Source: Allostella sp. ATCC 35155 (GTDB lineage: Bacteria; Pseudomonadota; Alphaproteobacteria; ATCC43930; Allostellaceae). From it: a DNA stretch of 64,000 nt. The stretch covers positions 5,095,974 to 5,159,973 of the forward strand of contig AP019701.1 of the NCBI GenBank assembly GCA_006738865.1. Direction: 5' to 3'. Within the stretch, counting starts at the first letter, position 1, and every line of letters begins with the position of its first letter. A model generated the notes under the pieces. It saw only the letters and a list, made by a program, of their open reading frames with translations, did no database searches and was not told the origin of the DNA. Shown here piece by piece: positions 1-64,000 of this stretch. A program made the translations under genes and the position numbers.

Positions 1-47
1 CGGAGAATGTCGCTCGGGCGGTGGCTGCGCTGCGCGGAGAGGGATGA
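1..47 (+). CDS. hemE: Uroporphyrinogen decarboxylase, C-terminal end only (partial)
   Basis: Only the last 14 codons and the TGA are inside the window. The frame reads ENVARAVAALRGEG and stops at 45-47. This resembles the C-terminal helix of HemE (a PENV-like motif followed by a short amphipathic tail). The stop overlaps the hemH ATG as ATGA, and hemE-hemH-hemJ-rho is a known alphaproteobacterial order. The identification rests on this short tail plus context. HemE would make coproporphyrinogen III in the heme pathway. Confidence 0.6.
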   Translation, partial: ENVARAVAALRGEG

Positions 48-1093
48 CAATGGCTCGCGTGGCAGTCGTCCTGTTCAATCTCGGCGGCCCGGACGGGCCT
101 GCCGCAGTCCGGCCGTTCCTGGTCAATCTTTTCGACGATCCGGCCATCGTCCGGGTGCCGGCGCCCCTGCGCTGGATCCTGGCACGGGTCATTGCCCGGC
201 GGCGCGCTCCGATCGCGACCGCCAACTATGCGCGGATCGGCGGCGGATCGCCGCTGCTGGCGAACACGCGCGCCCAGGCGGAAGCCCTGGACGCCGCGCT
301 TGCCGACGCGGGCACCGTGCGCAGCTTCGTCGCCATGCGCTACTGGCACCCGCGAGCCGACGAAACCGCCCGCGAGGTCGCGGCCTACGCGCCCGACCGA
401 ATCGTGCTTCTGCCGCTCTACCCGCAATTCTCCACGACGACGACGGCGTCGTCGCTCGCCGACTGGGCACGGGCAGCGCGGCGGGCGGGCCTGCGCGCGC
501 CGACGACGTCGGTATGCTGCTATCCGCTGGAGGAAGGGCTGCTGGCTGCGGAAGCGGCCCTCGTCCGGCAGGGTGTCGCGGAGGTGGAGGCCGCCGGCCC
601 GGTCCGCGTGCTCTTCTCGGCCCACGGCCTGCCCGAGAAGATCGTCGCCTCGGGCGACCCCTACCAGTGGCAGGTGGAGCAGACGGCAGCCGCCGTGGCC
701 GATCGGGCCGGTCTCTCCGTCGGGCAATCCGTCGTCTGCTATCAGAGCCGCGTCGGCCCGCTCGCCTGGATCGGTCCATCGACCGAAGACGAGATCGCCC
801 GGGCCGGTCGCGACAAGGTGGCGATCGTGGTCGTGCCGATCGCGTTCGTCTCGGAGCATTCGGAGACGCTCGTGGAGCTCGACATCGAGTATCGCGAACT
901 CGCCGCAGAGGCCGGCGTTCCGCACTATATCCGCGTTCCGACCGTCGGCGTGCGGGCGGAGTTCATCGGGGGCCTGGCCGGTCTCGTGCGCGAGGCGTTG
1001 GCCCGGCCCGCCGGATGGCTTCCGCCCGGGGACAGGCGGCTCTGTCCGCAGCGCCATTCCGGCTGTCCGATCGCCGCGGAAGTTGTGCCGTGA
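44..1093 (+). CDS. hemH: Ferrochelatase
   Basis: Inserts Fe2+ into protoporphyrin IX, the last step of protoheme synthesis, at the cytoplasmic face of the membrane. The 349-residue length fits the family. It opens with the typical LFNLGGPD segment (10-17), carries the metal-site SAHG histidine (His194) and has the second signature FVSEHSETLVELD around residues 268-280. The ATG at 44 overlaps the hemE stop; a second ATG at 50 sits better behind the GGAGAGGG Shine-Dalgarno, so the true start may be two codons later. It is coupled downstream to hemJ by a GTGA overlap. Confidence 0.95.
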   Translation: MTMARVAVVLFNLGGPDGPAAVRPFLVNLFDDPAIVRVPAPLRWILARVIARRRAPIATANYARIGGGSPLLANTRAQAEALDAALADAGTVRSFVAMRYWHPRADETAREVAAYAPDRIVLLPLYPQFSTTTTASSLADWARAARRAGLRAPTTSVCCYPLEEGLLAAEAALVRQGVAEVEAAGPVRVLFSAHGLPEKIVASGDPYQWQVEQTAAAVADRAGLSVGQSVVCYQSRVGPLAWIGPSTEDEIARAGRDKVAIVVVPIAFVSEHSETLVELDIEYRELAAEAGVPHYIRVPTVGVRAEFIGGLAGLVREALARPAGWLPPGDRRLCPQRHSGCPIAAEVVP

Positions 1094-1539
1094 GCGACCT
1101 GCTGGCGGCGTGCTATCCCTGGACCAAGGGGCTGCACATCATTTCGGTGATCGCCTGGATGGCGGGGCTGCTCTACCTCCCGCGCCTCTTTGTCTATCAC
1201 GCGGGTGCCGATGCCGGCTCGGCACTGTCGGAGACCTTCAAGGTCATGGAGCGCCGACTGCTCCGCGCGATCATGAATCCGGCCATGATCGCGACCTATC
1301 TCTTCGGCATCGCGGTCCTGTTCACGCCCGGCATCGTCGACTGGCAGGCGGGTTGGATCTACGCGAAGCTGGCTCTGGTCGCGCTGCTCACCTGGCACCA
1401 TCATCGCCAGGCGATCTGGCGCAAGGCTTTCGCCGAAGATCGGAACGAACGGCCGTCGCGGTTCTTCCGAATGCAGAACGAAATCCCGACATTGCTGATG
1501 ATCGGGATCGTCCTGCTCGTCGTCGTCCGGCCGTTCTGA
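1090..1539 (+). CDS. hemJ: Protoporphyrinogen IX oxidase, HemJ type
   Basis: Membrane protein that oxidises protoporphyrinogen IX to protoporphyrin IX, just before HemH. The 149-residue product has about four hydrophobic helices. The N-terminal segment KGLHIISVIAWMAGL contains the conserved histidine and is followed by LPRLFVYH, both typical of HemJ (UPF0093). I take the GTG at 1090 because it overlaps the hemH stop (GTGA) and gives the family length; the same frame stays open upstream but would run through hemH. The gene order hemH-hemJ-rho supports the call. Confidence 0.92.
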   Translation: MSDLLAACYPWTKGLHIISVIAWMAGLLYLPRLFVYHAGADAGSALSETFKVMERRLLRAIMNPAMIATYLFGIAVLFTPGIVDWQAGWIYAKLALVALLTWHHHRQAIWRKAFAEDRNERPSRFFRMQNEIPTLLMIGIVLLVVVRPF

Positions 1540-1575
1540 ACAGCCCCGGTTCCATCCCCAAAGGCTTGTTTCCGT

Positions 1576-1604
1576 TTGACTCCTTTCCCATGTCTGGCTA
1601 ACTA
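1576..1604 (+). promoter_or_regulatory. Candidate promoter upstream of rho
   Basis: TTGACT at 1576-1581 is a good -35 hexamer. A weak -10 (CTAACT 1598-1603, or TAACTA 1599-1604) follows after 16-17 nt. It lies in the 223-nt gap between hemJ and rho and would give a leader of about 150 nt, consistent with the autoregulated leaders known for rho genes. The -10 match is poor. Confidence 0.3.
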
Positions 1605-1762
1605 GCCCGGTGCGTTGCGTGAGCAGCGCTTCTTCACCCCCTCCCTGTCATCGAACCTGTGGCCGAAAACGGCCGCGGCCCGGACGGCAACCCAGCCGGC
1701 CCCTGGCGCATATCAGGCAGGAAGACGGGTTCCTTTCTTCATTCCCGTCCAGGGTTCCCCGG

Positions 1763-3019
1763 ATGAACCTGCAAGAACTCAAGCGCAAGTCACCCGCTGA
1801 CCTTCTGGCATATGCCGAAGAGCTGCAGATCGAGAACGCGAGCAGCCTGCGTCGGCAGGACATGATGTTCGCGATCCTGAAGCAGCTGGCGGACAACGAC
1901 GTTGCAATCTATGGCGATGGCGTACTCGAGGTACTCCAGGACGGCTTCGGCTTCCTGCGCTCGCCCGAGGCCAACTACCTGCCCGGACCGGACGACATCT
2001 ATGTCAGTCCCAGCCAGGTGCGGCGGTTCGGATTGCGGACCGGCGATACCGTCGAGGGCCAGATCCGGGCACCGAAGGACGGAGAGCGGTATTTCGCGCT
2101 GCTCAAGGTCAACGCGATCAATTTCGAGGAACCGGAGAAGGTCCGTCATCGGATCAACTTCGACAATCTGACGCCGCTCTACCCCGACGAACGGCTGAAG
2201 CTGGAAATCGAAGATCCGACGCGCAAGGAATACACGACCCGGGTGATCGACCTGATCGCCCCGCTCGGCAAGGGCCAGCGCGGACTGATCGTGGCGCCGC
2301 CGCGGACCGGCAAGACGGTCATGCTGCAGAACGTCGCCCACGCCATCTCGCGCAATCACCCCGAGGTCTACCTCATCGTCCTGCTCATCGACGAGCGGCC
2401 GGAAGAGGTGACGGACATGGCCCGCTCGGTGAAAGGCGAAGTCATCAGCTCGACCTTCGACGAGCCGGCGCTCCGCCATGTGCAGGTCGCCGAGATGGTC
2501 ATCGAGAAGGCGAAGCGTCTCGTCGAGCACAAGCGCGACGTGGTCATCCTGCTCGATTCGATCACCCGTCTCGCCCGCGCCTACAACACGATCGTGCCGT
2601 CATCGGGCAAGGTGCTGACGGGCGGTGTCGACGCCAACGCGCTGCAGCGGCCGAAGCGGTTCTTCGGCGCGGCCCGCAATATCGAGGAAGGCGGCTCCCT
2701 GACCATCGTCGCGACGGCGCTGATCGACACCGGCAGCCGGATGGACGAGGTCATCTTCGAGGAGTTCAAGGGCACCGGCAACTCGGAGATCATCCTCGAC
2801 CGCAAGATCTCGGACAAGCGTACCTTCCCGGCGATCGATATCACCAAGTCCGGCACGCGCAAGGAAGAGCTCCTGGTCGACAAGAAGGTGCTTCAGAAGA
2901 TGTGGGTGCTGCGCCGCATCCTGATGCCCATGGGCGTGGTCGACGCCATGGAGTTCCTGGTCGACAAGCTGAAGCATTCGAAGACGAACAACGACTTCTT
3001 CGACCAGATGAACACCTGA
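1763..3019 (+). CDS. rho: Transcription termination factor Rho
   Basis: Hexameric RNA-dependent ATPase that ends transcription at Rho-dependent sites. At 418 residues the product matches the usual length. It begins [21 protein letters not shown] (Rho N-terminal domain), has the RNA-binding cold-shock-like domain around 50-125 ([22 protein letters not shown]), Walker A PPRTGKTV near residue 180, and the Q/R-loop segment of the ring. The frame is open further upstream, but the ATG at 1763 gives the standard N-terminus. A hairpin follows the stop directly. Confidence 0.97.
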
Positions 3020-3030
3020 CGGGAAGGTGG

Positions 3031-3054
3031 GAGCACGTTCAGCCGAACGTGCTC
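3031..3054. terminator. Hairpin between convergent rho and the TauE-family gene
   Basis: GAGCACGTT (3031-3039) pairs perfectly with AACGTGCTC (3046-3054) across a 6-nt loop. It starts 11 nt after the rho stop and contains the stop codon of the opposing gene, so it could end transcription from both sides. There is no clear U-run. Confidence 0.6.
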
Positions 3055-3860
3055 CACAGCATCCGGGCGGCAACGATGGCGAGGAACGCCGCGAATACCC
3101 GCCGCATGATGGCTTGCGGGATCGTGTGCGCAAGCCGGGCGCCGAGGGGCGCCATCAGCGTCTGCGCCGGCGCCAGCAGCACGAACCCGACCAGGCTGAC
3201 ATAGCCCAGGGAGAAGGGTAGCCGGTTCGGCTCGCCCCAGCCGGCCAGGATGAAGCCGACCGCGCCCGGGATGCCGACGATCAGCCCGACCGCCGACGAG
3301 GTGCCGATGGCGCGCCGGATCGGATAGTTGAACAGGGTGAGAAGGGGCACGGCCAGGGTTCCGCCGCCGATTCCCATGATTGCCGAGAAGCCGCCGATGC
3401 CGAGTGCCATCGGCACACGACCGACGCCGGTCGGCAGCCCGTCGGCAACGCGAGCCTCCCCGCTGACGAACGCCATATGAAGCGCCACGACCATGGCGAC
3501 GATTCCGAAGACGGCGGTCAGGATCCCAGGCTTGGCGCCGCCGCCGACCAGGATACCGATGGCTGCGCCGGCGAGGATCCAGACGCCCCAGGACTTGAGG
3601 AAGGCATTGTCGACGGCGCCCTTAGCGCGATGGGAGCGCATCGAGTTCCAGGCCGTCGGGACGAGCGTGGCCAGCGATGTGGCGACGGCCGTGTGCATCC
3701 GCACCGATTCGTCGACGCCGAGCAGGCCGAGGGCGATGTAGAGCATCGGCACGATGACGATGCCGCCGCCGACGCCGAGCAGACCGGCCAGGAAGCCGGC
3801 AACGGAGCCGACGACGCCGGCGGAGGCGGCAAGCGCCAGAAGGAAGAGGGGATCTGTCAT
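3039..3860 (-). CDS. Sulfite exporter TauE/SafE family membrane protein
   Basis: A 273-residue, very hydrophobic protein with about eight predicted membrane helices. The two internally similar halves each carry a glycine-rich motif (GVGGGIVIVPML in the first half, GIGGGTLAVPLL in the second), the hallmark of the TauE/SafE (PF01925) family. Members export sulfite, sulfoacetate or other organic anions; the substrate here cannot be told. It is transcribed towards rho and ends in the shared hairpin. No sulfonate catabolic genes adjoin it. Confidence 0.88.
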   Translation of the reverse strand: MTDPLFLLALAASAGVVGSVAGFLAGLLGVGGGIVIVPMLYIALGLLGVDESVRMHTAVATSLATLVPTAWNSMRSHRAKGAVDNAFLKSWGVWILAGAAIGILVGGGAKPGILTAVFGIVAMVVALHMAFVSGEARVADGLPTGVGRVPMALGIGGFSAIMGIGGGTLAVPLLTLFNYPIRRAIGTSSAVGLIVGIPGAVGFILAGWGEPNRLPFSLGYVSLVGFVLLAPAQTLMAPLGARLAHTIPQAIMRRVFAAFLAIVAARMLWSTFG

Positions 3861-3889
3861 ATCCGAAGGGGAACGCTCGTGAAAACGGA

Positions 3890-3925
3890 GGACGGCGGCG
3901 CAGTCCGTGGACTGCGCCGCCGTCC
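3890..3925 (-). terminator. Strong intrinsic terminator downstream of the quinone reductase gene
   Basis: GGACGGCGGCGCAGTCC (3890-3906) is exactly complementary to 3909-3925, giving a GC-rich stem of about 16 bp. Read on the minus strand the hairpin is followed by TCCGTTTTC, a short U-run. It starts 26 nt after the stop of the gene at 3952-4926 and lies between two minus-strand genes, so it insulates the TauE-family gene. Confidence 0.8.
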
Positions 3926-3951
3926 GGGTAGCACGGACTATGCCGGGCCGA

Positions 3952-4926
3952 TCAGGGCATCAGAAGCGTCGAGCCGGTCGTCTTGCGGCTCTCCAGGTCG
4001 CGATGGGCCTGGGCGGCATCCTTCAACGCATAGCGTTGCGCGACCTCGATCTTGACCGCCCCCTTCAGCACGACGTCGAAGAGGTCCTTGGCGGTCTCCT
4101 CGAGGTCGGAGCGCTTGGCGGTGTAGGTCATCAGCGTCGGGCGAGTCAGGAACAGGGAGCCCTTGGCGGCGAGAATGCCGGTATCGAGGCCGGTGACCGG
4201 GCCGGAGGCATTGCCGAACGTGACCATGGTGCCGAGCGGCTGCAGGCAGTCGAGCGACCCCATGAAGGTGTCCTTGCCGACGCTGTCATACACGACCGGC
4301 ACGCCCTTGCCGCCCGTGATCTCCTTCACCCGGTCGGTGAAGTTCTCGCGCGTGTAGACGACGGGATGGTCGCAGCCATGGGCCTTGGCCAGCTCGGCCT
4401 TGGCGTCGGAACCGACGGTTCCGATCACGGTCGCGCCGAGATGCTTGGCCCATTGGCACATGATGAGGCCGACGCCGCCGGCAGCGGCATGGACCAGGAT
4501 CGTGTCGCCCGCCTGGACCCGGTAGGTCCGACGCAGGAGATAGCGTGCCGTCATGCCCTTCAGCATGATGGCGGCAGCCGTCTCCTCCGCAAGGCCCTCC
4601 GGGAGGACGATGCAGCGATCGGCGACCGTGAGGCGTTCGGTGGAATAGGCGCCGAGCGGGCCGGAACCGTAGCCGACCCGGTCGCCGACCTTGATGCCCG
4701 TGACGTCGGGACCGACGGCGGTCACCGTCCCGGCTCCCTCGAGGCCGATGCCCGACGGCAGCGGCACCTTGTAGAGGCCGCTGCGATGATAGGTGTCGAT
4801 ATAGTTGAGGCCGACCGCCGCGTTGCGGACCCGGATCTGGCCGGGGCCCGGCTCGCCGACCGGGACTTCCTCCCACTTCAGGACTTCGGGACCGCCGGTC
4901 TCGTGGAAGCGGATTGCATGAGCCAT
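3952..4926 (-). CDS. NADPH:quinone reductase (zeta-crystallin-like, zinc-independent MDR)
   Basis: A 324-residue medium-chain dehydrogenase/reductase. It starts MAHAIRFHETGGPEVL, the typical QOR opening (substrate-proximal GGPEVL), has the GLNYIDTYHRSGLY segment, and the NADPH-binding HAAAGGVGLIMCQWAKHLG Rossmann motif near residues 143-160. Zinc-binding cysteines are absent, as expected for QOR. I chose the ATG at 4926 over the one at 4932 because AAAAGG then stands 7 nt away. It likely reduces quinones or unsaturated carbonyls in the cytoplasm. Confidence 0.9.
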   Translation of the reverse strand: MAHAIRFHETGGPEVLKWEEVPVGEPGPGQIRVRNAAVGLNYIDTYHRSGLYKVPLPSGIGLEGAGTVTAVGPDVTGIKVGDRVGYGSGPLGAYSTERLTVADRCIVLPEGLAEETAAAIMLKGMTARYLLRRTYRVQAGDTILVHAAAGGVGLIMCQWAKHLGATVIGTVGSDAKAELAKAHGCDHPVVYTRENFTDRVKEITGGKGVPVVYDSVGKDTFMGSLDCLQPLGTMVTFGNASGPVTGLDTGILAAKGSLFLTRPTLMTYTAKRSDLEETAKDLFDVVLKGAVKIEVAQRYALKDAAQAHRDLESRKTTGSTLLMP

Positions 4927-4954
4927 CGTCATACCTTTTCTTGATGTCCCGGCG

Positions 4955-5650
4955 TCAGCCGAGATGGGCCTGGAAGAAGTCGCGGGTCCGGCCGTTGGCG
5001 AGATCGGCCGCCGCCTTGTCGTAGTGCTGGCCGCCGATGCGGGCGAAGGCGTGATCGACGTCCGGATAGGAGTGAAGCGTGACCTGGGGATGGCCCGCGA
5101 GGCCTGCCTTGATCTTCGCCTGCGCCTCGGCAGGCACGAACTTGTCCTTCTCGGCGACGTGCATGAGCAGCGGCTTCGAGATCGCCTTCGCTTCATCGAG
5201 CAGCGCGTCAAGGCCGACGCCGTAATAGGACACGTTGCAGTCGGCGTCCGATCGCGCCGCCATCAGATAGGCGAGCTTGCCGCCGAGGCAGAAGCCGACC
5301 GTTCCGACCTTGCCACTGCATTCCGGCCGGCTGCGGAGATGGTTCATGGTGGCGACTAGGTCGTCGATCCCCTTGTCGACGTCGAACCCGCCGAACAGCT
5401 GGAAGGCCTTCTGCCACTCGGCGTCGGTCTTGTCGGTGATCTGCACCCCTGGCTCCTGCCGCCAGAAGAGGTCGGGACACAGGGCGACATAGCCGAGCGC
5501 CGCGATCTCGTCCGTGATCTCGCGCATCACCTGGTTGACGCCGAACACTTCCTGGATCACGACCACGCCCGGGCCGAGGTTGCCCTTGGGCAATGCAAGA
5601 TAGGCAGTGAAGGAGCCGCCGCCGATGGCGTCGATGGAGATGTCGGGCAT
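4955..5650 (-). CDS. Dienelactone hydrolase family protein
   Basis: A 231-residue alpha/beta hydrolase of the carboxymethylenebutenolidase family. The triad is visible: nucleophile Cys121 in GFCLGG, Asp169 and His200 in DVDHAF. The start ATG at 5650 is supported by CGGAGG seven nt upstream. It is 28 nt upstream of the quinone reductase gene on the same strand, so the two are probably co-transcribed. DLH members open lactones in chlorocatechol breakdown, but many act on unknown esters; no catechol genes are nearby. Confidence 0.9.
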   Translation of the reverse strand: MPDISIDAIGGGSFTAYLALPKGNLGPGVVVIQEVFGVNQVMREITDEIAALGYVALCPDLFWRQEPGVQITDKTDAEWQKAFQLFGGFDVDKGIDDLVATMNHLRSRPECSGKVGTVGFCLGGKLAYLMAARSDADCNVSYYGVGLDALLDEAKAISKPLLMHVAEKDKFVPAEAQAKIKAGLAGHPQVTLHSYPDVDHAFARIGGQHYDKAAADLANGRTRDFFQAHLG

Positions 5651-5715
5651 GGGCAAGCCTCCGATGTTGGATTGGATCGGGCGAGGGACCGGAACCCTAT
5701 CGAAGCGGGCCGTCC

Positions 5716-6249
5716 GTGTCATCGTGCCGCGTCGCTGAGGGGGGCTCCGCCGGACCGCGGTGGCGGCCGATGCGGACCGCCGACCTGCCGGCGGTCGACC
5801 GGATCGCCGGCATCGTTCATCCGCTGTTTCCCGAGCGACCCGAGGTGCCGGCCGAGCGTCTGCGACTGTTCCCGGCCGGCTGTTTCGTCGCTGCATCGCC
5901 GGTCGGGCCGGCGGGCTATGCCGTCGCGCACCCATGGGCGATCGGAGCCCCGCCGGCGCTCGACGTCCTGCTCTGTTCGTTGCCGCGGGAGGCCGACTGC
6001 CTCTATCTCCACGATGTCGCGCTGTTGCCCGAGCTGCGCGGGTCGGGGCTGGGGGCACACCTCGTCCGCCGGCTGGCTGCCCTGGCCGAAAGGCATCTCC
6101 TCGACCGCCTCGCGCTGACGGCCGTAGGGGGATCGGCAGGCTACTGGCGACGACACGGCTTCGAGCCGTGGGGCGTGCTCGACGCGGCTCTGGCGCGGAA
6201 GCTGGCCAGCTATGGCGGGGACGCGGTCTACATGGTGTGCCAGCTCTAG
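5716..6249 (+). CDS. GNAT family N-acetyltransferase
   Basis: A 177-residue protein with the GNAT core. It has a beta-strand opening WRPMRTADLPAVDRI, the acetyl-CoA motif A as LHDVALLPELRGSGLGAHLVRRL (R/Q-x-x-G-x-G/A form RGSGLG), and a C-terminal AGYWRRHGFEPWG motif B. The substrate is unknown. The GTG at 5716 keeps the first strand complete; an ATG at 5770 would cut it. It diverges from the dienelactone hydrolase gene and converges on ogt, sharing the CTAG at 6246-6249 as both stop codons. Confidence 0.85.
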   Translation: MSSCRVAEGGSAGPRWRPMRTADLPAVDRIAGIVHPLFPERPEVPAERLRLFPAGCFVAASPVGPAGYAVAHPWAIGAPPALDVLLCSLPREADCLYLHDVALLPELRGSGLGAHLVRRLAALAERHLLDRLALTAVGGSAGYWRRHGFEPWGVLDAALARKLASYGGDAVYMVCQL

Positions 6250-6713
6250 AGATCGAGGAGGACGCCCTCCAGTCCGAGCAGGCGGCGCTTGGTCATTCGC
6301 CCCTCGCCGCCGCTGAACCCGCCGATGCCATGAGTGCCGGTGATGCGATGGCAGGGAATGAAGATCGGGATCGGATTGCTGCCGCATGCCTGCCCGACCG
6401 CCCGAGCCACGCCGCCGGCGATCCTGGCAAGGTCGGCATAGGTTCGGGTCTGGCCATACGGGATGGCGCACATGCCCTGCCAGACCGCCTGTTCGAAAGG
6501 CGTGCCGGCCGGCCGCAGCGGAAGGCGGAATTCGTGGAGACGCCGCGCGAAGTAGGCCTCGAGCTGGGCTTCGGCCTCGTCGAGCAGGGGCGATCGGTCG
6601 GCCCCGCTGCGGCGCCCGCGCCAGCCGCTGGCGACGATGGCGTCCCCCTCGGCGACGATTTCGAACGGACCGACCGGGGTATCGACGGTCCGATGCAGGC
6701 GGGGCGGCATCAT
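6246..6713 (-). CDS. ogt: Methylated-DNA--protein-cysteine methyltransferase
   Basis: Suicide repair enzyme that takes the alkyl group from O6-alkylguanine onto its own cysteine. The 155-residue product carries the invariant IPCHRI motif with acceptor Cys121, preceded by the helix-turn-helix segment [13 protein letters not shown]. The adjacent [10 protein letters not shown] loop is also typical. The start (MM at 6711-6713) overlaps the stop of the upstream DUF255 gene, implying translational coupling. It lacks an Ada N-terminal regulatory domain. Confidence 0.93.
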
Positions 6714-8722
6714 TGCCGCTCCAGTTCCCGCCGGAGGTCGTCGGCGTCGGAAATCGGCAGCGAGCACACCGGACCGGCGCAGACGAAGGCGGCGGCGGTA
6801 CCCGCCGGCGCCTCCTTGCTCTGAGCCGGATGGCCCTCCGGGAGATGGTCGCCCGGGGCGATTTCGGTCAGGACGCGGTCCGGCAAGGAGACGTCGAGCA
6901 CTGCCCGGCGCAGTTCGGCACGGCCGGCGGTCTCGCCCGTGACGACGATCTGGAGCGGGCGCTCGAGGAAGGCCGCCGCATTCAGCAGCGAGGCGAACGG
7001 GAAGAAGTTCCGCGCGACGCCGCCGGAGAAAGCGCCCACGACCGCTTCCGCCCGGCTTCGGAAGGACGGCTCCCCGGTCAGGGCGTGGAGGCGCGCCAGA
7101 ACCTCGACCATGACGGCGTTGCCGGACGGCACGGCGTGATCGTTCGCATGCTTGACGGGCGCCACCAGATCGCGCGTGTCGGTAGCCGCGAAGAAATAGC
7201 CGGCTTCGGCCGCGTCCCAGTGGTGGCGATCGGCGTCGGCGACATGGCTGCGGGCGCGGGCGAGATAGCCGGCATCGCCGGTCGCCTCGAGGAGTGCGAG
7301 TGCAGCGCGTGCCAGGTGGGCATGATCGTCCAGCGTCGCCGGATGGCGCGCCTGTCCGGCACACCAGCTGTGGGTGCGCCGGCCGTCCGGCCCGACCAGC
7401 CGTTCCGTGACGAAGCCATAGGCGCGCCGGGCGGCGGCAATCCATTCGGGCTCGTCGAACACCTGGCCGGCGACCGCGAGCGCCGCGACGGCCATGCCGT
7501 TCCAGTCCGCCAGGACCTTGTCGTCGCGGCCCGGTCGGATGCGCTCGGCCCGGAGCGCCAGGAGCCGCGTCCGGCACGCCGAAAGGAAGGCTTCGTCGCC
7601 CTCGTCCCATTCCATGGAGCGGCGCCGATTGAGGATCGTGTGCTCCTCCCAGTTGCCCTCGGGGGTGACGTCGTAGACCGCCTTGAAACGCGGCGCGTCA
7701 CCGCCGAGCGCGCGATCGATCTCGTCCTCGCTCCAGACATAGAACTTGCCCTCGACGCCTTCGCTGTCGGCGTCCAGGGCGGCTGCGAAGGCGGCATCCT
7801 CCACCCGCATTTCGCGGAGCATCCAGGCAATCGTCTCCCGGACGCGTGTCGCATAGAGCGGCCGCCGCGTCTCCTGCCAGACCAGGGTCAGCAGTTCCAG
7901 CAGCTGGGCGTTGTCGTAGAGCATCTTCTCGAAGTGGGGCACCAGCCAGGCGGCATCGACCGAATAGCGCGAGAACCCGCCGCCGAGATGATCGTAGATG
8001 CCGCCCTGGCACATGTTGTCGAGCGTCAGAAGGACCGCATTGCGAAAGGGCTGCTCGCGCTGCCGGCGCCAGGCGCGCCACAGGAGCTGGATCACGAAGG
8101 GCTGCGGGAACTTCGGCGCATCGCCGATGCCGCCATGGAAGGGATCGATCTCTCGAACCAGCCGGCGGGCCACCTGGTCGATGGTCGCGAGCGCGATGCC
8201 CGAGCCCGGCTGCGTCCGCGAGAGCTGCCCCAGGCCCTCGCGCAGCGCGGTCACGTTCTTGGCGACCTTCTCGGGATCGCGCGCGAAGGTGTTCGCGACC
8301 GCCGTGAGAACCTCGCGGAAAGCCGGCCGGCCATAGCGCGCCGTCGGGGGGAAATAGGTGCCGCCCCAGAAGGGCTCGCCCTCGGGGGTCAGGAACATGG
8401 TCAACGGCCAGCCGCCACTCTCGCCGGTCAGCGCCAGCGCATGCTGGTAGATCTGGTCGATGTCGGGGCGCTCCTCCCGGTCGACCTTGATGTTCACGTA
8501 GAGCGCGTTCATCAGCGCCGCGGTTTCCGGATCCTCGAAACTCTCGTGCGCCATGACATGGCACCAGTGGCAGGCGGCATAGCCGACGGAGAGCAAGATG
8601 GGCCGCCCTTCCTGGCGTGCCCGCGCCAGGGCCGCCTCGTCCCACGGCTCCCACGCGACCGGATTGTCCCGGTGCTGGCGGAGATAGGGGCTGGTCTCTG
8701 CGGCGAGCCGGTTCTGGGCCAT
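6710..8722 (-). CDS. Thioredoxin domain-containing protein (DUF255/YyaL, SSP411-like)
   Basis: A 670-residue protein of the YyaL/SSP411 family. The N-terminus (1-160) is a thioredoxin-like DUF255 domain, opening with [19 protein letters not shown] and carrying the CHWCHVM motif (Cys51, Cys54). The remainder is an (alpha/alpha)6-barrel similar to glycosyl-hydrolase-like epimerase folds ([16 protein letters not shown] is a family hallmark). The cellular role of the family is not established. GAGG seven nt before the ATG supports the start. It is coupled to ogt by an overlap. Confidence 0.9.
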
Positions 8723-8759
8723 GGGGCATCCTCTGTGGCGACAGGCTTGCGCCGTCGCG

Positions 8760-8788
8760 TTGCGCTGCAGGCGTCGTGTCCCGATAAT
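8760..8788 (+). promoter_or_regulatory. Candidate promoter for the ferredoxin-mnmE-mnmG-rsmG-parAB unit
   Basis: TTGCGC at 8760-8765 and GATAAT at 8783-8788 are separated by exactly 17 nt, about 80 nt before the ATG at 8869. It lies in the 146-nt divergent gap with the DUF255 gene. The -10 matches five of six consensus bases; the -35 is weak. Confidence 0.4.
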
Positions 8789-8868
8789 GTGGGCTCGCCG
8801 CGGCGGGGCTCAACCGGGCCGGTCCCCGCTCTCCCTGCCCTGCCATCCGCCTGAGAGGTGCCGGACCC

Positions 8869-9219
8869 ATGTCGACCGCCGATCCAGCGCTGTTCTATCG
8901 CCAGCACGTCTTCGCCTGCACGAACGAACGCCCGGACGGGCATCCGAGAGGTTCGTGCAAGGCACGGGGCGGCGAGCGCTTGCGCAATTACATGAAGGCC
9001 CGGGCCAAGGAACTGGGCCTCTCCGATACCCGCATCAATTCCGCCGGCTGTCTCGACCGCTGTGAGCTCGGGCCGACCTTCGTGGTCTACCCCGAGGGGG
9101 TGTGGTATACGGCCCGAAGCAACGCCGACATCGACGAGATCATCGAGATGCATCTCGTACAGGGCAAACGGGTGGAGCGCCTCATGCTCGCCGTCGACCA
9201 GACGGAGCCGCACCCCTGA
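8869..9219 (+). CDS. (2Fe-2S) ferredoxin domain-containing protein, thioredoxin-like
   Basis: A 116-residue protein with four cysteines spaced as in the thioredoxin-fold [2Fe-2S] ferredoxins: Cys17 (FACTNERP), Cys30 (GSCKARG), Cys61 and Cys65 (SAGCLDRCELGPTFVVYP). The last motif is diagnostic of this family. It probably serves as a small electron carrier, partner unknown. The stop TGA at 9217-9219 overlaps the presumed CTG start of mnmE, and GGAG near its 3' end could serve as the mnmE ribosome site. Confidence 0.88.
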   Translation: MSTADPALFYRQHVFACTNERPDGHPRGSCKARGGERLRNYMKARAKELGLSDTRINSAGCLDRCELGPTFVVYPEGVWYTARSNADIDEIIEMHLVQGKRVERLMLAVDQTEPHP

Positions 9220-10538
9220 GCTATCGCGGTTCAGCCGACACCATATTCGCGCTTACGACAGGACCGGGACGCGCAAGCTTAGCGGTTGTGCGGGTTTCAG
9301 GCCCCTGCACCCGACAGATACTAAGCACGCTTACACGTCGCTCGCTGCCGCGACCGCGCATCGCTGCGCGTCGCCGCTTCGTGACCGAGGACGTCATCGA
9401 CGACGGCATCCTGCTGTGGTTCCCGGGCCCGGCCAGCTTTACCGGCGAAGACGTCGCCGAACTCCATGTCCATGGCGGACGAGCGGTCTGGCAGGCGCTT
9501 GCCGGCGCGCTCGCCGCCGCCGGTGGACGGCTGGCCGAACCCGGAGAGTTCAGCCGTCGTGCCTTCGAGAACGGCAAGCTCGACCTCACGCAGGCCGAAG
9601 CGATCGCGGATCTGGTCGCTGCGGAAACGGAGGCGCAGCGTCGGCAGGCGCTGCGTCAGCTCGAGGGCGAACTGGGGCGCCTCTATGCCGGCTGGCGGTC
9701 GCGGATCCTCGATCTCATGGCACGGGCCGAGGCTGCGATCGATTTTCCCGAGGAGGACCTTCCGGACACGCTGCTGGAGGAGGTGCGCGCCGGTGCCATG
9801 AGCCTCGCCGCGGACCTCGCGCGGCATGTTGCCGATGGCGGTCGCGGCATGCGCCTGCGCGACGGCATCCAGGTGGCGATCCTCGGTGTGCCGAATGCGG
9901 GCAAGTCGAGCCTCTTGAACGCGCTCGTCGGGCGCGCGGCGGCCATCGTGCATCCTCTTGCCGGAACCACGCGCGACATTGTCGAGGCGGCGGTCGATCT
10001 GCGCGGCTGGCCGGTGGTCTACTGCGACTCAGCAGGCCTGCGCGAGACGGGCGATGCGGTGGAAGCCGAGGGGGTCCGACGCGCGCGGGCGCTGGCGGGC
10101 GGAGCGGACCTGCGACTGCTGGTGATCGATCTGTCCGATCCGGCATCGGACGAAGCGGTGGCGGGCCTGGTCGATGGTCGGTCGATCGTCGTGCTCAACA
10201 AATGCGACCTCTCTGACCGCGACGTTCGGCTGGGACCGGTGCCGCATGTGCGGGTTTGCGCAGCGACAGGCGACGGGCTCGAAGACCTCTCTGACAGGCT
10301 GTCGGCGGTGATCGCGGACCGGTTTGGCGGTGGTGGGGCGATGCCGACGCGGGAGCGGCATCGTGCGGCGGTCGCTGGATGTATCGACTGTCTGCAGGCC
10401 GCAGTCGGCGCGGAACTTCCGGAGCTTCTGGCGGAAGACTTGCGCCTCGCCGCACGGTCGCTCGGGATGGCGGTGGGGGTCGTCGGCGTCGAAGAGGTGC
10501 TCGACCGGGTGTTCCGGGAGTTCTGCATCGGCAAGTGA
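9216..10538 (+). CDS. mnmE: tRNA uridine-5-carboxymethylaminomethyl GTPase MnmE, probable CTG start
   Basis: With MnmG it installs the cmnm5 modification on U34 of several tRNAs. The domains are clear: N-terminal formyl-THF-binding domain (DTIFALTTGPGRASLAVVRVSG), a helical domain interrupted by the G domain with P-loop GVPNAGKSS at about 223-231, and the invariant C-terminal FCIGK. No ATG, GTG or TTG exists where the family N-terminus should be. The best start is CTG at 9216, overlapping the upstream stop and 8 nt behind GGAG; this gives 440 residues. The only other in-frame start is a GTG at 9102, which adds 38 unconserved residues inside the ferredoxin gene. Confidence 0.93.
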   Translation: MSYRGSADTIFALTTGPGRASLAVVRVSGPCTRQILSTLTRRSLPRPRIAARRRFVTEDVIDDGILLWFPGPASFTGEDVAELHVHGGRAVWQALAGALAAAGGRLAEPGEFSRRAFENGKLDLTQAEAIADLVAAETEAQRRQALRQLEGELGRLYAGWRSRILDLMARAEAAIDFPEEDLPDTLLEEVRAGAMSLAADLARHVADGGRGMRLRDGIQVAILGVPNAGKSSLLNALVGRAAAIVHPLAGTTRDIVEAAVDLRGWPVVYCDSAGLRETGDAVEAEGVRRARALAGGADLRLLVIDLSDPASDEAVAGLVDGRSIVVLNKCDLSDRDVRLGPVPHVRVCAATGDGLEDLSDRLSAVIADRFGGGGAMPTRERHRAAVAGCIDCLQAAVGAELPELLAEDLRLAARSLGMAVGVVGVEEVLDRVFREFCIGK

Positions 10539-10554
10539 CGTTTCATGTGAAACA
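10539..10554. promoter_or_regulatory. parS-like centromere site 1
   Basis: CGTTTCATGTGAAACA directly follows the mnmE stop. It differs from the widely conserved parS palindrome (TGTTTCACGTGAAACA) at two positions and, apart from its first base, is the reverse complement of the second site at 12529. ParB encoded 3.3 kb downstream would bind it. Location and pairing make chance unlikely. Confidence 0.8.
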
Positions 10555-10616
10555 TCCCGCCTGGAAGCGGCGCTTTTCCTTGGCGGACGGGGCGCCGATC
10601 CATAGAGTGCCGGCCC

Positions 10617-12491
10617 ATGCCAAACCGGGATTTCCGATACGATGTGATCGTCGTGGGTGGGGGCCATGCGGGCTGCGAAGCAGCGGGTGCTGCCGCGCGG
10701 ATGGGCGCGCGCACGCTGCTTCTGACGCATCGCCGGGAAACCATCGGCGAAATGTCCTGCAATCCCGCCATCGGGGGCTTGGCGAAGGGCCATCTCGTGC
10801 GGGAGATCGACGCTCTCGACGGGCTCATGGCCCGCTGCATCGACCGCGCCGGCATCCAGTTCCGAATTCTGAATCGCAGCAAGGGGCCGGCGGTTCATGG
10901 CCCGAGGGCGCAGGCCGACCGCAAGCTGTATCGGTTGGCAATGCAGGCGCTCCTCGCCGAACAGGCCGGGCTCGATATCCGCGAGGATGCGGTCGAGGAT
11001 CTGATCATCGGTGCCGACGGATCGGTGGGCGGCGTAGCCACGGCCAGCGGCTGCCACATCGGAGCTGGAGCGGTGGTGCTGACCACCGGGACATTCCTTC
11101 GCGGGATGATCCATATCGGAGAACGTCAGATCGCCGCCGGGCGGGTTGGAGATGCAGCCGCCGTGGGCTTGGCGCAGACGCTGCAGCGCGCCGGCTTTGC
11201 GCTCGGCCGGCTGAAGACTGGAACGCCGCCACGGCTCGACGGTAGGACGATCGACTGGAGCGGCCTCGAGGTCCAGCCTGGCGACGAGCCCCCGCCGCCG
11301 TTCTCCTTCCTGACCGACCGGATCACGACCCCCCAGGTGCCCTGTCACATCACCTGGACCCAGCCGGCGGTGCATGCGGCGATCCGGGAGAATCTTCACC
11401 GTGCGCCCCTCTATTCCGGCCAGATCGCCGGCACCGGACCACGCTATTGCCCGTCCATCGAGGACAAGGTGGTTCGCTTCGCCGACCGCGATCGGCACCA
11501 GATCTTTCTCGAACCCGAGGGTCTGGACGACGACACCGTCTACCCCAACGGTATCTCGACCTCGTTGCCCGAGGACGTCCAGGCGCGGATGATCGCGGGA
11601 ATTCCCGGTCTCGAACAGGCACGGATCCTGCGTCCCGGATATGCGATCGAGTATGACTTCGTCGATCCGCGGGAGCTGGCGGCCACGTTGGAGACCCGCC
11701 GGTTGCCTGGCCTGTTCCTGGCAGGGCAGATCAACGGCACAACCGGCTACGAGGAGGCTGCCGCGCAGGGATTGGTGGCCGGGGTGAACGCCGCGGCCCG
11801 GCTGAGTGGCTCGCGTGCTTTGCTGCTGGATCGCGCGGATGCGTATATCGGGGTGCTCATCGACGACCTCGTGACGCATGGCGTCAGTGAGCCGTATCGC
11901 ATGTTCACCTCGCGGGCGGAGTACCGGTTGCTGCTTCGCGCCGACAATGCGGATCAGCGACTGACCGGGATCGGCATCGCCGCGGGTTGTGTCGGCCGCA
12001 AGAGACAAGAGCGGTTCGAAGCGAAGCGCTTGGCCCTCGCCGAGGGCCGTGCGCTGCTGCAGGGACTGAGCGCGACGCCGTCTGCCCTGGAGCGCGCGGG
12101 ATTGGCGGTCAACCAGGATGGCGTGCTGCGCACGGCAGCGGGGCTATTGCGGCAGAGTTCGATCGGCTTGGCCGACATCGCGCGCATCTGGCCGGAACTC
12201 CGGCAGCTGGATGCGGAGGTGGCGGAACAGCTGACAATCGACGCGCGGTATGCAGGGTATATCGACCGGCAATCAGCGGACGTCGCCGCCTTTCGGAGGG
12301 ATGAGGCGTTGGCATTGCCATCGGACCTCGACTACGGAGGGATGGCCAACCTGTCCGCCGAGGTTCGGGAGAAACTGACGCGGGTTAGGCCAGGAACCCT
12401 GGGGCAGGCCGCGCGTGTGGAAGGGGTGACCGCGGCTGCACTGGTCGCCTTGCTGAAGCATGTGCGGCGAGAGGAGCGGCGAACCGCGTGA
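10617..12491 (+). CDS. mnmG: tRNA uridine-5-carboxymethylaminomethyl enzyme MnmG
   Basis: FAD-dependent partner of MnmE in wobble-uridine modification. The 624-residue length is normal. The N-terminal FAD-binding motif is [14 protein letters not shown] (GGGHAG at 14-19), followed by the family signatures [37 protein letters not shown] and the conserved C-terminal helical domain. It lies between the two parS-like sites and 78 nt after mnmE. The GTG start of rsmG overlaps its stop. Confidence 0.97.
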
Positions 12492-13094
12492 AGGCCCTCA
12501 CCGCCGCGGGCTTCGCAGACAGCGCACGTGTTTCACATGAAACATTGCAACGGCTGGGGGTCTATCTCGATCTGCTGGCCCGTTGGAACACCCGGATCAA
12601 TCTTGTATCCCAGGCGACCCTGCTCGACCCTTGGCGGCGACACATTCTCGACAGTGTCCAGCTGCAGGACGATCTTCGCGACGTCGCCGGGCCGATCGCC
12701 GATCTTGGCTCGGGCGCCGGCCTTCCCGGCATGGTGCTCGCAATTCTGGGCCAGAGCCAAGTCTTCCTGCTCGAATCCGATCAGCGCAAATGTGCCTTTC
12801 TTCGCACGGTCGCCCGAGAGACCGGCACATCCGTGACCATCCGGGAAGGGCGAATCGAGTCCATTCCGGGGGTCGGCGCCGAAGCGATCGTCGCCCGCGC
12901 CTGCGCCCCGCTTGCGCGCCTGCTCGAACTGGCCGAGCCGCATCTTGGCGCCGGAGGGCGAGCGGTCCTGCTCAAGGGGCGGTCGATCGATTCGGAGATG
13001 GACGAGGCTCGGCCATGCTGGTCGTTCGACGCCAAGCGGCGGCCGAGCCTGACGGACCCCGAGGGGTGCATCCTGCGGCTGGAGAACATCGCAC

Positions 13095-13102
<8 letters not shown>
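12488..13102 (+). CDS. rsmG: 16S rRNA (guanine-N7) methyltransferase RsmG
   Basis: Methylates G527 of 16S rRNA with SAM. The 204-residue protein has the SAM-binding motif [17 protein letters not shown] near residue 70 and the family segment WNTRINLVS and HILDSVQL before it. The GTG start overlaps the mnmG stop and its own stop overlaps the parA GTG. A parS-like 16-mer lies inside the coding sequence at codons 14-19, so the protein sequence there (ARVSHET) is shared with a chromosome-segregation element. Confidence 0.95.
12529..12544. promoter_or_regulatory. parS-like centromere site 2 (inside rsmG)
   Basis: TGTTTCACATGAAACA matches the canonical 16-bp parS palindrome at 15 of 16 positions. 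It lies within the rsmG reading frame, 550 nt before parA. Together with the site at 10539 it frames mnmG. The closeness to parAB is as known in many bacteria. Confidence 0.85.
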
Positions 13103-13891
<789 letters not shown>

Positions 13892-13895
<4 letters not shown>

Positions 13896-14752
13896 GCCGC
13901 GAACCGATCAAGCGCAAGCCATTGGGCCGCGGACTCTCCGCGTTGCTGGGCGAGACGCCGGAAATGCCTGCGGAGTCCGGGGCTGGCGGTGCCGATCCGC
14001 GGACGGCGCCGATCGAATCGCTGCGCCCGGGGCGCTTCCAGCCGCGCCGACAGTTCGACGAGGTCGCCATGTCCGCGCTCGTCGAATCCGTGCGCGAGCA
14101 GGGCATTCTACAACCAATCCTTGTGCGCCGCCTCGGCGATGGATGGGAGATCGTCGCCGGCGAGCGGCGATGGCGGGCGGCCCAAGCCGCTGGACTGCAC
14201 CAGGTGCCGGTTCTCGTCCGCGAACTGGACGACCGGTCGGCCCTGGAGATCGCGCTCGTCGAGAATGTGCAGCGCCAGGATCTGACGGCGCTCGAAGAGG
14301 CCGAAGGCTATCAGCGCCTGATTGACGAATTCGGGCATCGTCAGGAGGATTTGGCCCGCTCGGTGGGCAAGAGCCGCAGCCATATCGCCAACACGCTGCG
14401 GCTGCTGCAGCTGCCGTCGGACGTACGTCAACTCGTCCAGGACGGAACGCTCACCGCCGGTCATGCCCGGGCACTGGTCGGCGCTCCGAACGCAGGCGAT
14501 CTCGCGCGACGAATCGCGGCCCAGGGGCTGAACGTGCGCCAGACGGAGAAGCTGGCGGCGGGAGCCAAGGACGCGCCGCCGCGCCGGCCGCCGCCGGCGG
14601 TGGATGCCGATACGCGAGCGCTCGAGCGGACCCTGGAAGAACAGCTCGGGCTCAAGGTGGCGATCGAGCATGGCGACCGCGGCGGCCGGCTGATCCTGCA
14701 CTATCGGACACTCGACCAGCTCGACGACGTGCTGAAGCGCCTCGGCGGCTGA
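13892..14752 (+). CDS. parB: Chromosome partitioning protein ParB
   Basis: Binds parS and loads ParA. The 286-residue protein opens with the basic RKPLGRGLSALLGE motif. It has the CTPase/N-terminal motifs PGRFQPRRQFDE and IVAGERRWRAA (the GERRxRA box), then the helix-turn-helix VGKSRSHIANTLRLLQLP and a C-terminal dimerisation domain. It overlaps parA by ATGA. Its TGA directly abuts the TAG of the convergent holA gene with no intervening base. Confidence 0.97.
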
Positions 14753-15778
14753 CTACCGGCGCATTGCCTGTCTGGCGAGTTCGTCCAGGGCGTGCCGGCA
14801 CACGAGTTCCGCCGGATAGCTCGCCCGCTTGCAGTCGGCCTCGGCGTCTGCCAGCCGGGCGATCGCGCGGGCGATCCCGGGCCGGGTCCAGCGCTGGAGC
14901 TGGGCGGTCAGCAGCGGCGCTTCCTTGAAGTGCGGCCGCGGCCGCAGGGCGTCGACGGCGGCCTGTGGCCTGGCGCCGGCCTCGACCGCGGCCGTCAGCG
15001 TCAGAAGGCGCAGGAAATGCCGCTGCAGGGCCCGCAACAGGCGGATCGGCTGCTCGCCTTCGGCAAAGACGCGGTCGAGAAAGCGCTCCAGGCGCCTTCG
15101 GTCGCCGCCCGCGGTCGCGGAGACGACGGCGTCCACGGCGATCTCGATGCTGTCGCCGACGACGGCGACGCAGTCCTCCACGGAGACGGTGCCGCCGTCT
15201 CCGACGTAGAGCGCGAGCTTCTCCGCTTCGCCGCGCAGGATGCCGCGGTCGCCGCCGAGGTGGGCCGAAAGCCAGTGCGCCGCCGCTCCATCGAGGTTGA
15301 CGCGGTGCTGGGCCAGGGTGTCGCGCAGCACCCGCTCCAGCGCGGCGCCTTCGTCGACATAGCACGGCACGGCCGCCGCCGACCCGGCGCTCTCGAAGAG
15401 CTTGCGCAGGGGGCTGGTGGGGCGCAGTTCGCCTGCCTCGACCACGAGCAGGGTATCGCCGGCGGCGCCGTCCTGCAGCGCGCGGGACAGGGCCGGTGCC
15501 GCCGCATCACCGGCATCCCGGAGCCGGACCAGACGGCGCCCGCCGACCAGGGACATGGCGGCGACCTCCTCCGCCAGACGGGGTGGGTCGGCCACGACGG
15601 CAGCGCCGGTGAGCACGGAGACGCGAAACGGGTCGTCGAGATCGGCAACCGCACTACGTCCCAGCAGGTCTGCCCGCTCGCGAATCAGCCCGGCGTCGGG
15701 ACCATAGACCAGAACGGCGCGGATCCCGGCGTCCGGGCGACGACAGAAGGCGTCCAGGCGGGCCGCCGGTATCTTCAC
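14753..15778 (-). CDS. holA: DNA polymerase III subunit delta
   Basis: Clamp-loader subunit that opens the beta clamp. The 341-residue product starts MKIPAARLDAFCRRPDAGIRAVLVYGPDAGLIRERAD, typical of HolA, with the degenerate ATPase-like domain followed by the helical collar domain. It lies last in leuS-lptE-holA, the conserved alphaproteobacterial order, 24 nt after lptE. The sequence diverges from E. coli HolA, as is common in this class, so the gene order adds weight to the call. Confidence 0.92.
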   Translation of the reverse strand: MKIPAARLDAFCRRPDAGIRAVLVYGPDAGLIRERADLLGRSAVADLDDPFRVSVLTGAAVVADPPRLAEEVAAMSLVGGRRLVRLRDAGDAAAPALSRALQDGAAGDTLLVVEAGELRPTSPLRKLFESAGSAAAVPCYVDEGAALERVLRDTLAQHRVNLDGAAAHWLSAHLGGDRGILRGEAEKLALYVGDGGTVSVEDCVAVVGDSIEIAVDAVVSATAGGDRRRLERFLDRVFAEGEQPIRLLRALQRHFLRLLTLTAAVEAGARPQAAVDALRPRPHFKEAPLLTAQLQRWTRPGIARAIARLADAEADCKRASYPAELVCRHALDELARQAMRR

Positions 15779-15802
15779 CGGGTCTGTCCCAGCCGGCCCG
15801 GA

Positions 15803-16309
15803 TCAGCCGGTCGGATCGTTCTTGCGGAAATGCAGGGCGAGACGGGTGCGGATGTCGGCACCGATCTGCCGCAGCGCCTGCTGTCGCGCTTCCTGTTCGG
15901 AGACGACGTTCGCATAATCGTTGATCAGGATGTCGAAGCTGGACAGCGTCCGGCTGCGTCCCTGCAGCACCGTCTTGCCGTCCGCCAGGGCGACCAGACG
16001 ATATTCCGCCTCCACGGTCAGGTTGGTGCGTGTGCGGATATCGTCCTGCCGCAGGCCGATATCCGCGCGCTGTTCGGCCAGCCGCACATCCAGCCGGTAT
16101 GTCGGGTTGCCCGGCACGCCATAGGGATTGATCTCGTCGCGGAGATAGTTGCGCAGATACTGTCCGGCGCGGTCCGGGATGTTCGCAATCCGGACGGTCG
16201 ACAATGCCTGCGGCACGGAATGTCCGCCCTGTGGCGCATACAGGGGCTCGAAGCCGCAAGCCCCCGCCAGCAGCAGGGCGGCGACCGCAATCGGCCTAGA
16301 CCACGACAT
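15803..16309 (-). CDS. lptE: LPS-assembly lipoprotein LptE
   Basis: Outer-membrane lipoprotein that plugs LptD during LPS export. The 168-residue precursor has a lipoprotein signal with lipobox LAGAC (Cys18) followed by GFEPLYAP, the usual LptE start of the mature chain. The rest fits the LptE fold in length. Its ATG lies 14 nt inside the leuS 3' end, so it is translationally linked to leuS, as in other alphaproteobacteria. Confidence 0.93.
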
Positions 16310-18860
16310 TAACGATCCGGTTCGGCACGACGACCACCTTCCTGGCCGGCTTTCCCTCGGTGGCGCGAATGACGGCGGGCAGCGTCAGAGCCGCGGCCTC
16401 GACCACGTCCCGCGCCGAGTCGCGGGCGATATCGAGGGTGGCGCGCAGCTTGCCGTTCACTTGCACGGCCAAGGTTACCACGTCATCGACCAGCAGCGCA
16501 GCATCCGCTTCGGGCCAGGCGGTGTCGACCAGCAGGGTGTCGCGACCGAGTTCCTGCCACAAGGCCTCCGCCAGATGGGGGGTCATCGGCGCGAGCAGCT
16601 GCGCGGCGGCTTCGCAGCCCTGGCGCAGGACCCAGCCGGCACCGGCCGCCGAGGCGGGAAGGTCGGCGAGGCCGTTGACGAGCTCGCGGATGCGGGCGAC
16701 CGCCTTGTTGAAGCGGAACCCTTCCAGATCCTCGGTCACGGCCTGAATCGTCTTGTGGACGAGGCGCAGGGCGGCGTCGGCTGCGGGATCGAGCGGGTCC
16801 GGGCGCGGCGCGCCCACGGGCGGCAACGCGGTTTCGGGCTCGGTCACGAGGCGCCAGACGCGGTTGATGAAGCGCCACACGCCCTCCGCGCCACCGTCGG
16901 TCCATTCGAGATCGCGCTCGGGCGGACTGTCGGACAGGAGGAAGAGGCGCGCGGTATCGGCCCCGTACCCTTCGACGATCGCCTCCAGCCCGACCACGTT
17001 CTTGCGCGACTTGCTCATCTTCTCGGAGCGGCCGACCGTCACCGGGCGACCACCCTCGACGGTGACCACCGCACCGCCATCAGACCGCCGGACCTCTTCG
17101 GGGAACAGCCACCCGCCCTCCGGGTCGCGGTAGGTCTCGTGGCAGACCATGCCTTGCGTGAACAGGCCCGCGAACGGCTCGCCCATGTCGACATAGCCGC
17201 AACGGGAGAGGGCGCGCATGAAGAAGCGGGAGTACAGCAGGTGCAGCACGGCATGCTCGACGCCGCCGATGTACTGGTCGACCGGCATCCAGTAGTCGAC
17301 GGCCTTGCGGTCGAACGCGCCGGAATCCCGGGCCGAGCAGAAGCGCAGGAAGTACCAGGAGGATTCGACGAAGGTGTCGAAGGTGTCGGTCTCGCGCCGG
17401 GCCGGCTTGCCGCAGGACGGGCAGGCGACGTGCTTCCAGGTCGGGTGATGATCCAGCGGGTTGCCGGGCCGATCGAACGTCACATCGTCCGGCAGGCGGA
17501 CCGGCAGGTCCGACTCCGGCACGGGAACGATGCCGCAATCGGTGCAATGGATGACCGGGATCGGGCAGCCCCAGTAGCGCTGGCGCGACACGCCCCAGTC
17601 GCGCAGGCGGAACTGCACCTCGCCGGCGCCGGCGCCGAGCCGCTCCAGCTCCTCGATGGCGCGCCGCTTGGCGGTCTCGACCGGAAGCCCGTCGAGGAAG
17701 CGCGAATTGTAGAGCGTCCCGTCGCCGGTATAGGCCTCCTCGCCGATGGCGAACGTCGCTGCGTCGCCCTCTGGCGGCAGCACCACCGGGATGACGGGAA
17801 GATCGTACTTCCGGGCGAAGTCGAGATCGCGCTGGTCGCCGGACGGACAGCCGAAGATAGCGCCGGTGCCGTACTCCATCAGCACGAAGTTCGCGACATA
17901 GACCGGCACCTGCCAGTCGGGATCGAAGGGATGGACGGCCTTGAGGCCGGTGTCGAAGCCCAGCTTCTCGGCCGCCTCGATGACGGCCTCGCTGGTGCCG
18001 AGGCGGCTGCATTCCTGAACGAAGGCGGCCAGCGCCGGATTGTCGCGCGCCAGTTCCTCGGCGAGCGGATGGTTCGGCGAAACTGCGACGAACGAGGCGC
18101 CGAACAGCGTGTCCGGCCGGGTCGAATAGACCTCGATGTCGTCGGGCCGGCCGGCGAGACGGAAGCGGAAGCGCGCGCCCTCGGAACGGCCGATCCAGTT
18201 CTCCTGCATCAGCCGGACCCGTTCCGGCCAGCGGTCCAGCCGCTTGATCGCGTCGAGCAGGTCGTCGGCGAACTCCGTGATGCGGAAGAACCACTGCGAC
18301 AGGCGGCGGCGCTCGACCGGTGCGCCCGAGCGCCAGCCCTTGCCGTCGATGACCTGCTCGTTGGCCAGGACGGTGTTCTCGACCGGATCCCAGTTGACCC
18401 AGGACTCCCGGCGGTATGCGAGGCCCGCCTCCAGGAAGTCCAGGAACATCTTCTGCTCGTGCCGGTAGTATTCCGGGTGGCAGGTGGCGATCTCGCGATC
18501 CCAGTCGTAGGCGATGCCCATCCGCCGCAATTGCTCGCGCATCACGGCGATATTGTCGTAGGTCCAGGCGGCCGGATGCACCTTGCTGGCGATTGCCGCG
18601 TTCTCGGCCGGCAGGCCGAAGGCGTCCCAGCCCATCGGGTGCAGGACGTTGAAGCCGCGGGCCCGCTTGTAGCGGGCGAGCACGTCGCCCATCGTGTAGT
18701 TGCGCACATGCCCGACGTGAAGGCGGCCTGAAGGATAGGGGAACATCTCCAGGACGTAGTATTTCGGCTTCGCCGGATCCTCGGTGACGGCGAAGGTGCG
18801 GCGCTCCGCCCAGACGGCGCGCCACCGATCCTCATTCTCGCGGACATTGTAGCGGGACAT
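16296..18860 (-). CDS. leuS: Leucyl-tRNA synthetase
   Basis: Charges tRNA-Leu. The 854-residue class I synthetase begins [14 protein letters not shown]. It has the HIGH-box variant HVGH (48-51) in [21 protein letters not shown], the CP1 editing domain (about 225-420) and the KMSKS loop near residue 612. I chose the ATG at 18860, behind AGGAAAAGC, over an upstream in-frame ATG at 18911 that would add 17 residues not typical of LeuS. First gene of leuS-lptE-holA. Confidence 0.97.
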
Positions 18861-18949
18861 GCTTTTCCTGCCGGGTTCACCCGTATGGGCGCGTAGAGGC
18901 GCCCCGAACACCCGGGGGCCCTGCCGAAAGGCCGCGCATTCTGTCGAAG

Positions 18950-18992
18950 CGGCGCCCAGCCCGCAAGCGGCGGCCTGCCGGGCTGGGCGCCG
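18950..18992 (-). terminator. 14-bp hairpin after the DUF3576 lipoprotein gene
   Basis: CGGCGCCCAGCCCG (18950-18963) pairs perfectly with 18979-18992, loop of 15 nt. It begins 12 nt after the stop at 19005 on the minus strand and lies before leuS. There is no U-run behind it, so it may pause or protect the 3' end rather than be a classic intrinsic terminator. Confidence 0.6.
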
Positions 18993-19004
18993 TGCGGGCC
19001 GTGG

Positions 19005-19586
19005 TTACTGGGCGGCCATGCCGAGCCGCATCTGGCGGGCCCGCGTCAGGATTGCGTCCTCGAGGTCGGTCGCGGTCTTGGCATCGACCGGCGCGTCCAC
19101 CCAGTTGCCCTGGCTGTCCCGCCGCTGCCGGAAGACCGCGGCGCGGACCCCGTCGGCGCGCAGGGTCCGGTCGAGGATGAAGACGTTGACCTTCATCCGC
19201 TCGCTCGGAGCCTCCGGCGCCGAGTACCAGTCCGTGATGATGACGCCGCCGAAGGGGTCGGTCTGCGCCATCGGCATGAAAGACAGCGTGTCGAGCGAAG
19301 CGCGCCAGAGGAAGGTGTTGACGCCGATGCCGCCACTGCCGCTGCCTTCCGTGCCCGGCTCGCCCCTGCGGCTGGACCCGAAGAGCCAGACGCCGCTGCT
19401 GTCGCCCCAGATGGTCTCGCGCGGCTGATTGCTGTAGGTGATGTCCGAGGCGCCGGTGCGGCGCTCGGGATAGGCCGCCTCGGTGCGCGGGCCGGTGCCG
19501 TTGCCGCCGCATGCGGCCAGGGTCGCGAGCGCGACGGCGGCGGCCACGGTCCGGGCCGGTCGGGAGAGGTTGCGGGCAGCGATCAT
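19005..19586 (-). CDS. DUF3576 domain-containing lipoprotein
   Basis: A 193-residue precursor with a signal peptide ending in the lipobox LATLAAC (Cys26), predicting an envelope lipoprotein. The mature part contains WGDSSGVWLFG, the run GIGVNTFLWRASLDTLSFMP and IITDWYSAPEAPSERMKVNVFILDRTLRADG, which I recognise as DUF3576, an alphaproteobacterial family of unknown function. It sits upstream of leuS in the same direction, separated by a hairpin. Confidence 0.88.
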   Translation of the reverse strand: MIAARNLSRPARTVAAAVALATLAACGGNGTGPRTEAAYPERRTGASDITYSNQPRETIWGDSSGVWLFGSSRRGEPGTEGSGSGGIGVNTFLWRASLDTLSFMPMAQTDPFGGVIITDWYSAPEAPSERMKVNVFILDRTLRADGVRAAVFRQRRDSQGNWVDAPVDAKTATDLEDAILTRARQMRLGMAAQ

Positions 19587-19920
19587 GTGGCCGGACAGTC
19601 CTTCTATATGGCGACCCCTTGGGACCCGCTCCGCGGCAGGGTGAAACCATGGCCCCCTCAGACGGCCAACCCTCTAGCACCACGGCACGGCGCCGTCAAA
19701 AAGCGCCGGCCATGTCGTCGTCGGCGCGGTTCCCGTACGGTGTGGCCGGACCGGGCCCGGAACCCGATGGTGCATTTCTGCCACATGTGGGGCGAGGCGA
19801 CACAGCGGCGGCAGCTTCGCCTTGACGGTACTCCGGGCTTTCTCTCAGATTGCCGTGGTGGAGCCGTTCTGCGGTCTAAGCGAATTGCTCGCATACAGGT
19901 TCGAACGTGAAGGGGGACTT
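19587..19920 (+). other. Divergent 334-nt intergenic region before the porin gene
   Basis: No convincing gene here. Open frames in both strands have no homology or ribosome site. The stretch should contain the promoters for both the DUF3576 lipoprotein (minus) and the porin (plus); the only decent -35 I see is listed separately. A porin leader of up to about 70 nt follows it. Confidence 0.6.
19822..19850 (+). promoter_or_regulatory. Candidate porin promoter
   Basis: CTTGACG at 19821-19827 matches the alphaproteobacterial CTTGAC -35 element. A weak -10 (TCAGAT, 19845-19850) follows after 17 nt, 70 nt before the porin ATG. The -10 is poor, so the exact placement is uncertain. Confidence 0.35.
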
Positions 19921-21090
19921 ATGAAGAAGGTGTTGTTGGGCAGCACCGCCCTGATCGCCGCCGGCGTGCTCGCCGTGCCGGCGATGGCGCAGTCGGCTGC
20001 GCCGGGGAAGCAGCCGCAGCCGCTTCGGCTCGGCCTCGGCGGTTACTTCCAGGCGTACGGCGTCTATGTCAGCCAGCCCGACGGCGTTGGCGAGTATGGC
20101 GTCAATCGTCGCGAATTCGACATCAAGCGCGAGGCCGAGATCTTCTTCACCGGTGAGGTGAAGCTGGACAACGGCCTGACGGTCGGTGCCCAGGTCCAGC
20201 TCGAAGCGGAAGTCTGCTCCGACCAGATCGACGAGAGCTACCTGTACTTCCAGGGCGGCTGGGGTAAGCTGATCCTGGGTTCGGAGAACTCGGCCGGTTA
20301 CCTGCTGTCGGTCGGCCCGCCCTCCGTGGACGGCAACTTCGACGGCCTGGACCCGAACTACCGCATCATCAACGGCATCGGCTCGGGCGCGCTGAACCGC
20401 GCGGGTGAGGCGTGGCTGACGAACATCTCCGGCGACTCGGAGAAGTTCACCTACATCTCGCCGCGCTTCGCCGGCTTCCAGGTCGGTGTGTCGTACACGC
20501 CGGACAACTCGGAAGAGGCGACGGCCGGTCAGGTTCGCGCCAAGGGTGGCTCGTTCGCCGGCATGCCGACGAACAAGCAGTCCGACACCAGCGCCGCGCG
20601 TTGGGAAGACGTGATCGCGGTCGGCCTGAACTACACGAACAAGTTCGGTCCGGTCAGCTTCGCGGCGAGCGCCTCGTATGAGCATGGCTCGCTGTCGGGC
20701 TGCGTCGTCTCCGCCGCTTGCTCGGCTTACGACGACCGTCAGACCTGGGGCGCCTATGCCAAGGTCGGCTTCGCCGGCTTCGAGGTCGGCGGCGGCTACT
20801 GGGAAGACGACAACGGCCTGCGCGGCAGCAACAAGTCGAGCGCATATGGCGGTGGTCTCACCTACGGGTTCGGTCCGGTCGTGGTCGGTGCGTCCTACCT
20901 GAACTCCGAGCGTGAGCTTCCGGGCCTGAGCGAGGACAAGCTGCAGCGCGTCCTCGTCGGCGGTCGCTACACCTACGGCCCCGGCATGGACCTCCGTGCG
21001 TCGGTGCAGTGGTACGGCCTCGACAGCTCCAAGCCGACGGCCGAAGGCGACAGCTGGGCGTTCGTGCTCGGCACGACCGTCAGCTTCTGA
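19921..21090 (+). CDS. Outer-membrane porin
   Basis: A 389-residue precursor. The signal peptide MKKVLLGSTALIAAGVLAVPAMA ends at an AMA-Q cleavage site. The mature chain is a beta-barrel with alternating strands (GGYFQAYGVYV, LTVGAQVQLEAEV, LSSENSAG-like loops) and ends in phenylalanine (TTVSF), the outer-membrane insertion signal. It resembles the porins of Rhodospirillales (Porin_4 type). The start follows AAGGGGGA. Codon use is strikingly uniform compared with neighbours, as expected of a highly expressed gene, and it is followed by two hairpins. Confidence 0.92.
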   Translation: MKKVLLGSTALIAAGVLAVPAMAQSAAPGKQPQPLRLGLGGYFQAYGVYVSQPDGVGEYGVNRREFDIKREAEIFFTGEVKLDNGLTVGAQVQLEAEVCSDQIDESYLYFQGGWGKLILGSENSAGYLLSVGPPSVDGNFDGLDPNYRIINGIGSGALNRAGEAWLTNISGDSEKFTYISPRFAGFQVGVSYTPDNSEEATAGQVRAKGGSFAGMPTNKQSDTSAARWEDVIAVGLNYTNKFGPVSFAASASYEHGSLSGCVVSAACSAYDDRQTWGAYAKVGFAGFEVGGGYWEDDNGLRGSNKSSAYGGGLTYGFGPVVVGASYLNSERELPGLSEDKLQRVLVGGRYTYGPGMDLRASVQWYGLDSSKPTAEGDSWAFVLGTTVSF

Positions 21091-21092
21091 TC

Positions 21093-21110
21093 CTCTTCCA
21101 CTCGGAAGAG
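21093..21110 (+). terminator. First hairpin after the porin gene
   Basis: CTCTTCC (21093-21099) pairs with GGAAGAG (21104-21110) around an ACTC loop, two nt after the stop. It has no U-run and probably works with the following terminator, for example by protecting the mRNA 3' end. Confidence 0.5.
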
Positions 21111-21119
21111 CTTCGCGGG

Positions 21120-21146
21120 ACGGAGGGCCGAAAGGCCCTCCGTTTT
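21120..21146 (+). terminator. Rho-independent terminator of the porin gene
   Basis: ACGGAGGGCC and GGCCCTCCGT form a perfect 10-bp stem closed by a GAAA tetraloop (21130-21133), followed by TTTT (21143-21146). This is the clearest intrinsic terminator in the window. Confidence 0.9.
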
Positions 21147-21166
21147 GCGTTGGGGAACAGGCTGGG

Positions 21167-22408
21167 TCAGGCGGATCGTCGCTGCGACAGGTCCGCTTCG
21201 GCGATGGCTGCGATATCCGAGGCCATGTCCCGCATGCGCGCGATGCACGGGATCGGCTCGCGCAGCAGCAGGCGCTCGACTGCTGCCGGATCGGCCGCCT
21301 GGGCGGTTCGCGGCAACTGCTCCAGCGGCAGGGCCAGGGATCCCATGCAGCCGACTCGGCCGTCGGCGGCGATGCGCAGCTTGGCCAGTCCGCAGGGCGT
21401 GGCGCAGTGTGGCCCGACGAACGGTACGACCCAGGGCGTCAGGTTGCGAAAGCGGCCCTGCAGCACCGACGGCGGGGCGGAACTGTAGAGCGCGAGCCCC
21501 GGCAGGGCGAAGAGCTTCGTCATGTGGGCCGGCCCGCTATCCGCGAGGACGGCATAGTCGAAACCCCGGATTCCCCGCAGCAGACCGCCGACCGAGGGAT
21601 AGGCGTCGATGACCGGCAACTCCGGCGGCGGGTCGAGGGCCTCGCGGTAGAGCCGGCCCTGATGCTGGTTGTCGTTGAGACACAGGCTGACCGCGCCATG
21701 CCCTTTCAGAGCGTCGATCAGGGCGGCCGTCACCGCGGGCGGCAGCGTCCGCATCGGCGTCGATGACAGCGGCATCACGGCAATGCGCAATGGCCGATCG
21801 GCCGGCAGCGGGCGGGGTTCGGCGGGATGGTCGGATGACGGCGGCAGGCCGCCGAACGCGTCGAGAAGCTCGCCCTCCATGTCGACCGGCCAGATGTCGA
21901 TGTCGCGGCGGGACTCGAGATGACCGAGATCGACAACCACGTCGTAACGCCGCAGATCGCGCGCCGGCAGCCAGAGGGTGAAGACCTCGATGCCGCGGAC
22001 GGTCCGATAGATGTCGGCGGCGGCGCCGGCACAGAAAACCCCCAGGCCACGCAACCGGAAGCGCTGGCGCAGCGCCGCCAGGAACAGCAGGGTGCAGACG
22101 TTCGACCCCAGCGCCTGGCTGGGCAGCAGGAACAGGACTCGCCGACCGGAGAAGTCGAACGTCGGCCAGGCCGCGCGCGGCAGGCACGGCAGCGTGGCGG
22201 CCGCCGGCTCGATCCGGAACTGCTGCGGATGGCGGGCCAGGACGTTGCGCGAGAACTGGGCCAGCGACGTATAGCAAGTCTCGCCGCCGCGGCCGGACTG
22301 TTCGGTCTCGCGATCGGTGCCGGGCTGATGGAAGCGGAACTGGGAGGCGGCGCGAAAGGCCAGCAGGCCGGTTCGCGTCTGCCCCGACCGGGCGAGGTCG
22401 GCCATCAT
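21167..22408 (-). CDS. Glycosyltransferase family 9-like (heptosyltransferase-like) protein
   Basis: A 413-residue protein. The C-terminal half resembles GT9/heptosyltransferases: a Rossmann-like core, PLRIAVMPLSSTPMRTLPP, and FDYAVLADSGPAHMTKLFALPGLALYSSAPP, where the DSGPAHM motif corresponds to the GT9 acceptor/donor loop. The N-terminal half contains VLFLLPSQALGSNVCTLLFLAALRQRF. The start (MM at 22403-22408) overlaps the stop of the methyltransferase gene upstream. Probably adds a sugar to LPS or another envelope glycan. Assignment is by fold-like motifs, so moderate. Confidence 0.65.
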   Translation of the reverse strand: MMADLARSGQTRTGLLAFRAASQFRFHQPGTDRETEQSGRGGETCYTSLAQFSRNVLARHPQQFRIEPAAATLPCLPRAAWPTFDFSGRRVLFLLPSQALGSNVCTLLFLAALRQRFRLRGLGVFCAGAAADIYRTVRGIEVFTLWLPARDLRRYDVVVDLGHLESRRDIDIWPVDMEGELLDAFGGLPPSSDHPAEPRPLPADRPLRIAVMPLSSTPMRTLPPAVTAALIDALKGHGAVSLCLNDNQHQGRLYREALDPPPELPVIDAYPSVGGLLRGIRGFDYAVLADSGPAHMTKLFALPGLALYSSAPPSVLQGRFRNLTPWVVPFVGPHCATPCGLAKLRIAADGRVGCMGSLALPLEQLPRTAQAADPAAVERLLLREPIPCIARMRDMASDIAAIAEADLSQRRSA

Positions 22409-22962
22409 TTCACCGCGCGCAGCACGATGTCCGTCGATCGGATGACGTTCCAATAGGTGCGCGCCGCGAACGCGAGATCCTGGGGCGAGATCTCCCGCCG
22501 GCGCAGCCGGGTCAACCAGGGCTCCTCGGCCTGCGCGTCGGCCGAGACGATCTCGAAATCGACGTCGTTCATCAAGGCGAGCGGCGTGGCAGCCTGGCCC
22601 TTGGCTTGCCATTCGCGGTTCTTGGCCTTGGAGAACATCTCCAGCCCCTGGACGGTGATCGGCCGCACATGGGTCGGGTCGGTGATAAAATCGTCATGGC
22701 GTGGATGCGGCACGGCAATGCGTACCAGCGCTCCGGGCGCGCAAACCCGATAGATTTCCCGAACGATCCCGAGATAGACCGCCGGCGACTGGCCAAGATG
22801 CTCCAGCACATGGCTGAGAACGATCTCGCTGGCGCTGCCGCTTTCGAACGGCCAAGGCAGCTGCTCCAGATCGACCAGGAGATCCGGGTCGCAATGCGCC
22901 GCGTTGTCGACGTTGAGGAAACCCTCGAGCTTGCGGCTGCCGCAGCCGAGATTGAGCTTCAT
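22405..22962 (-). CDS. SAM-dependent methyltransferase (Methyltransf_11-like)
   Basis: A 185-residue protein beginning MKLNLGCGSRKLEGFLNVD, the SAM-binding motif I found in methyltransferases associated with glycan and sugar-nucleotide clusters. SEIVLSHVLEHLGQ follows as motif II and GALVRIAVPHPRHDDF as motif III. It is coupled by ATGA to the GT9-like gene, so it likely methylates the same glycan or its precursor. Confidence 0.78.
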   Translation of the reverse strand: MKLNLGCGSRKLEGFLNVDNAAHCDPDLLVDLEQLPWPFESGSASEIVLSHVLEHLGQSPAVYLGIVREIYRVCAPGALVRIAVPHPRHDDFITDPTHVRPITVQGLEMFSKAKNREWQAKGQAATPLALMNDVDFEIVSADAQAEEPWLTRLRRREISPQDLAFAARTYWNVIRSTDIVLRAVK

Positions 22963-23081
22963 GGCCTCGGATGATCCTTTCGAGAGCCGGTGGTATCATT
23001 CTTTCAACCCGCTCCGATGGTGGGGTTGGGGCAGTGTGGGGTCAAGGCGACACCCGCGAGCGACATCCGAGGAGGCAAGCG

Positions 23082-23798
23082 TTGGCCGCAGCCCAATCCG
23101 TCCAGACGGCGATCGAACCGTCCCGCACGATCGCCGACCGTCTGGCTGCCGTCCGCGCGGAAATCGACGTCGCCGCGCGCGCGGCCGGCCGCGAGGCGGC
23201 GTCCGTCGATCTGGTCGCCGTCGGCAAGACCTACGATGCGGACGTGATGGTCGAGGCGATCGAAGCCGGCCAGCGCGTCTTCGGCGAGAACCGCGTCCAG
23301 GAGGCCGCAGCCAAATGGCCGGCCTTGAAGGCGCGATGGCCCGACATCCGGCTGCACCTCATCGGGCCGCTCCAGACCAACAAGGTCAAGGACATCATCG
23401 GTCTCGTCGACGTGCTGCAGACACTCGACCGCGAGAGCTTGGCAGAGGCGCTGGTGCGGGCGCGCGATCGCGGCGCATCCCTTCCCGAGCTCCTCGTCCA
23501 GATCAATACCGGGCGCGAGCCGCAGAAGGCGGGGGTGGTGCCGGAAGATGCCGATGCCTTCCTTGCCCGCTGTCGCGACGGCAGGCAGCTGCCGGTCGGC
23601 GGTCTGATGTGCATTCCCCCTGCGGAGGAACCGCCGGCCCTGCACTTTGCGCTGCTGCGCGACATCGCCCGCCGCAACGGACTGGCTCAGCTCAGCATGG
23701 GGATGAGCGGCGATTTCGCGACGGCCGTGCGTTTCGGCGCGACGATGGTCCGCGTCGGCTCGGCGATTTTCGGGGCGCGAGCGGCCAAGCCCGCCTGA
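23082..23798 (+). CDS. YggS family pyridoxal phosphate homeostasis protein (TTG start)
   Basis: A 238-residue fold-type III PLP-binding protein. LVAVGKTYDADVM carries the PLP lysine (Lys49), followed by FGENRVQEAAAKW and HLIGPLQTNKVKDI, and near the end LSMGMSGDFATAVRFGATMVRVGSAIFG, all diagnostic of YggS/PLPBP. These proteins buffer PLP and have no known enzymatic activity. The start is TTG at 23082, six nt after a perfect GGAGG (23071-23075). The upstream ATG in frame (22971) lacks a ribosome site. Confidence 0.93.
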   Translation: MAAAQSVQTAIEPSRTIADRLAAVRAEIDVAARAAGREAASVDLVAVGKTYDADVMVEAIEAGQRVFGENRVQEAAAKWPALKARWPDIRLHLIGPLQTNKVKDIIGLVDVLQTLDRESLAEALVRARDRGASLPELLVQINTGREPQKAGVVPEDADAFLARCRDGRQLPVGGLMCIPPAEEPPALHFALLRDIARRNGLAQLSMGMSGDFATAVRFGATMVRVGSAIFGARAAKPA

Positions 23799-23802
23799 CC
23801 CC

Positions 23803-24321
23803 TCACCCCTCCACGGCAACGACCGTCCGCGGCGAGGCGTCTTCGAGGAGCAACAGAAGGTCTGCCGCGGCGAGTGCGACGCAGCCCTCGGTCGGACCGT
23901 AGCCCTCGCGGGCGAGATGCACGAAGACGGCGCTGCCGGCTTCGGGCACGGTCGGGTCGTCGTTGTGGCCGATCACGACCACGAGGTCGTAAAGGTGATC
24001 GTCGCGCCACATGCGCTCATGCCGGGCCGGGTGCGGCAGCCGGACCGGTCGGTTGTAGTCCGCGTGCCCGGGGTCGTCGCACCACCCGTCCGCCGGCGTC
24101 AGCGCCGCCGCCGGCAGGCTCGTTGCCGGCATAGCCAGCCGGTCCGGCCGATAGAGCAGCCGCCGCAGTGCGAAGCGCCCGACCGGAGTCGCACCGTCGC
24201 CTTCCCGCTTGTCGGCCCGGATGCCGCCGCGCCCGATCGCGCAGGCAAAGGTCCGGCCGCCGGCGGTCAGCACGCCGCGATGTTCGCCGGCCACTCGCAC
24301 GATCCATGCGTCCGCGGTCAC
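23803..24321 (-). CDS. L,D-transpeptidase family protein (YkuD domain)
   Basis: A 172-residue protein with a YkuD catalytic domain. VIGHNDDP and HLAREGYGPTEGCVALAAADL contain the His and Cys of the HxxxxxxxxxxSxGC-type site (here T-E-G-C). Members form 3-3 peptidoglycan crosslinks or attach lipoproteins. There is no signal peptide, which is unusual for a periplasmic enzyme, so it may be exported otherwise or act differently. The GTG start overlaps the ribA stop (GTGA), making it co-translated with ribA. Confidence 0.82.
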   Translation of the reverse strand: MTADAWIVRVAGEHRGVLTAGGRTFACAIGRGGIRADKREGDGATPVGRFALRRLLYRPDRLAMPATSLPAAALTPADGWCDDPGHADYNRPVRLPHPARHERMWRDDHLYDLVVVIGHNDDPTVPEAGSAVFVHLAREGYGPTEGCVALAAADLLLLLEDASPRTVVAVEG

Positions 24322-25463
24322 AGCAGGTGCCCGCTCTTCAGGGCCTTCGTCCGGAGGTATCCGGCATTGTGGTCGTTGCTGGGGAAGACATGCGCGACCC
24401 GCTCGACCACCTTGACGCCGCAATGGCCCAGCGCCTCGACCTTGAGGGGATTGTTGGTCATGAGGCGCACCTTGCCGAATCCCAGCTGGCGCAGCATCTC
24501 CGCTGCCGGGACGTAGATACGCTCGTCGGCATCGAAGCCGAGCTGCAGGTTGGCATCGACGGTATCGAAGCCTTCGTCCTGCAGCTGATAGGCCCGCAAC
24601 TTGTTCACCAGACCGATGCCCCGCCCTTCCTGGGCGAGATAGAGCAGGACGCCCGAGCCCTGCTGGGCGATCTCGCGAATGGCGCCGCGCAGCTGGTCGC
24701 CGCAGTCGCAGCGGAGGCTGCCCAGAAGGTCGCCGGTGAAGCACTCCGAATGAATGCGGGCGAGGATCGGCTCCTTCGGGTCCGGTTCGCCGACCATGAT
24801 CGCGATATGCTCGATGCCGCCGTCGGACGGCCGAAAGGCGATGATGCGCGTATTCTCGGCGCCGGCGAGCGGAACTCGCGCCTCGCCGACCCGGGTCAGG
24901 CGACGCGCGGCGTCGGCCGGATACCCGATGATGGCCGTCGCCTCGACGACCAGCAGGCCCTCCAGGCGCGCCCAATCGTCGATCGCCCGGTCCCCGACCT
25001 GCCCGGCCGCCGCCGTCACGGCCGCCGGCAGCAGGCGCGCGATCTTCGCCAGCGCGACCGCGGCGGTGTCGGCATCCGTCGGACGCGCGGCGGTGACGGC
25101 AACGACGGTCGGTGCAACCCCGGGGCGGGACAGCGGATCGGCCAGATCCCGCAGGGACCGAGCCGACGGGTCGCTCGACAGCGCCACCCGAACCACCCCG
25201 CCGCCGCCATTGCCCAGGCCGACGAGCGCCGCCCGGCGGCCGGTCATCGCCAAGCTCGGGCTGGAGCCGGAGAGTTGCACGAAGCGCGACAGGCGCGCAT
25301 CGGACAAGGCTTCGACCGCGAGGGCGAGGACCGCCCGGTCCCCTTCGCGGATGACGATCGGCTCACCGCGGCGGAAATCCGCCACGGCGCGATCCACGGC
25401 GACGCCTCCCGGCCCCTGGAAGGCGGCGCTGATATCGGACATACGAACTCTGCTGAGCGGCAT
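24318..25463 (-). CDS. ribA: GTP cyclohydrolase II with degenerate N-terminal region
   Basis: Opens GTP to start riboflavin synthesis. The C-terminal half (about 190-381) is a complete RibA: zinc cysteines in HSECFTGDLLGSLRCDCGDQL, catalytic region EGRGIGLVNKLRAYQLQDEG, and RLMTNNPLKVEALG. The N-terminal 190 residues resemble the layout of bifunctional RibBA but lack the DHBP synthase signature, as in other alphaproteobacterial RibA proteins. Two starts are possible, 25463 or 25442 (MSDIS); I prefer the first, with AGG seven nt upstream. It is coupled to the L,D-transpeptidase gene. Confidence 0.9.
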   Translation of the reverse strand: MPLSRVRMSDISAAFQGPGGVAVDRAVADFRRGEPIVIREGDRAVLALAVEALSDARLSRFVQLSGSSPSLAMTGRRAALVGLGNGGGGVVRVALSSDPSARSLRDLADPLSRPGVAPTVVAVTAARPTDADTAAVALAKIARLLPAAVTAAAGQVGDRAIDDWARLEGLLVVEATAIIGYPADAARRLTRVGEARVPLAGAENTRIIAFRPSDGGIEHIAIMVGEPDPKEPILARIHSECFTGDLLGSLRCDCGDQLRGAIREIAQQGSGVLLYLAQEGRGIGLVNKLRAYQLQDEGFDTVDANLQLGFDADERIYVPAAEMLRQLGFGKVRLMTNNPLKVEALGHCGVKVVERVAHVFPSNDHNAGYLRTKALKSGHLL

Positions 25464-25586
25464 GGCGTACCTGTAGCAGGATGGGATTACGTTGTGGCGT
25501 CTTCGTGCGTTCGACCCGTGTGCCTGTTCGTTGTGTCTCGGATTGCTTGGCGGCGGGAGCGACGAAGCTCAAATCGGGAGATGGGA

Positions 25587-26468
25587 ATGCCGGTGTTCCT
25601 CGGGTACGACCAGACCGCACTGGACGAACAATATAACGCCAGGGCTGCGGTTCCGGATCACCCCTCCGTGATTCAACGGTGGGACATCGCCGGCGCAGCG
25701 GCGCTGACGCGCCTCCGAGCGGAACTCGACGTCGCCTATGGCGACGGCCTGCGCGAAAGACTGGACATCTATCGGCCGGAACCGGCCGGTGCGCCGCAGC
25801 CCGTGCTGCTGTTCATTCACGGCGGATACTGGCAATGGCGCGACAAGAAGGATTTCGTCTTCTTGGCGGAGCCCTGGGTCGAGGCGGGCGCCGTCGTCGT
25901 CCTGGTCAACTATCCGCTGGCGCCCGCCGCAGCGATGGACGAGATCGTCGATGCCTGCCGCCGTGCGGTGGCCTGGACCGTGGCGCGCGTCTGCGGCCAG
26001 GACGGGGCGGCCAGACGGCTCTGGGTCGCCGGCCACTCGGCCGGCGGTCATCTGACGGCGGAAATGCTGGCGACGGACTGGCGCTCCTACGGCTTTGCGT
26101 TGCCGCCCGTCGCGGGCGGTCTCGCGATCAGCGGGCTCTACGAGTTGGAACCCATCCGGCTGTCCTACCTGAACGCGGTGCTGGGGATGGACGAGCAGGC
26201 CGCCCATCGCAACAGCCCGGCGCTGCATCCCCCGCGTGACGCTTCACCGCTCCTGTGTACGGTCGGCGGAACCGAGACGGCCGAGTTCCATCGCCAGCAG
26301 GCGGCGCTGGTCTCGGCCTGGCGTGCCCAGGGCCTGCCGGTCGAGACGATCGACGCTCCTGGCAGGAACCACTTCACCGTGCTGGATGCGCTTGCCGACC
26401 CGACCCATGCGCTGTTCCGTACCCTGCGGCTGCGCATGGCCGCGGAGACCGACGGGCGGCCGGAATGA
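25587..26468 (+). CDS. Alpha/beta hydrolase, kynurenine formamidase-like
   Basis: A 293-residue hydrolase with oxyanion motif HGGYW (78-82), nucleophile elbow GHSAGGH (Ser151) and a C-terminal His in GRNHFTVLD. HGGXW plus GHSAGGH is the pattern of eukaryotic-type arylformamidases, which hydrolyse N-formylkynurenine in tryptophan breakdown; no other kyn genes are nearby, so the substrate is open. I chose ATG 25587, six nt after GGGAG, rather than ATG 25581, which abuts it. Confidence 0.8.
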   Translation: MPVFLGYDQTALDEQYNARAAVPDHPSVIQRWDIAGAAALTRLRAELDVAYGDGLRERLDIYRPEPAGAPQPVLLFIHGGYWQWRDKKDFVFLAEPWVEAGAVVVLVNYPLAPAAAMDEIVDACRRAVAWTVARVCGQDGAARRLWVAGHSAGGHLTAEMLATDWRSYGFALPPVAGGLAISGLYELEPIRLSYLNAVLGMDEQAAHRNSPALHPPRDASPLLCTVGGTETAEFHRQQAALVSAWRAQGLPVETIDAPGRNHFTVLDALADPTHALFRTLRLRMAAETDGRPE

Positions 26469-26526
26469 CGGGCGCGGGCGAGCCGTGCTAGGGTCGCTTC
26501 CAATGGCCGCGGAGCGACCGTAAGCG

Positions 26527-27225
26527 ATGACGACCCAGAAAGCCGGAAAGCGACTTCTTCTCGTCGATGACGACGATGCCCTGCGCAGCTCGCTCGCCGA
26601 GCAACTGACACTCTACGAGGAATTTCAGGCGACCGAGGCCGAGACGGCGGCCAGGGGGCTGGAGCGGGCGAAGGCCGAGCCGTTCGACCTGATCCTGCTC
26701 GATGTCGGCCTGCCCGACATGGACGGCCGGGACGCGTGCCGCCTGATGCGCCGCAACGGCGTGCGCTGTCCGGTGATCATGCTGACCGGCGCCGACAGCG
26801 AGGCCGACACCATCCTCGGCCTCGACGCCGGTGCCAACGACTATGTCACCAAGCCGTTCCGGCTCGGCGTCCTGTTGGCCAGGATCCGGGCGCAGCTGCG
26901 CCAGCACGAGCAGAGCGAGGATGCCGTCTTCCAGGTCGGCCCCTATTCCTTCCGGCCGAGCGCGAAGCTGATGACCGACGCCAGCGGCAAGAAGAAGATC
27001 CGCCTGACCGAGAAGGAGACGGCGATCCTGAAGTACCTGTTCCGCGCCGGCGACCGGGCGATCGGCCGGGACCAGCTGCTGCACGAGGTCTGGGGCTACA
27101 ATGCCGGCGTCACCACCCACACCCTCGAGACCCACGTCTACCGCCTGCGCCAGAAGATCGAGCGCGACCCGCAGAAGGCGGAGATCCTGGTGACGGATCC
27201 CGGCGGCTACCGCCTCGTGCCATAG
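26527..27225 (+). CDS. OmpR-family response regulator, probable CenR ortholog
   Basis: A 232-residue regulator. The receiver domain has the acidic pocket LLVDDDDA, phospho-acceptor Asp59 in LILLDVGLPDMDG and Lys109 in VTKPF. The C-terminal winged helix runs from KKIRLTEKETAILKYLF to the end, with THTLETHVYRLRQKIE as recognition helix region. The pattern SEDAVFQVGPYSFRPSAKL recalls CenR, an essential envelope regulator of alphaproteobacteria, which is likewise an orphan with no adjacent kinase. The ortholog call is from memory of family patterns. The end overlaps the convergent MFS gene by 19 nt. Confidence 0.88.
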   Translation: MTTQKAGKRLLLVDDDDALRSSLAEQLTLYEEFQATEAETAARGLERAKAEPFDLILLDVGLPDMDGRDACRLMRRNGVRCPVIMLTGADSEADTILGLDAGANDYVTKPFRLGVLLARIRAQLRQHEQSEDAVFQVGPYSFRPSAKLMTDASGKKKIRLTEKETAILKYLFRAGDRAIGRDQLLHEVWGYNAGVTTHTLETHVYRLRQKIERDPQKAEILVTDPGGYRLVP

Positions 27226-28406
27226 GCGCGGCGGGCGGCGACCAGGGGCAGCACGGCGACGATCGGCAGCAGCGACAGGACCGCGACGAAGCGGCCGACG
27301 CTGGTCCAGTCGCCGAACAGGGCGAAGGCCTGGGCATAGGCGATCGGGCCGCCGATCACGCCGAGATTGCGCCCGACCATCAGGATCCCGAAGGCCTGGG
27401 CCCCGGCGCGACCGGGCCCCAGGATGATTCCGGGCAGCGCGAAGAGGCAGGTCGGCGTGATTCCGGCGCCCATGGCATAGACCACGAGGAAGGCCGCCCC
27501 GACCGCGTCCGGGCCGAGCCACGGCATGGCGATCCAGACGGCCGCCTGGGCGGAAAGCCCGACGAGGATCACCGCGCCGGGCGAGATGCCGGCCCGCAAT
27601 GCCCATCCGCCGACGAGATTGAACCCGCCGACGACCACGACCGGCAAGGTATAGGCGATGACCGCGCCTTCCTGGCCCAGCGCGTAGCGGTCGATCAGAA
27701 GCTGCGGCAGCCACGTCATGGTTCCGATGTACTGGCCGGACCACAGCATGAATATGACGGCCACCAGCAGGATCGCCCGCCGCTCGGCGGCCGAGGGCGG
27801 GGCGGCGGTGGCCGCTGTCGGCCGGGCGCCGAGATCGACCGCGCCCGAGCGATGCAGGACGAGGGTCCAGGCCATCGCCGCGAGCGCCACCGCGATCGCC
27901 AGCCACCACAGCGGCTGCCATTGGCCGGAGGCCAGGAAGGGGATCGCCAGCGCGCCCGCGAGAACCTGGCCGATCGGTATCCAGGTGGCGGTGAGGGCGG
28001 CCGCGATCGGCAGGTGGCGTGGCCCGGCATTGACGGTGGCGAAGGTCGGTCCCGCGATGGCGAGGATCGCGAAGCCGATGCCCTCCAGCGTGCGCGCCGC
28101 CAGCACGGTCGCGCCGTCCTCCGGCCGGGCGAGCGTCAGCGCGGTACCCGCCAGCGTCAGCCCGAAGGCCGCGACGAGGAACGGCAGGGCGCCATGGCGC
28201 TGCATCCAGCGGCCGAGGTTCCAGGACAGGACCAGCCCGGCCAGGGCGAATACCGACATGAAGCCGCCGGCGAGCACGCGATCATAGCCGTAGCGCTCGA
28301 TCATCAGCGGCAGCACCGGCGGCAGCTTGAACTGCTGGAAGGCTGCGACGACGGCGATGGCGAGACCGAAGAAGACTCCGGTCCAGTTGGTGGGGCGGTC
28401 GGTCAT
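27207..28406 (-). CDS. MFS transporter
   Basis: A 399-residue membrane protein with about 12 hydrophobic segments. The MFS A-like loop appears as LSWNLGRWMQRHGALPFLV after helix 2, and a similar cytoplasmic loop follows in the second half (GGWALRAGISPGAV). It resembles the cyanate/NimT-type MFS subfamily, but the substrate cannot be named. The ATG at 28406 is preferred over more upstream starts that would lengthen the N-terminus with arginine-rich sequence. It converges on the response regulator gene. Confidence 0.82.
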   Translation of the reverse strand: MTDRPTNWTGVFFGLAIAVVAAFQQFKLPPVLPLMIERYGYDRVLAGGFMSVFALAGLVLSWNLGRWMQRHGALPFLVAAFGLTLAGTALTLARPEDGATVLAARTLEGIGFAILAIAGPTFATVNAGPRHLPIAAALTATWIPIGQVLAGALAIPFLASGQWQPLWWLAIAVALAAMAWTLVLHRSGAVDLGARPTAATAAPPSAAERRAILLVAVIFMLWSGQYIGTMTWLPQLLIDRYALGQEGAVIAYTLPVVVVGGFNLVGGWALRAGISPGAVILVGLSAQAAVWIAMPWLGPDAVGAAFLVVYAMGAGITPTCLFALPGIILGPGRAGAQAFGILMVGRNLGVIGGPIAYAQAFALFGDWTSVGRFVAVLSLLPIVAVLPLVAARRAYGTRR

Positions 28407-28497
28407 GGGCGAGGGCGAGTGTCCGGTAGCCGGCGAGCCGGCGCAACCACGGCGATTGCCCCACCGGCCCAGACTGCTACGATGGCGGATCGAAACG

Positions 28498-29328
28498 ATG
28501 GGCGATGCTGCGATCAAGGTCACCTTCTGGGGCGTGCGCGGCTCGATCGCATGCGCGGGGCCCGAGACGGCGGCCTATGGCGGCAACACGGCTTGCGTCG
28601 AAGTCCGGTGCGGGCCCCACCGCCTGATCCTGGACGCCGGCACGGGCATCCGGCCGCTCGGCCGGGTCATTGCCGCCGAACCGCCCGCGCCGGTCGACAT
28701 CCTGTTCAGCCACACCCATCTCGACCACGTCCTGGGCCTGCCCTTCTTTGCGCCGGCGCTGATACCGGGGCGCTCGGTCGGCCTCTGGGCGGGCCATCTC
28801 CTGCCGCAGATGACGCTGGAACAGGCGATCCGCCGGCTCATGGCGCCGCCGCTGTTCCCGGTTCCCGTCGACATCCTGGCGGCCGATCTCGCATTTCACG
28901 ACTTCCGCGCGGGCGAGGTTCTGCGACCGCGGCCGGGCATCGTCGTTCGCACGGCGCCGCTGCCCCATCCTGACGGGGCGACGGGGTACCGGATCGAGCA
29001 TGCCGGCCGCGCCGTTGCCTACGTCACCGACCTCGAGCACCGGCCGGGTACCCTCGACCGAGAGGTGCTCGACCTCGTCCGCGGCGCCGACCTGATGATC
29101 TACGATTCCACCTATGACGACGCGGAGTTCGCCGAGCGCGTCGGCTGGGGCCATTCCACCTGGCAGGAGGCGTTGCGCATCGCCGATGCTGGTGACGTCG
29201 CCCGGGTTGTGCTGTTCCACCATGACCCTGCTCGCGACGACGCGGCGCTGGACCGGATCGCCGCGGCGGTGAATCTGCTTCGGCCGGAGACACTGGTGGC
29301 GCGCGAAGGCCAGTCCGTCACCTGCTAG
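28498..29328 (+). CDS. MBL-fold metallo-hydrolase
   Basis: A 276-residue metallo-beta-lactamase-fold protein. It opens KVTFWGVRGSIACAGPETAAYGGNTACVEV, the hallmark of a group of RNase Z-like hydrolases. The metal motif is SHTHLDHVLGLPFF (HxHxDH), with later ligands in VTDLEH and LFHHDPARDD. The function is likely a phosphodiesterase- or lactonase-like hydrolysis, not defined. The ATG at 28498 fits the conserved N-terminus. Its end overlaps the convergent AlgX-like gene by 11 nt. Confidence 0.88.
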   Translation: MGDAAIKVTFWGVRGSIACAGPETAAYGGNTACVEVRCGPHRLILDAGTGIRPLGRVIAAEPPAPVDILFSHTHLDHVLGLPFFAPALIPGRSVGLWAGHLLPQMTLEQAIRRLMAPPLFPVPVDILAADLAFHDFRAGEVLRPRPGIVVRTAPLPHPDGATGYRIEHAGRAVAYVTDLEHRPGTLDREVLDLVRGADLMIYDSTYDDAEFAERVGWGHSTWQEALRIADAGDVARVVLFHHDPARDDAALDRIAAAVNLLRPETLVAREGQSVTC

Positions 29329-30817
29329 GGCCCGAGCCGCCCTCCCGGATATCGGCCAGCAGCGCGTGGATCGCCGCATGGTCTGGCTGAAGCAGGTAGC
29401 AGTCCACGGCCTGGGCCATCGCTGCTTCCCGGTCGCCGATGGCGAGCCAGGCGCGCGCCAGCCAGTAGCACAGGTCCTCGCTGTCGGAGACAGTCTCTCG
29501 GCAGCGGCTCATCTCGGCCACGGCTTCCTCCGGTCGCCCGGCCGCCAGCAGGTTGAAGCCGAGGTGACTGACGAAGAGCGCGTTGTCCGGAGCCATAGCT
29601 GCCGCGCGCCGCGACGCGGCAAGCGAAGCGGCCGCGTTGCCGTTGTGGCGCTGGATCACATTGCTGAGATGCCAGAAGGCCGGGCGGCGGTCATTCCGGC
29701 GAACGGCCTCGCCGACGACCTGTTCTGCTTCGCCGAACAGGCCCGCCTCGTACAGGGTCTGAGCCAGCCAGAAATGCAGGATCGCCGCGTCGGGACTCTC
29801 TGCGACGGCCTGCCGGGCGGCGGCGAGGGCCGCTTGCCGGTTTCCGTCCAGCCGCAGCGCGACAATCTCCAGGCCCGTTCGGCCGACCGAGTCACCGGTA
29901 TCGAACGCCAGCGTCTCGAGTGCTCCGAAGGGCTGATGGTCTCTCGGCGGGAAGGGAAGCCGGCGTTCGGCGACCTCCCAGATCACGACGTCCGGCCGGC
30001 ACGCGTCGATCGCCTCGAACGGCAGCGCATGACCTGTGCTGATCCAATCGATCGTCGCGAACGTCGCATTGACGAAGGGTGCAAGTTCGGTCCCGAAGGA
30101 ATCCCGGGCGATCATTGCCCGGCCCCAGCCGGATTCGCACCGGTAGGCGACCCAGGCCTCTCTCGCGGCGCCGCGATGATCGTGCAGCAGAACGGGCGCC
30201 ACTCGGCCAATGCCGGAGATCTCCGGCACGGGCATCTCAATGATCATCTCCGGCTCGACCAGCGCTCCCATATCGCCGTAGGAACGACGAAACCGATAGG
30301 AGACTTCGCTGCTCTCCACGACCCGGCCCTGCCGATCGGGCGGCAGGGCCGTGATCAGTTCGCGATAGGCCACGAACGCGCCATAGGCCGACCAGTGGGT
30401 ATCGTTGGCCTTGTAGACGTCGATGCCGCCCCGAGCCTCGATCAGCATCCGGGTCGGGTCGATAAACGCGCAGTCTGCAATATCCCGGAACCGCTCGACG
30501 AACCGTTCCGCGAGCGAGTGTTCCGGCAGCCGCACGCTTGGGGGCAGTTCGTCCGGATAGACGAAATGGGCATCCGGTCCGAACAGGACGTACAGGCTCA
30601 GCCCGCGATTGCGAAGCCGGCGGGCCCGCGTCTCCAGCGTTCGCCGCCAGCGATGCTCCAGGGCGGAGGGAAAGGGCTCGGCCGCTGTAAGCGTCGCCAG
30701 CGACGCACCTTCATAGTCCTCGTAGAACAGACGCCCGCTGCGGCCGCGGATGATCGACTTGGCCCGGCCGCGCAGAGCCAGTGCATCGAGGTCTCGTATC
30801 GGGGCTTCGATCGTCAC
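29318..30817 (-). CDS. AlgX/AlgJ-like SGNH acyltransferase domain with C-terminal TPR repeats
   Basis: A 499-residue two-part protein. Residues 15-290 look like the SGNH domain of AlgX/AlgJ, which O-acetylate alginate: GRSGRLFY, then the Asp-His pair NDTHWSAYGAF (Asp139, His141) and the serine motif RDSFGTELAPF (Ser240). Residues about 317-495 are tetratricopeptide-like helical pairs. I see no signal peptide or membrane segment, unlike AlgX/AlgJ, so it is predicted cytoplasmic. It follows an ACP gene with an ATGA overlap, suggesting that it takes an acyl group from that ACP. The acceptor is unknown. Confidence 0.75.
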   Translation of the reverse strand: MTIEAPIRDLDALALRGRAKSIIRGRSGRLFYEDYEGASLATLTAAEPFPSALEHRWRRTLETRARRLRNRGLSLYVLFGPDAHFVYPDELPPSVRLPEHSLAERFVERFRDIADCAFIDPTRMLIEARGGIDVYKANDTHWSAYGAFVAYRELITALPPDRQGRVVESSEVSYRFRRSYGDMGALVEPEMIIEMPVPEISGIGRVAPVLLHDHRGAAREAWVAYRCESGWGRAMIARDSFGTELAPFVNATFATIDWISTGHALPFEAIDACRPDVVIWEVAERRLPFPPRDHQPFGALETLAFDTGDSVGRTGLEIVALRLDGNRQAALAAARQAVAESPDAAILHFWLAQTLYEAGLFGEAEQVVGEAVRRNDRRPAFWHLSNVIQRHNGNAAASLAASRRAAAMAPDNALFVSHLGFNLLAAGRPEEAVAEMSRCRETVSDSEDLCYWLARAWLAIGDREAAMAQAVDCYLLQPDHAAIHALLADIREGGSGPSR

Positions 30818-31071
30818 GGCGGCGGTCGCCGCGATCCCATGATGTCTGCCATGAGATCGATCAGCGCTCCGACATCACGGGCCATCGTCGCGACCCGTTC
30901 CGGAACCCGGACACCGAGCCGCTTCTCCAGCCGGATCATCAGCATCGTGTGCGCTAGCGAATCCCATCCGTCGATGTCTTCCGCCACCGTGTTGCGGGCG
31001 ATCTCGCTTGCCGAGACGCCGAACGTCTCGGCTATGACGTCGATGACGACCCCGGAGATGTCCGGATTCAC
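30814..31071 (-). CDS. Acyl carrier protein
   Basis: An 85-residue acidic helical protein with the phosphopantetheine site GWDSLAHTMLMIRLEK (Ser38 in DSL). It is distinct from the housekeeping AcpP and belongs to the stand-alone carriers of dedicated pathways. Both ends overlap neighbours by four bases: its ATG lies in the stop of the acyl-AMP ligase gene and its stop in the start of the AlgX-like gene. So ligase, carrier and transferase form a coupled module. Confidence 0.88.
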   Translation of the reverse strand: MNPDISGVVIDVIAETFGVSASEIARNTVAEDIDGWDSLAHTMLMIRLEKRLGVRVPERVATMARDVGALIDLMADIMGSRRPPP

Positions 31072-32765
31072 CCGCCCGCTCCATCCTGCAGGAAGCGCCG
31101 ACGGTTCTCGGCGCGGTGCATCTTGCCGCTGGTCGTCTTGACGAGATGGCCCGGCGGAACGGCGACGACCCGATGCGGCGTCGCCTGCAGCCTGCGGGTG
31201 ATCGCCGACTTCACGGACCGGATCAGGGTGCGCGAGGCCTGCCCGTCCGCGGTCTCGACGAGGACGATGAGGCGCTCGGTCCCAATCTCCTCGTCCTCGA
31301 CTCCGAAGGCGCAGATGCGGCCGGGCTTCACTCCCGCGGCTTCACCGGCCGCCGCTTCGACGTCGGGCGCATAGAGGTTGCGCCCGTTCACGATCACGAT
31401 CTCCTTGGTGCGGCCGCAGACGAACAGTTCGTCACCTTCGATGAACCCGATATCGCCGGTCCGGTACCAGCCGTCGCGGAAGGCCGTGTCCGTCGCCGCC
31501 GAATTGCGAAAGTAGCCCTGGAAGCAATGGCTGCCACGCAGCTCTATCTCGCCCACCGGCAGGCCCACGCCACGTCCGCGGCTCGCGATGCGCAACTCGA
31601 TACCTCGCAACGCCGGTCCGCAAGACGCGAACGCCCGACTTCCTGACTTGCCATTGCGAACCACGCGCGCGCGCGCATCCTGCTCGAGGGCCACTGCGTC
31701 GACGCGGAGCGTACGAGGCTGCGGACGCGGCGGCGCCAGGGCAGCGGCCAGCACCGCCTCGGCCAGACCATAGCAGGGTCGGATCTGGTCGCCGCGGACG
31801 CCAAGATGGGACAATGCGGTGACGAACCCCGCCATCGTCTCCGGTCGGCACGGTTCCGCGCTGCTGACGAAGGCGCGGACGGTGTCGAGGCGATAGGCCG
31901 CGTCCTCGGGCAAGGTCCGCACCGTGTGGCGGAAGGCGAAGTTGGGCATCCACACGAGGGTGGCCCGGAACCGCTCTATGGCATCGAGCAGGATCGCGGG
32001 ATCAGCCGTCCATTCGAAAGGATCGAGTGCGATGATCGTGGAGCCGAACGAGAGCGGCGTGAGGAAGCACCCGACCAGTCCCATGTCGTGGTAGAGCGGC
32101 AGCCATGAAGCGATCCGGTCGGTGCCGTCCAGCCCGAGCGCCGGTCCGAGGGCCGCGGCATGCGCGGCCAGCAGCGATGCATCGGGTGCGACGCCCTTGC
32201 GCCGGCCGGTGGTGCCGGAACTGTACTGGACGAAGAGCGGGCGACCGGCGGCGATCATCGCCGGATCGCCGGCCTTCTCGGGCTCGGCAGAGCGCGCAAG
32301 CGGGGCTTCCAGCACGGCGCAGGAAATGCCGCCCAGGGCCTGTCGCATCGCCTGCGCATTGTCGGCGTAGGTGACGAGCGCGGAGGGGCGGAGTTCGGCC
32401 AGGAGGTCCGCGTACTCCGGCCAGTAGAGCGACGGATCCTGCTTCGGCGTCGGGAAGGGAATGATGGTCGGCACCGCGCCCAGCCAGACCGCGCCGAGGA
32501 AGGCGAAGTAGATGTCTGCACAGTGGGTCAGCGCGATCGTGACGTGCTGATCGGCGGCCACGCCCGCGGAGCGGAGTGCCGCCGCCCACCGGCGCGTCTC
32601 TACCACCGCCTCCTTGTAGGAGTACTGCTGCCAGTACCGGCCGCGACGCAGAATCAGGAACGGCCGCCAGGGTGTGCGGGCCGCATGGTGCAGCAGCGAT
32701 CCGACGATGCCGGTTGACGGATCCACCGGCGCCTCAGGACCATCGCCGGACGAGGCGTTCGGCAT
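31068..32765 (-). CDS. AMP-binding acyl-acid ligase (fatty acyl-AMP ligase-like)
   Basis: A 565-residue adenylate-forming enzyme. The P-loop motif is FVQYSSGTTGRRKGV (about 178-192), with LPLYHDMGLVG (A4-like, as in FAALs), GWYRTGDIGFIEGDELFVCGRTKEIVIVNGRNLYAPDVE (A7-A8) and the C-terminal catalytic lysine region VKTTSGKMHRAEN. The HDMGLVG and NLYPxDVE-type motifs are those of fatty acyl-AMP ligases that load carrier proteins. The next gene is an ACP, overlapping by ATGA. It also overlaps the sulfotransferase gene by 32 nt. Substrate acid unknown. Confidence 0.85.
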   Translation of the reverse strand: MPNASSGDGPEAPVDPSTGIVGSLLHHAARTPWRPFLILRRGRYWQQYSYKEAVVETRRWAAALRSAGVAADQHVTIALTHCADIYFAFLGAVWLGAVPTIIPFPTPKQDPSLYWPEYADLLAELRPSALVTYADNAQAMRQALGGISCAVLEAPLARSAEPEKAGDPAMIAAGRPLFVQYSSGTTGRRKGVAPDASLLAAHAAALGPALGLDGTDRIASWLPLYHDMGLVGCFLTPLSFGSTIIALDPFEWTADPAILLDAIERFRATLVWMPNFAFRHTVRTLPEDAAYRLDTVRAFVSSAEPCRPETMAGFVTALSHLGVRGDQIRPCYGLAEAVLAAALAPPRPQPRTLRVDAVALEQDARARVVRNGKSGSRAFASCGPALRGIELRIASRGRGVGLPVGEIELRGSHCFQGYFRNSAATDTAFRDGWYRTGDIGFIEGDELFVCGRTKEIVIVNGRNLYAPDVEAAAGEAAGVKPGRICAFGVEDEEIGTERLIVLVETADGQASRTLIRSVKSAITRRLQATPHRVVAVPPGHLVKTTSGKMHRAENRRRFLQDGAGG

Positions 32766-33444
32766 ACCCGACGGCGCGGCGATAAAGATCGACTTCTTCG
32801 GGCATGCGATCGAACGCCTTGGCGCGCTGCGCGTCGGTCACGCGGGTCAGCATCTCGTATCGGCCGCGTTCGAGCTCGTCGGCGAAGACCCGCTCCTCTC
32901 CGCGATTGACATCCGGCAGTCGGCCGACATAGGGGTCAGCGCGTCGGAACGCGAAGGCAGCGCCGAACGCCGTCAGTCCGGGCGCGAGAAGATCCTGGGC
33001 GAACAGGAAATCGTAGCGGTCGATCTCGCGGCCAGCGAGATGGATGGCCTGAGCGCAGCGAACATTCTCATCCGACAAAACAAAGTCGACGAGGTCCATC
33101 CGCCCGCTGCGAATGGCGTCCGATCGCCATGTCTTGCGGCCGCGAACGGCATCATAGACCTCGTGACGATATTGGGAAACCGCCCGATCGACCGGATGCC
33201 GGACAGCGGCGATGTAGCGGGCGCTCGGCAGCGCCTCTGCGTACTTCTCATAGAAGAAGTGACCGTGAATGCCCCAGAACCAGCACTCGATGAAGCCGAG
33301 ATTGGCAAGGATCAGTTGCTCCGGCTTGCGCGCATTGGCGTATTCGCTGTCATAGTCCCAGAAGAGCCGCCGCCCCGATCCGAAATCGAAAACGTAGCCG
33401 AGCATCGTTCCGGCGGTTTTCGGAATATGGATCGAGACGAACAT
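32734..33444 (-). CDS. Sulfotransferase family protein
   Basis: A 236-residue protein opening MFVSIHIPKTAGTMLG, in which HIPKTAGT (6-13) is the 5'-phosphosulfate-binding loop of carbohydrate-type sulfotransferases. The 3'-phosphate-binding motif appears as AAVRHPVDRAVSQYRHE. It would transfer sulfate from PAPS to a sugar or lipid hydroxyl. It lacks a membrane anchor, so it acts in the cytoplasm. It lies 7 nt after the methyltransferase gene and overlaps the acyl ligase. Confidence 0.83.
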   Translation of the reverse strand: MFVSIHIPKTAGTMLGYVFDFGSGRRLFWDYDSEYANARKPEQLILANLGFIECWFWGIHGHFFYEKYAEALPSARYIAAVRHPVDRAVSQYRHEVYDAVRGRKTWRSDAIRSGRMDLVDFVLSDENVRCAQAIHLAGREIDRYDFLFAQDLLAPGLTAFGAAFAFRRADPYVGRLPDVNRGEERVFADELERGRYEMLTRVTDAQRAKAFDRMPEEVDLYRRAVGYAERLVRRWS

Positions 33445-33451
33445 CGGGCCG

Positions 33452-34615
33452 TCATGCCGACGGCGCGCGGCGGCGTGGCCGCCGCGGGCTGCGCAGCACC
33501 AGCAGATCCTGGTAGCCGAACATGCAGGGGTGGATGGCCTCGACGGAGAACTGCTCGCGGCATACTTCGGCCGCGACCGCGGCAGTCTGCTTGACGTTGC
33601 GGTAGTAGGCCGGGTCCGAGACGATGCCCGAGAGGTCGGAGTTCGGGGAGTCGGGCCCTCTGCCGGTCGTCTTGTACTCGTCGAGCCAGGCGCGATCGAG
33701 GAAGCGGGACGAGAAGGCGACCGCGCTGTCGCCGGTGAATGTCAGGAGTGCAAGGCCGCCGGGTTTCAGGATCCGCCGCAACTCCTCCAGCCACGTCCGC
33801 TGCACCTCAACTGCCAGATGTGTCATCACGGATATGCCGAAGATCAGGTCAAACTGGCCGGCCCGGTAGCGCGTCGGCGGCATCAATGGCCCATCGGCAA
33901 ACGTGATGTCGGCCAGATGCCGCTGCGCCCACTCCACGTTCTGGTGGTCGATGTCGATCCCGTGGAGCGGACCATTCGCTCCGAGCATCCGGAGATAGCG
34001 GGTGACGCGTCCGTGGCCGCAGCCCCAGTCGAGGACCTTCCCCGTCGCGGGATCGAAGCCATGGCCGTGGGCGATCTCGACGATCCGGTGGGCGTCGCTG
34101 TAGCCGTGGCAGACGACATTGCCGATCGTGTTGTAGGTGTGGACCCGCCGCAGCGCCGGCGAGCCTGGAAAGGTCTGCATGGCGCCGAGGTCCTTGGGCA
34201 GCAGGATCGTCGTGCGCAAGCACTCGACGGCATCGTCGCCTCGTCCACGAAAGCTGACGCGGAACCGGAACGCCGGCCCCACATGCGTCGAGTCCGCCAG
34301 GCTGATGCGGATGCGAAAGGCGCTGGCAGCCGCATTCGGCCAGTACCAGTAGACCTCGGCCGCGTGCGGATTCGGCAAGGGATAGTCAAACTCGAAGGCG
34401 ATGCCCGGCGCCGCGTCGACGCGCACAGCATCCGCATCGCCCTCGGGCGCTAGGATTAGTCCAGTCAGCACAACGGCCCCCTGATCGACTGCGAAGCCGC
34501 TGATGGCAAATAGGGGAGCCTGCTGAAGGGCGCACATCTCGCCAGCCGTCAATCCGCGATGCGTGGCTCGCAGCGGCGCGGCGATCGGGCGTGCTTGCGG
34601 TTCCATTGATCGCAT
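33452..34615 (-). CDS. Class I SAM-dependent methyltransferase with N-terminal extension
   Basis: A 387-residue protein. The C-terminal part is a Rossmann methyltransferase: VLDWGCGHGRVTRYLRML (motif I), HGIDIDHQNVEWAQRHL, LIFGISVMTHLAVEVQRTWLEELRRILKPGGLALLTF. Residues 1-150 form a beta-rich domain with aromatic residues (AEVYWYWPNAAASAFRIRISL) that I do not recognise; it could bind glycan. It is the first gene of the minus-strand cluster and diverges from the WsaF-type gene. Confidence 0.82.
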   Translation of the reverse strand: MRSMEPQARPIAAPLRATHRGLTAGEMCALQQAPLFAISGFAVDQGAVVLTGLILAPEGDADAVRVDAAPGIAFEFDYPLPNPHAAEVYWYWPNAAASAFRIRISLADSTHVGPAFRFRVSFRGRGDDAVECLRTTILLPKDLGAMQTFPGSPALRRVHTYNTIGNVVCHGYSDAHRIVEIAHGHGFDPATGKVLDWGCGHGRVTRYLRMLGANGPLHGIDIDHQNVEWAQRHLADITFADGPLMPPTRYRAGQFDLIFGISVMTHLAVEVQRTWLEELRRILKPGGLALLTFTGDSAVAFSSRFLDRAWLDEYKTTGRGPDSPNSDLSGIVSDPAYYRNVKQTAAVAAEVCREQFSVEAIHPCMFGYQDLLVLRSPRRPRRRAPSA

Positions 34616-34633
34616 GGTCCCCCTTGCGCTGGC

Positions 34634-34662
34634 TACCCAGGATAGTAATTATCGGCTGGGTA
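34634..34662. promoter_or_regulatory. Inverted repeat in the divergent promoter region of the glycan cluster
   Basis: TACCCAG (34634-34640) and CTGGGTA (34656-34662) are exact complements. Between them GATA (34641-34644) and TATC (34650-34653) add a further paired step. It is A/T-rich against a high-GC background and lies 18 nt from both start codons of the divergent genes, as expected of an operator acting on both. Confidence 0.5.
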
Positions 34663-34679
34663 ATGTCTAGGTCATCGTA

Positions 34680-36749
34680 ATGGACGATCGGCCGGCAACA
34701 GACCGGCTTGGCGCTGGGCGTCATTCCGACGGCGCGCAGACGTTGGCCTCGCGGCGCGAACTGTTTCGCAGCGCCTTTCAGCGCGACCTGTTCGTCCGTC
34801 GTGTCCTGCACTTCTATCCGGACGAGCCCGTCACGGAGGCAAATGCCGTCCAGATGTACGGGACGAAGCCCGCGCTCCGACGGATCAGCCCCAACCTCCT
34901 TCTGGACGAGACGTGGTATCGCGCCGGCAACCCGGACGTGGAGGCCGCCATCGGTGACGGGCGGATCTATTCCGGATTCCACCATTTCGTGTTCTGGGGA
35001 TGGCGTCAGGGACGGCTTCCCAATCCGATCATGAGCGCCCAAGTGACGGACCGTCCTCTGCCGGCACTCGCCTCTACCAGCTTCGACCCGGAGTCATATC
35101 TTCACGGAAGTGCCGAAGCGCGGCTGTTCCTGCAGCATTTTCCGTTCGTCTCGGCGTTCGAGTTCTTCGACATCTACGGGCGTCGGATCGATCGGCTGCA
35201 CGATGTACCGCCATCGATCCAGCAACTTCTGGAGGCAGAGTTCGACGCCGACTTCTACCGGGCGACATACCTGGCGGACGAACCCGAACGGGTCGTGGCC
35301 CAGCCGTTCCTTCACTATCTCTATGTCGGCCGCCGGCAGGGCCACTCGCCCAATCGCTGGTTCGACGAGGGCTGGTATCTGGCCTTCTATGGCGATGTCC
35401 GCGCAGCGGTGCTGCGCGGCGAACTCATGAGCGGATTCCACCATTATCTGCTGGCCGGAATGCGCGAAGGCCGATCCCCGAGCTATGCACTCGATCGGGC
35501 GCTGGAGATCGCACTGCCCGGCGTGACGCGACCGGAGCTGATGAACCGAACGCGCGAGATCGAACGACGGATCGCGCCGATCCCGGTTTCCGTCGCGTCG
35601 GACGCGCCGCGTACGCTCTGGCTGGTCGTTCCACGCCTCAATCCGGACATCGCCTTCGGAGGGTATCGAGCGCTGTTCGCATTGTCAGCGGAACTGAAAC
35701 GACACGTCGCCGCCACCGGCATGCGACTGGCGATCATCACCACGGAGGAGGCGCAGTCCAACGCAGCCTACTTCGCGTGGCGAATGCGCGGCGAGGAGTG
35801 CCGCTCGCTGCTCACGGATGTGGAGGTGCGCGCACGAGCGGAAATCGGCCGCCTGGCGATCGGTCCGCGGGACCGATTTCTCGCCTATTCGACCTGGGAC
35901 GCGCTCGTCGCCCAGCCCATGGCGGCGCAGACCGACGAAACGCGAATCCTCTCGCTCGTTCAGGAGTACGAGCCGCTCTTCTGCGACCACTCAGCCCTCT
36001 ATGCGCTCAGCGCCAGTGGCCTGGAGGTGCCGTCCTATCCGATCTTCAATTCGGCGGTGCTCCGCGACTATTTCCGGATGCGGCGGCTCGGGATCTTTCG
36101 TGGTGGGAATCGCCCGGTCGAAGGTCGGGACTACGCCGTGTTCGAGCATGTGATCAACGTGCTGCCACGGCCGGACGCTGCAGAGCTTGCGGCGCGCGAG
36201 GAGCGCGTTCTTGCGTTCTATGCCAGGCCGGAACCGCATGCGTCCCGCAACCTCTATGAGATCGCGGAGCTGGCCCTGCGCCGGCTCTGCCAGACCGGCG
36301 CGTTCGACCGGCGGTGGCGCTTCTACGGTCTGGGGTGTCTGGCCGAGTTGCCGGATGTCGATCTGGGTGGCGGGCACCGCCTGGAGTTCGTCCGGAAGAT
36401 GCAGGAAAGCGACTATGTCCGGTTCATGCGCTCGCTCGACATTGGCCTCAGCCTGATGTTCGCGCCGCATCCCAGTCTGATGCCCTACGAGTTCGCGACG
36501 ACCGGCGCCCTCGTCGTCACCAACACGTTCGAGAATCGGAATCGCCGATACTTCGAACGGATCTGCCGGAACTTCGAGCCATGCCGACCCACGATCGAAG
36601 GGGTGGTGGAGAGCGTTCAGCGCGCCCTGGATCGCGTGGAGGACTTTTCCGGCCGGATCGCGGCGGCCTATAGGCCGCCGCCCCGGACGTGGGCCGAAAC
36701 GTTCGACGAAGGCTTCTTCCGGCGCACCATCGCGCCAATGATCCGTTAG
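34680..36749 (+). CDS. WsaF-type glycosyltransferase with N-terminal repeats
   Basis: A 689-residue protein. Residues about 55-280 hold three repeats of the form (F)DexWYrxxxxDVxaAv...SGFHHyxxxGxrxGRxPn, often found at the front of alphaproteobacterial polysaccharide glycosyltransferases. The C-terminal part begins LWLVVPRLNPDIAFGGYRALF and includes ILSLVQEYEPLFCDHSALYALS and SLDIGLSLMFAPHPSLMPYEFATTGALVVTNTF, the pattern of the WsaF/rhamnan-type GT4 enzymes. It probably extends a surface glycan, perhaps with rhamnose or another deoxysugar. It diverges from the methyltransferase gene and shares a putative operator. Confidence 0.8.
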   Translation: MDDRPATDRLGAGRHSDGAQTLASRRELFRSAFQRDLFVRRVLHFYPDEPVTEANAVQMYGTKPALRRISPNLLLDETWYRAGNPDVEAAIGDGRIYSGFHHFVFWGWRQGRLPNPIMSAQVTDRPLPALASTSFDPESYLHGSAEARLFLQHFPFVSAFEFFDIYGRRIDRLHDVPPSIQQLLEAEFDADFYRATYLADEPERVVAQPFLHYLYVGRRQGHSPNRWFDEGWYLAFYGDVRAAVLRGELMSGFHHYLLAGMREGRSPSYALDRALEIALPGVTRPELMNRTREIERRIAPIPVSVASDAPRTLWLVVPRLNPDIAFGGYRALFALSAELKRHVAATGMRLAIITTEEAQSNAAYFAWRMRGEECRSLLTDVEVRARAEIGRLAIGPRDRFLAYSTWDALVAQPMAAQTDETRILSLVQEYEPLFCDHSALYALSASGLEVPSYPIFNSAVLRDYFRMRRLGIFRGGNRPVEGRDYAVFEHVINVLPRPDAAELAAREERVLAFYARPEPHASRNLYEIAELALRRLCQTGAFDRRWRFYGLGCLAELPDVDLGGGHRLEFVRKMQESDYVRFMRSLDIGLSLMFAPHPSLMPYEFATTGALVVTNTFENRNRRYFERICRNFEPCRPTIEGVVESVQRALDRVEDFSGRIAAAYRPPPRTWAETFDEGFFRRTIAPMIR

Positions 36750-36752
36750 GTC

Positions 36753-37217
36753 TCACGCGGCTTCCGGCAGCCCGAAAGCCTGCCGCCAGTTGGCGGGCGT
36801 CATGGCCGCGACATAGTCCCGCTGCATCGCGGGCGTCAGCGCCTCGATCATGAAGCGGTCGTCGACCCAGACCTCGACCACGTCGAACAAGCCGCCGCGA
36901 TTGCACACCCGAGCGGTCCACCCGAGACCAGCTGCCATCGCGATGATGGTCTCGGCCTCGTGCGGCACCGCGATCGCGATGTGCACGCCGGTGGCCGCGC
37001 TGGCGTCGGCCGCGGCGCCCGCCACCTCGGCAGGGCCAGGGACCAGCGCGACTTCGGCGGGGTAGATCTCCAGCTGCGTGCCGCGCTCGTCGCCGGCGAA
37101 GACGATCCACGCGCCCGGCACCGGCGGGAACGGCATGGCCGTCCCGTTCCACATGCGGGCGATGGCTGCGGCAGCGGGGCCCGGTTCGCGAGCGGGCAGC
37201 GAGGCGTGGATCAGCAT
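36753..37217 (-). CDS. Small VOC-like (glyoxalase-fold) protein, function unknown
   Basis: A 154-residue protein. GVHIAIAVPHEAETIIAMAAGLGWTARVCNRGGLFDVVEVWVDDRFMIEALT resembles a half-glyoxalase beta-alpha-beta-beta module, and an earlier half contains PGAWIVFAGDERGTQLEIYP. This suggests the VOC superfamily, but metal ligands are not obvious. No operon partner is evident; it converges on the WsaF-type gene with a 3-nt gap. Function cannot be assigned. Confidence 0.6.
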   Translation of the reverse strand: MLIHASLPAREPGPAAAAIARMWNGTAMPFPPVPGAWIVFAGDERGTQLEIYPAEVALVPGPAEVAGAAADASAATGVHIAIAVPHEAETIIAMAAGLGWTARVCNRGGLFDVVEVWVDDRFMIEALTPAMQRDYVAAMTPANWRQAFGLPEAA

Positions 37218-37274
37218 GGGTGCTCTCCCGGATTGCGATTGCCCGGGTCGGTCGCCGTGGCGGGTCGTTCGGTT

Positions 37275-37808
37275 CTAGAGGTCCGCGGACAACCGCGCGT
37301 CCGCAGGCGGGGGCTCGACCGGATCATCGTCCACCGGTGCGCCCAGCGCGCGGAAGTTCGCCCGGGTGACGTCGTCGACCGGCAGGTCACGGCCGCGCAC
37401 CGCGGCCGCCGCGCGTTCGGCGATGGTCCCGAAATCCGTGATGGTCGAATCGACGCGGATGCTGCCGGCCGGCGATTCCAGCCGCAGGTGCATCCACCCG
37501 CCCGACCGGTCGCGCTTGGTCGAATAGTAGCGCAGCCGCACTTCCGTCAGGCCATGCCATGGCAGGCGCCGCCGCTGCGGCCCGGCGATCGCGATCGCCT
37601 CGGCATCGACCGTGATGCGGGTCCGCTGCCGCTCGAAGGTGCGCCACGCGAATATCGCGAACAGGATCGCCAGGATCGCCAGCAGGCCCGCGATCCAGTC
37701 CGCGACCGGCACCAGCAGCAACGGCCCGGCCGTGGCGGCCAAGCCGGCGCCGGCGCGGGCGTAGTCAGCCCACAGGGCCTCTCCGGGATAGCGGTGCTCG
37801 CTCGTCAT
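37275..37808 (-). CDS. Small membrane protein, PH-like domain possible
   Basis: A 177-residue protein. Residues 14-55 form one long or two short hydrophobic segments (LAATAGPLLLVPVADWIAGLLAILAILFAIFAW). These are followed by a beta-rich part (ITVDAEAIAIAGPQRRRLPWHGLTEVRLRYYSTKRDRSGG) like the bacterial PH domains found after membrane hairpins. Function unknown. The ATG at 37808 overlaps the stop of the exonuclease gene, so it is the second gene of a pair. Confidence 0.65.
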   Translation of the reverse strand: MTSEHRYPGEALWADYARAGAGLAATAGPLLLVPVADWIAGLLAILAILFAIFAWRTFERQRTRITVDAEAIAIAGPQRRRLPWHGLTEVRLRYYSTKRDRSGGWMHLRLESPAGSIRVDSTITDFGTIAERAAAAVRGRDLPVDDVTRANFRALGAPVDDDPVEPPPADARLSADL

Positions 37809-38611
37809 GCGATCCCCGTATCGAGCGTCACGACCACCGGCACATGGTCGGACGGCTGCGTCCAGCTTCGCGCTTCCTTCAGGATCGCCGCCTCGCGCAA
37901 CCCGTACTTCAAGGCGGGGGCGACCCAGATATGGTCGAGTCGCCGTCCGCGATCCGCGGCCTCCCAGTCGCGCGCGCGATAGCTCCACCAGGAATAGAGC
38001 TTGCGGTCGGCGGGAACGAAGTGGCGAACGGCATCCACCCACTCGCCCGCCGCCTGCATGGCCGCCAGCTTCTCGACCTCGATCGGCGTATGGCTGACGA
38101 CGTCGAGCAGCTGCTTGTGCGACCAGACGTCATGTTCGAGCGGCGCGATGTTGAGGTCGCCGACTAGGATCATGGGCTTGTCCGGCCGCCGCTCGCGCAG
38201 CATCCAGTCCCTGGCCTCGTCGAGGAACGCCAGCTTGTGCGCGAACTTCGGGTTCTCGGCCGGGTCGGGAACGTCGCCGCCGGCCGGGATGTAGAAATTG
38301 TGCAGCTCGATCCCACCCGGCAGGGTCGCGGCCACATGGCGGCAGTCGTCCTTGCCGCACCAGGCATGCCCGCCGACATTCTCCAGCGGGAGCTTCGACA
38401 GGATGGCGACCCCGTTGTAGCTCTTCATGCCGCGGATGGCGCGATGATGGTATCCCGCCTCGGCGAACGCCTTGGCGGGGAAGGCGTCGTCGATCGCTTT
38501 CGTCTCCTGCAGGCACAGCACGTCGGGCCGGTGCTCGCGCAGGAAGCGGAGCACCAGATCGATGCGCAGCCGGACCGAGTTGATGTTCCAGGTGGCAACG
38601 GAAAGCGCCAT
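37805..38611 (-). CDS. xth: Exodeoxyribonuclease III
   Basis: AP endonuclease and 3'-5' exonuclease of base-excision repair. The 268-residue product opens VATWNINSVRLR, with the metal-binding LQETKA, LVGDLNIAP and DHVPVVVTLD segments, covering all catalytic residues of the EEP fold. It lies close to lolA and ftsK, as in other alphaproteobacteria, although here several genes separate them. It overlaps the small membrane protein gene by ATGA. Confidence 0.94.
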   Translation of the reverse strand: MALSVATWNINSVRLRIDLVLRFLREHRPDVLCLQETKAIDDAFPAKAFAEAGYHHRAIRGMKSYNGVAILSKLPLENVGGHAWCGKDDCRHVAATLPGGIELHNFYIPAGGDVPDPAENPKFAHKLAFLDEARDWMLRERRPDKPMILVGDLNIAPLEHDVWSHKQLLDVVSHTPIEVEKLAAMQAAGEWVDAVRHFVPADRKLYSWWSYRARDWEAADRGRRLDHIWVAPALKYGLREAAILKEARSWTQPSDHVPVVVTLDTGIA

Positions 38612-38627
38612 CGGACGGCCGCCGGCC

Positions 38628-39317
38628 TCAGCCGATGGTGATGGTCAGGTCGCCGACGCCGTCGACATGGCCTTCCAGCTTGTCGCCCCGGACCACGGCC
38701 TTCACGCCCTCCGGCGTGCCGCTGAAGATCAGGTCGCCGGCCGCGAGCGTGACCAGGGTCGAGAGATAGGCGATCGTCTCCGGCACGTTCCAGATCATGT
38801 CGGCGAGGTCGCCGCGCTGGCGCTCGGCACCGTTGACCTTGAGCCAGATGGCGCCCTTGTCGGGATGGCCGATCTGCTCGGCACGGACGAGGGCGGTGCA
38901 GGGGGCCGAATGGTCGAAGCCCTTGCCCATGTCCCATGGCCGTCCGGCGGTCTTGGCGATGCCCTGGATGTCGCGCCGGGTCATGTCGAGGCCGACGGCA
39001 TAGCCGTAGACGTGGCTCAGCGCCTCGCCGACCGGGATGTCGGCGCCGCCGCTCTTGAGCGCGACCACCATCTCGATCTCGTGATGCATGTCCTTGGTCA
39101 CCGGCGGGTAGGGCATGACGCTGCCGTTCGGCAGCAGCGCGTCCGCGGGCTTCATGAAGAAGAAGGGCTCCTCGCGGTCGGGATTGTGGCCCATCTCCCG
39201 GGCATGCGCCGCATAGTTGCGGCCGACGCAGTAGATGCGGCGCACGGGAAAGAGCTCGCTGGTGCCGACGATCGGCAGCGCGGGCTGAGTCCACAGGGGG
39301 ATCGCGTAGGAAGCCAT
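38628..39317 (-). CDS. Fumarylacetoacetate hydrolase family protein
   Basis: A 229-residue FAH-fold enzyme. [31 protein letters not shown] and the metal site [14 protein letters not shown] are followed by [14 protein letters not shown] and the end [23 protein letters not shown]. The set matches the short fumarylpyruvate hydrolase/acylpyruvase (YcgM) subgroup, which cleaves acylpyruvates or decarboxylates oxaloacetate. The ATG at 39317 follows GAGGAG at 4 nt. It ends 16 nt before xth. Confidence 0.88.
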
Positions 39318-39454
39318 GGAACTCCTCGGGATGGACGGTGACGGCGACGGCATCGGAAATCGCGCGGGCGCGGCAATCTAAGGGCAGACGCTGCCGGACG
39401 CCAGAGATGGCGGCCGCCAGACATGACGACCGACAGAGATGGCGACCGGCAGCT

Positions 39455-40165
39455 TCAAGCGGCGGCGCGGATCTCGTCCACGATCGCCGCGGCCGCCGCC
39501 GCCGGGTCGGCCGCCGCCGTGATCGGCCGGCCGACGACGAGATAGTCGGCCCCGGCCGCAATTGCTCCGGCGGGCGTGGCCACGCGCTTCTGATCCTGCG
39601 CAGCGCTGCCGGCCGGGCGGATGCCGGGGGTGACGATGACGAGCCGGTCGCCGGCCCGCGCGCGGATCGCGGCGGCCTCGGTTCCGGCGGCGACGATGCC
39701 GTCGCCACCGCTGGCGAGCACGATGTCGGTGCGGTCGATCACCAGCTCCGACAGGCAGCGGGCATAGCCCTCGCGCTCGAGGTCGGCGTCGTCGATGCTG
39801 GTGAGGACGGTGACGAACAGCAGCTGCAGGGCGGAATCGCCGCGCCCCTCGATCGCCGCCCGGCAGGTCCGCGGATCGGCATGCAGTGTCAGGAAGGTCG
39901 CCCCCAGGCGCGCGACGCTCTCGACCGCCTTGCGCACGGTTTCGGGGATGTCGAGGAACTTGGCGTCGATGAAGACCTGGTGTCCCTCGCCGACCAGACG
40001 CCGGACGAGGTCGATGCCGCCGGCGAAGAGCAGCTGCAGCCCGATCTTGTAGAAGTTCGCGGCGGGCCCGATCCGCCGGACCATGGCCTCGGCCGCCTCG
40101 ACGGTGGGCAGGTCGAGGGCGACGATCAGCCGGTCGCGCGCGTCGAGGCTGCGGATGTCTCGCAT
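39455..40165 (-). CDS. pyrF: Orotidine 5'-phosphate decarboxylase
   Basis: Last step of UMP synthesis. The 236-residue barrel has [13 protein letters not shown], the catalytic [13 protein letters not shown] (the DxKxxDIP box), TLHADPRTC and the phosphate loop TPGIRPAG plus [13 protein letters not shown] chose ATG 40165, which has GGAG nine nt upstream; ATG 40180 has none. It stands alone between the FAH-family gene and the reductase gene. Confidence 0.95.
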
Positions 40166-40256
40166 GAATTCGGTCTCCATTTCGGCTGAGGCGGTGTTTT
40201 CGCCCGATGCCGAGGCGACTGCAAGCCTGCCCGGCCGATCCCGTCCGCGCGCCCGG

Positions 40257-41204
40257 CTACGCCACGGCGGTGAACGCATCGGCACGAACGACCGCCGGCG
40301 GTCCGGGCGATGTGGCGGCCGCGCGGTGGACACTCTCGACGAGGGCCGGCGGGCCGGCCGCATGCACGGTCGCGCCCTCCCAGCTTGCGGCGGCGGTGCG
40401 CACGACCGCCTCGCTCGGGAGGTCGTCGACGACGAATGTCGGATGCGCCTCCGCCAACTGCCGGAGGCGTTCGGCGCCGTAGTCGTCGCCGGTGGGCGGC
40501 CGCACCCGGAACAGCCGTGTTGGGCGTTGGGGGGACGCTGCGAGCGCCGCGCGGGCAACCGACAGCATCGGTGCCAGCCCCGTGCCGCCGGCGACCAGCA
40601 CCAGCGGGCCGGGATCCTCGGGGCAATAGTGTGCGACGCCGAACGGCCCCTCCAGGATGACCGGGTCGCCGGGCACGAGGCTCGCGACAGCGGCGGCAAG
40701 GCGCATGCTGCCGCCCGTGCCGAGATGGAACTCGATCCGTGGGTCGCCGGGCAGGCCCGCGAACGAGAAATCGCGCGGTGGCATGGCCGCGAACCCGACC
40801 GCGGCATACTGGCCGGGCAGGAAGGCGAGGCCGCCCGGCGGGGGATCCAGAAGCAGGCCGGCGACCTGCGGTCCGAGACCCCGAACCTCCGCGACTACGG
40901 CGGATATCCGGCGCGGCCGTGGTCGCCGCACGGGACGGGGCAAGCGCGCGATCCAGACGTCGGACAGGGCCTTGCTGCGACAGGCGAGAACGATGCCTCG
41001 CGCCCGTTCCCCATCCGACAGGGCGGCTGCGGCGTGTGCGGCCTGTTCGACCTCGCCCTGCAGCAGACGCACGCGGCAGGCGCCGCAGAGCCCGGACTGG
41101 CAGCCATAGGCCAGGTCGGCGCCGGCGGCCAATGCCGCCTGCAGCAACGTCTGGGTTTCGCCGACGGCAATTGCCGTTCCGCCGTCGATGCGGAGCGTGA
41201 TCAT
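40257..41204 (-). CDS. Ferredoxin reductase-like oxidoreductase with N-terminal [2Fe-2S] domain
   Basis: A 315-residue three-domain electron-transfer protein. Residues 1-85 are a plant-type ferredoxin domain with Cys35, Cys40, Cys43 and Cys75 (CQSGLCGAC...C). An FAD-binding barrel follows ([18 protein letters not shown]), then an NAD-binding domain with [13 protein letters not shown]. This is the architecture of reductase components of Rieske-type or diiron oxygenases (BenC/XylA-like). No oxygenase subunit lies beside it, so its partner is unknown. Confidence 0.85.
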
Positions 41205-41221
41205 CCGGCGTGAGAACGCAA

Positions 41222-41251
41222 GAACGCCCGGCCGGGGGCGGCCGGGCGTTC
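41222..41251. terminator. 12-bp GC-rich hairpin between the peptidase C26 and reductase genes
   Basis: GAACGCCCGGCC (41222-41233) pairs perfectly with 41240-41251 across a GGGGGC loop. It lies in the 234-nt gap, 18 nt upstream of the reductase start and 187 nt after the stop of the peptidase gene. It could end read-through from the latter or act in the 5' leader of the reductase. No U-run is seen on either strand. Confidence 0.5.
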
Positions 41252-41438
41252 GGGGGGCGAGGAGGTCGGATGCGGCAGGGGGGGCGCCGCATCCTTCGCC
41301 ATACCGCGATCAACAGGGAGAGAGGATCGCGTAACGACGAAATTTAAGCGCGAGCGACCCGGCTTCGTCCAACGCCACTCTTGCAATTCTGTCATGCAGC
41401 GTCGGCATAACCCGCGGTTCTGGACGGCGGCTCCCTTG

Positions 41439-42221
41439 TCAGGCCGCGCGCGCGGCGAGCGGCTGTCGGCGCCGCGCGCGGCCATGCACGGCGTCGGCGA
41501 ACGCCTCGAAGATGCGCACGCTGTAGGGATTTTCCTGGGGCTTGTACTCGGGATGCCATTGCAGGCCGAGAACGAACCCCGGCGCGGACGGCATGGATAC
41601 GGCCTCGATCGTGCCGTCAGGCGCCGTCGCCTCGACCTGGAGCGGAGGTGCCACCCGGTCGATCGCCTGCTGGTGCAGGGAATTGACGACGAGCTCGTCC
41701 ACCCCAAGGAGACCACGCAGCATTCCGTCGCCGGCGAGCCGGATGGCGTGCGCCGGACCATAGTTGCGATCCATGTCCGGCGAGCGGATGGACCGGTGAT
41801 CGAAGCGCCCCGGAATGGTCTGGACCCGCTGCGTCAGTCCGCCGCCCAGCGCGACGTTGAGCTCCTGGATTCCGCGGCAGATCGCCAGCACCGGAACGCC
41901 CTCGGCGATCGCCGTCTGGACCAGCGGCAAGGTCGTCGCGTCCCGCTTGGGATCGTGCAGATCGGGGGTCTCGCTGTCGCCACCCTCGTAGAGGTGCGGC
42001 TCGACGTTGGACGGGCTGCCGGTGAGGAGCAGCCCGTCCAGCCGGCGCACGACCTCATGCAGGTCGATCGACGGTCCGGCCGCGGGAATCAGCAGCGGCA
42101 GCGTCCCGAGCCAGGTCATCGCGTCGACATAGCGCTCGTTGACGCAATGGAACGTCGCATAGCGGACGAAGCGGATGCAGGACGGAATGCCGACGATGGG
42201 CGGGCTGGCAGGCAGGGTCAT
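41439..42221 (-). CDS. Gamma-glutamyl-gamma-aminobutyrate hydrolase family protein (peptidase C26)
   Basis: A 260-residue class I glutamine-amidotransferase-like hydrolase. The nucleophile is Cys115 in AICRGIQELNVALGG. GLQWHPEYKPQENP near the C-terminus supplies His and Glu. This is the PuuD-type pattern, which frees GABA from gamma-glutamyl-GABA in putrescine breakdown, but other gamma-glutamyl amides are possible. No other puu genes are adjacent. The 234-nt downstream gap holds only a hairpin. Confidence 0.88.
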   Translation of the reverse strand: MTLPASPPIVGIPSCIRFVRYATFHCVNERYVDAMTWLGTLPLLIPAAGPSIDLHEVVRRLDGLLLTGSPSNVEPHLYEGGDSETPDLHDPKRDATTLPLVQTAIAEGVPVLAICRGIQELNVALGGGLTQRVQTIPGRFDHRSIRSPDMDRNYGPAHAIRLAGDGMLRGLLGVDELVVNSLHQQAIDRVAPPLQVEATAPDGTIEAVSMPSAPGFVLGLQWHPEYKPQENPYSVRIFEAFADAVHGRARRRQPLAARAA

Positions 42222-42331
42222 GCGCCGATCTCGATGACTCGTTGGAGTGGCAGCGGCCGAATTGGCAGCGGGGCGACAACCCCGGATGGCCCTATGATTG
42301 CACGGAACGGGCCAGACTGTGGAGCCATTCC

Positions 42332-43096
42332 ATGATCGCCATTTCATGCCGCAGAATCCTCTTCGCCGTGCTGCTGGCCGTCTTTCCGGTCCCGCCCGGC
42401 TTCGCGCAAACCCCGGTCGATACGGCCCTGGTCCTGGCCGCCGACGCCTCCGGCAGCATCGACGAGGCGGAGTTCCGCCTGCAACGGGAGGGTATCGCCG
42501 CCGCCGTCGCGAACCCGCGGGTGGTGCAGGCGATCCTGGGCGGGCCGATCGGCCGGATCGCCGTCGCCTATGTCGAATGGGGTTCGCCGGGGCGGCCGGA
42601 GACGGTGGTCGACTGGACGCTGGTCGGGGACCGCGCCTCGGCCTCGGCGCTGGCCGGGGCGATCCTGGCCGCACCGCGCTCGCTCCAGAGCTACAACGCG
42701 ATCGGGGACGCGATCGATCACGCAGGCCGCCTGCTCGCCAACTGCGGCTGTCAGCCGACCCGCCGGGTGATCGACATCTCGGGCGACAATGCCGACATGC
42801 GCGCGACCGTGCCGGCGCCGGCTGCGCGCGACGCCGCCGTCGCCGCCGGGATCACGGTCAACGCCCTGGCGGTGGTCGAGAACGGTCGGACCGGGCCTGG
42901 CGGCCGGCCATGGCTCGTCGAGTACTACGAGCGGGACGTGATCGGCGGGCCTGGGGCGTTCGTCATGGCGGCGTCCGATCGCGCCGACTTCGCCAGGGCC
43001 ATGCTCGACAAGATGGTGCTGGAGATCGCCGGGTGGCCCCCCGGTACGATCCTCGCCGGAGCGCCCGCCCCGCTCGGCGCCGCACGCGCCCGCTGA
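42332..43096 (+). CDS. DUF1194 domain-containing secreted protein (vWA-like)
   Basis: A 254-residue protein. A signal peptide (RRILFAVLLAVFPVPPGFAQ) is followed by VDTALVLAADASGSIDEAEF, with a MIDAS-type DASGS metal site. SLQSYNAIGDAIDHA and RRVIDISGDNAD complete a von Willebrand A-like fold. This is DUF1194, common in alphaproteobacteria, of unknown function, predicted periplasmic. GGAG seven nt upstream supports the ATG at 42332. It ends 7 nt from the convergent Sel1-repeat gene. Confidence 0.86.
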   Translation: MIAISCRRILFAVLLAVFPVPPGFAQTPVDTALVLAADASGSIDEAEFRLQREGIAAAVANPRVVQAILGGPIGRIAVAYVEWGSPGRPETVVDWTLVGDRASASALAGAILAAPRSLQSYNAIGDAIDHAGRLLANCGCQPTRRVIDISGDNADMRATVPAPAARDAAVAAGITVNALAVVENGRTGPGGRPWLVEYYERDVIGGPGAFVMAASDRADFARAMLDKMVLEIAGWPPGTILAGAPAPLGAARAR

Positions 43097-43103
43097 GCGG
43101 CTC

Positions 43104-44579
43104 TCACCGCGTGCGCAGCTTCTCCTGCAGGCGGAGAAGCTGGCTCGCCGCCGGTCGCGCGGCAAGAGCGGCCCGCCATTCCCCCCGGGCCTCGTCACGG
43201 CGTCCCTGGGCAGCATAGACGTCGCCCAAATGCTCCCGGACCCGGGCCGGTTCGACGGCGTCCAGGTGCCGCGCCCGCTCCAGGATTTCCTCGGCCTCGG
43301 CCAGCCGGCCGTTGCGGAACAGCGTGTAGCCGAGCGTGTCGAGGACGTCGCCCGACTTCGGCTGCTGCGCCGCCGCGGCGCGCGCCTGGCGAAGGGCTTC
43401 CGGCAGGTTGCGCCCGCGGATCGCGAGGAACCAGGCGAGGCCATTCTGCCCTTGCCAGAAACCCTGGGCGGCGGACGCCCGGTACAGCCGCTCGGCCGCG
43501 GCTTCGTCGACCGGCACGCCCATGCCCTGCTCGTGCAGCCAGGCGAGCGCCACCTGCGCCCGGGCATCGCCCTGCGTCGCCGCCGCCTCGTACCAGCGCG
43601 CGGCCTGGTTCAGATCCTGCGCGACGCCGCGGCCCTGCTGATAGAGCCACGCAAGATTGCGCTGCGCATCGGCCGCGCCGGCGCGTGCGGCGCGCTGGTA
43701 CCACCGCGCCGCCTCGGCATCGTCCGCGGGGACGCCGATCCCCTGCTCGTGGATCCATCCCAGCTGGCTCTGGGCAGCAATGTCGTCCTGTTCGGCCGCG
43801 CGGCGGAACCAGCGGGCGGCCTCGGCCGGGTCTGCCCGAACGCCGCGCCCTGTCTGCAAGATGAAGCCATATGCGGCCTGAGCCTCGGCGTCGCCCTGGC
43901 GGGCGGCCCGGCCGATCCATTCGGCCGCGGCCATCTCGTCGGCGACCACCCCGCGCCCCTGCTGGAACAGGCGGCCGAGCATGAGCTGGCCCAGCGGGTC
44001 GCCGCGCTCGGCGCTCTGCCGGAACCAGCGGGCCGCCTCGCGCTCGTCGCGACGCGTTCCCCGACCCTCCAGGTAGAGCAGGCCGATCGCCGTGTCGGCC
44101 GGCGGATAGCTCTGGATCGCCGCCAGCCGATACCAGCGCATCGCGGTGGCCGGATCCTGCGGCACGCCGCGGCCGTCCTCATAGAGCAGGCCGAGGCTGG
44201 TCTGGGCGGGCGCGTAGGATGCCTCGGCGGCGCGGCGGTAGTGCTCGACGGCTTCTTCCCAGCGCTGCGCCTTGTCCAGGGCCCGCCCCAGCTGGAAGTG
44301 GGCGCGGACATGATCGGGCCGCTCTGCGACGGAGGCTCGACAGGCGGTGATTGCAGCCGCCGTCTCGATGCGTGCGAAGGGAGGTCCGGCCCGGGGCCGA
44401 GGAGCCTCGTCGTGGCCGAGCCAGGGTTGCGGCAATCCCGCCAACCGGTCGCAGCCGGGGATGTCGGCGCGGGCCGCGGCCGGCACCGCCCCTTCCGCGA
44501 GGATTGCCACCCCGAAGACGGCTGCGGCCACCGCTGGCGGCATGGAACGGCGGGCACGCCAGCCCGCGGTCGCGGTCAC
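43104..44579 (-). CDS. Secreted Sel1-repeat (TPR-like) protein
   Basis: A 491-residue protein made of a signal peptide (basic WRARR then a hydrophobic run ending AAARA), a TPR pair, and nine or so Sel1-like repeats of the AxWYRxAAxQGxAxAQxxLGxLYxxGxGV type through residue 400. A further TPR stretch ends the chain. Such proteins act as scaffolds. I chose GTG 44579, which overlaps the lolA stop as GTGA and gives the signal peptide its positive n-region; ATG 44543 would lose it. Confidence 0.85.
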   Translation of the reverse strand: MTATAGWRARRSMPPAVAAAVFGVAILAEGAVPAAARADIPGCDRLAGLPQPWLGHDEAPRPRAGPPFARIETAAAITACRASVAERPDHVRAHFQLGRALDKAQRWEEAVEHYRRAAEASYAPAQTSLGLLYEDGRGVPQDPATAMRWYRLAAIQSYPPADTAIGLLYLEGRGTRRDEREAARWFRQSAERGDPLGQLMLGRLFQQGRGVVADEMAAAEWIGRAARQGDAEAQAAYGFILQTGRGVRADPAEAARWFRRAAEQDDIAAQSQLGWIHEQGIGVPADDAEAARWYQRAARAGAADAQRNLAWLYQQGRGVAQDLNQAARWYEAAATQGDARAQVALAWLHEQGMGVPVDEAAAERLYRASAAQGFWQGQNGLAWFLAIRGRNLPEALRQARAAAAQQPKSGDVLDTLGYTLFRNGRLAEAEEILERARHLDAVEPARVREHLGDVYAAQGRRDEARGEWRAALAARPAASQLLRLQEKLRTR

Positions 44580-45247
44580 TGGTGCTGTTGGATTCCCTGC
44601 GGCATGTCCTCCGTGAAGACGAAGAGCTTGCCGTCGAGGCGCACGTCCTGACGGGCTTCCGTCAGGGCGATATTGGTGGTGATGCCCTGTGCGTCCGTCA
44701 CGGTCCATTGGCGCAGGGCGAGCGGCTCGGTCTGGAACGCCAGCTCGACCGAACCAGCGCCCGGATCCTTCGTCTGGACGAGCGTGATGCGGAGAACGCC
44801 GCCCTGTTGCTCGAACTTCGTCACCGTGATGTCGCCGGAGAACCGGATGCGCTCGCGCAGGAGAAACCAGAGCGGGGTCAGGTTGACCGGGATCTGCGTC
44901 GTCTGCTTCAGGCCGGTGTCGTAGGAGTAGACCACCGTCCCGTCGGATACGATCAGCAGGGGGGTCGGGGGATCGTATTCGAAACGCAGCTTGCCCGGCC
45001 GGGACAGGTAGAACGTACCCTCGGCATAGGCGCCGTTCGACGCGACCTGAACGAAGCGCGCCTGCAGCGTCCGCACTCCGGAGAGGTAGCTTTCGACGCG
45101 GGCGACGGTGGCCTGCTGCTCGGGCGTCAGCGCGGCGGCCGCGGGTTGCGCGAATGCGGCCCACGGAAACGCCGTACCGACCAGGAGGGCGGCGAAGGCC
45201 ATCGCCAGTATGGAGCGTCGCCCTGCGGGCTGCTGCGGATCACGCAT
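44576..45247 (-). CDS. lolA: Outer-membrane lipoprotein carrier protein LolA
   Basis: Periplasmic chaperone that carries lipoproteins to the outer membrane. The 223-residue precursor has a signal peptide ending AAFAQ. The mature chain has VESYLSGVRTLQARFVQVASNGAYAEGTFYLSRPGKLRFEYDPPTPLLIVSDG, the LolA opening pattern, and later DAQGITTNIALTEAR. It is usually next to ftsK in alphaproteobacteria; here a 3-kb insert separates them. Its stop overlaps the Sel1-repeat gene. Confidence 0.92.
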   Translation of the reverse strand: MRDPQQPAGRRSILAMAFAALLVGTAFPWAAFAQPAAAALTPEQQATVARVESYLSGVRTLQARFVQVASNGAYAEGTFYLSRPGKLRFEYDPPTPLLIVSDGTVVYSYDTGLKQTTQIPVNLTPLWFLLRERIRFSGDITVTKFEQQGGVLRITLVQTKDPGAGSVELAFQTEPLALRQWTVTDAQGITTNIALTEARQDVRLDGKLFVFTEDMPQGIQQHQ

Positions 45248-45525
45248 CGGTTCCTCGGCGGTACAGCTTGTTCGGAGCCCGCTTGCGGGCGGGATTGCAG
45301 CCGGCGATGAAGCCAGCGGAATGCGGCAAACGCAAGGCGCGGGCGGGGCTTTCCATGCAACTTCCGCGGGGGTCGGCGCGCGCCCGCGTCGCGCGATCCG
45401 GCAAGATCATGCTGCCGTTTACAAGGATTCCACGCCGCTGTTACGGTGACGATCCTGCGGCCTGCGGGCGACCTCCGGATATGGACGGCGCTCGCCGGGC
45501 TCCGGAGCCACGGGAAGGCGCGGAC

Positions 45526-46596
45526 ATGCCTCGTCTGGTTCTCGATCGGGTCGGCAAGGCATTCGGCCGGACGATGGTCGTCGACGGCGTCGACCTCGCG
45601 CTCGAGGAAGGCGAGTTCGTCTCCCTGCTCGGACCGTCCGGCTGCGGCAAGACGACGACCTTGCGCATGATCGCCGGCTTCGTGGAGCCGACGGCCGGTC
45701 GCATCGAACTCGACGGCGAGGTAGTGTCGCAACCGGGCTCGGTGCTGCCGCCGGAGCGCCGGCGCATGTCGATGATCTTCCAGAGCTACGCCATCTGGCC
45801 CAACATGACCGTGGCGGAGAACGTCGCCTTCGGCCTCCAGCTGCGCAAGCTGCCCACGAGCGAGATCCGCCGCCGTGTCGGCGAGATCCTCGAAGTCGTG
45901 CAGATGGGTCACCTTTCGGGGCGCTATCCGGCGGAGCTGTCGGGCGGGCAGCAACAGCGTGTGGCGCTGGCCCGGGCGATCGTCGTGCAGCCCTCGGTGC
46001 TGCTGCTCGATGAACCCTTGTCCAATCTCGACGCCAACCTCCGCGAGGAGATGCGCTTCGAGATCCGGCGGCTGCACGACGAGTTCCGGATCACGACCGT
46101 CTACGTCACGCACGATCAGGCCGAAGCGATGGCGACCTCCGATCGCATTGCCGTGATGCATGGCGGTCGGATCGAGCAGGTCGACGTCCCCCATCGCCTC
46201 TACACCCAGCCCGCGACCCGCTTCGTGGCGGGCTTCATCGGCCGGACCAACCTTCTGCAGGCCCGCTGGGACGAAGCCGAGATCGGCTTCGACGGGGGCT
46301 TCGCCCTGCCGCGCGATCTTCTCGGGCTCGTGCCGCCGGATGGTGCCGAGGCGGCTTCGGTGTCGATCCGGCCCCAGGGCATGCGTCTCCACCGGGCGAC
46401 GCCCCCGGGGGGCGTTCCCAGCCTGCCGGCGTCCGTCTCCAGCCGGGTCTTCCTCGGGGAGACCTGGGACTACGGCGTCACCCTGCCCGGTAGCGGGCAG
46501 CGCCTGCGGGTCGCCGCCCCGCCGTTCGACATCTTCGAAGTCGGCGCCGGTGTCTGGATCGAATTCGATCCGCGGCAGATGGCGGTGGTGCGCTGA
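45526..46596 (+). CDS. ABC transporter ATP-binding protein (PotA/FbpC-like), orphan
   Basis: A 356-residue ATPase. Walker A is GPSGCGKTTT (about 38-47), signature LSGGQQQRVALARA, Walker B LLLDEPLSNLD and the H-loop YVTHDQAEAMA. The C-terminal 120 residues form a TOBE-like regulatory domain (SIRPQGMRLH). This layout belongs to importers of spermidine, Fe3+ or sugars. No permease or binding protein is adjacent, which is unusual. It is 2 nt upstream of hutD. The ATG at 45526 follows GGAAGG. Confidence 0.88.
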   Translation: MPRLVLDRVGKAFGRTMVVDGVDLALEEGEFVSLLGPSGCGKTTTLRMIAGFVEPTAGRIELDGEVVSQPGSVLPPERRRMSMIFQSYAIWPNMTVAENVAFGLQLRKLPTSEIRRRVGEILEVVQMGHLSGRYPAELSGGQQQRVALARAIVVQPSVLLLDEPLSNLDANLREEMRFEIRRLHDEFRITTVYVTHDQAEAMATSDRIAVMHGGRIEQVDVPHRLYTQPATRFVAGFIGRTNLLQARWDEAEIGFDGGFALPRDLLGLVPPDGAEAASVSIRPQGMRLHRATPPGGVPSLPASVSSRVFLGETWDYGVTLPGSGQRLRVAAPPFDIFEVGAGVWIEFDPRQMAVVR

Positions 46597-46598
46597 AC

Positions 46599-47177
46599 AT
46601 GGCCGGGATCCTGCGTGCTGCCGGCCGTCGGCGCATCCCCTGGAAGAATGGCGGCGGCGAAGCCGAGGATGTGGCCGCGCACCTGCCCGACGCCGACTGG
46701 ATCACCATGGAGTGGCGTGTCAGCCGTGCCTGGATCACGGCGTCCGGCCCGTTCTCGGTCTTTCCCGGGATCGACCGGACGTTCCTGGTCGCCGAAGGTG
46801 ACGGCGTCGAGCTGTCCCCGGCGGGAGCACCGGTGCAGCTCGACCAGGTTGCGGCGCCCTTTTCGTTTCCGGGCGACGTGGCGACCGATTGCCGGCTGCT
46901 TGCCGGGCCGGTCGTCGCACTCAACGTCATGACCCGGCGCGAACGCTGGCGTCATCGGGTGACCCGGCGCCCGGTGACCGGTCCGGAGCGTCTGGCGGCG
47001 ACGGCGCCGGTCACGCTCGCGGTACTGCTGCGCGGCCGGGCTGCCCTTCCCGGGGTCGACGCGGATGCCGTCATCGAGCCGGCGGATGCGATCCGACTGT
47101 CACCGGGGGAAACGATCGCCCTCGATGCGGTGCCGAGCACGGTTCTGGCCTGGATCGAGCTGTCGGAGGCCGGATAG
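46599..47177 (+). CDS. hutD: HutD/Ves family protein
   Basis: A 192-residue cupin of the HutD/Ves family. The family signature IPWKNGGGEAEDVA is at residues 13-26, followed by WRVSRAWITASGPFSVFPGIDRTFLVAEG and PFSFPGDVATDCRLLAGPVVALNVM. HutD is encoded in many histidine-utilisation operons and is proposed to limit Hut flux, perhaps by binding formylglutamate or a related product. There are no hut genes here. It is co-transcribed with the orphan ABC ATPase. Confidence 0.88.
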   Translation: MAGILRAAGRRRIPWKNGGGEAEDVAAHLPDADWITMEWRVSRAWITASGPFSVFPGIDRTFLVAEGDGVELSPAGAPVQLDQVAAPFSFPGDVATDCRLLAGPVVALNVMTRRERWRHRVTRRPVTGPERLAATAPVTLAVLLRGRAALPGVDADAVIEPADAIRLSPGETIALDAVPSTVLAWIELSEAG

Positions 47178-47179
47178 CT

Positions 47180-48406
47180 GCAACGCGCCGAGTACACTCA
47201 CGCGATGGCTGGTCCTGCTGACGGAGCCTCGGCGCGACCGTCCGGTTGAGGAGCGCCGGGACGACGACCGTCGCCGATCGGGCCGGCGCCGGATCGAGCG
47301 TCTCCAGCGCCACGGCCATCTGGTGGAAGAGCCGGCCCGCGAGTTCCCGCCCGGCCGGCGAGAACTCGGCACCGACCACCCGGTCGGCCATGCGGTACAG
47401 CACTTCGCCGAGATCCGAGACGAGATCGGCCTCGGCGACCAGGCTGCCGACCAACCGGCCCTCCCGCAGGTCCATCCGGTCGTGAAAGAGCGCCGCGGCA
47501 TAGTCGCGGATTTCCCGCCCCAGCACGTCGATGGCGAAGCGGTGCTCGGCCCGGTCGTCCGGTGCGCCGGGGCGGCCTTCGGCGATGTGCAGGAAGAGGT
47601 GTTGAACCCGATCGAGTAGACGCCGACTGCGACCGGAACCAGCGGATAGGTCGTATGTCCGTAGACCAATGTCGGCTGTGCGCGACAGGTTGAGGGACGC
47701 GATGAAGGACGTGGCGGTCGTCCCGAGATCGGCGCCGAGGGAGAAGGCGAGCGCCGTCTGCCAGTCGAGGACGCCGGACCCACCAGCCCCATCACGATGC
47801 CGATCGTCGCGGACGAGGAGTGGATCAGCGCCGTCAGGCCGGCCGCCGCGATGATGCAGTAGAGGACGCCCGCATAGTCGTCGGTCCGGAGGCCCGAGAT
47901 GACGGCCATCACCTCCGGCATCGCGCGGAGCGGGCGCAGACCGGCCGTGAGCATCGACAGGCCGTAGAAGATCAGGCTGAAGCCGAGCAGCGTCTGGCAC
48001 AGGTTCCGGACGGTGGCCGTGCGCGCGAACACCATGCCCAGTCCCGACAGCCCCGCGACCAAAAGCCCCAGAGGCCGAGCGGCAGGGCGATCCGGGCATT
48101 GGTCAGGGTGGTGCCGATGTTGGCGCCCATGATGACGCTGATCGCGGGCCGCAGACCGAGGATGCCCGCGTTGACGAGGCCGACGACCATGACCGTCATC
48201 GCGGTGCTCGACTGGATGAGGCCGGTGATGAGCGTGCCGGCGAGGAGACCGCGGATCGGGGTGCCGGCGATCTGCGCCAGCACGCGGCGCAGGCGGTTGA
48301 CGGCCAGGGACTGGATGCCGTTGGCCATGAAGTCCAGCCCCAGCATGAAGATGCCGAGCCCGCCGATGGCCGGTACGAGAACGTCCCGGAACAGATCGAC
48401 CTGCAT
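47180..48406 (-). pseudogene. Na/Pi cotransporter family protein, broken by several frameshifts
   Basis: Starts normally at ATG 48406: GLGIFMLGLDFMANGIQSL, LLAGTLITGLIQSSTAMTVMVVG and VIMGANIGTTLTN are the first PNaS domain. The frame then shifts near 48065 into the second half (FSLIFYGLSMLTAGLRPL, GLTALIHSSSATIGIVMG). It shifts again near 47780 (VLDWQTALAFSLGADLGTTATSFIASLN), near 47680 (YGHTTYPLVPVAVGV) and near 47610, into a PhoU-like helical tail (REIRDYAAALFHDRMDLREGRL). Four indels and an apparent loss of the last membrane helices mean no full product. The left end is approximate. Confidence 0.82.
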
Positions 48407-48523
48407 CGCCGGCTCCGCTCGCCCCCGCCGGGGTCAGGATCATGGCATCCGGCTATCGGACCACGGATCGAGCGGGTGACGAAACCGGTGTTGCGTTCGC
48501 CCTGTCCGCGAGCGGCGGCCGGT

Positions 48524-51067
48524 TCAGCCGCCGTCCGAATGCTTCCACAGGACCTCGCGCTTGCCGACATGGTTGGCGGAGCTGATGACGCCGGCCGCCT
48601 CCATGCGCTCGACGAGGCGCGCCGCGCGATTGTAGCCGATCTGCAGGTGGCGCTGGATGAAGCTGGTCGACGCCTTGCGCTCGCGGATGACGATCTGCAC
48701 CGCCTGTTCGTAGAGCCCGTCCGAGTCGCCGTCGTCGTCGCCGCTGGCGCCGCTGGCGCCGTCGCTGCCGATCTCGTCCTCGGTGACCTCGTCGAGATAG
48801 GCGGGCTCGCCCTGGGCCTTCAGGAACTTCACGACTTCCTCGACCTCTTCGTCGCGGACGAAGGGGCCGTGGACGCGGGTGATGCGCCCGCCGCCGGCCA
48901 TGTAGAGCATGTCGCCGCGGCCGAGCAGTTGCTCGGCGCCAGCCTCGCCCAGGATCGTCCGGCTGTCGATCTTCGAGGTGACCTGGAAGCTGATCCGGGT
49001 CGGGAAGTTCGCCTTGATCGTGCCGGTGATGACATCGACCGAAGGACGCTGCGTCGCCATGATGATGTGGATGCCGGCCGCCCGGGCCATCTGGGCCAAG
49101 CGTTGGATGGCCGCCTCTATGTCCTTGCCCGCGACCAGCATCAGGTCGGCCATCTCGTCGACGACGACGACGATGAAGGGCAGTGGCCTCAGGTCGAACG
49201 GCTGTTCCTCGAAGACGGGCTCGCCGGTTTCGGGGTCGAAGCCGGTCTGGACCCGCCGCTTCCCGGCCTCGCCGCGCTTGGCCATCTCGGCGAGGCGCGA
49301 ATTGAACCCCTCCACGTTGCGCACGCCCAGCTGGGACATGGCGCGGTAGCGGTTCTCCATCTCGCGCACGGTCCATTTCAGCGCGACCACGGCCTTGCGG
49401 GGATCGGTCACCACCGGCGCCAGCAGATGCGGAATCCCGTCATAGACGGAGAGTTCCAGCATCTTCGGATCGATCATGATGAACTTGCAGCGGTCCGGCG
49501 GCAGCCGATACAGCAGCGACAGGATCATCGCGTTCATGCCGACCGACTTGCCCGATCCGGTGGTGCCGGCGATCAGCAGGTGCGGCATCCGCGCCAGGTC
49601 CGCGATGACCGGGGCGCCGCCGATGTCCTTGCCGATGGCCAGCATGAGCTGGGCCGATGTCTTCTCATAGGCATCGGCCGACAGCAGCTCGCGCATCCAC
49701 ACCGTCTCGGCCTTGCGGTTGGGCAGCTCGATGCCGATGACGTTGCGCCCCGGCACGACGGCCACGCGCACCGAAACGGCGCTCATCGACCGGGCGATAT
49801 CGTCGGCCAGGCCGATCACGCGCGATGACTTCGTGCCCGGCGCCGGTTCCAGCTCGTACAGCGTCACCACCGGTCCGGGGCGCACCTTCACGATCCGGCC
49901 CTTGACGCCGAAATCCTCGAGCACGCCCTCCAGCAGCTTGGCATTGTTGGAGAGGGCGGCTTCGTCGATGCCCGCGTCGATCGTCGGCGGGATCGGCGCC
50001 AGCAGATCCAGCGGGGGCAGCCGGTACTCGCCGTCGACGGAGAGGTCGAGCGCGGCCTGCTTGCCGCCGGTCCGCTTCGGGGCGGGCTGGCGCTTCGCGC
50101 CCAGGTCGACGGCCACGGTCGGCCGGCGCGGGTCGGGAATCGCGGGCACCGGGGTCGCGGCGGTCTGCGGAACCGCCCGCGGCGGCGGCGTCGGTCGGTC
50201 CGTTTCGAGTTCCGGTTCCGGTTCGTCCTCCGGCTCCTCGGGCGGCGGCGCGGCGCCCTGTCGCGCGAATACCGGTTCCACCCGTTCGGCGGCGGGTGCC
50301 GGCCTGGCGCGCGGTGCGGCGGGGCGTGGCGCGGCCGCGCGACCGGCTGCGGCGGGGCGTGCCGGTGGCCGCATCTGGTCCCACAGCCCCAGCAGCAGGT
50401 TGCCGAGGGCGGTGATCCCCCGCGTCACCAGCCCACCCGCACGGCCCGCACCCTTGCCGGCGCCGCTCCACTCCGCCCGTGAAAGGCCGATGACATAGGC
50501 ACAGCCGACGCCGGTGGCGAGCGTCACGACGAACAGCAGGATCCCGTAGCCCACGGGCCCCAGCGTCTGCTCCAGTGCCGCCAGGCGCTGCAGCAGCAGC
50601 ATGCCGGTGAAGCCGCCCCACCCGCCCTGCAGCCACCATCCGGGCGCCGCCGGCGGCAGCGACAGCATGGCCGCCAGGCCGAGGACGGTCGGGAAGAAGG
50701 CGATCAGCCGGAAGGCCGCGCGATTGACGAGCCGATGCGCCGCCAGCCGCCAGCCCCAAGCCAGCAATACGACCGGGATCAGCAGCGCCGCCAGGCCGAT
50801 GCTCTGCCACAGCAGGTCGGCGGCATAGGCTCCGCTGTGGCCCATCAGATTGTGCACCGGCGCGTCGACGGCCCGATTGAAGGACGGATCGCCGCGATCG
50901 TAGGTGACGAGCGCCACCAGGAACGCCACGCCGAGGGCGAACAGCAGGATGCCGGCCGTCTCTTCCAGGCGGCGCCGGAGAAAGCGCGATACCGTCTCGG
51001 TGCCGCCGGCGGCGCGCTCCATCAGACCGCGCGTCATCGCCTCCCGGCTGAAATTGCCTCTGGCCAT
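48524..51067 (-). CDS. ftsK: DNA translocase FtsK
   Basis: Septal motor that pumps DNA and activates XerCD at dif. The 847-residue protein has four membrane segments in the first 200 residues, a proline/alanine-rich linker (about 235-350) and a RecA-like motor with Walker A AGTTGSGKSVGMNA (about 499-511) and Walker B PFIVVVVDEMADLM. The C-terminal gamma winged helix (ASTSFIQRHLQIGYNRAARLVERME) reads KOPS. It is shorter than E. coli FtsK because of the short linker, which is usual in this class. Confidence 0.96.
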   Translation of the reverse strand: MARGNFSREAMTRGLMERAAGGTETVSRFLRRRLEETAGILLFALGVAFLVALVTYDRGDPSFNRAVDAPVHNLMGHSGAYAADLLWQSIGLAALLIPVVLLAWGWRLAAHRLVNRAAFRLIAFFPTVLGLAAMLSLPPAAPGWWLQGGWGGFTGMLLLQRLAALEQTLGPVGYGILLFVVTLATGVGCAYVIGLSRAEWSGAGKGAGRAGGLVTRGITALGNLLLGLWDQMRPPARPAAAGRAAAPRPAAPRARPAPAAERVEPVFARQGAAPPPEEPEDEPEPELETDRPTPPPRAVPQTAATPVPAIPDPRRPTVAVDLGAKRQPAPKRTGGKQAALDLSVDGEYRLPPLDLLAPIPPTIDAGIDEAALSNNAKLLEGVLEDFGVKGRIVKVRPGPVVTLYELEPAPGTKSSRVIGLADDIARSMSAVSVRVAVVPGRNVIGIELPNRKAETVWMRELLSADAYEKTSAQLMLAIGKDIGGAPVIADLARMPHLLIAGTTGSGKSVGMNAMILSLLYRLPPDRCKFIMIDPKMLELSVYDGIPHLLAPVVTDPRKAVVALKWTVREMENRYRAMSQLGVRNVEGFNSRLAEMAKRGEAGKRRVQTGFDPETGEPVFEEQPFDLRPLPFIVVVVDEMADLMLVAGKDIEAAIQRLAQMARAAGIHIIMATQRPSVDVITGTIKANFPTRISFQVTSKIDSRTILGEAGAEQLLGRGDMLYMAGGGRITRVHGPFVRDEEVEEVVKFLKAQGEPAYLDEVTEDEIGSDGASGASGDDDGDSDGLYEQAVQIVIRERKASTSFIQRHLQIGYNRAARLVERMEAAGVISSANHVGKREVLWKHSDGG

Positions 51068-51097
51068 CGTCGCTTTCTTCGTCGGGCCGGTCCTGCG

Positions 51098-52291
51098 TCA
51101 GCCCAGGACGCGGACCATGCGGTCGAGTCCGGCCTCGACCGTCTCGGCGTCATGAACCAGGGCGACGCGAATATAGGGCTTGCCGACATTGCGGCCGTCG
51201 GCGTCAGGGCGCGCGATATAGCCGCCGGGCACCACCTTGATCCCGGCCTCGGTCCACAGGCGGCTCGTCGCCTCCTCGCCATCGCCCACATCGAGCCAGA
51301 GGAAGAAGCCGCCGGGCGGCCGGTAAAAGCCGTAGCGCCCGCCCAGCAGCCGCTCGGCGATGTCGAACTTCTGCCGATAGAGATTGCGGTTCTCGGTGAC
51401 GTGCGTCTCCTCCTCCCACAGCGCGGTCGCCGCCGCCAGGAGCGGCATCGGCACGCTCGGGCCGCCATAGCTGCGCAGCCGGGTGAACAGCCGGATTACC
51501 TCCGGACAGCCGGCGACGAAACCGCAACGGATGCCGGGCGCGCTGGACCGCTTGGACAGGGAGTGCATGACGACGACATGGTCGGTCGCGCCGCCGAGTT
51601 CGGCCGCGGCCTCGAGCGCGCCCGACGGCGCGGCGGCGTCATAGATCTCGGCGTAGCACTCGTCGGCGACCAGCAGGAAATCGTGCTGGCGGGCCAGTTC
51701 GATGAGCCGCTTCAGGTAATCGAGACCCGCGAGCACGCCCTGCGGGTTGGCGGGCGAGCAGAGATAGAAGACGGCGCACCGCGCGAGCAATTCTTCGGGA
51801 ATGGCGTCGAGGTCGGGCAGGAACCCGGACTGCCGGGTCGCCGGCAGGAACACGGGCTCGGCCCCCGACATCGCCGCGGCGGCGCTGTAGACATGATAGT
51901 ATGGGTTGGGCAGCAGCACGGTCGGGCGCCGCCCGTTCTTCTCTGCCGGCACCGCGACCTGGGCCAGCATGTAGAGGCCCTCCTTGGTGCCGGACAGCGG
52001 CAGGATCTGCCGATCCGGGTCGATCATCCCCTCGGGCAGCTTGTAGCGGCGCTGCAGCCAGGCCGCCACGGCACGCCGGAAGGCCGGATCGCCCTCGTTT
52101 CCGGGATACCGGCCCCAGAGATGGGCGTTCCGGGCCACTGTCTCGGCCAGCAGGGCCGGGGGCGGGTGCTGCGGTTCGCCGGCCGACATCAGCAGCGGCG
52201 TCTCGTTCGCGAGCGGCTGGCGCCCGGCGAGCAGAGTGGCCAGCCGGTAGAATGGATTGTCACCCAGCGCGTCGAGACGTTCGTTCAGCAT
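51098..52291 (-). CDS. Class I/II aminotransferase, DapC-like
   Basis: A 397-residue fold-type I PLP enzyme. LPNPYYHVYSAAAAMSGAEPVFLPA and YLCSPANPQGVLA are the substrate and PLP-ring segments, VADECYAEIYD supplies the pyridoxal aspartate-tyrosine region, and HSLSKRSSAPGIRCGF holds the Schiff-base lysine. The pattern matches succinyldiaminopimelate transaminase (DapC) and related enzymes; the usual alphaproteobacterial order is aminotransferase then ftsK. The ATG at 52291 gives the standard start MLNERLDALGDNPFYRL. Confidence 0.85.
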   Translation of the reverse strand: MLNERLDALGDNPFYRLATLLAGRQPLANETPLLMSAGEPQHPPPALLAETVARNAHLWGRYPGNEGDPAFRRAVAAWLQRRYKLPEGMIDPDRQILPLSGTKEGLYMLAQVAVPAEKNGRRPTVLLPNPYYHVYSAAAAMSGAEPVFLPATRQSGFLPDLDAIPEELLARCAVFYLCSPANPQGVLAGLDYLKRLIELARQHDFLLVADECYAEIYDAAAPSGALEAAAELGGATDHVVVMHSLSKRSSAPGIRCGFVAGCPEVIRLFTRLRSYGGPSVPMPLLAAATALWEEETHVTENRNLYRQKFDIAERLLGGRYGFYRPPGGFFLWLDVGDGEEATSRLWTEAGIKVVPGGYIARPDADGRNVGKPYIRVALVHDAETVEAGLDRMVRVLG

Positions 52292-52421
52292 CGATGGCGA
52301 TTCCCCCGCAACCGGCCGATCGTAGCGATCGACCCTCGGCGAAACAACCATCTGGGCCACGAAGCTGAGATGGAGGGTGCGGCTGCATGTCGGCGGAAGC
52401 GACGATCATGCGAACGGGGCG

Positions 52422-52450
52422 TTGCACTTCCTTTTCATGAAACGCATAGT
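52422..52450 (+). promoter_or_regulatory. Promoter of the peptide ABC operon with internal palindrome
   Basis: TTGCAC (52422-52427) and CATAGT (52445-52450) are 17 nt apart, 36 nt before the binding-protein ATG. The spacer contains the perfect palindrome TTTCATGAAA (52433-52442). A regulator bound there would block RNA polymerase. The XRE-cupin protein at 57439, encoded at the end of the same unit, is a natural candidate. Confidence 0.5.
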
Positions 52451-52485
52451 TGGGCGACTGGTCAGACCATGCCGGAGACGCCACC

Positions 52486-54042
52486 ATGCGCCGCGCCGCC
52501 CTTGCTCTCTCGCTGATCGCATCGCCCTTGCTCCTGCCGGCCGCTGCGGTCGCCCAGGAGCCGGGAGTGCTGCGGGTCGCGCTCAATGCGGACATCCGCA
52601 CCAACGATCCCGGCGTCAATCGCGACGGCAATACCGACGCCGTCATGATGCATGTCCTGGAGGGCCTGGTCGGCCTCACCGAGAAGGGCGACGTGGCGCC
52701 GCTGCTCGCGGAGAAGATCGACGTTTCGCCGGACGGCAAGGCATACACGTTCGTCCTCCGCGACGGGCTCGTCTTCCACAACGGCCAGCCGGTCACGGCA
52801 GAGGACGTCGCCTGGACCTGGAAGCGCTATCTCGATCCCGCCACCAAGTGGCGCTGCCAGTCCGAGTTCGGCGGCAAGGGACAGACCCGGATCGAGGCGG
52901 TCGAGGTGACCGGCCCGCGCACGGTGGTCTTCCGGATCGACAAGCCGACCGCGCTGTTCCTGTCCATGACGGCGCGGCCGGACTGCGGCGGCTCGGCCAT
53001 CCTCCACAAGGATTCCGTCGACGCCGACGGCAAGTGGAAGGGCCCGATCGCGACCGGTCCGTTCAAGTTCGGCGAGTGGAAGCGCGGCCAGTATGTCGAG
53101 CTGGAGCGCTTCGCCGGCTATCGCTCGCTGCCCGGCCCGCGGGACGGCTATGTCGGCGGCAAGAAGGTCGAGGTCGAGCGCGTGCGCTTCCTCGTCATTC
53201 CCGACCCGGCCGCGACCAAGGCAGCACTGCTCGCCGGCTCGATCGACGTCGCGCCCGACGTGTCCGCCGACGATCTGGAAGAACTCAAGCGGCGGGGCGA
53301 CATCACGGTCGACATGGCGCCGACCATGTCCGTCTCGGGCTTCCTGCTGCAGACGACCGATCCGCTGCTGCAGGACGTGCGCATCCGCCGGGCCATCGCG
53401 CACGCCATCGACACGGCCGAGATCACCGCCGGCGTCACCAAGGGCACGGGGACTCCGAACGCCTCCGTGATCCCGGTCCCCAGTTCCTACTACAGCGCCA
53501 AGCAGAAGGAGCGGGCCAAGGCCGATCCGGCCCTTGCCAGGAAGCTGCTCGCCGAAGCCGGCTATCGCGGCCAGCCGATCAAGATCCTGACCAACAAGCG
53601 GTACGGGCCGATGTTCGATGCCGCCGTCCTCGGGCAGGCGATGCTGCAGCAGGTGGGCGTCAATGCCGAGATCGAAGTGCTCGAGTGGGCGACGCAGCTC
53701 GATCGCTATCTCAAGGGCAACTACCAGATGATGTCGTTCTCCTACTCGGCCCGCCTCGACGCCGCGCTGAACTTCGAGATGATGAGCGGCCCCAAGGCGA
53801 CGCAGCCGCGCAAGGTCTGGGACAATCCGGAGGCGCTGAAGCTGCTGTCGGAGGCGATGGTGTCGGCCGACCGGGCGAAGCGTCAGGAACGCTTCGATCG
53901 CCTGCACGGCATGTTCCTCGCCGACGTGCCGATGCTGGTGCTCTACAACGGCGTCGACATCTCGGCGACCGGTCCCCGGGTCAAGGGGTACAAGGGCTGG
54001 GCCGCCGGCCAGCCCCGTCTGTGGGGCGTGACGCTGCAATAG
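52486..54042 (+). CDS. Peptide-type ABC transporter substrate-binding protein
   Basis: A 518-residue periplasmic binding protein (SBP_bac_5, DppA/OppA-like). The signal peptide MRRAALALSLIASPLLLPAAAVAQ is followed by GVLRVALNADIRTNDPGVNRDGNTDAVMMHVLEGLVGL. Later family segments are YTFVLRDGLVFHNGQPVTAEDVAWTWKR and DVRIRRAIAHAIDTAEI. GGAG eight nt upstream supports ATG 52486. First gene of an operon with two permeases and a double ATPase. Ligand may be a peptide, opine or other nitrogen compound. Confidence 0.92.
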   Translation: MRRAALALSLIASPLLLPAAAVAQEPGVLRVALNADIRTNDPGVNRDGNTDAVMMHVLEGLVGLTEKGDVAPLLAEKIDVSPDGKAYTFVLRDGLVFHNGQPVTAEDVAWTWKRYLDPATKWRCQSEFGGKGQTRIEAVEVTGPRTVVFRIDKPTALFLSMTARPDCGGSAILHKDSVDADGKWKGPIATGPFKFGEWKRGQYVELERFAGYRSLPGPRDGYVGGKKVEVERVRFLVIPDPAATKAALLAGSIDVAPDVSADDLEELKRRGDITVDMAPTMSVSGFLLQTTDPLLQDVRIRRAIAHAIDTAEITAGVTKGTGTPNASVIPVPSSYYSAKQKERAKADPALARKLLAEAGYRGQPIKILTNKRYGPMFDAAVLGQAMLQQVGVNAEIEVLEWATQLDRYLKGNYQMMSFSYSARLDAALNFEMMSGPKATQPRKVWDNPEALKLLSEAMVSADRAKRQERFDRLHGMFLADVPMLVLYNGVDISATGPRVKGYKGWAAGQPRLWGVTLQ

Positions 54043-54081
54043 CGTCGCGTCGCCTTTCCCTCGCCGGAGGCCGTTCGGTCC

Positions 54082-55026
54082 GTGTTGCGCTATATCCTCC
54101 ACCGTCTCCTGATGACGGTGCCGACCGCGCTCCTCGTCGCGCTGGCGGTCTTCGTCCTCCTGCGGCTGGTTCCGGGCGATCCGGCCCAGCTCATGCTGGG
54201 TGACACGGCGACGGAAGAGACGCTGGCCGAGCTGCGGGCGCAGCTCGGCCTCGACCAGCCGATCGCGATGCAGTTCCTCTACTGGCTGGGCAACGTCGCC
54301 GTCGGCGATCTCGGGCGGTCGATCACCAACGACCTGCCGGTTCTGCCGCTGATCTTCGACCGTTTCCAGGTCAGCGCCAGCATCGTCATCGTCGCCGTGG
54401 TGCTGGCGACGCTGGTTGCGGTGCCGGCCGGCATGCTCGCCGCGTGGCGCCAGAACAGCCTCGGCGACCTCTTGATCGTCGGCGGCGCGACGATGCTGCT
54501 CTCGATCCCCAGCTTCTGGCTGGGGCTGCTGATGCTGCTGTTCTTCGGGGTCAAGCTCGGCTGGCTGCCGGTCGTCGGCTACGTGTCGTTCGGCGAGGAT
54601 TTCGGCCGCGCGCTGGCCTATGTCATCCTGCCCATCGCGACCCTGACCCTGATTGAGATCGGCGTCATCACCCGCATGGCGCGGGCGGCGACGATCGAAG
54701 TGCTGCGCCTGGAATACATCACCCATGCCAGAGCCAAGGGCGTGCCGGAGGGGCGCGTGCTGTGGCGGCACGCCCTGCCCAACGCCTTTGCGCCGACCTG
54801 GACCCTGCTCGGCCTGATTCTCGGCAACCTGCTGGGCGGCATCGCGGTGATCGAGACCGTCTTCACCCTGCCCGGCCTCGGGCGCCTCCTCGTCGACGGC
54901 ATCTTCGCCCGCGACTATCCGGTCGTGCAGGGATGCCTGCTCTTCGTCGCCATCATGTACGTCCTGGTGAACCTGCTCGTGGACCTGCTCTATCCGGTGT
55001 TCGATCCGCGCGTGGCGGCGGAATGA
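54082..55026 (+). CDS. ABC transporter permease, DppB-type
   Basis: A 314-residue inner-membrane protein with six predicted helices. It begins LRYILHRLLMTVPTALLVALAVFVLLRLVPGDPAQLMLG, the DppB/OppB opening. The EAA loop is EYITHARAKGVPEGRVLWRHALPNA, which contacts the ATPase. The GTG start is 39 nt after the binding-protein gene, and its stop overlaps the second permease. Confidence 0.93.
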   Translation: MLRYILHRLLMTVPTALLVALAVFVLLRLVPGDPAQLMLGDTATEETLAELRAQLGLDQPIAMQFLYWLGNVAVGDLGRSITNDLPVLPLIFDRFQVSASIVIVAVVLATLVAVPAGMLAAWRQNSLGDLLIVGGATMLLSIPSFWLGLLMLLFFGVKLGWLPVVGYVSFGEDFGRALAYVILPIATLTLIEIGVITRMARAATIEVLRLEYITHARAKGVPEGRVLWRHALPNAFAPTWTLLGLILGNLLGGIAVIETVFTLPGLGRLLVDGIFARDYPVVQGCLLFVAIMYVLVNLLVDLLYPVFDPRVAAE

Positions 55027-55847
55027 GGCGGCGGATGCGCGTGCGCGCCAATGCCGTCATCGGCGGGACGCTGATCGGCCTGCTCGTGGCCGTCAGCGCG
55101 ACGGCCACCTTCTGGACTCCGTACGACCCGCTGCGCATCAACCTGCGCGCGCGCCTGCGGCCGCCGACCGACCTCTTCTGGCTCGGCACCGACGAGTTCG
55201 GACGCGACGTCGTCAGCCGCCTGATGGCCGGCGCGGCGACGAGCGCGCTCGTCGCGCTGCTGACGGTGGCGGCGGCGGTCATTCTGGGCGTCGTCATCGG
55301 CGTGCTGGCCGGCTTCGTCCGCGGCTGGCTCGACCGGGTGCTGATGGCGGTGAACGACACGCTGCTCGCCTTCCCGGGCATCCTGCTCGCGCTCGGGCTG
55401 ATGGCGGTGATCGGCCCGAACAAGTGGGGGATCATCCTGGCGCTCGGCCTTGCCTATTCGCCCTCGGTCGTCCGCGTCGTGCGCGCCACCGTGCTGTCGG
55501 TGCGCGAGCGCGAATACATCGAGGCCTCGCGGGTCATCGGCAACAGCGAGGTCTACACGATGGCCCGCCACGTCCTGCCGAACTGCGTCGCCCCCATCGT
55601 CGTGCTGGCGACCAGCATGTTCGGCTGGGTGGTGCTCGCCGAAAGCGCCCTCAGCTTCCTCGGTCTCGGCGTGCCGCCGCCCGCCCCGACCTGGGGCAAC
55701 ATGCTGTCGGCCGCGCGGCCCTATCTCGACCAGGCGCCGTGGCTGTCGATCGCCCCCGGCCTCTGCATCGCGCTCACCCTGCTCGGCATCAACCTCCTGG
55801 GCGACGCGCTCCGCGACAAGCTCGATCCGCGCATGGGGGCGGCATGA
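55023..55847 (+). CDS. ABC transporter permease, DppC-type
   Basis: A 274-residue inner-membrane protein. TFWTPYDPLRINLRARLRPPTDLFWLGTDEFGRDVVSRL is the N-terminal OppC-type signature, and the EAA loop is EYIEASRVIGNSEVYTMARHVLPN. It pairs with the DppB-type permease. The start overlaps the preceding stop (ATGA) and the stop overlaps the ATPase start. Confidence 0.93.
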   Translation: MRRRMRVRANAVIGGTLIGLLVAVSATATFWTPYDPLRINLRARLRPPTDLFWLGTDEFGRDVVSRLMAGAATSALVALLTVAAAVILGVVIGVLAGFVRGWLDRVLMAVNDTLLAFPGILLALGLMAVIGPNKWGIILALGLAYSPSVVRVVRATVLSVREREYIEASRVIGNSEVYTMARHVLPNCVAPIVVLATSMFGWVVLAESALSFLGLGVPPPAPTWGNMLSAARPYLDQAPWLSIAPGLCIALTLLGINLLGDALRDKLDPRMGAA

Positions 55848-57442
55848 CCCAGGCTCCGCTCCTCTCGGTCACCGACCTTTCGGTGACCGCCGGCGACCGC
55901 GCGGTCGTCGACCGGGTGTCCTTCTCGCTGCAGCCGGGCGAGATCATGGCGCTGGTCGGCGAATCCGGCAGCGGCAAGACGATGGCGGCGCGCTCCGTGC
56001 TCGACCTGCTGCCGCCCGGCGTCCGGCGCAGCGGCGGCCGCATCGTCTTCGACGGCCAGGATCTGTCGGCCATGACGCCGGCGCAGATGCGCGCCATGCG
56101 TGGCCCCGGCATCGGCATGGTGTTCCAGGAGCCGATGGTCTCGCTCAATCCCGCACTCTCGATCGGCGCCCAGCTCGCCGAGGGGCTGGAACTGCACCGC
56201 CGGCTGCCCAGGGACGAGGTGCTGCGGCTCTGCCGCCAGATGCTGGCACGGGTCCAGATCAACGACCCCGACCGGTGCCTCGCCGCCTTTCCGCACGAAT
56301 TCTCGGGCGGCATGCGGCAGCGGATCATGCTGGCGGCCGTCATGCTGCTGCAGCCCAAGCTGCTGCTCGCCGACGAGCCGACGACGGCGCTCGACACGCT
56401 GACCCAGCGCGAGGTGCTCGACCTCATGGTCGAGCTGACGCGCGACAACGGCACCGCCGTCATCCTCATCACCCACAATCTCGGTCTGGTCGGGCGCTAC
56501 GCCGCGAATGCCGTCGTCATGGAACAGGGCAAGGTCGTCGAGGCGGGTCCGTCGCGCGACATCCTGCTGCGCCCGCAGCAGCCCTACACCCAGACGCTGG
56601 TCGGCGCGCTGCCGCGCCGCGGCCCCGCCCGCCCCGTGCCGGCGGATGCGAAGCCCATCGTCTCGGTCCGCGATCTCGAGGTCGTGTTCCCCGGCCGCAA
56701 GCGCATGTTCCGGCCGTCCCATCCGGTGCATGCCGTCAAGGGCGTCAGCCTCGATGTCCGGCCGGGCGAGGTGCTGGCCGTCGTCGGCGGCAGCGGCTCG
56801 GGCAAGACGACGCTCGGCCGTGCCATCCTCGGCCTGGTGCCGGCCCGCGCTGGACATATCCAGTTTGCCGGCACCGATATCGCGGCCAGCGACCGGGCGG
56901 CGATGCGGCGCTTCCGCCTCGCCTGCCAGCTCGTCTTCCAGGACCCCTACTCCTCGCTCGATCCGCGGATGCGCGTCGGTCCGATCGTGGCCGAGCCGCT
57001 GCGCCATGCCGAGGACATGGATCGCCGGGCCAGGGAGGCCCGCGTCGCCGAGGTGTTGGAGGAGGTCGGCCTCGCCGGCTTCGCCGACCGGCACCCGCAT
57101 GCGCTCTCGGGCGGGCAGCGCCAGCGCGTCGCCATCGCCCGCGCGCTGGTTCGGCGCCCCGCCTTCGTCGTCGCCGACGAACCTGTATCCGCCCTCGACA
57201 TGACCATCCAGCAGCAGGTGCTGACGCTGTTGCAGCGGCTGCAGGAGCAGCATGGCTTCGCCTGCCTCTTCATCTCGCACGATCTGGCCGCAGTGGCCCA
57301 GATCGCCGACCGGGTCGCGGTGATGGAACAGGGGCTGGTGGTGGAGACCGGCACCCGCGACGCGATCTTCGACAACCCGCAGCACGCCTACACGCGCGCA
57401 CTCCTCGAAGCCTCGCCCAGGATCGAAGACCTGGCCGCATGA
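55844..57442 (+). CDS. Fused double ATP-binding protein (DppD-DppF type) of the ABC transporter
   Basis: A 532-residue protein with two complete ATPase modules in tandem. Domain 1 has ALVGESGSGKTMAARS, FSGGMRQRIMLA and LLADEPTTALD. Domain 2 (from about 270) has AVVGGSGSGKTTLGRAI, LSGGQRQRVAIA and VVADEPVSALD. Each is followed by the C-terminal oligopeptide-type tail (PYTQTLVGALP; HAYTRALLEASP). Most peptide ABC systems encode these as separate proteins; fused forms (YejF/GsiA-like) are known. Both signature motifs look intact, so both sites should hydrolyse ATP. Confidence 0.93.
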   Translation: MTQAPLLSVTDLSVTAGDRAVVDRVSFSLQPGEIMALVGESGSGKTMAARSVLDLLPPGVRRSGGRIVFDGQDLSAMTPAQMRAMRGPGIGMVFQEPMVSLNPALSIGAQLAEGLELHRRLPRDEVLRLCRQMLARVQINDPDRCLAAFPHEFSGGMRQRIMLAAVMLLQPKLLLADEPTTALDTLTQREVLDLMVELTRDNGTAVILITHNLGLVGRYAANAVVMEQGKVVEAGPSRDILLRPQQPYTQTLVGALPRRGPARPVPADAKPIVSVRDLEVVFPGRKRMFRPSHPVHAVKGVSLDVRPGEVLAVVGGSGSGKTTLGRAILGLVPARAGHIQFAGTDIAASDRAAMRRFRLACQLVFQDPYSSLDPRMRVGPIVAEPLRHAEDMDRRAREARVAEVLEEVGLAGFADRHPHALSGGQRQRVAIARALVRRPAFVVADEPVSALDMTIQQQVLTLLQRLQEQHGFACLFISHDLAAVAQIADRVAVMEQGLVVETGTRDAIFDNPQHAYTRALLEASPRIEDLAA

Positions 57443-58065
57443 AGCGCCCCGCCGCTTCCGGCCCGTCCGATCCGGCGCATCGCCCGCCGGAGGGGCGGTT
57501 GGAGGCGGCGATCGGCCGGGCGGTCCGCGGCCTGCGGCAGCGCCATGGGCTCACCGTCGCCGCGCTCGCGGCGCGCGCCGGCCTCTCGGTCGGGATGTTG
57601 TCGAAGATCGAGAACGGCCGCACCTCGCCCTCGCTCGCCACCATCCAGCGGCTGGCCGAGGCGCTGGCGGTGCCCGTCACCGCCTTCCTGCGCTCCTTCG
57701 AGGAGCAGCGCGACGCCGTCTTCGTTCCGGCCGGCCAGGGGCTCGCGATCGAACGCCGCGGCACTCGTGCCGGCCACCAGTACCAGCTCCTCGGGCACGG
57801 CATCGGCAAGCGCATCGCCGTCGAACCCTACCTGATCACGCTGACCGAACAGTCGGACGTCTTCCCCGTCTTCCAGCATGCCGGGCAGGAATTCATCCAC
57901 ATCCTGGCGGGCGAGGTCGTCTACCGCCACGGCGCCAAGGCATGGCTGATGCGCCCCGGCGACTCCCTCCTCTTCGATGCCGACGCCCCGCACGGGCCGG
58001 AGGAACTGCGCCGCCTGCCGATCCGGTTCCTGTCGGTGATCGTGTCGGAGCGGGAGGAGCGGTAG
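57439..58065 (+). CDS. XRE family regulator with cupin domain
   Basis: A 208-residue transcription factor. The helix-turn-helix is at about 27-80 (VRGLRQRHGLTVAALAARAGLSVGMLSKIENGRTSPSLATIQRLAEAL). A cupin domain follows (about 120-200) with FQHAGQEFIHILAGEVVYRHGAKAWLMRPGDSLLFDADAPHGP, including metal-type histidines. XRE-cupin proteins of this kind usually control amine or amino-acid catabolic operons and sense the substrate through the cupin. It overlaps the ATPase stop (ATGA) and lies just before a palindrome upstream of glxB. Confidence 0.92.
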   Translation: MKRPAASGPSDPAHRPPEGRLEAAIGRAVRGLRQRHGLTVAALAARAGLSVGMLSKIENGRTSPSLATIQRLAEALAVPVTAFLRSFEEQRDAVFVPAGQGLAIERRGTRAGHQYQLLGHGIGKRIAVEPYLITLTEQSDVFPVFQHAGQEFIHILAGEVVYRHGAKAWLMRPGDSLLFDADAPHGPEELRRLPIRFLSVIVSEREER

Positions 58066-58072
58066 GCCGCGA

Positions 58073-58087
58073 TTTCCTGTAAGGAAA
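58073..58087. promoter_or_regulatory. Palindrome between the XRE-cupin gene and glxB, candidate operator
   Basis: TTTCCTGTAAGGAAA is a perfect inverted repeat of two 6-bp arms around GTA. It starts 7 nt after the regulator gene and ends 15 nt before the -35 of the candidate glxB promoter. The adjacent XRE-cupin regulator is the obvious candidate ligand. Confidence 0.55.
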
Positions 58088-58102
58088 CTTCGTTGCTTTC
58101 GA

Positions 58103-58132
58103 TTGCGGTGTCGCCGCTAGCGCTCCTAGAAT
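58103..58132 (+). promoter_or_regulatory. Candidate glxB promoter placing the transcript start at the AUG
   Basis: TTGCGG (58103-58108) and TAGAAT (58127-58132) are 18 nt apart. The -10 matches five of six consensus bases and ends 7 nt before the glxB ATG, so transcription should begin at or within a base of the start codon. There is no Shine-Dalgarno before that ATG. Confidence 0.45.
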
Positions 58133-58139
58133 CCCCGCC

Positions 58140-59039
58140 ATGTGCGGAATCGTCGGACTGTTCCTGAAGAATGCGGCGCTGCGGCCCGACCTGGGGCGGC
58201 ACCTATCGCGGATGCTGGTGGAGATGGGCGACCGCGGGCCGGACAGCGCCGGCTTCGCCGTCTATCGCCGGCCGGCGGCGGAGGGTGCCGTGAAGATCAC
58301 CCTCTTTCATCCCGATCCGGCCTTCCACTGGGAGGCGCTGGCGACGGCCTTCGGGCTGGCGCTCGACGCGGCGACCACGGCCGCCCAGAGGGGCAACCAT
58401 GCGGTCCTGACCACCGCGGCGGCCGAGGCGCCGGCGCGCGCATGGCTCGCCCGCCAGCATCCGGAAGTCCGGGTGATGGGCTTCGGGCGCTCGATCGAGG
58501 TCTTCAAGGACATGGGCGGGCCGGAGGCGGTCGCCCGGCGCTTCGATCTCGCCGGCATGGACGGGACGCACGCGCTCGGCCACACCCGCATGGCGACCGA
58601 GAGCGCGGTCACGACCGAGCATTCCCACCCCTTCGCGGTCGGGTCGGAACTCTGCCTCGTCCACAACGGCTCGCTCTCGAACCACAACCGGCTGCGGCGC
58701 AACCTGGCGCGGGCCGGCATCCGCTTCGACACCGACAACGACAGCGAGGTCGCCGCCGGCTACTTCGCCCATCGCCTGCAGCAGGGCGACAGCCTCGCCG
58801 ATGCGATGCGCGCCGGCCTCGACGACCTCGACGGCTTCTACACCTTCGCGGTCGGCACCCGGGAGGGGTTCGCGGTGCTGCGCGATCCCGTCGCCTGCAA
58901 ACCCGCCATCCTGGCCGAGACCGACGACTGGGTCGCCATGGGGTCGGAGTGGAAGGCGATCGCCCCGCTGCCCGGCGCCGATCGCGCGAAGGTCTGGGAG
59001 CCGGAGCCGGCCACCGTCTATGCCTGGGGTCGCGCGTGA
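58140..59039 (+). CDS. glxB: Class II glutamine amidotransferase, GlxB/MgsA type
   Basis: A 299-residue N-terminal nucleophile amidotransferase. The catalytic cysteine is residue 2 (MCGIVGLF), so the start is fixed. Conserved MGDRGPDSAGFAVYR, LGHTRMATESAV and LVHNGSLSNHNRLR follow, as in the glutamine domain of GltB and PurF. The family, called GlxB in rhizobia and MgsA in methylotrophs, is one subunit of a split glutamate-synthase-like enzyme with GlxC and GlxD. The subunit hydrolyses glutamine or an N-substituted analogue. Its stop overlaps the glxC GTG. Confidence 0.9.
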   Translation: MCGIVGLFLKNAALRPDLGRHLSRMLVEMGDRGPDSAGFAVYRRPAAEGAVKITLFHPDPAFHWEALATAFGLALDAATTAAQRGNHAVLTTAAAEAPARAWLARQHPEVRVMGFGRSIEVFKDMGGPEAVARRFDLAGMDGTHALGHTRMATESAVTTEHSHPFAVGSELCLVHNGSLSNHNRLRRNLARAGIRFDTDNDSEVAAGYFAHRLQQGDSLADAMRAGLDDLDGFYTFAVGTREGFAVLRDPVACKPAILAETDDWVAMGSEWKAIAPLPGADRAKVWEPEPATVYAWGRA

Positions 59040-59719
59040 TCACCGTCGATCTCGAAGAGACCAGCGTCCGCGACCTCAACCAGCGCCTGCACGACCTGCC
59101 GGGCGATACCAACGAACGCACCTGGACCGTCGTCAATCCCGGCGGTCGCCATGCGCTGCTGGCGGGGCTGACCCTGCCGCTCGCCGTCACCGTCCGGGGG
59201 CATGTCGGCTACTATTGTGCGGGCATGAACGAGGCGGCGGATGTCGTCATCGACGGCCATGCCGGCGTCGGCGTCGCCGAGAACATCATGTCGGGCAGCG
59301 TGCGCGTGCGCGGCAACGCCTCCCAGGCGGCCGCAGCCTCCGGCCATGGCGGGCTCGTCGTCATCGAAGGTGACGCGTCGGCCCGCTGCGGCATTTCCAT
59401 GAAGGGCGTCGACATCGTCGTCGGCGGGTCGGTCGGCCACATGAGCGCCTTCATGGCCCAGGCCGGGCGGCTGGTCGTCTGCGGTGATGCCGGGGGCGAC
59501 CTCGGCGATTCGCTGTACGAGGCAGTCATCTATGTCCAGGGGACGGTCGCGAGCCTCGGCGCGGACTGCGAGGAGCAGCCGATGGCCGACGCCGACCGCG
59601 CTGCCGTCGCCGAGCTGCTGGCCCGTGCGGGCATCGCCGGCGACCCGGCGCGCTTCCGCCGCTACGGCTCCGCCCGGCAGCTCTATCATTTCCACGTCGA
59701 CCACGCCGACGCCTACTGA
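59036..59719 (+). CDS. glxC: GXGXG-domain protein, GlxC/MgsB type
   Basis: A 227-residue beta-helix protein corresponding to the C-terminal GXGXG domain of GltB. The repeats are visible as glycine-spaced turns: VRGHVGYYCAGMNEAADVVIDGHAGVGVAENIMSG, VRVRGNASQAAAASGHGGLVVIEGDASARCGISMKG, and VVGGSVGHMSAFMAQAGRLVVCGDAGGDLGDSLYEAVIYV. It is structural within the enzyme complex. The GTG start overlaps the glxB stop. The tail ARQLYHFHVDHADAY is usual in this family. Confidence 0.9.
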   Translation: MITVDLEETSVRDLNQRLHDLPGDTNERTWTVVNPGGRHALLAGLTLPLAVTVRGHVGYYCAGMNEAADVVIDGHAGVGVAENIMSGSVRVRGNASQAAAASGHGGLVVIEGDASARCGISMKGVDIVVGGSVGHMSAFMAQAGRLVVCGDAGGDLGDSLYEAVIYVQGTVASLGADCEEQPMADADRAAVAELLARAGIAGDPARFRRYGSARQLYHFHVDHADAY

Positions 59720-59729
59720 GATAGCCCCC

Positions 59730-61043
59730 ATGGACGGCAACGCTCCCATTCGCCGCTCGGCCAGCTTTCCGCCCGAGACGATCCACGAGATCCAGCGCGC
59801 CGCGGCCGAGGGCATCTACGAAATCCGTGGCTTCGGCGCCAAGCGGCGCCTGCCGACCTTCGACGACCTCGTCCTGCTCGGCGCCTCGATCTCGCGCTAT
59901 CCGCTGGAGGGCTATCGCGAGAAGTGCGCGACCGACGTCGTGATCGGCGCGCGCTTCGCCAAGAAGCCGCTGCACCTCAAGATCCCGATCACCATCGCCG
60001 GCATGAGCTTCGGCGCCCTGTCGGCGACGGCCAAGACGGCCCTCGGCCGTGCCGCGACGATGATGGGCACGACGACGACGACCGGCGACGGCGGCATGAC
60101 CGACGAGGAGCGGGAGGCGTCGAGCCTGCTCGTCTACCAGGTGCTGCCCTCGCGCTACGGGCTCAATCCCCGCGACCTGCGCCGGGCGGACGCGATCGAG
60201 GTGGTGGTCGGCCAGGGCGCCAAGCCCGGCGGCGGCGGCATGCTGCTTGGCCAGAAGATCACGCCCCGCATCGCCGCGATGCGGGCGCTGCCGGCCGGCA
60301 TCGACCAGCGCTCGGCCTGCCGCCACCCGGACTGGACCGGGCCCGACGACCTCGCGATCAAGATCCAGGAGCTGCGCGAGATCACCGACTGGCAGAAGCC
60401 GATCTACGTCAAGGTCGCCGCCGCCCGGCCGCGCTACGACGTGCAGCTCTCGGTCAAGTCGGGCGCCGACGCCATCGTGCTCGACGGCATGCAGGGCGGC
60501 ACCGGCGCGACCCAGGACGTTTTCATCGAGAATGTCGGCATCCCGACCCTGCCGGCGCTGCGCGAGGCGGTCGAGGCGCTGCAGGAGCTCGACATGCACC
60601 GCAAGGTGCCGCTGATCATCTCGGGCGGCATCCGTTCGGGTGCCGACGTCGCCAAGGCGCTGGCCATGGGCGCGGACGCCGTCTCGATCGGTACCGCAGC
60701 CCTGATCGCGCTCGACTGCAACCGGCCGATCCATGTCGCCGACTATGCCGCGCTCGGCACCGCGCCCGGCGCCTGCCACCATTGCCAGACCGGCCGCTGC
60801 CCCGTCGGGATCGCGACCCAGGATCCGGCGCTCGAGTCGCGGCTCGACGTCGATGCGGCGGCGCGTCGGGTGCGCAACTACCTCTCGACCATGGTGCTGG
60901 AGGCGCAGACACTGGCGCGCGCCTGCGGCAAGTCGCACCTGCACAATCTCGAGCCGGAGGATCTGGCCGCGCTGACGGTCGAGGCGGCGGCGATGGCGGG
61001 GGTGCCGCTCGCCGGCACCGGCTGGATACCCGGCCGGTACTAG
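59730..61043 (+). CDS. glxD: FMN-binding glutamate synthase-like protein, GlxD/MgsC type
   Basis: A 437-residue protein matching the central and FMN domains of GltB. FMN/substrate regions include PITIAGMSFGALSATAKTALGRA, GQGAKPGGGGMLLGQKI, IVLDGMQGGTGATQDVF and ISGGIRSGADVAKALAMGADAVSIGTAAL. A cysteine cluster CHHCQTGRCPVGI fits the [3Fe-4S] site. With GlxB and GlxC it should form a heteromer that makes N-substituted glutamate (N-methylglutamate synthase in methylotrophs) or a related product. It is ten nt after glxC. Confidence 0.92.
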   Translation: MDGNAPIRRSASFPPETIHEIQRAAAEGIYEIRGFGAKRRLPTFDDLVLLGASISRYPLEGYREKCATDVVIGARFAKKPLHLKIPITIAGMSFGALSATAKTALGRAATMMGTTTTTGDGGMTDEEREASSLLVYQVLPSRYGLNPRDLRRADAIEVVVGQGAKPGGGGMLLGQKITPRIAAMRALPAGIDQRSACRHPDWTGPDDLAIKIQELREITDWQKPIYVKVAAARPRYDVQLSVKSGADAIVLDGMQGGTGATQDVFIENVGIPTLPALREAVEALQELDMHRKVPLIISGGIRSGADVAKALAMGADAVSIGTAALIALDCNRPIHVADYAALGTAPGACHHCQTGRCPVGIATQDPALESRLDVDAAARRVRNYLSTMVLEAQTLARACGKSHLHNLEPEDLAALTVEAAAMAGVPLAGTGWIPGRY

Positions 61044-61105
61044 GCTGGCACGGCCATCGCATCCGGCAGGCGGTCACATCAATCTGGACAGGGGGGGGGC
61101 GAGTG

Positions 61106-62440
61106 ATGGCGAAGGGGGCGAAGACGGTCAAGGCGGCGGACGATCTGGTGGCGATCGCACGGGAGCGCGGCATCGCCTATTTCCTCATCGCCTATGTCGA
61201 CCTCTTCGGCGCCACCCGGGCCAAGCTCGTTCCGGCCGCAGCCATCGGCGGGATGCAGAAGGCGGGTGCGGGGTTTGCCGGCTTCGCCACCCATCTCGAC
61301 CTGACGCCGGCCGATGCCGACATGTTCGCCGTGCCCGATCCTGCCAGCCTGATGGTCCTGCCCTGGAAGCGGGACGTGGCATGGCTCGCCGCCGACCTCT
61401 GGATGAACGGCCAGCCTCTGGCGCAGGCGCCGCGGGTCATCCTGAAGCGGAAGCTCGCCGAGGCGGCGGCGGCCGGCTATCGGATGCGCACCGGTGTCGA
61501 GTGCGAGTTCTTCCTCCTCTCGCCCGACGGCAGCGCCGTCGGCGATGCCGGCGATACGGCCGACAAGCCCTGCTACGACCAGCAGGCGCTGATGCGCCGC
61601 TTCGACGTCATTCGCGCGATCTGCGACGGCATGCAGGAGCTGGGCTGGGGGCCCTACCAGAACGACCACGAGGACGCGAACGGCCAGTTCGAGATGAACT
61701 GGGAGTATGACGACGCGCTGCTGACGGCCGACCGCCACGTCTTCTTCAAGTTCATGGCGCGCTCGCTGGCCGAGGCGCACGGGCTGCGCGCGACCTTCAT
61801 GCCGAAGCCCTTCGCCCATCTGACGGGTTCGGGCTGCCATGCCCATGTCTCGCTGTGGGATCCCACCGGCCGCCGCAACCTCTTCGAGGACGCTGGTGGG
61901 GAACTCGGCCTCTCCGGGCTTGCCTATCATTTCCTCGCCGGCGTGCTGCATCACGCGTCCGACCTCTGCGCCCTCTTCGCTCCGACCGTGAACAGCTACA
62001 AGCGGCTCAACGCGCCGGCCACGCGCTCGGGCGCCACCTGGTCGCCCAACACCATCACCTACGGCGGCAACAACCGCACCCACATGGTGCGCATTCCCGA
62101 GGCCGGGCGGTTCGAGCTGCGGCTGATGGATGCCGCCGTCAATCCCTATCTCGGGCAGGCGGCGATCCTGGCGGCCGGCCTCGACGGCATCGCCCAGTCC
62201 CGCGACCCGGGCCGGCGGCTCGACATCGACATGTATCGCGACGGCCACAAGGTGAAGGGCGCGCGCCGGCTGCCGCTCTACCTGCTGGACGCGATCCGCC
62301 TCTTCGAGAAGAGCGGCTTCGCCCGGACCGTCTTCGGGGCGGACGTGGTCGCAAGCTATGCGCGCCTGAAGATGGCGGAGTGGGACGAGTTTGCGCGCTC
62401 GATCTCGGAATGGGAGCGCCGCACGACGCTCGACGTCTGA
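61106..62440 (+). CDS. glnT: Type III glutamine synthetase-like / gamma-glutamylmethylamide synthetase-like ligase
   Basis: A 444-residue glutamine synthetase fold. YFLIAYVDLFGATRAKLVPAAAI and FAGFATHLDLTPADADMFAVPD form the N-terminal beta-grasp; metal and ATP motifs are VECEFFLLS, PYQNDHEDANGQFEMNWEY, and PKPFAHLTGSGCHAHVS. This is the GlnT/GmaS subgroup, linked to glxBCD, that ligates ammonia or methylamine (or another amine) to glutamate. Which amine is used cannot be read here. The start is directly preceded by a run of nine G (61091-61099). Confidence 0.88.
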   Translation: MAKGAKTVKAADDLVAIARERGIAYFLIAYVDLFGATRAKLVPAAAIGGMQKAGAGFAGFATHLDLTPADADMFAVPDPASLMVLPWKRDVAWLAADLWMNGQPLAQAPRVILKRKLAEAAAAGYRMRTGVECEFFLLSPDGSAVGDAGDTADKPCYDQQALMRRFDVIRAICDGMQELGWGPYQNDHEDANGQFEMNWEYDDALLTADRHVFFKFMARSLAEAHGLRATFMPKPFAHLTGSGCHAHVSLWDPTGRRNLFEDAGGELGLSGLAYHFLAGVLHHASDLCALFAPTVNSYKRLNAPATRSGATWSPNTITYGGNNRTHMVRIPEAGRFELRLMDAAVNPYLGQAAILAAGLDGIAQSRDPGRRLDIDMYRDGHKVKGARRLPLYLLDAIRLFEKSGFARTVFGADVVASYARLKMAEWDEFARSISEWERRTTLDV

Positions 62441-62563
62441 TCGACTGGCCGGCCGGCCCGAAGATTGCTTCATTCGGTCGCGCGATTGCCCGATGACAGG
62501 CGCCCGGCGGCATGATTGACTCCGCCCCCGGTGCGCCCTGGGGCGCAGTCGGAGGTTGCAGCG

Positions 62564-63634
62564 ATGGCAGAAACGGCACGGCAGCCGATTGGCGGCCCGG
62601 TGGCTTGGTACGGCAAGGATCTGGCGGCGTCGAACGCGTGGGTCCGCCACTGGTCGGATGACCAGATCGCGACCCTGGAGACCGCGCTCGCCGCGATCGA
62701 TCGTGCCGGCATCCCGACGCTTTCGATCCGGCGCGAGGATTTCCCGCTCCCCGGCTTCGAGCCGCTGATCGCCGATCTGCAGCACGAGCTGGAAGACGGC
62801 ATCGGCGCTGTCCGCATCTCCGGCCTTCCGGTCGCGCGCTATTCGCTCGACGACATGCGCCGCATCTTCTGGGGCTTCGGGACGCATGTCGGCACGCTCC
62901 TCCACCAGAACGCCCGCGGCGAACTCATCGGCGAGGTCCGGGACGAGTCGGGCGACCTCGAGCGCACCTATGTCGAACCGGTCGCCGGACGCGTGAAGTC
63001 GAGCCGCGCCCGCGCCCGCTCGAACGGCCCGCTGCGCTTCCACACCGACCGCTGCGACGTCATCACGCTGCTCTGCGCCCAGAACAGCATGGCTGGCGGT
63101 ATCAGCAAGCTGGTCAGCATCGCGACCATCCACAACGAGATGCTGCGCCGCCGGCCCGACCTGCTCGAGGCCCTGTTCCAGGACTTCTATCGCTCGCGGC
63201 CCGAGGACGAGGACGGGCTGCACGGCGAGCGCTGGTTCAAGCTGCCGGTGTTCGGCATGGTCGACGGCAAGATCACCAGCCAGTACTCGCGCACCTATGT
63301 CGAGCAGGCGCAGGAATTCGCCGACGTGCCGCGGCTGACGCCCGCTCAGGTCGAGGCGATGGACCTGTTGGCCGAGATCGCCGAGGAGAACTGCCTGCAC
63401 GCCCCCTTCGTCGAGGGCGACATGCAGTTTCTCAACAACCATGTCATCTATCACGGGCGGACCGCCTACGAGGACGACCCGGCCGCCGGCAAGGCGCGCC
63501 GGCTGATGCGCCTCTGGCTGTCGGTACCGAACAGCCGCCGCCTGCCGGTCGGGTTCGAGAATCTCTGGGGTTCGACCGAACCCGGTGCCGTACGCGGCGG
63601 CGTCACCGTCCAGCGCGTTCCGGCCGCCGCCTGA
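62564..63634 (+). CDS. TauD/TfdA family Fe(II)/2-oxoglutarate dioxygenase
   Basis: A 356-residue double-stranded beta-helix oxygenase. The iron triad is visible: His160 and Asp162 in FHTDRCD, and His297 in NNHVIYHGRT; an arginine for 2-oxoglutarate follows in RLMRLWL. The pattern QNSMAGGISKLVSIATIHNEM is typical of a TauD-like subgroup near gamma-butyrobetaine and amine-directed members. GGAGG eight nt before ATG 62564 supports the start. It follows glnT by 123 nt and precedes a binding-protein gene, suggesting oxidation of the imported compound. Confidence 0.88.
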   Translation: MAETARQPIGGPVAWYGKDLAASNAWVRHWSDDQIATLETALAAIDRAGIPTLSIRREDFPLPGFEPLIADLQHELEDGIGAVRISGLPVARYSLDDMRRIFWGFGTHVGTLLHQNARGELIGEVRDESGDLERTYVEPVAGRVKSSRARARSNGPLRFHTDRCDVITLLCAQNSMAGGISKLVSIATIHNEMLRRRPDLLEALFQDFYRSRPEDEDGLHGERWFKLPVFGMVDGKITSQYSRTYVEQAQEFADVPRLTPAQVEAMDLLAEIAEENCLHAPFVEGDMQFLNNHVIYHGRTAYEDDPAAGKARRLMRLWLSVPNSRRLPVGFENLWGSTEPGAVRGGVTVQRVPAAA

Positions 63635-63666
63635 TCCCGTTTCATCTGTCGAAGAGAAGCCGCCCC

Positions 63667-64000
63667 ATGGGTCCGATCCGCCGTTCCAGTTTCCTGCGCC
63701 TCGCCTTCGGCGCCGCTCTTGCCGCCGCGGCCGCCGGCGGCGCCGCGGCCCAGCCCGCGAACAAGACCGTCTATTTCCTGACCTGGGGCGGCACCGTCCA
63801 GCAGACTCTCGAGAAGGAAGGCTGGGGCAAGAAGTTCACCGAGGCGACCGGCTATACCGTTCAGCTCGTTCCGAAGGCGACCGGCCCGGAGATCATCGCC
63901 GCCGCGGTGGCGCAGAAGGACAATCCGCAGGTCGACGTCGTTCAGAGCGACCTGCTGCCGTTCCTCTCGGGGGACGATCAGGGGCTGTTCCGGCCGATCG
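63667..64000 (+). CDS. ABC transporter substrate-binding protein, polyamine/Fe3+ type (partial, cut by window end)
   Basis: The first 111 codons are present. The signal peptide (RRSSFLRLAFGAALAAAAAGGAAAQ) begins behind AGAAG. The mature start KTVYFLTWGGTVQQTLEKEGWGKKFTEATGYTVQLVPKA is the PotD/extracellular solute-binding family 1 pattern. It lies 32 nt after the dioxygenase gene, so it likely belongs to the same unit. The permeases and ATPase should follow outside the window. Confidence 0.88.
   Translation, partial: MGPIRRSSFLRLAFGAALAAAAAGGAAAQPANKTVYFLTWGGTVQQTLEKEGWGKKFTEATGYTVQLVPKATGPEIIAAAVAQKDNPQVDVVQSDLLPFLSGDDQGLFRPI

Follow-up and report, generated by a model that had tools for sequence, protein, structure and literature searches.

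We analysed a 64,000-nt stretch of the Allostella sp. ATCC 35155 genome (here called the window; the genome is G000), in which a compact cassette of six genes was found. Five of these are encoded on the minus strand, and the sixth, coding for a WsaF-type glycosyltransferase (GT), diverges from them across a short spacer:

29318-30817, minus strand: AlgX/AlgJ-like SGNH acyltransferase domain with C-terminal TPRs (Pfam ALGX 48.5 bits, TPR_19 53.3)
30814-31071, minus strand: acyl carrier protein, ACP (Pfam PP-binding 25.4 bits)
31068-32765, minus strand: acyl-AMP ligase, FAAL type (Pfam AMP-binding 161.5 bits)
32734-33444, minus strand: sulfotransferase (Pfam Sulfotransfer_2 30.3 bits, cut-off 22; HIPKTAGT and RHPVDRAVSQY motifs)
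33452-34615, minus strand: class I SAM methyltransferase with a beta-rich N-terminal domain (Pfam Methyltransf_25 58.4 bits)
34616-34679, no strand: divergent spacer of 64 nt, with an inverted repeat, a 13-mer (GATAGTAATTATC) kept in congener G001, and minus-strand promoter-like sites
34680-36749, plus strand: WsaF-type GT (Pfam WsaF_C, PF22772, 121.5 bits)

Gene layout and divergent spacer

From the AlgX-like gene to the GT gene, the successive junctions are overlaps of 4, 4 and 32 nt, a 7-nt gap and the 64-nt divergent spacer, and the open reading frame coordinates thus reproduce the arrangement described in the first-pass annotation of this DNA. The product assignments made there (methyltransferase, sulfotransferase, acyl-AMP ligase, ACP, AlgX-like protein with TPRs, and WsaF-type enzyme) are backed by Pfam, with curated cut-offs exceeded by one domain or more in each of the six products. 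The outer stop codons of the cassette overlap or almost touch those of the neighbouring genes (29318/29328 and 36749/36753 in the window). These surroundings consist of ordinary chromosomal genes, named from their sequences as an MFS transporter, exonuclease III and a fumarylacetoacetate-hydrolase-like protein, among others, together with a metallo-beta-lactamase-fold protein that is supported by Pfam. No exporter or initiating transferase is present within the window cluster, no PKS, NRPS, Pap- or NodA-type gene was detected in the cassette by Pfam, and none of the six proteins matched a NodA/NodB/NodC-type core in Pfam or NCBIfam.

The inverted repeat previously noticed in the spacer was located at 34634-34662, as TACCCAG and CTGGGTA arms (34634-34640 and 34656-34662) separated by 15 nt. 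G001 does not retain the right arm, and the sequence that is kept overlaps promoter-like sites, so the repeat was rejected as a conserved operator. Between the arms, the 13-mer GATRGTAATTATC (window 34641-34653, G000:C1:5130614-5130626) is kept in the G001 spacer (G001:C1:5620116-5620128), and in each of the two genomes the spacer copy is the sole exact match. Congener G002 has one exact match, located elsewhere, by an alcohol-dehydrogenase-like gene. The 13-mer overlaps minus-strand promoter-like hexamers and may be the promoter or operator of the operon, for which we consider it a candidate.

Distribution of the cassette and of its core

Congener G001 has the identical six-gene order, orientation and flanking genes, with protein identities of 57-69%. 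In two other congeners, G002 and G003, the site is empty, with the two convergent flanking genes intact and directly adjacent, and neither genome encodes a full-length AlgX-TPR homolog elsewhere. Since the outer stop codons abut those of the neighbours, the six-gene block is the exact difference between filled and empty sites. In a tree of six flanking proteins G001 groups with the empty-site G003 (bootstrap 88), which suggests that the block was either lost from G003 or acquired by transfer at this same position; under either history the six genes travel as one unit. The first-pass annotation had held that its reading would fall if the gene set were unique to this strain, and the full set is found also in G001.

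An initial genome scan with the window and G001 sequences alone gave zero matches, and two homologs from Phyllobacterium plasmids were then added to build the profile; the full AlgX-TPR query returned mainly TPR noise, and the SGNH domain alone was used instead. The profile scan over 84,980 species genomes yielded 19 loci, five of which display a tightly packed ligase-ACP-AlgX/TPR order. These belong to two classes, Alpha- and Gammaproteobacteria, and come from Dyella silvatica, D. tabacisoli, and Panacagrimonas sp., Hyphomonadaceae and Methylocystaceae MAGs (L056-L060), with the D. silvatica ligase gene truncated by the contig end. Including G001, the proteins are 42-58% (ligases), 47-61% (ACPs) and 28-59% (AlgX proteins) identical to those of the window.

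The trio often has further partners. Homologs of the WsaF-type enzyme (38%) and of the methyltransferase (34-35%) lie beside it in the Hyphomonadaceae MAG (L057) and in D. tabacisoli (L059), the latter also having an ABC-2 permease and ATPase of polysaccharide-export type nearby. A GT2 gene occurs near the trio in L056 and L059, and a WbsX/RgpF-type GT in L057. Two of the seven FAAL-linked loci, those of Panacagrimonas (L058) and Methylocystaceae (L060), display the trio alone, with no GT, methyltransferase or exporter within the DNA examined, so in some genomes the acceptor may be something other than a glycan. No sulfotransferase match was obtained in L056-L060. The invariant core is thus the ligase-ACP-AlgX/TPR trio, with the WsaF-type enzyme and the methyltransferase as frequent partners.

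These results uphold the proposal that the genes act as a set, through both the presence or absence of the block and its recurrence elsewhere, and also the link of this set to glycans, given the WsaF, GT2, WbsX/RgpF and ABC-2 exporter neighbours. The five minus-strand genes put forward as the set do recur together in G001, but in other genomes the trio alone is invariant, and the sulfotransferase was seen in this genus only. Recurrence had been predicted in related Rhodospirillales, but was instead found mainly in distant Alpha- and Gammaproteobacteria, with one full-length AlgX-TPR homolog among 99 relatives.

The AlgX-like protein and its partners

The SGNH domain of the AlgX-like protein spans residues ~20-310 and the TPRs residues ~320-490. 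The catalytic-type triad of D139, H141 (in NDTHW) and S240 (in RDSF) is invariant in all ten aligned homologs, and these stretches align with the DHHW and DSF motifs of PatB1, and were aligned to AlgJ too. In the AlphaFold (AF2) model (pLDDT 82.5, pTM 0.83) the best PDB matches of the N-terminal half are the AlgJ acetyltransferase domain and PatB1 (4o8v, 5v8d), and the C-terminal half matches TPR superhelices, including the TPRs of O-GlcNAc transferase.

Hydropathy analysis revealed no signal peptide or TM helix in the AlgX-like protein. The maximal 19-residue Kyte-Doolittle mean is at most 1.31 in the FAAL-linked and Phyllobacterium proteins versus 1.83-2.31 in the MBOAT-linked relatives tested, and the hydrophobic N-terminal segment of the latter is absent from every FAAL-linked member and from the Phyllobacterium proteins. 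The protein is thus predicted to be cytosolic. No MBOAT gene is present in the cassette, and PF03062 has no match in the whole of G000 (a single contig, 98.9% complete), whereas the same search gives one match each in G001, G002 and G003, showing that it works. An MBOAT gene adjoins the other AlgX homologs whose surroundings were fetched (385 genomes sampled across the class); G224, G384, G401, G126, G400 and G227, as well as L071 from the genome scan, were set aside as ordinary MBOAT-linked AlgJ/X pairs. With an AlgX-like protein predicted to be cytosolic and no MBOAT partner, the textbook periplasmic AlgI-AlgJ/X scheme cannot apply, a point that the first-pass annotation did not raise.

A distant AlgX-TPR protein (25%), without signal peptide, occurs in Phyllobacterium plasmids and genomes (L053, L055 11788-13557, L061-L070). 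In two annotated Phyllobacterium plasmid loci its gene is the last of a polysaccharide cluster that includes two pyruvyl transferases, GTs, galE, DUF6212 and GH16. No FAAL is found near these homologs within the DNA examined, so an ACP is not the sole possible donor for proteins of the SGNH-TPR type.

The top PDB sequence matches of the ligase are FAALs, and from the alignment with these its residues ~350-382 presumably form the FAAL-specific insertion. The ACP has its phosphopantetheine site at Ser38 (GWDSL), which is invariant in seven homologs. The family of the ligase and the pairing of the two genes in the operon suggest that it loads the adjacent ACP, which would fit the invariant Ser38. 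The Panacagrimonas ligase ortholog (L058:8134-9735) lacks the stretch of ~19 residues presumed to be this insertion, in a locus where the ACP and the AlgX-like protein are both intact.

The sulfotransferase (PF03567) is 69% identical in G001, with unchanged HIPKTAGT and RHPVDR motifs, and an APS kinase for PAPS supply is encoded in G000. Because the enzyme was not seen beyond this genus (present in the window and G001, not found in L056-L060), sulfate is apparently an accessory decoration, local to the genus. The glycan carrying acyl, sulfate and methyl groups that had been proposed for this locus is supported in part. The 5.3 Mb genome has nine Sulfotransfer_1 (PF00685) matches. A second WsaF_C gene with a sulfotransferase, near 1.77-1.79 Mb of G000, was considered and rejected, as no glycan locus is evident there from the gene calls.

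The WsaF-type GT matches the PDB structure of WsaF (2x0e, E 1.5e-23) in an alignment that begins at residue 297. The WsaF_N family (PF21374) scores 26.8 bits in the window protein against a cut-off of 27.0, which the L057 and L059 homologs pass. The N-terminal part is composed of repeats of the type FD..WY..(N)PDV..G..FHHY...G..EGR.P.

In the methyltransferases of the window (33452-34615), L057 (13689-15086) and L059 (6548-7963), a beta-rich domain (~residues 1-160) precedes the methyltransferase domain, and no Pfam family matched it in these three cassette proteins. The sole match of a class-wide search with the methyltransferase was a fused multi-methyltransferase protein of G205, beside a TPR-GT protein, and a similar beta-rich domain arrangement is seen inside that fused protein (L054:7791-10658). 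The structure model of the methyltransferase has a pLDDT of 52, from a three-sequence alignment. Its PADLOC mad2 match was rejected as a sign of defence, since it covers only the generic SAM domain.

A possible cytosolic acyl relay and its relation to known systems

Taking these observations together, we consider it somewhat probable that the six genes form one functional cassette for building and decorating a glycan or glycolipid of the cell surface, via a soluble acyl relay from ligase to ACP to SGNH protein. In this scheme the FAAL would convert a fatty (or similar) acid to acyl-AMP and pass it to the dedicated holo-ACP. The cytosolic SGNH domain, whose triad and modelled fold match those of AlgJ and PatB1, would then accept the acyl group of the ACP at Ser240 and hand it on to a hydroxyl group on a glycan intermediate at the inner membrane side, with the TPRs possibly docking the ACP or glycosyltransferases. 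A sugar would come from the WsaF-type enzyme and a methyl group from the methyltransferase, joined in this genus alone by sulfate from the sulfotransferase; these three enzymes, assigned to their families from sequence, may share one acceptor. The finished glycan would be exported by an ABC-2 type exporter, which is in-cluster in Dyella and presumably encoded elsewhere in the genome here. We infer this direction of acyl flow, as well as the acceptor, the chain type, the TPR role and the common product.

Whether this amounts to a third route of SGNH glycan acylation, in which a cytosolic AlgX/AlgJ-type enzyme is fed by a FAAL-loaded ACP, with no MBOAT/AT3 relay, before export, is in our view evenly balanced. 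A literature search found no paper linking FAAL, ACP and AlgX-type enzymes, or on cytosolic SGNH glycan acylation, and this novelty is provisional because many subscription papers lay outside its coverage. If true, acylation of glycans would take place in the cytosol and would use fatty acids in place of acetate, so that the polysaccharides bear lipid. Scattered members of the Alpha- and Gammaproteobacteria would then have long-chain or unusual acyl groups on their surface polysaccharides, and the FAAL-ACP-AlgX/TPR order would provide a search signature for such glycans. The trio consists of three small soluble proteins, open to purification and direct assay. The label "alginate O-acetyltransferase" is unsuitable for cytosolic AlgX-TPR proteins.

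Esterase or thioesterase activity is common among SGNH/GDSL enzymes, and the triad would also fit an acyl-ACP thioesterase or editing enzyme that frees the acid, with FAAL and ACP feeding another acyltransferase; the triad alone is conserved among the AlgX-like homologs, with no evident acceptor site. We regard this as unlikely, although the best placed of the alternatives, as the AlgX-like gene is the sole acyltransferase-like member of the conserved trio, its nearest solved relatives, AlgJ and PatB1, are O-acetyltransferases, and a loader and an unloader without an acceptor enzyme would be futile in the trio-only L058 and L060.

Slightly less probable still is that the trio lipidates a protein (e.g. 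an S-layer, flagellar or pilus protein) recognised by the TPRs, with the sugars on the same protein. TPRs commonly bind proteins, those of the model resemble the TPRs of O-GlcNAc transferase, and WsaF itself builds an S-layer glycan (PMC3898925). However, an ABC-2 exporter and chain-building GTs adjoin the trio in Dyella and Hyphomonadaceae, and the cassettes show no conserved protein that could be the substrate.

Nod factors are decorated by GT, acyl, methyl and sulfate additions, a set that the cassette could supply. A secreted small molecule, either a lipid or a lipo-oligosaccharide of Nod-factor-like or sulfolipid-like type, in place of a decorated polymer would also agree with the usual service of FAAL-ACP pairs in natural-product pathways (PMC11837247), and with the co-occurrence of FAALs and sulfotransferases in mycobacterial acyltrehalose/sulfolipid biology (PMC4183827). 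We consider such a product improbable, since the cassette has no PKS, NRPS, Pap- or NodA-type gene and the polysaccharide-type exporter of Dyella suggests a polymer. That the five minus-strand genes are accidental neighbours from unrelated pathways is very improbable: compact operons can mix functions, and the sulfotransferase is outside the set elsewhere, but the six genes behave as a block among congeners and the trio order is kept across two classes, and the arrangement is not due to chance, given that another species keeps the whole set at 57-69% identity and that the core trio recurs in five additional genomes.

The preferred reading, a cytosolic acyl relay onto a glycan, shares elements with several known systems. 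AlgJ, AlgX and PatB work on the outer side of the cytoplasmic membrane, with an MBOAT protein as their supplier. The AlgI-AlgJ/AlgX and PatA-PatB systems have the same SGNH triad as the cassette protein, for which AlgJ and PatB1 are the closest solved structures. Acylation of bacterial surface polymers is attributed to two major systems, MBOAT plus SGNH or an AT3-SGNH fusion, in both of which the acyl group crosses the membrane first, and the MBOAT-SGNH enzymes, which are located in the periplasm or anchored in the membrane, use acetyl-CoA and receive the acyl group through an acyl-Tyr shuttle of the MBOAT (PMC12148441). In contrast, the cassette has no MBOAT partner, no MBOAT candidate to carry an acyl-Tyr intermediate was found, and its SGNH protein is predicted to be neither membrane-anchored nor periplasmic; given the missing partner and the location of the SGNH protein, we do not class it as a member.

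In mycobacterial sulfolipid and acyltrehalose formation a FAAL and a sulfotransferase serve one acylated sugar (PMC4183827), and the acyl chains are made by PKS and transferred by Pap enzymes. The cassette likewise combines a FAAL with a sulfotransferase, but PKS and Pap enzymes are absent from it. A FAAL review (PMC11837247) describes PKS/NRPS and mycobacterial lipid contexts, with the FAAL beside its ACP in PKS/NRPS modules as in the cassette, and its section on genomic context does not include a FAAL-ACP-AlgX arrangement; here the FAAL and ACP are instead partnered by glycan enzymes and an SGNH protein of AlgX-like type, with no PKS/NRPS. The GT domain is homologous to that of WsaF, the Geobacillus S-layer rhamnosyltransferase, and the long N-terminal repeats of the cassette enzyme lie outside the match. 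In the Dlt system (DltA-DltC-DltB/DltX-DltD, teichoic acid D-alanylation), adenylation, loading of a carrier protein and final transfer by an SGNH-type Ser enzyme depend on DltB/DltX in the membrane (PMC12148441). The cassette resembles it in the order of adenylation, dedicated carrier and SGNH enzyme, but has a FAAL in place of DltA, neither an MBOAT DltB nor DltX, and an apparently cytosolic SGNH protein that bears TPRs.
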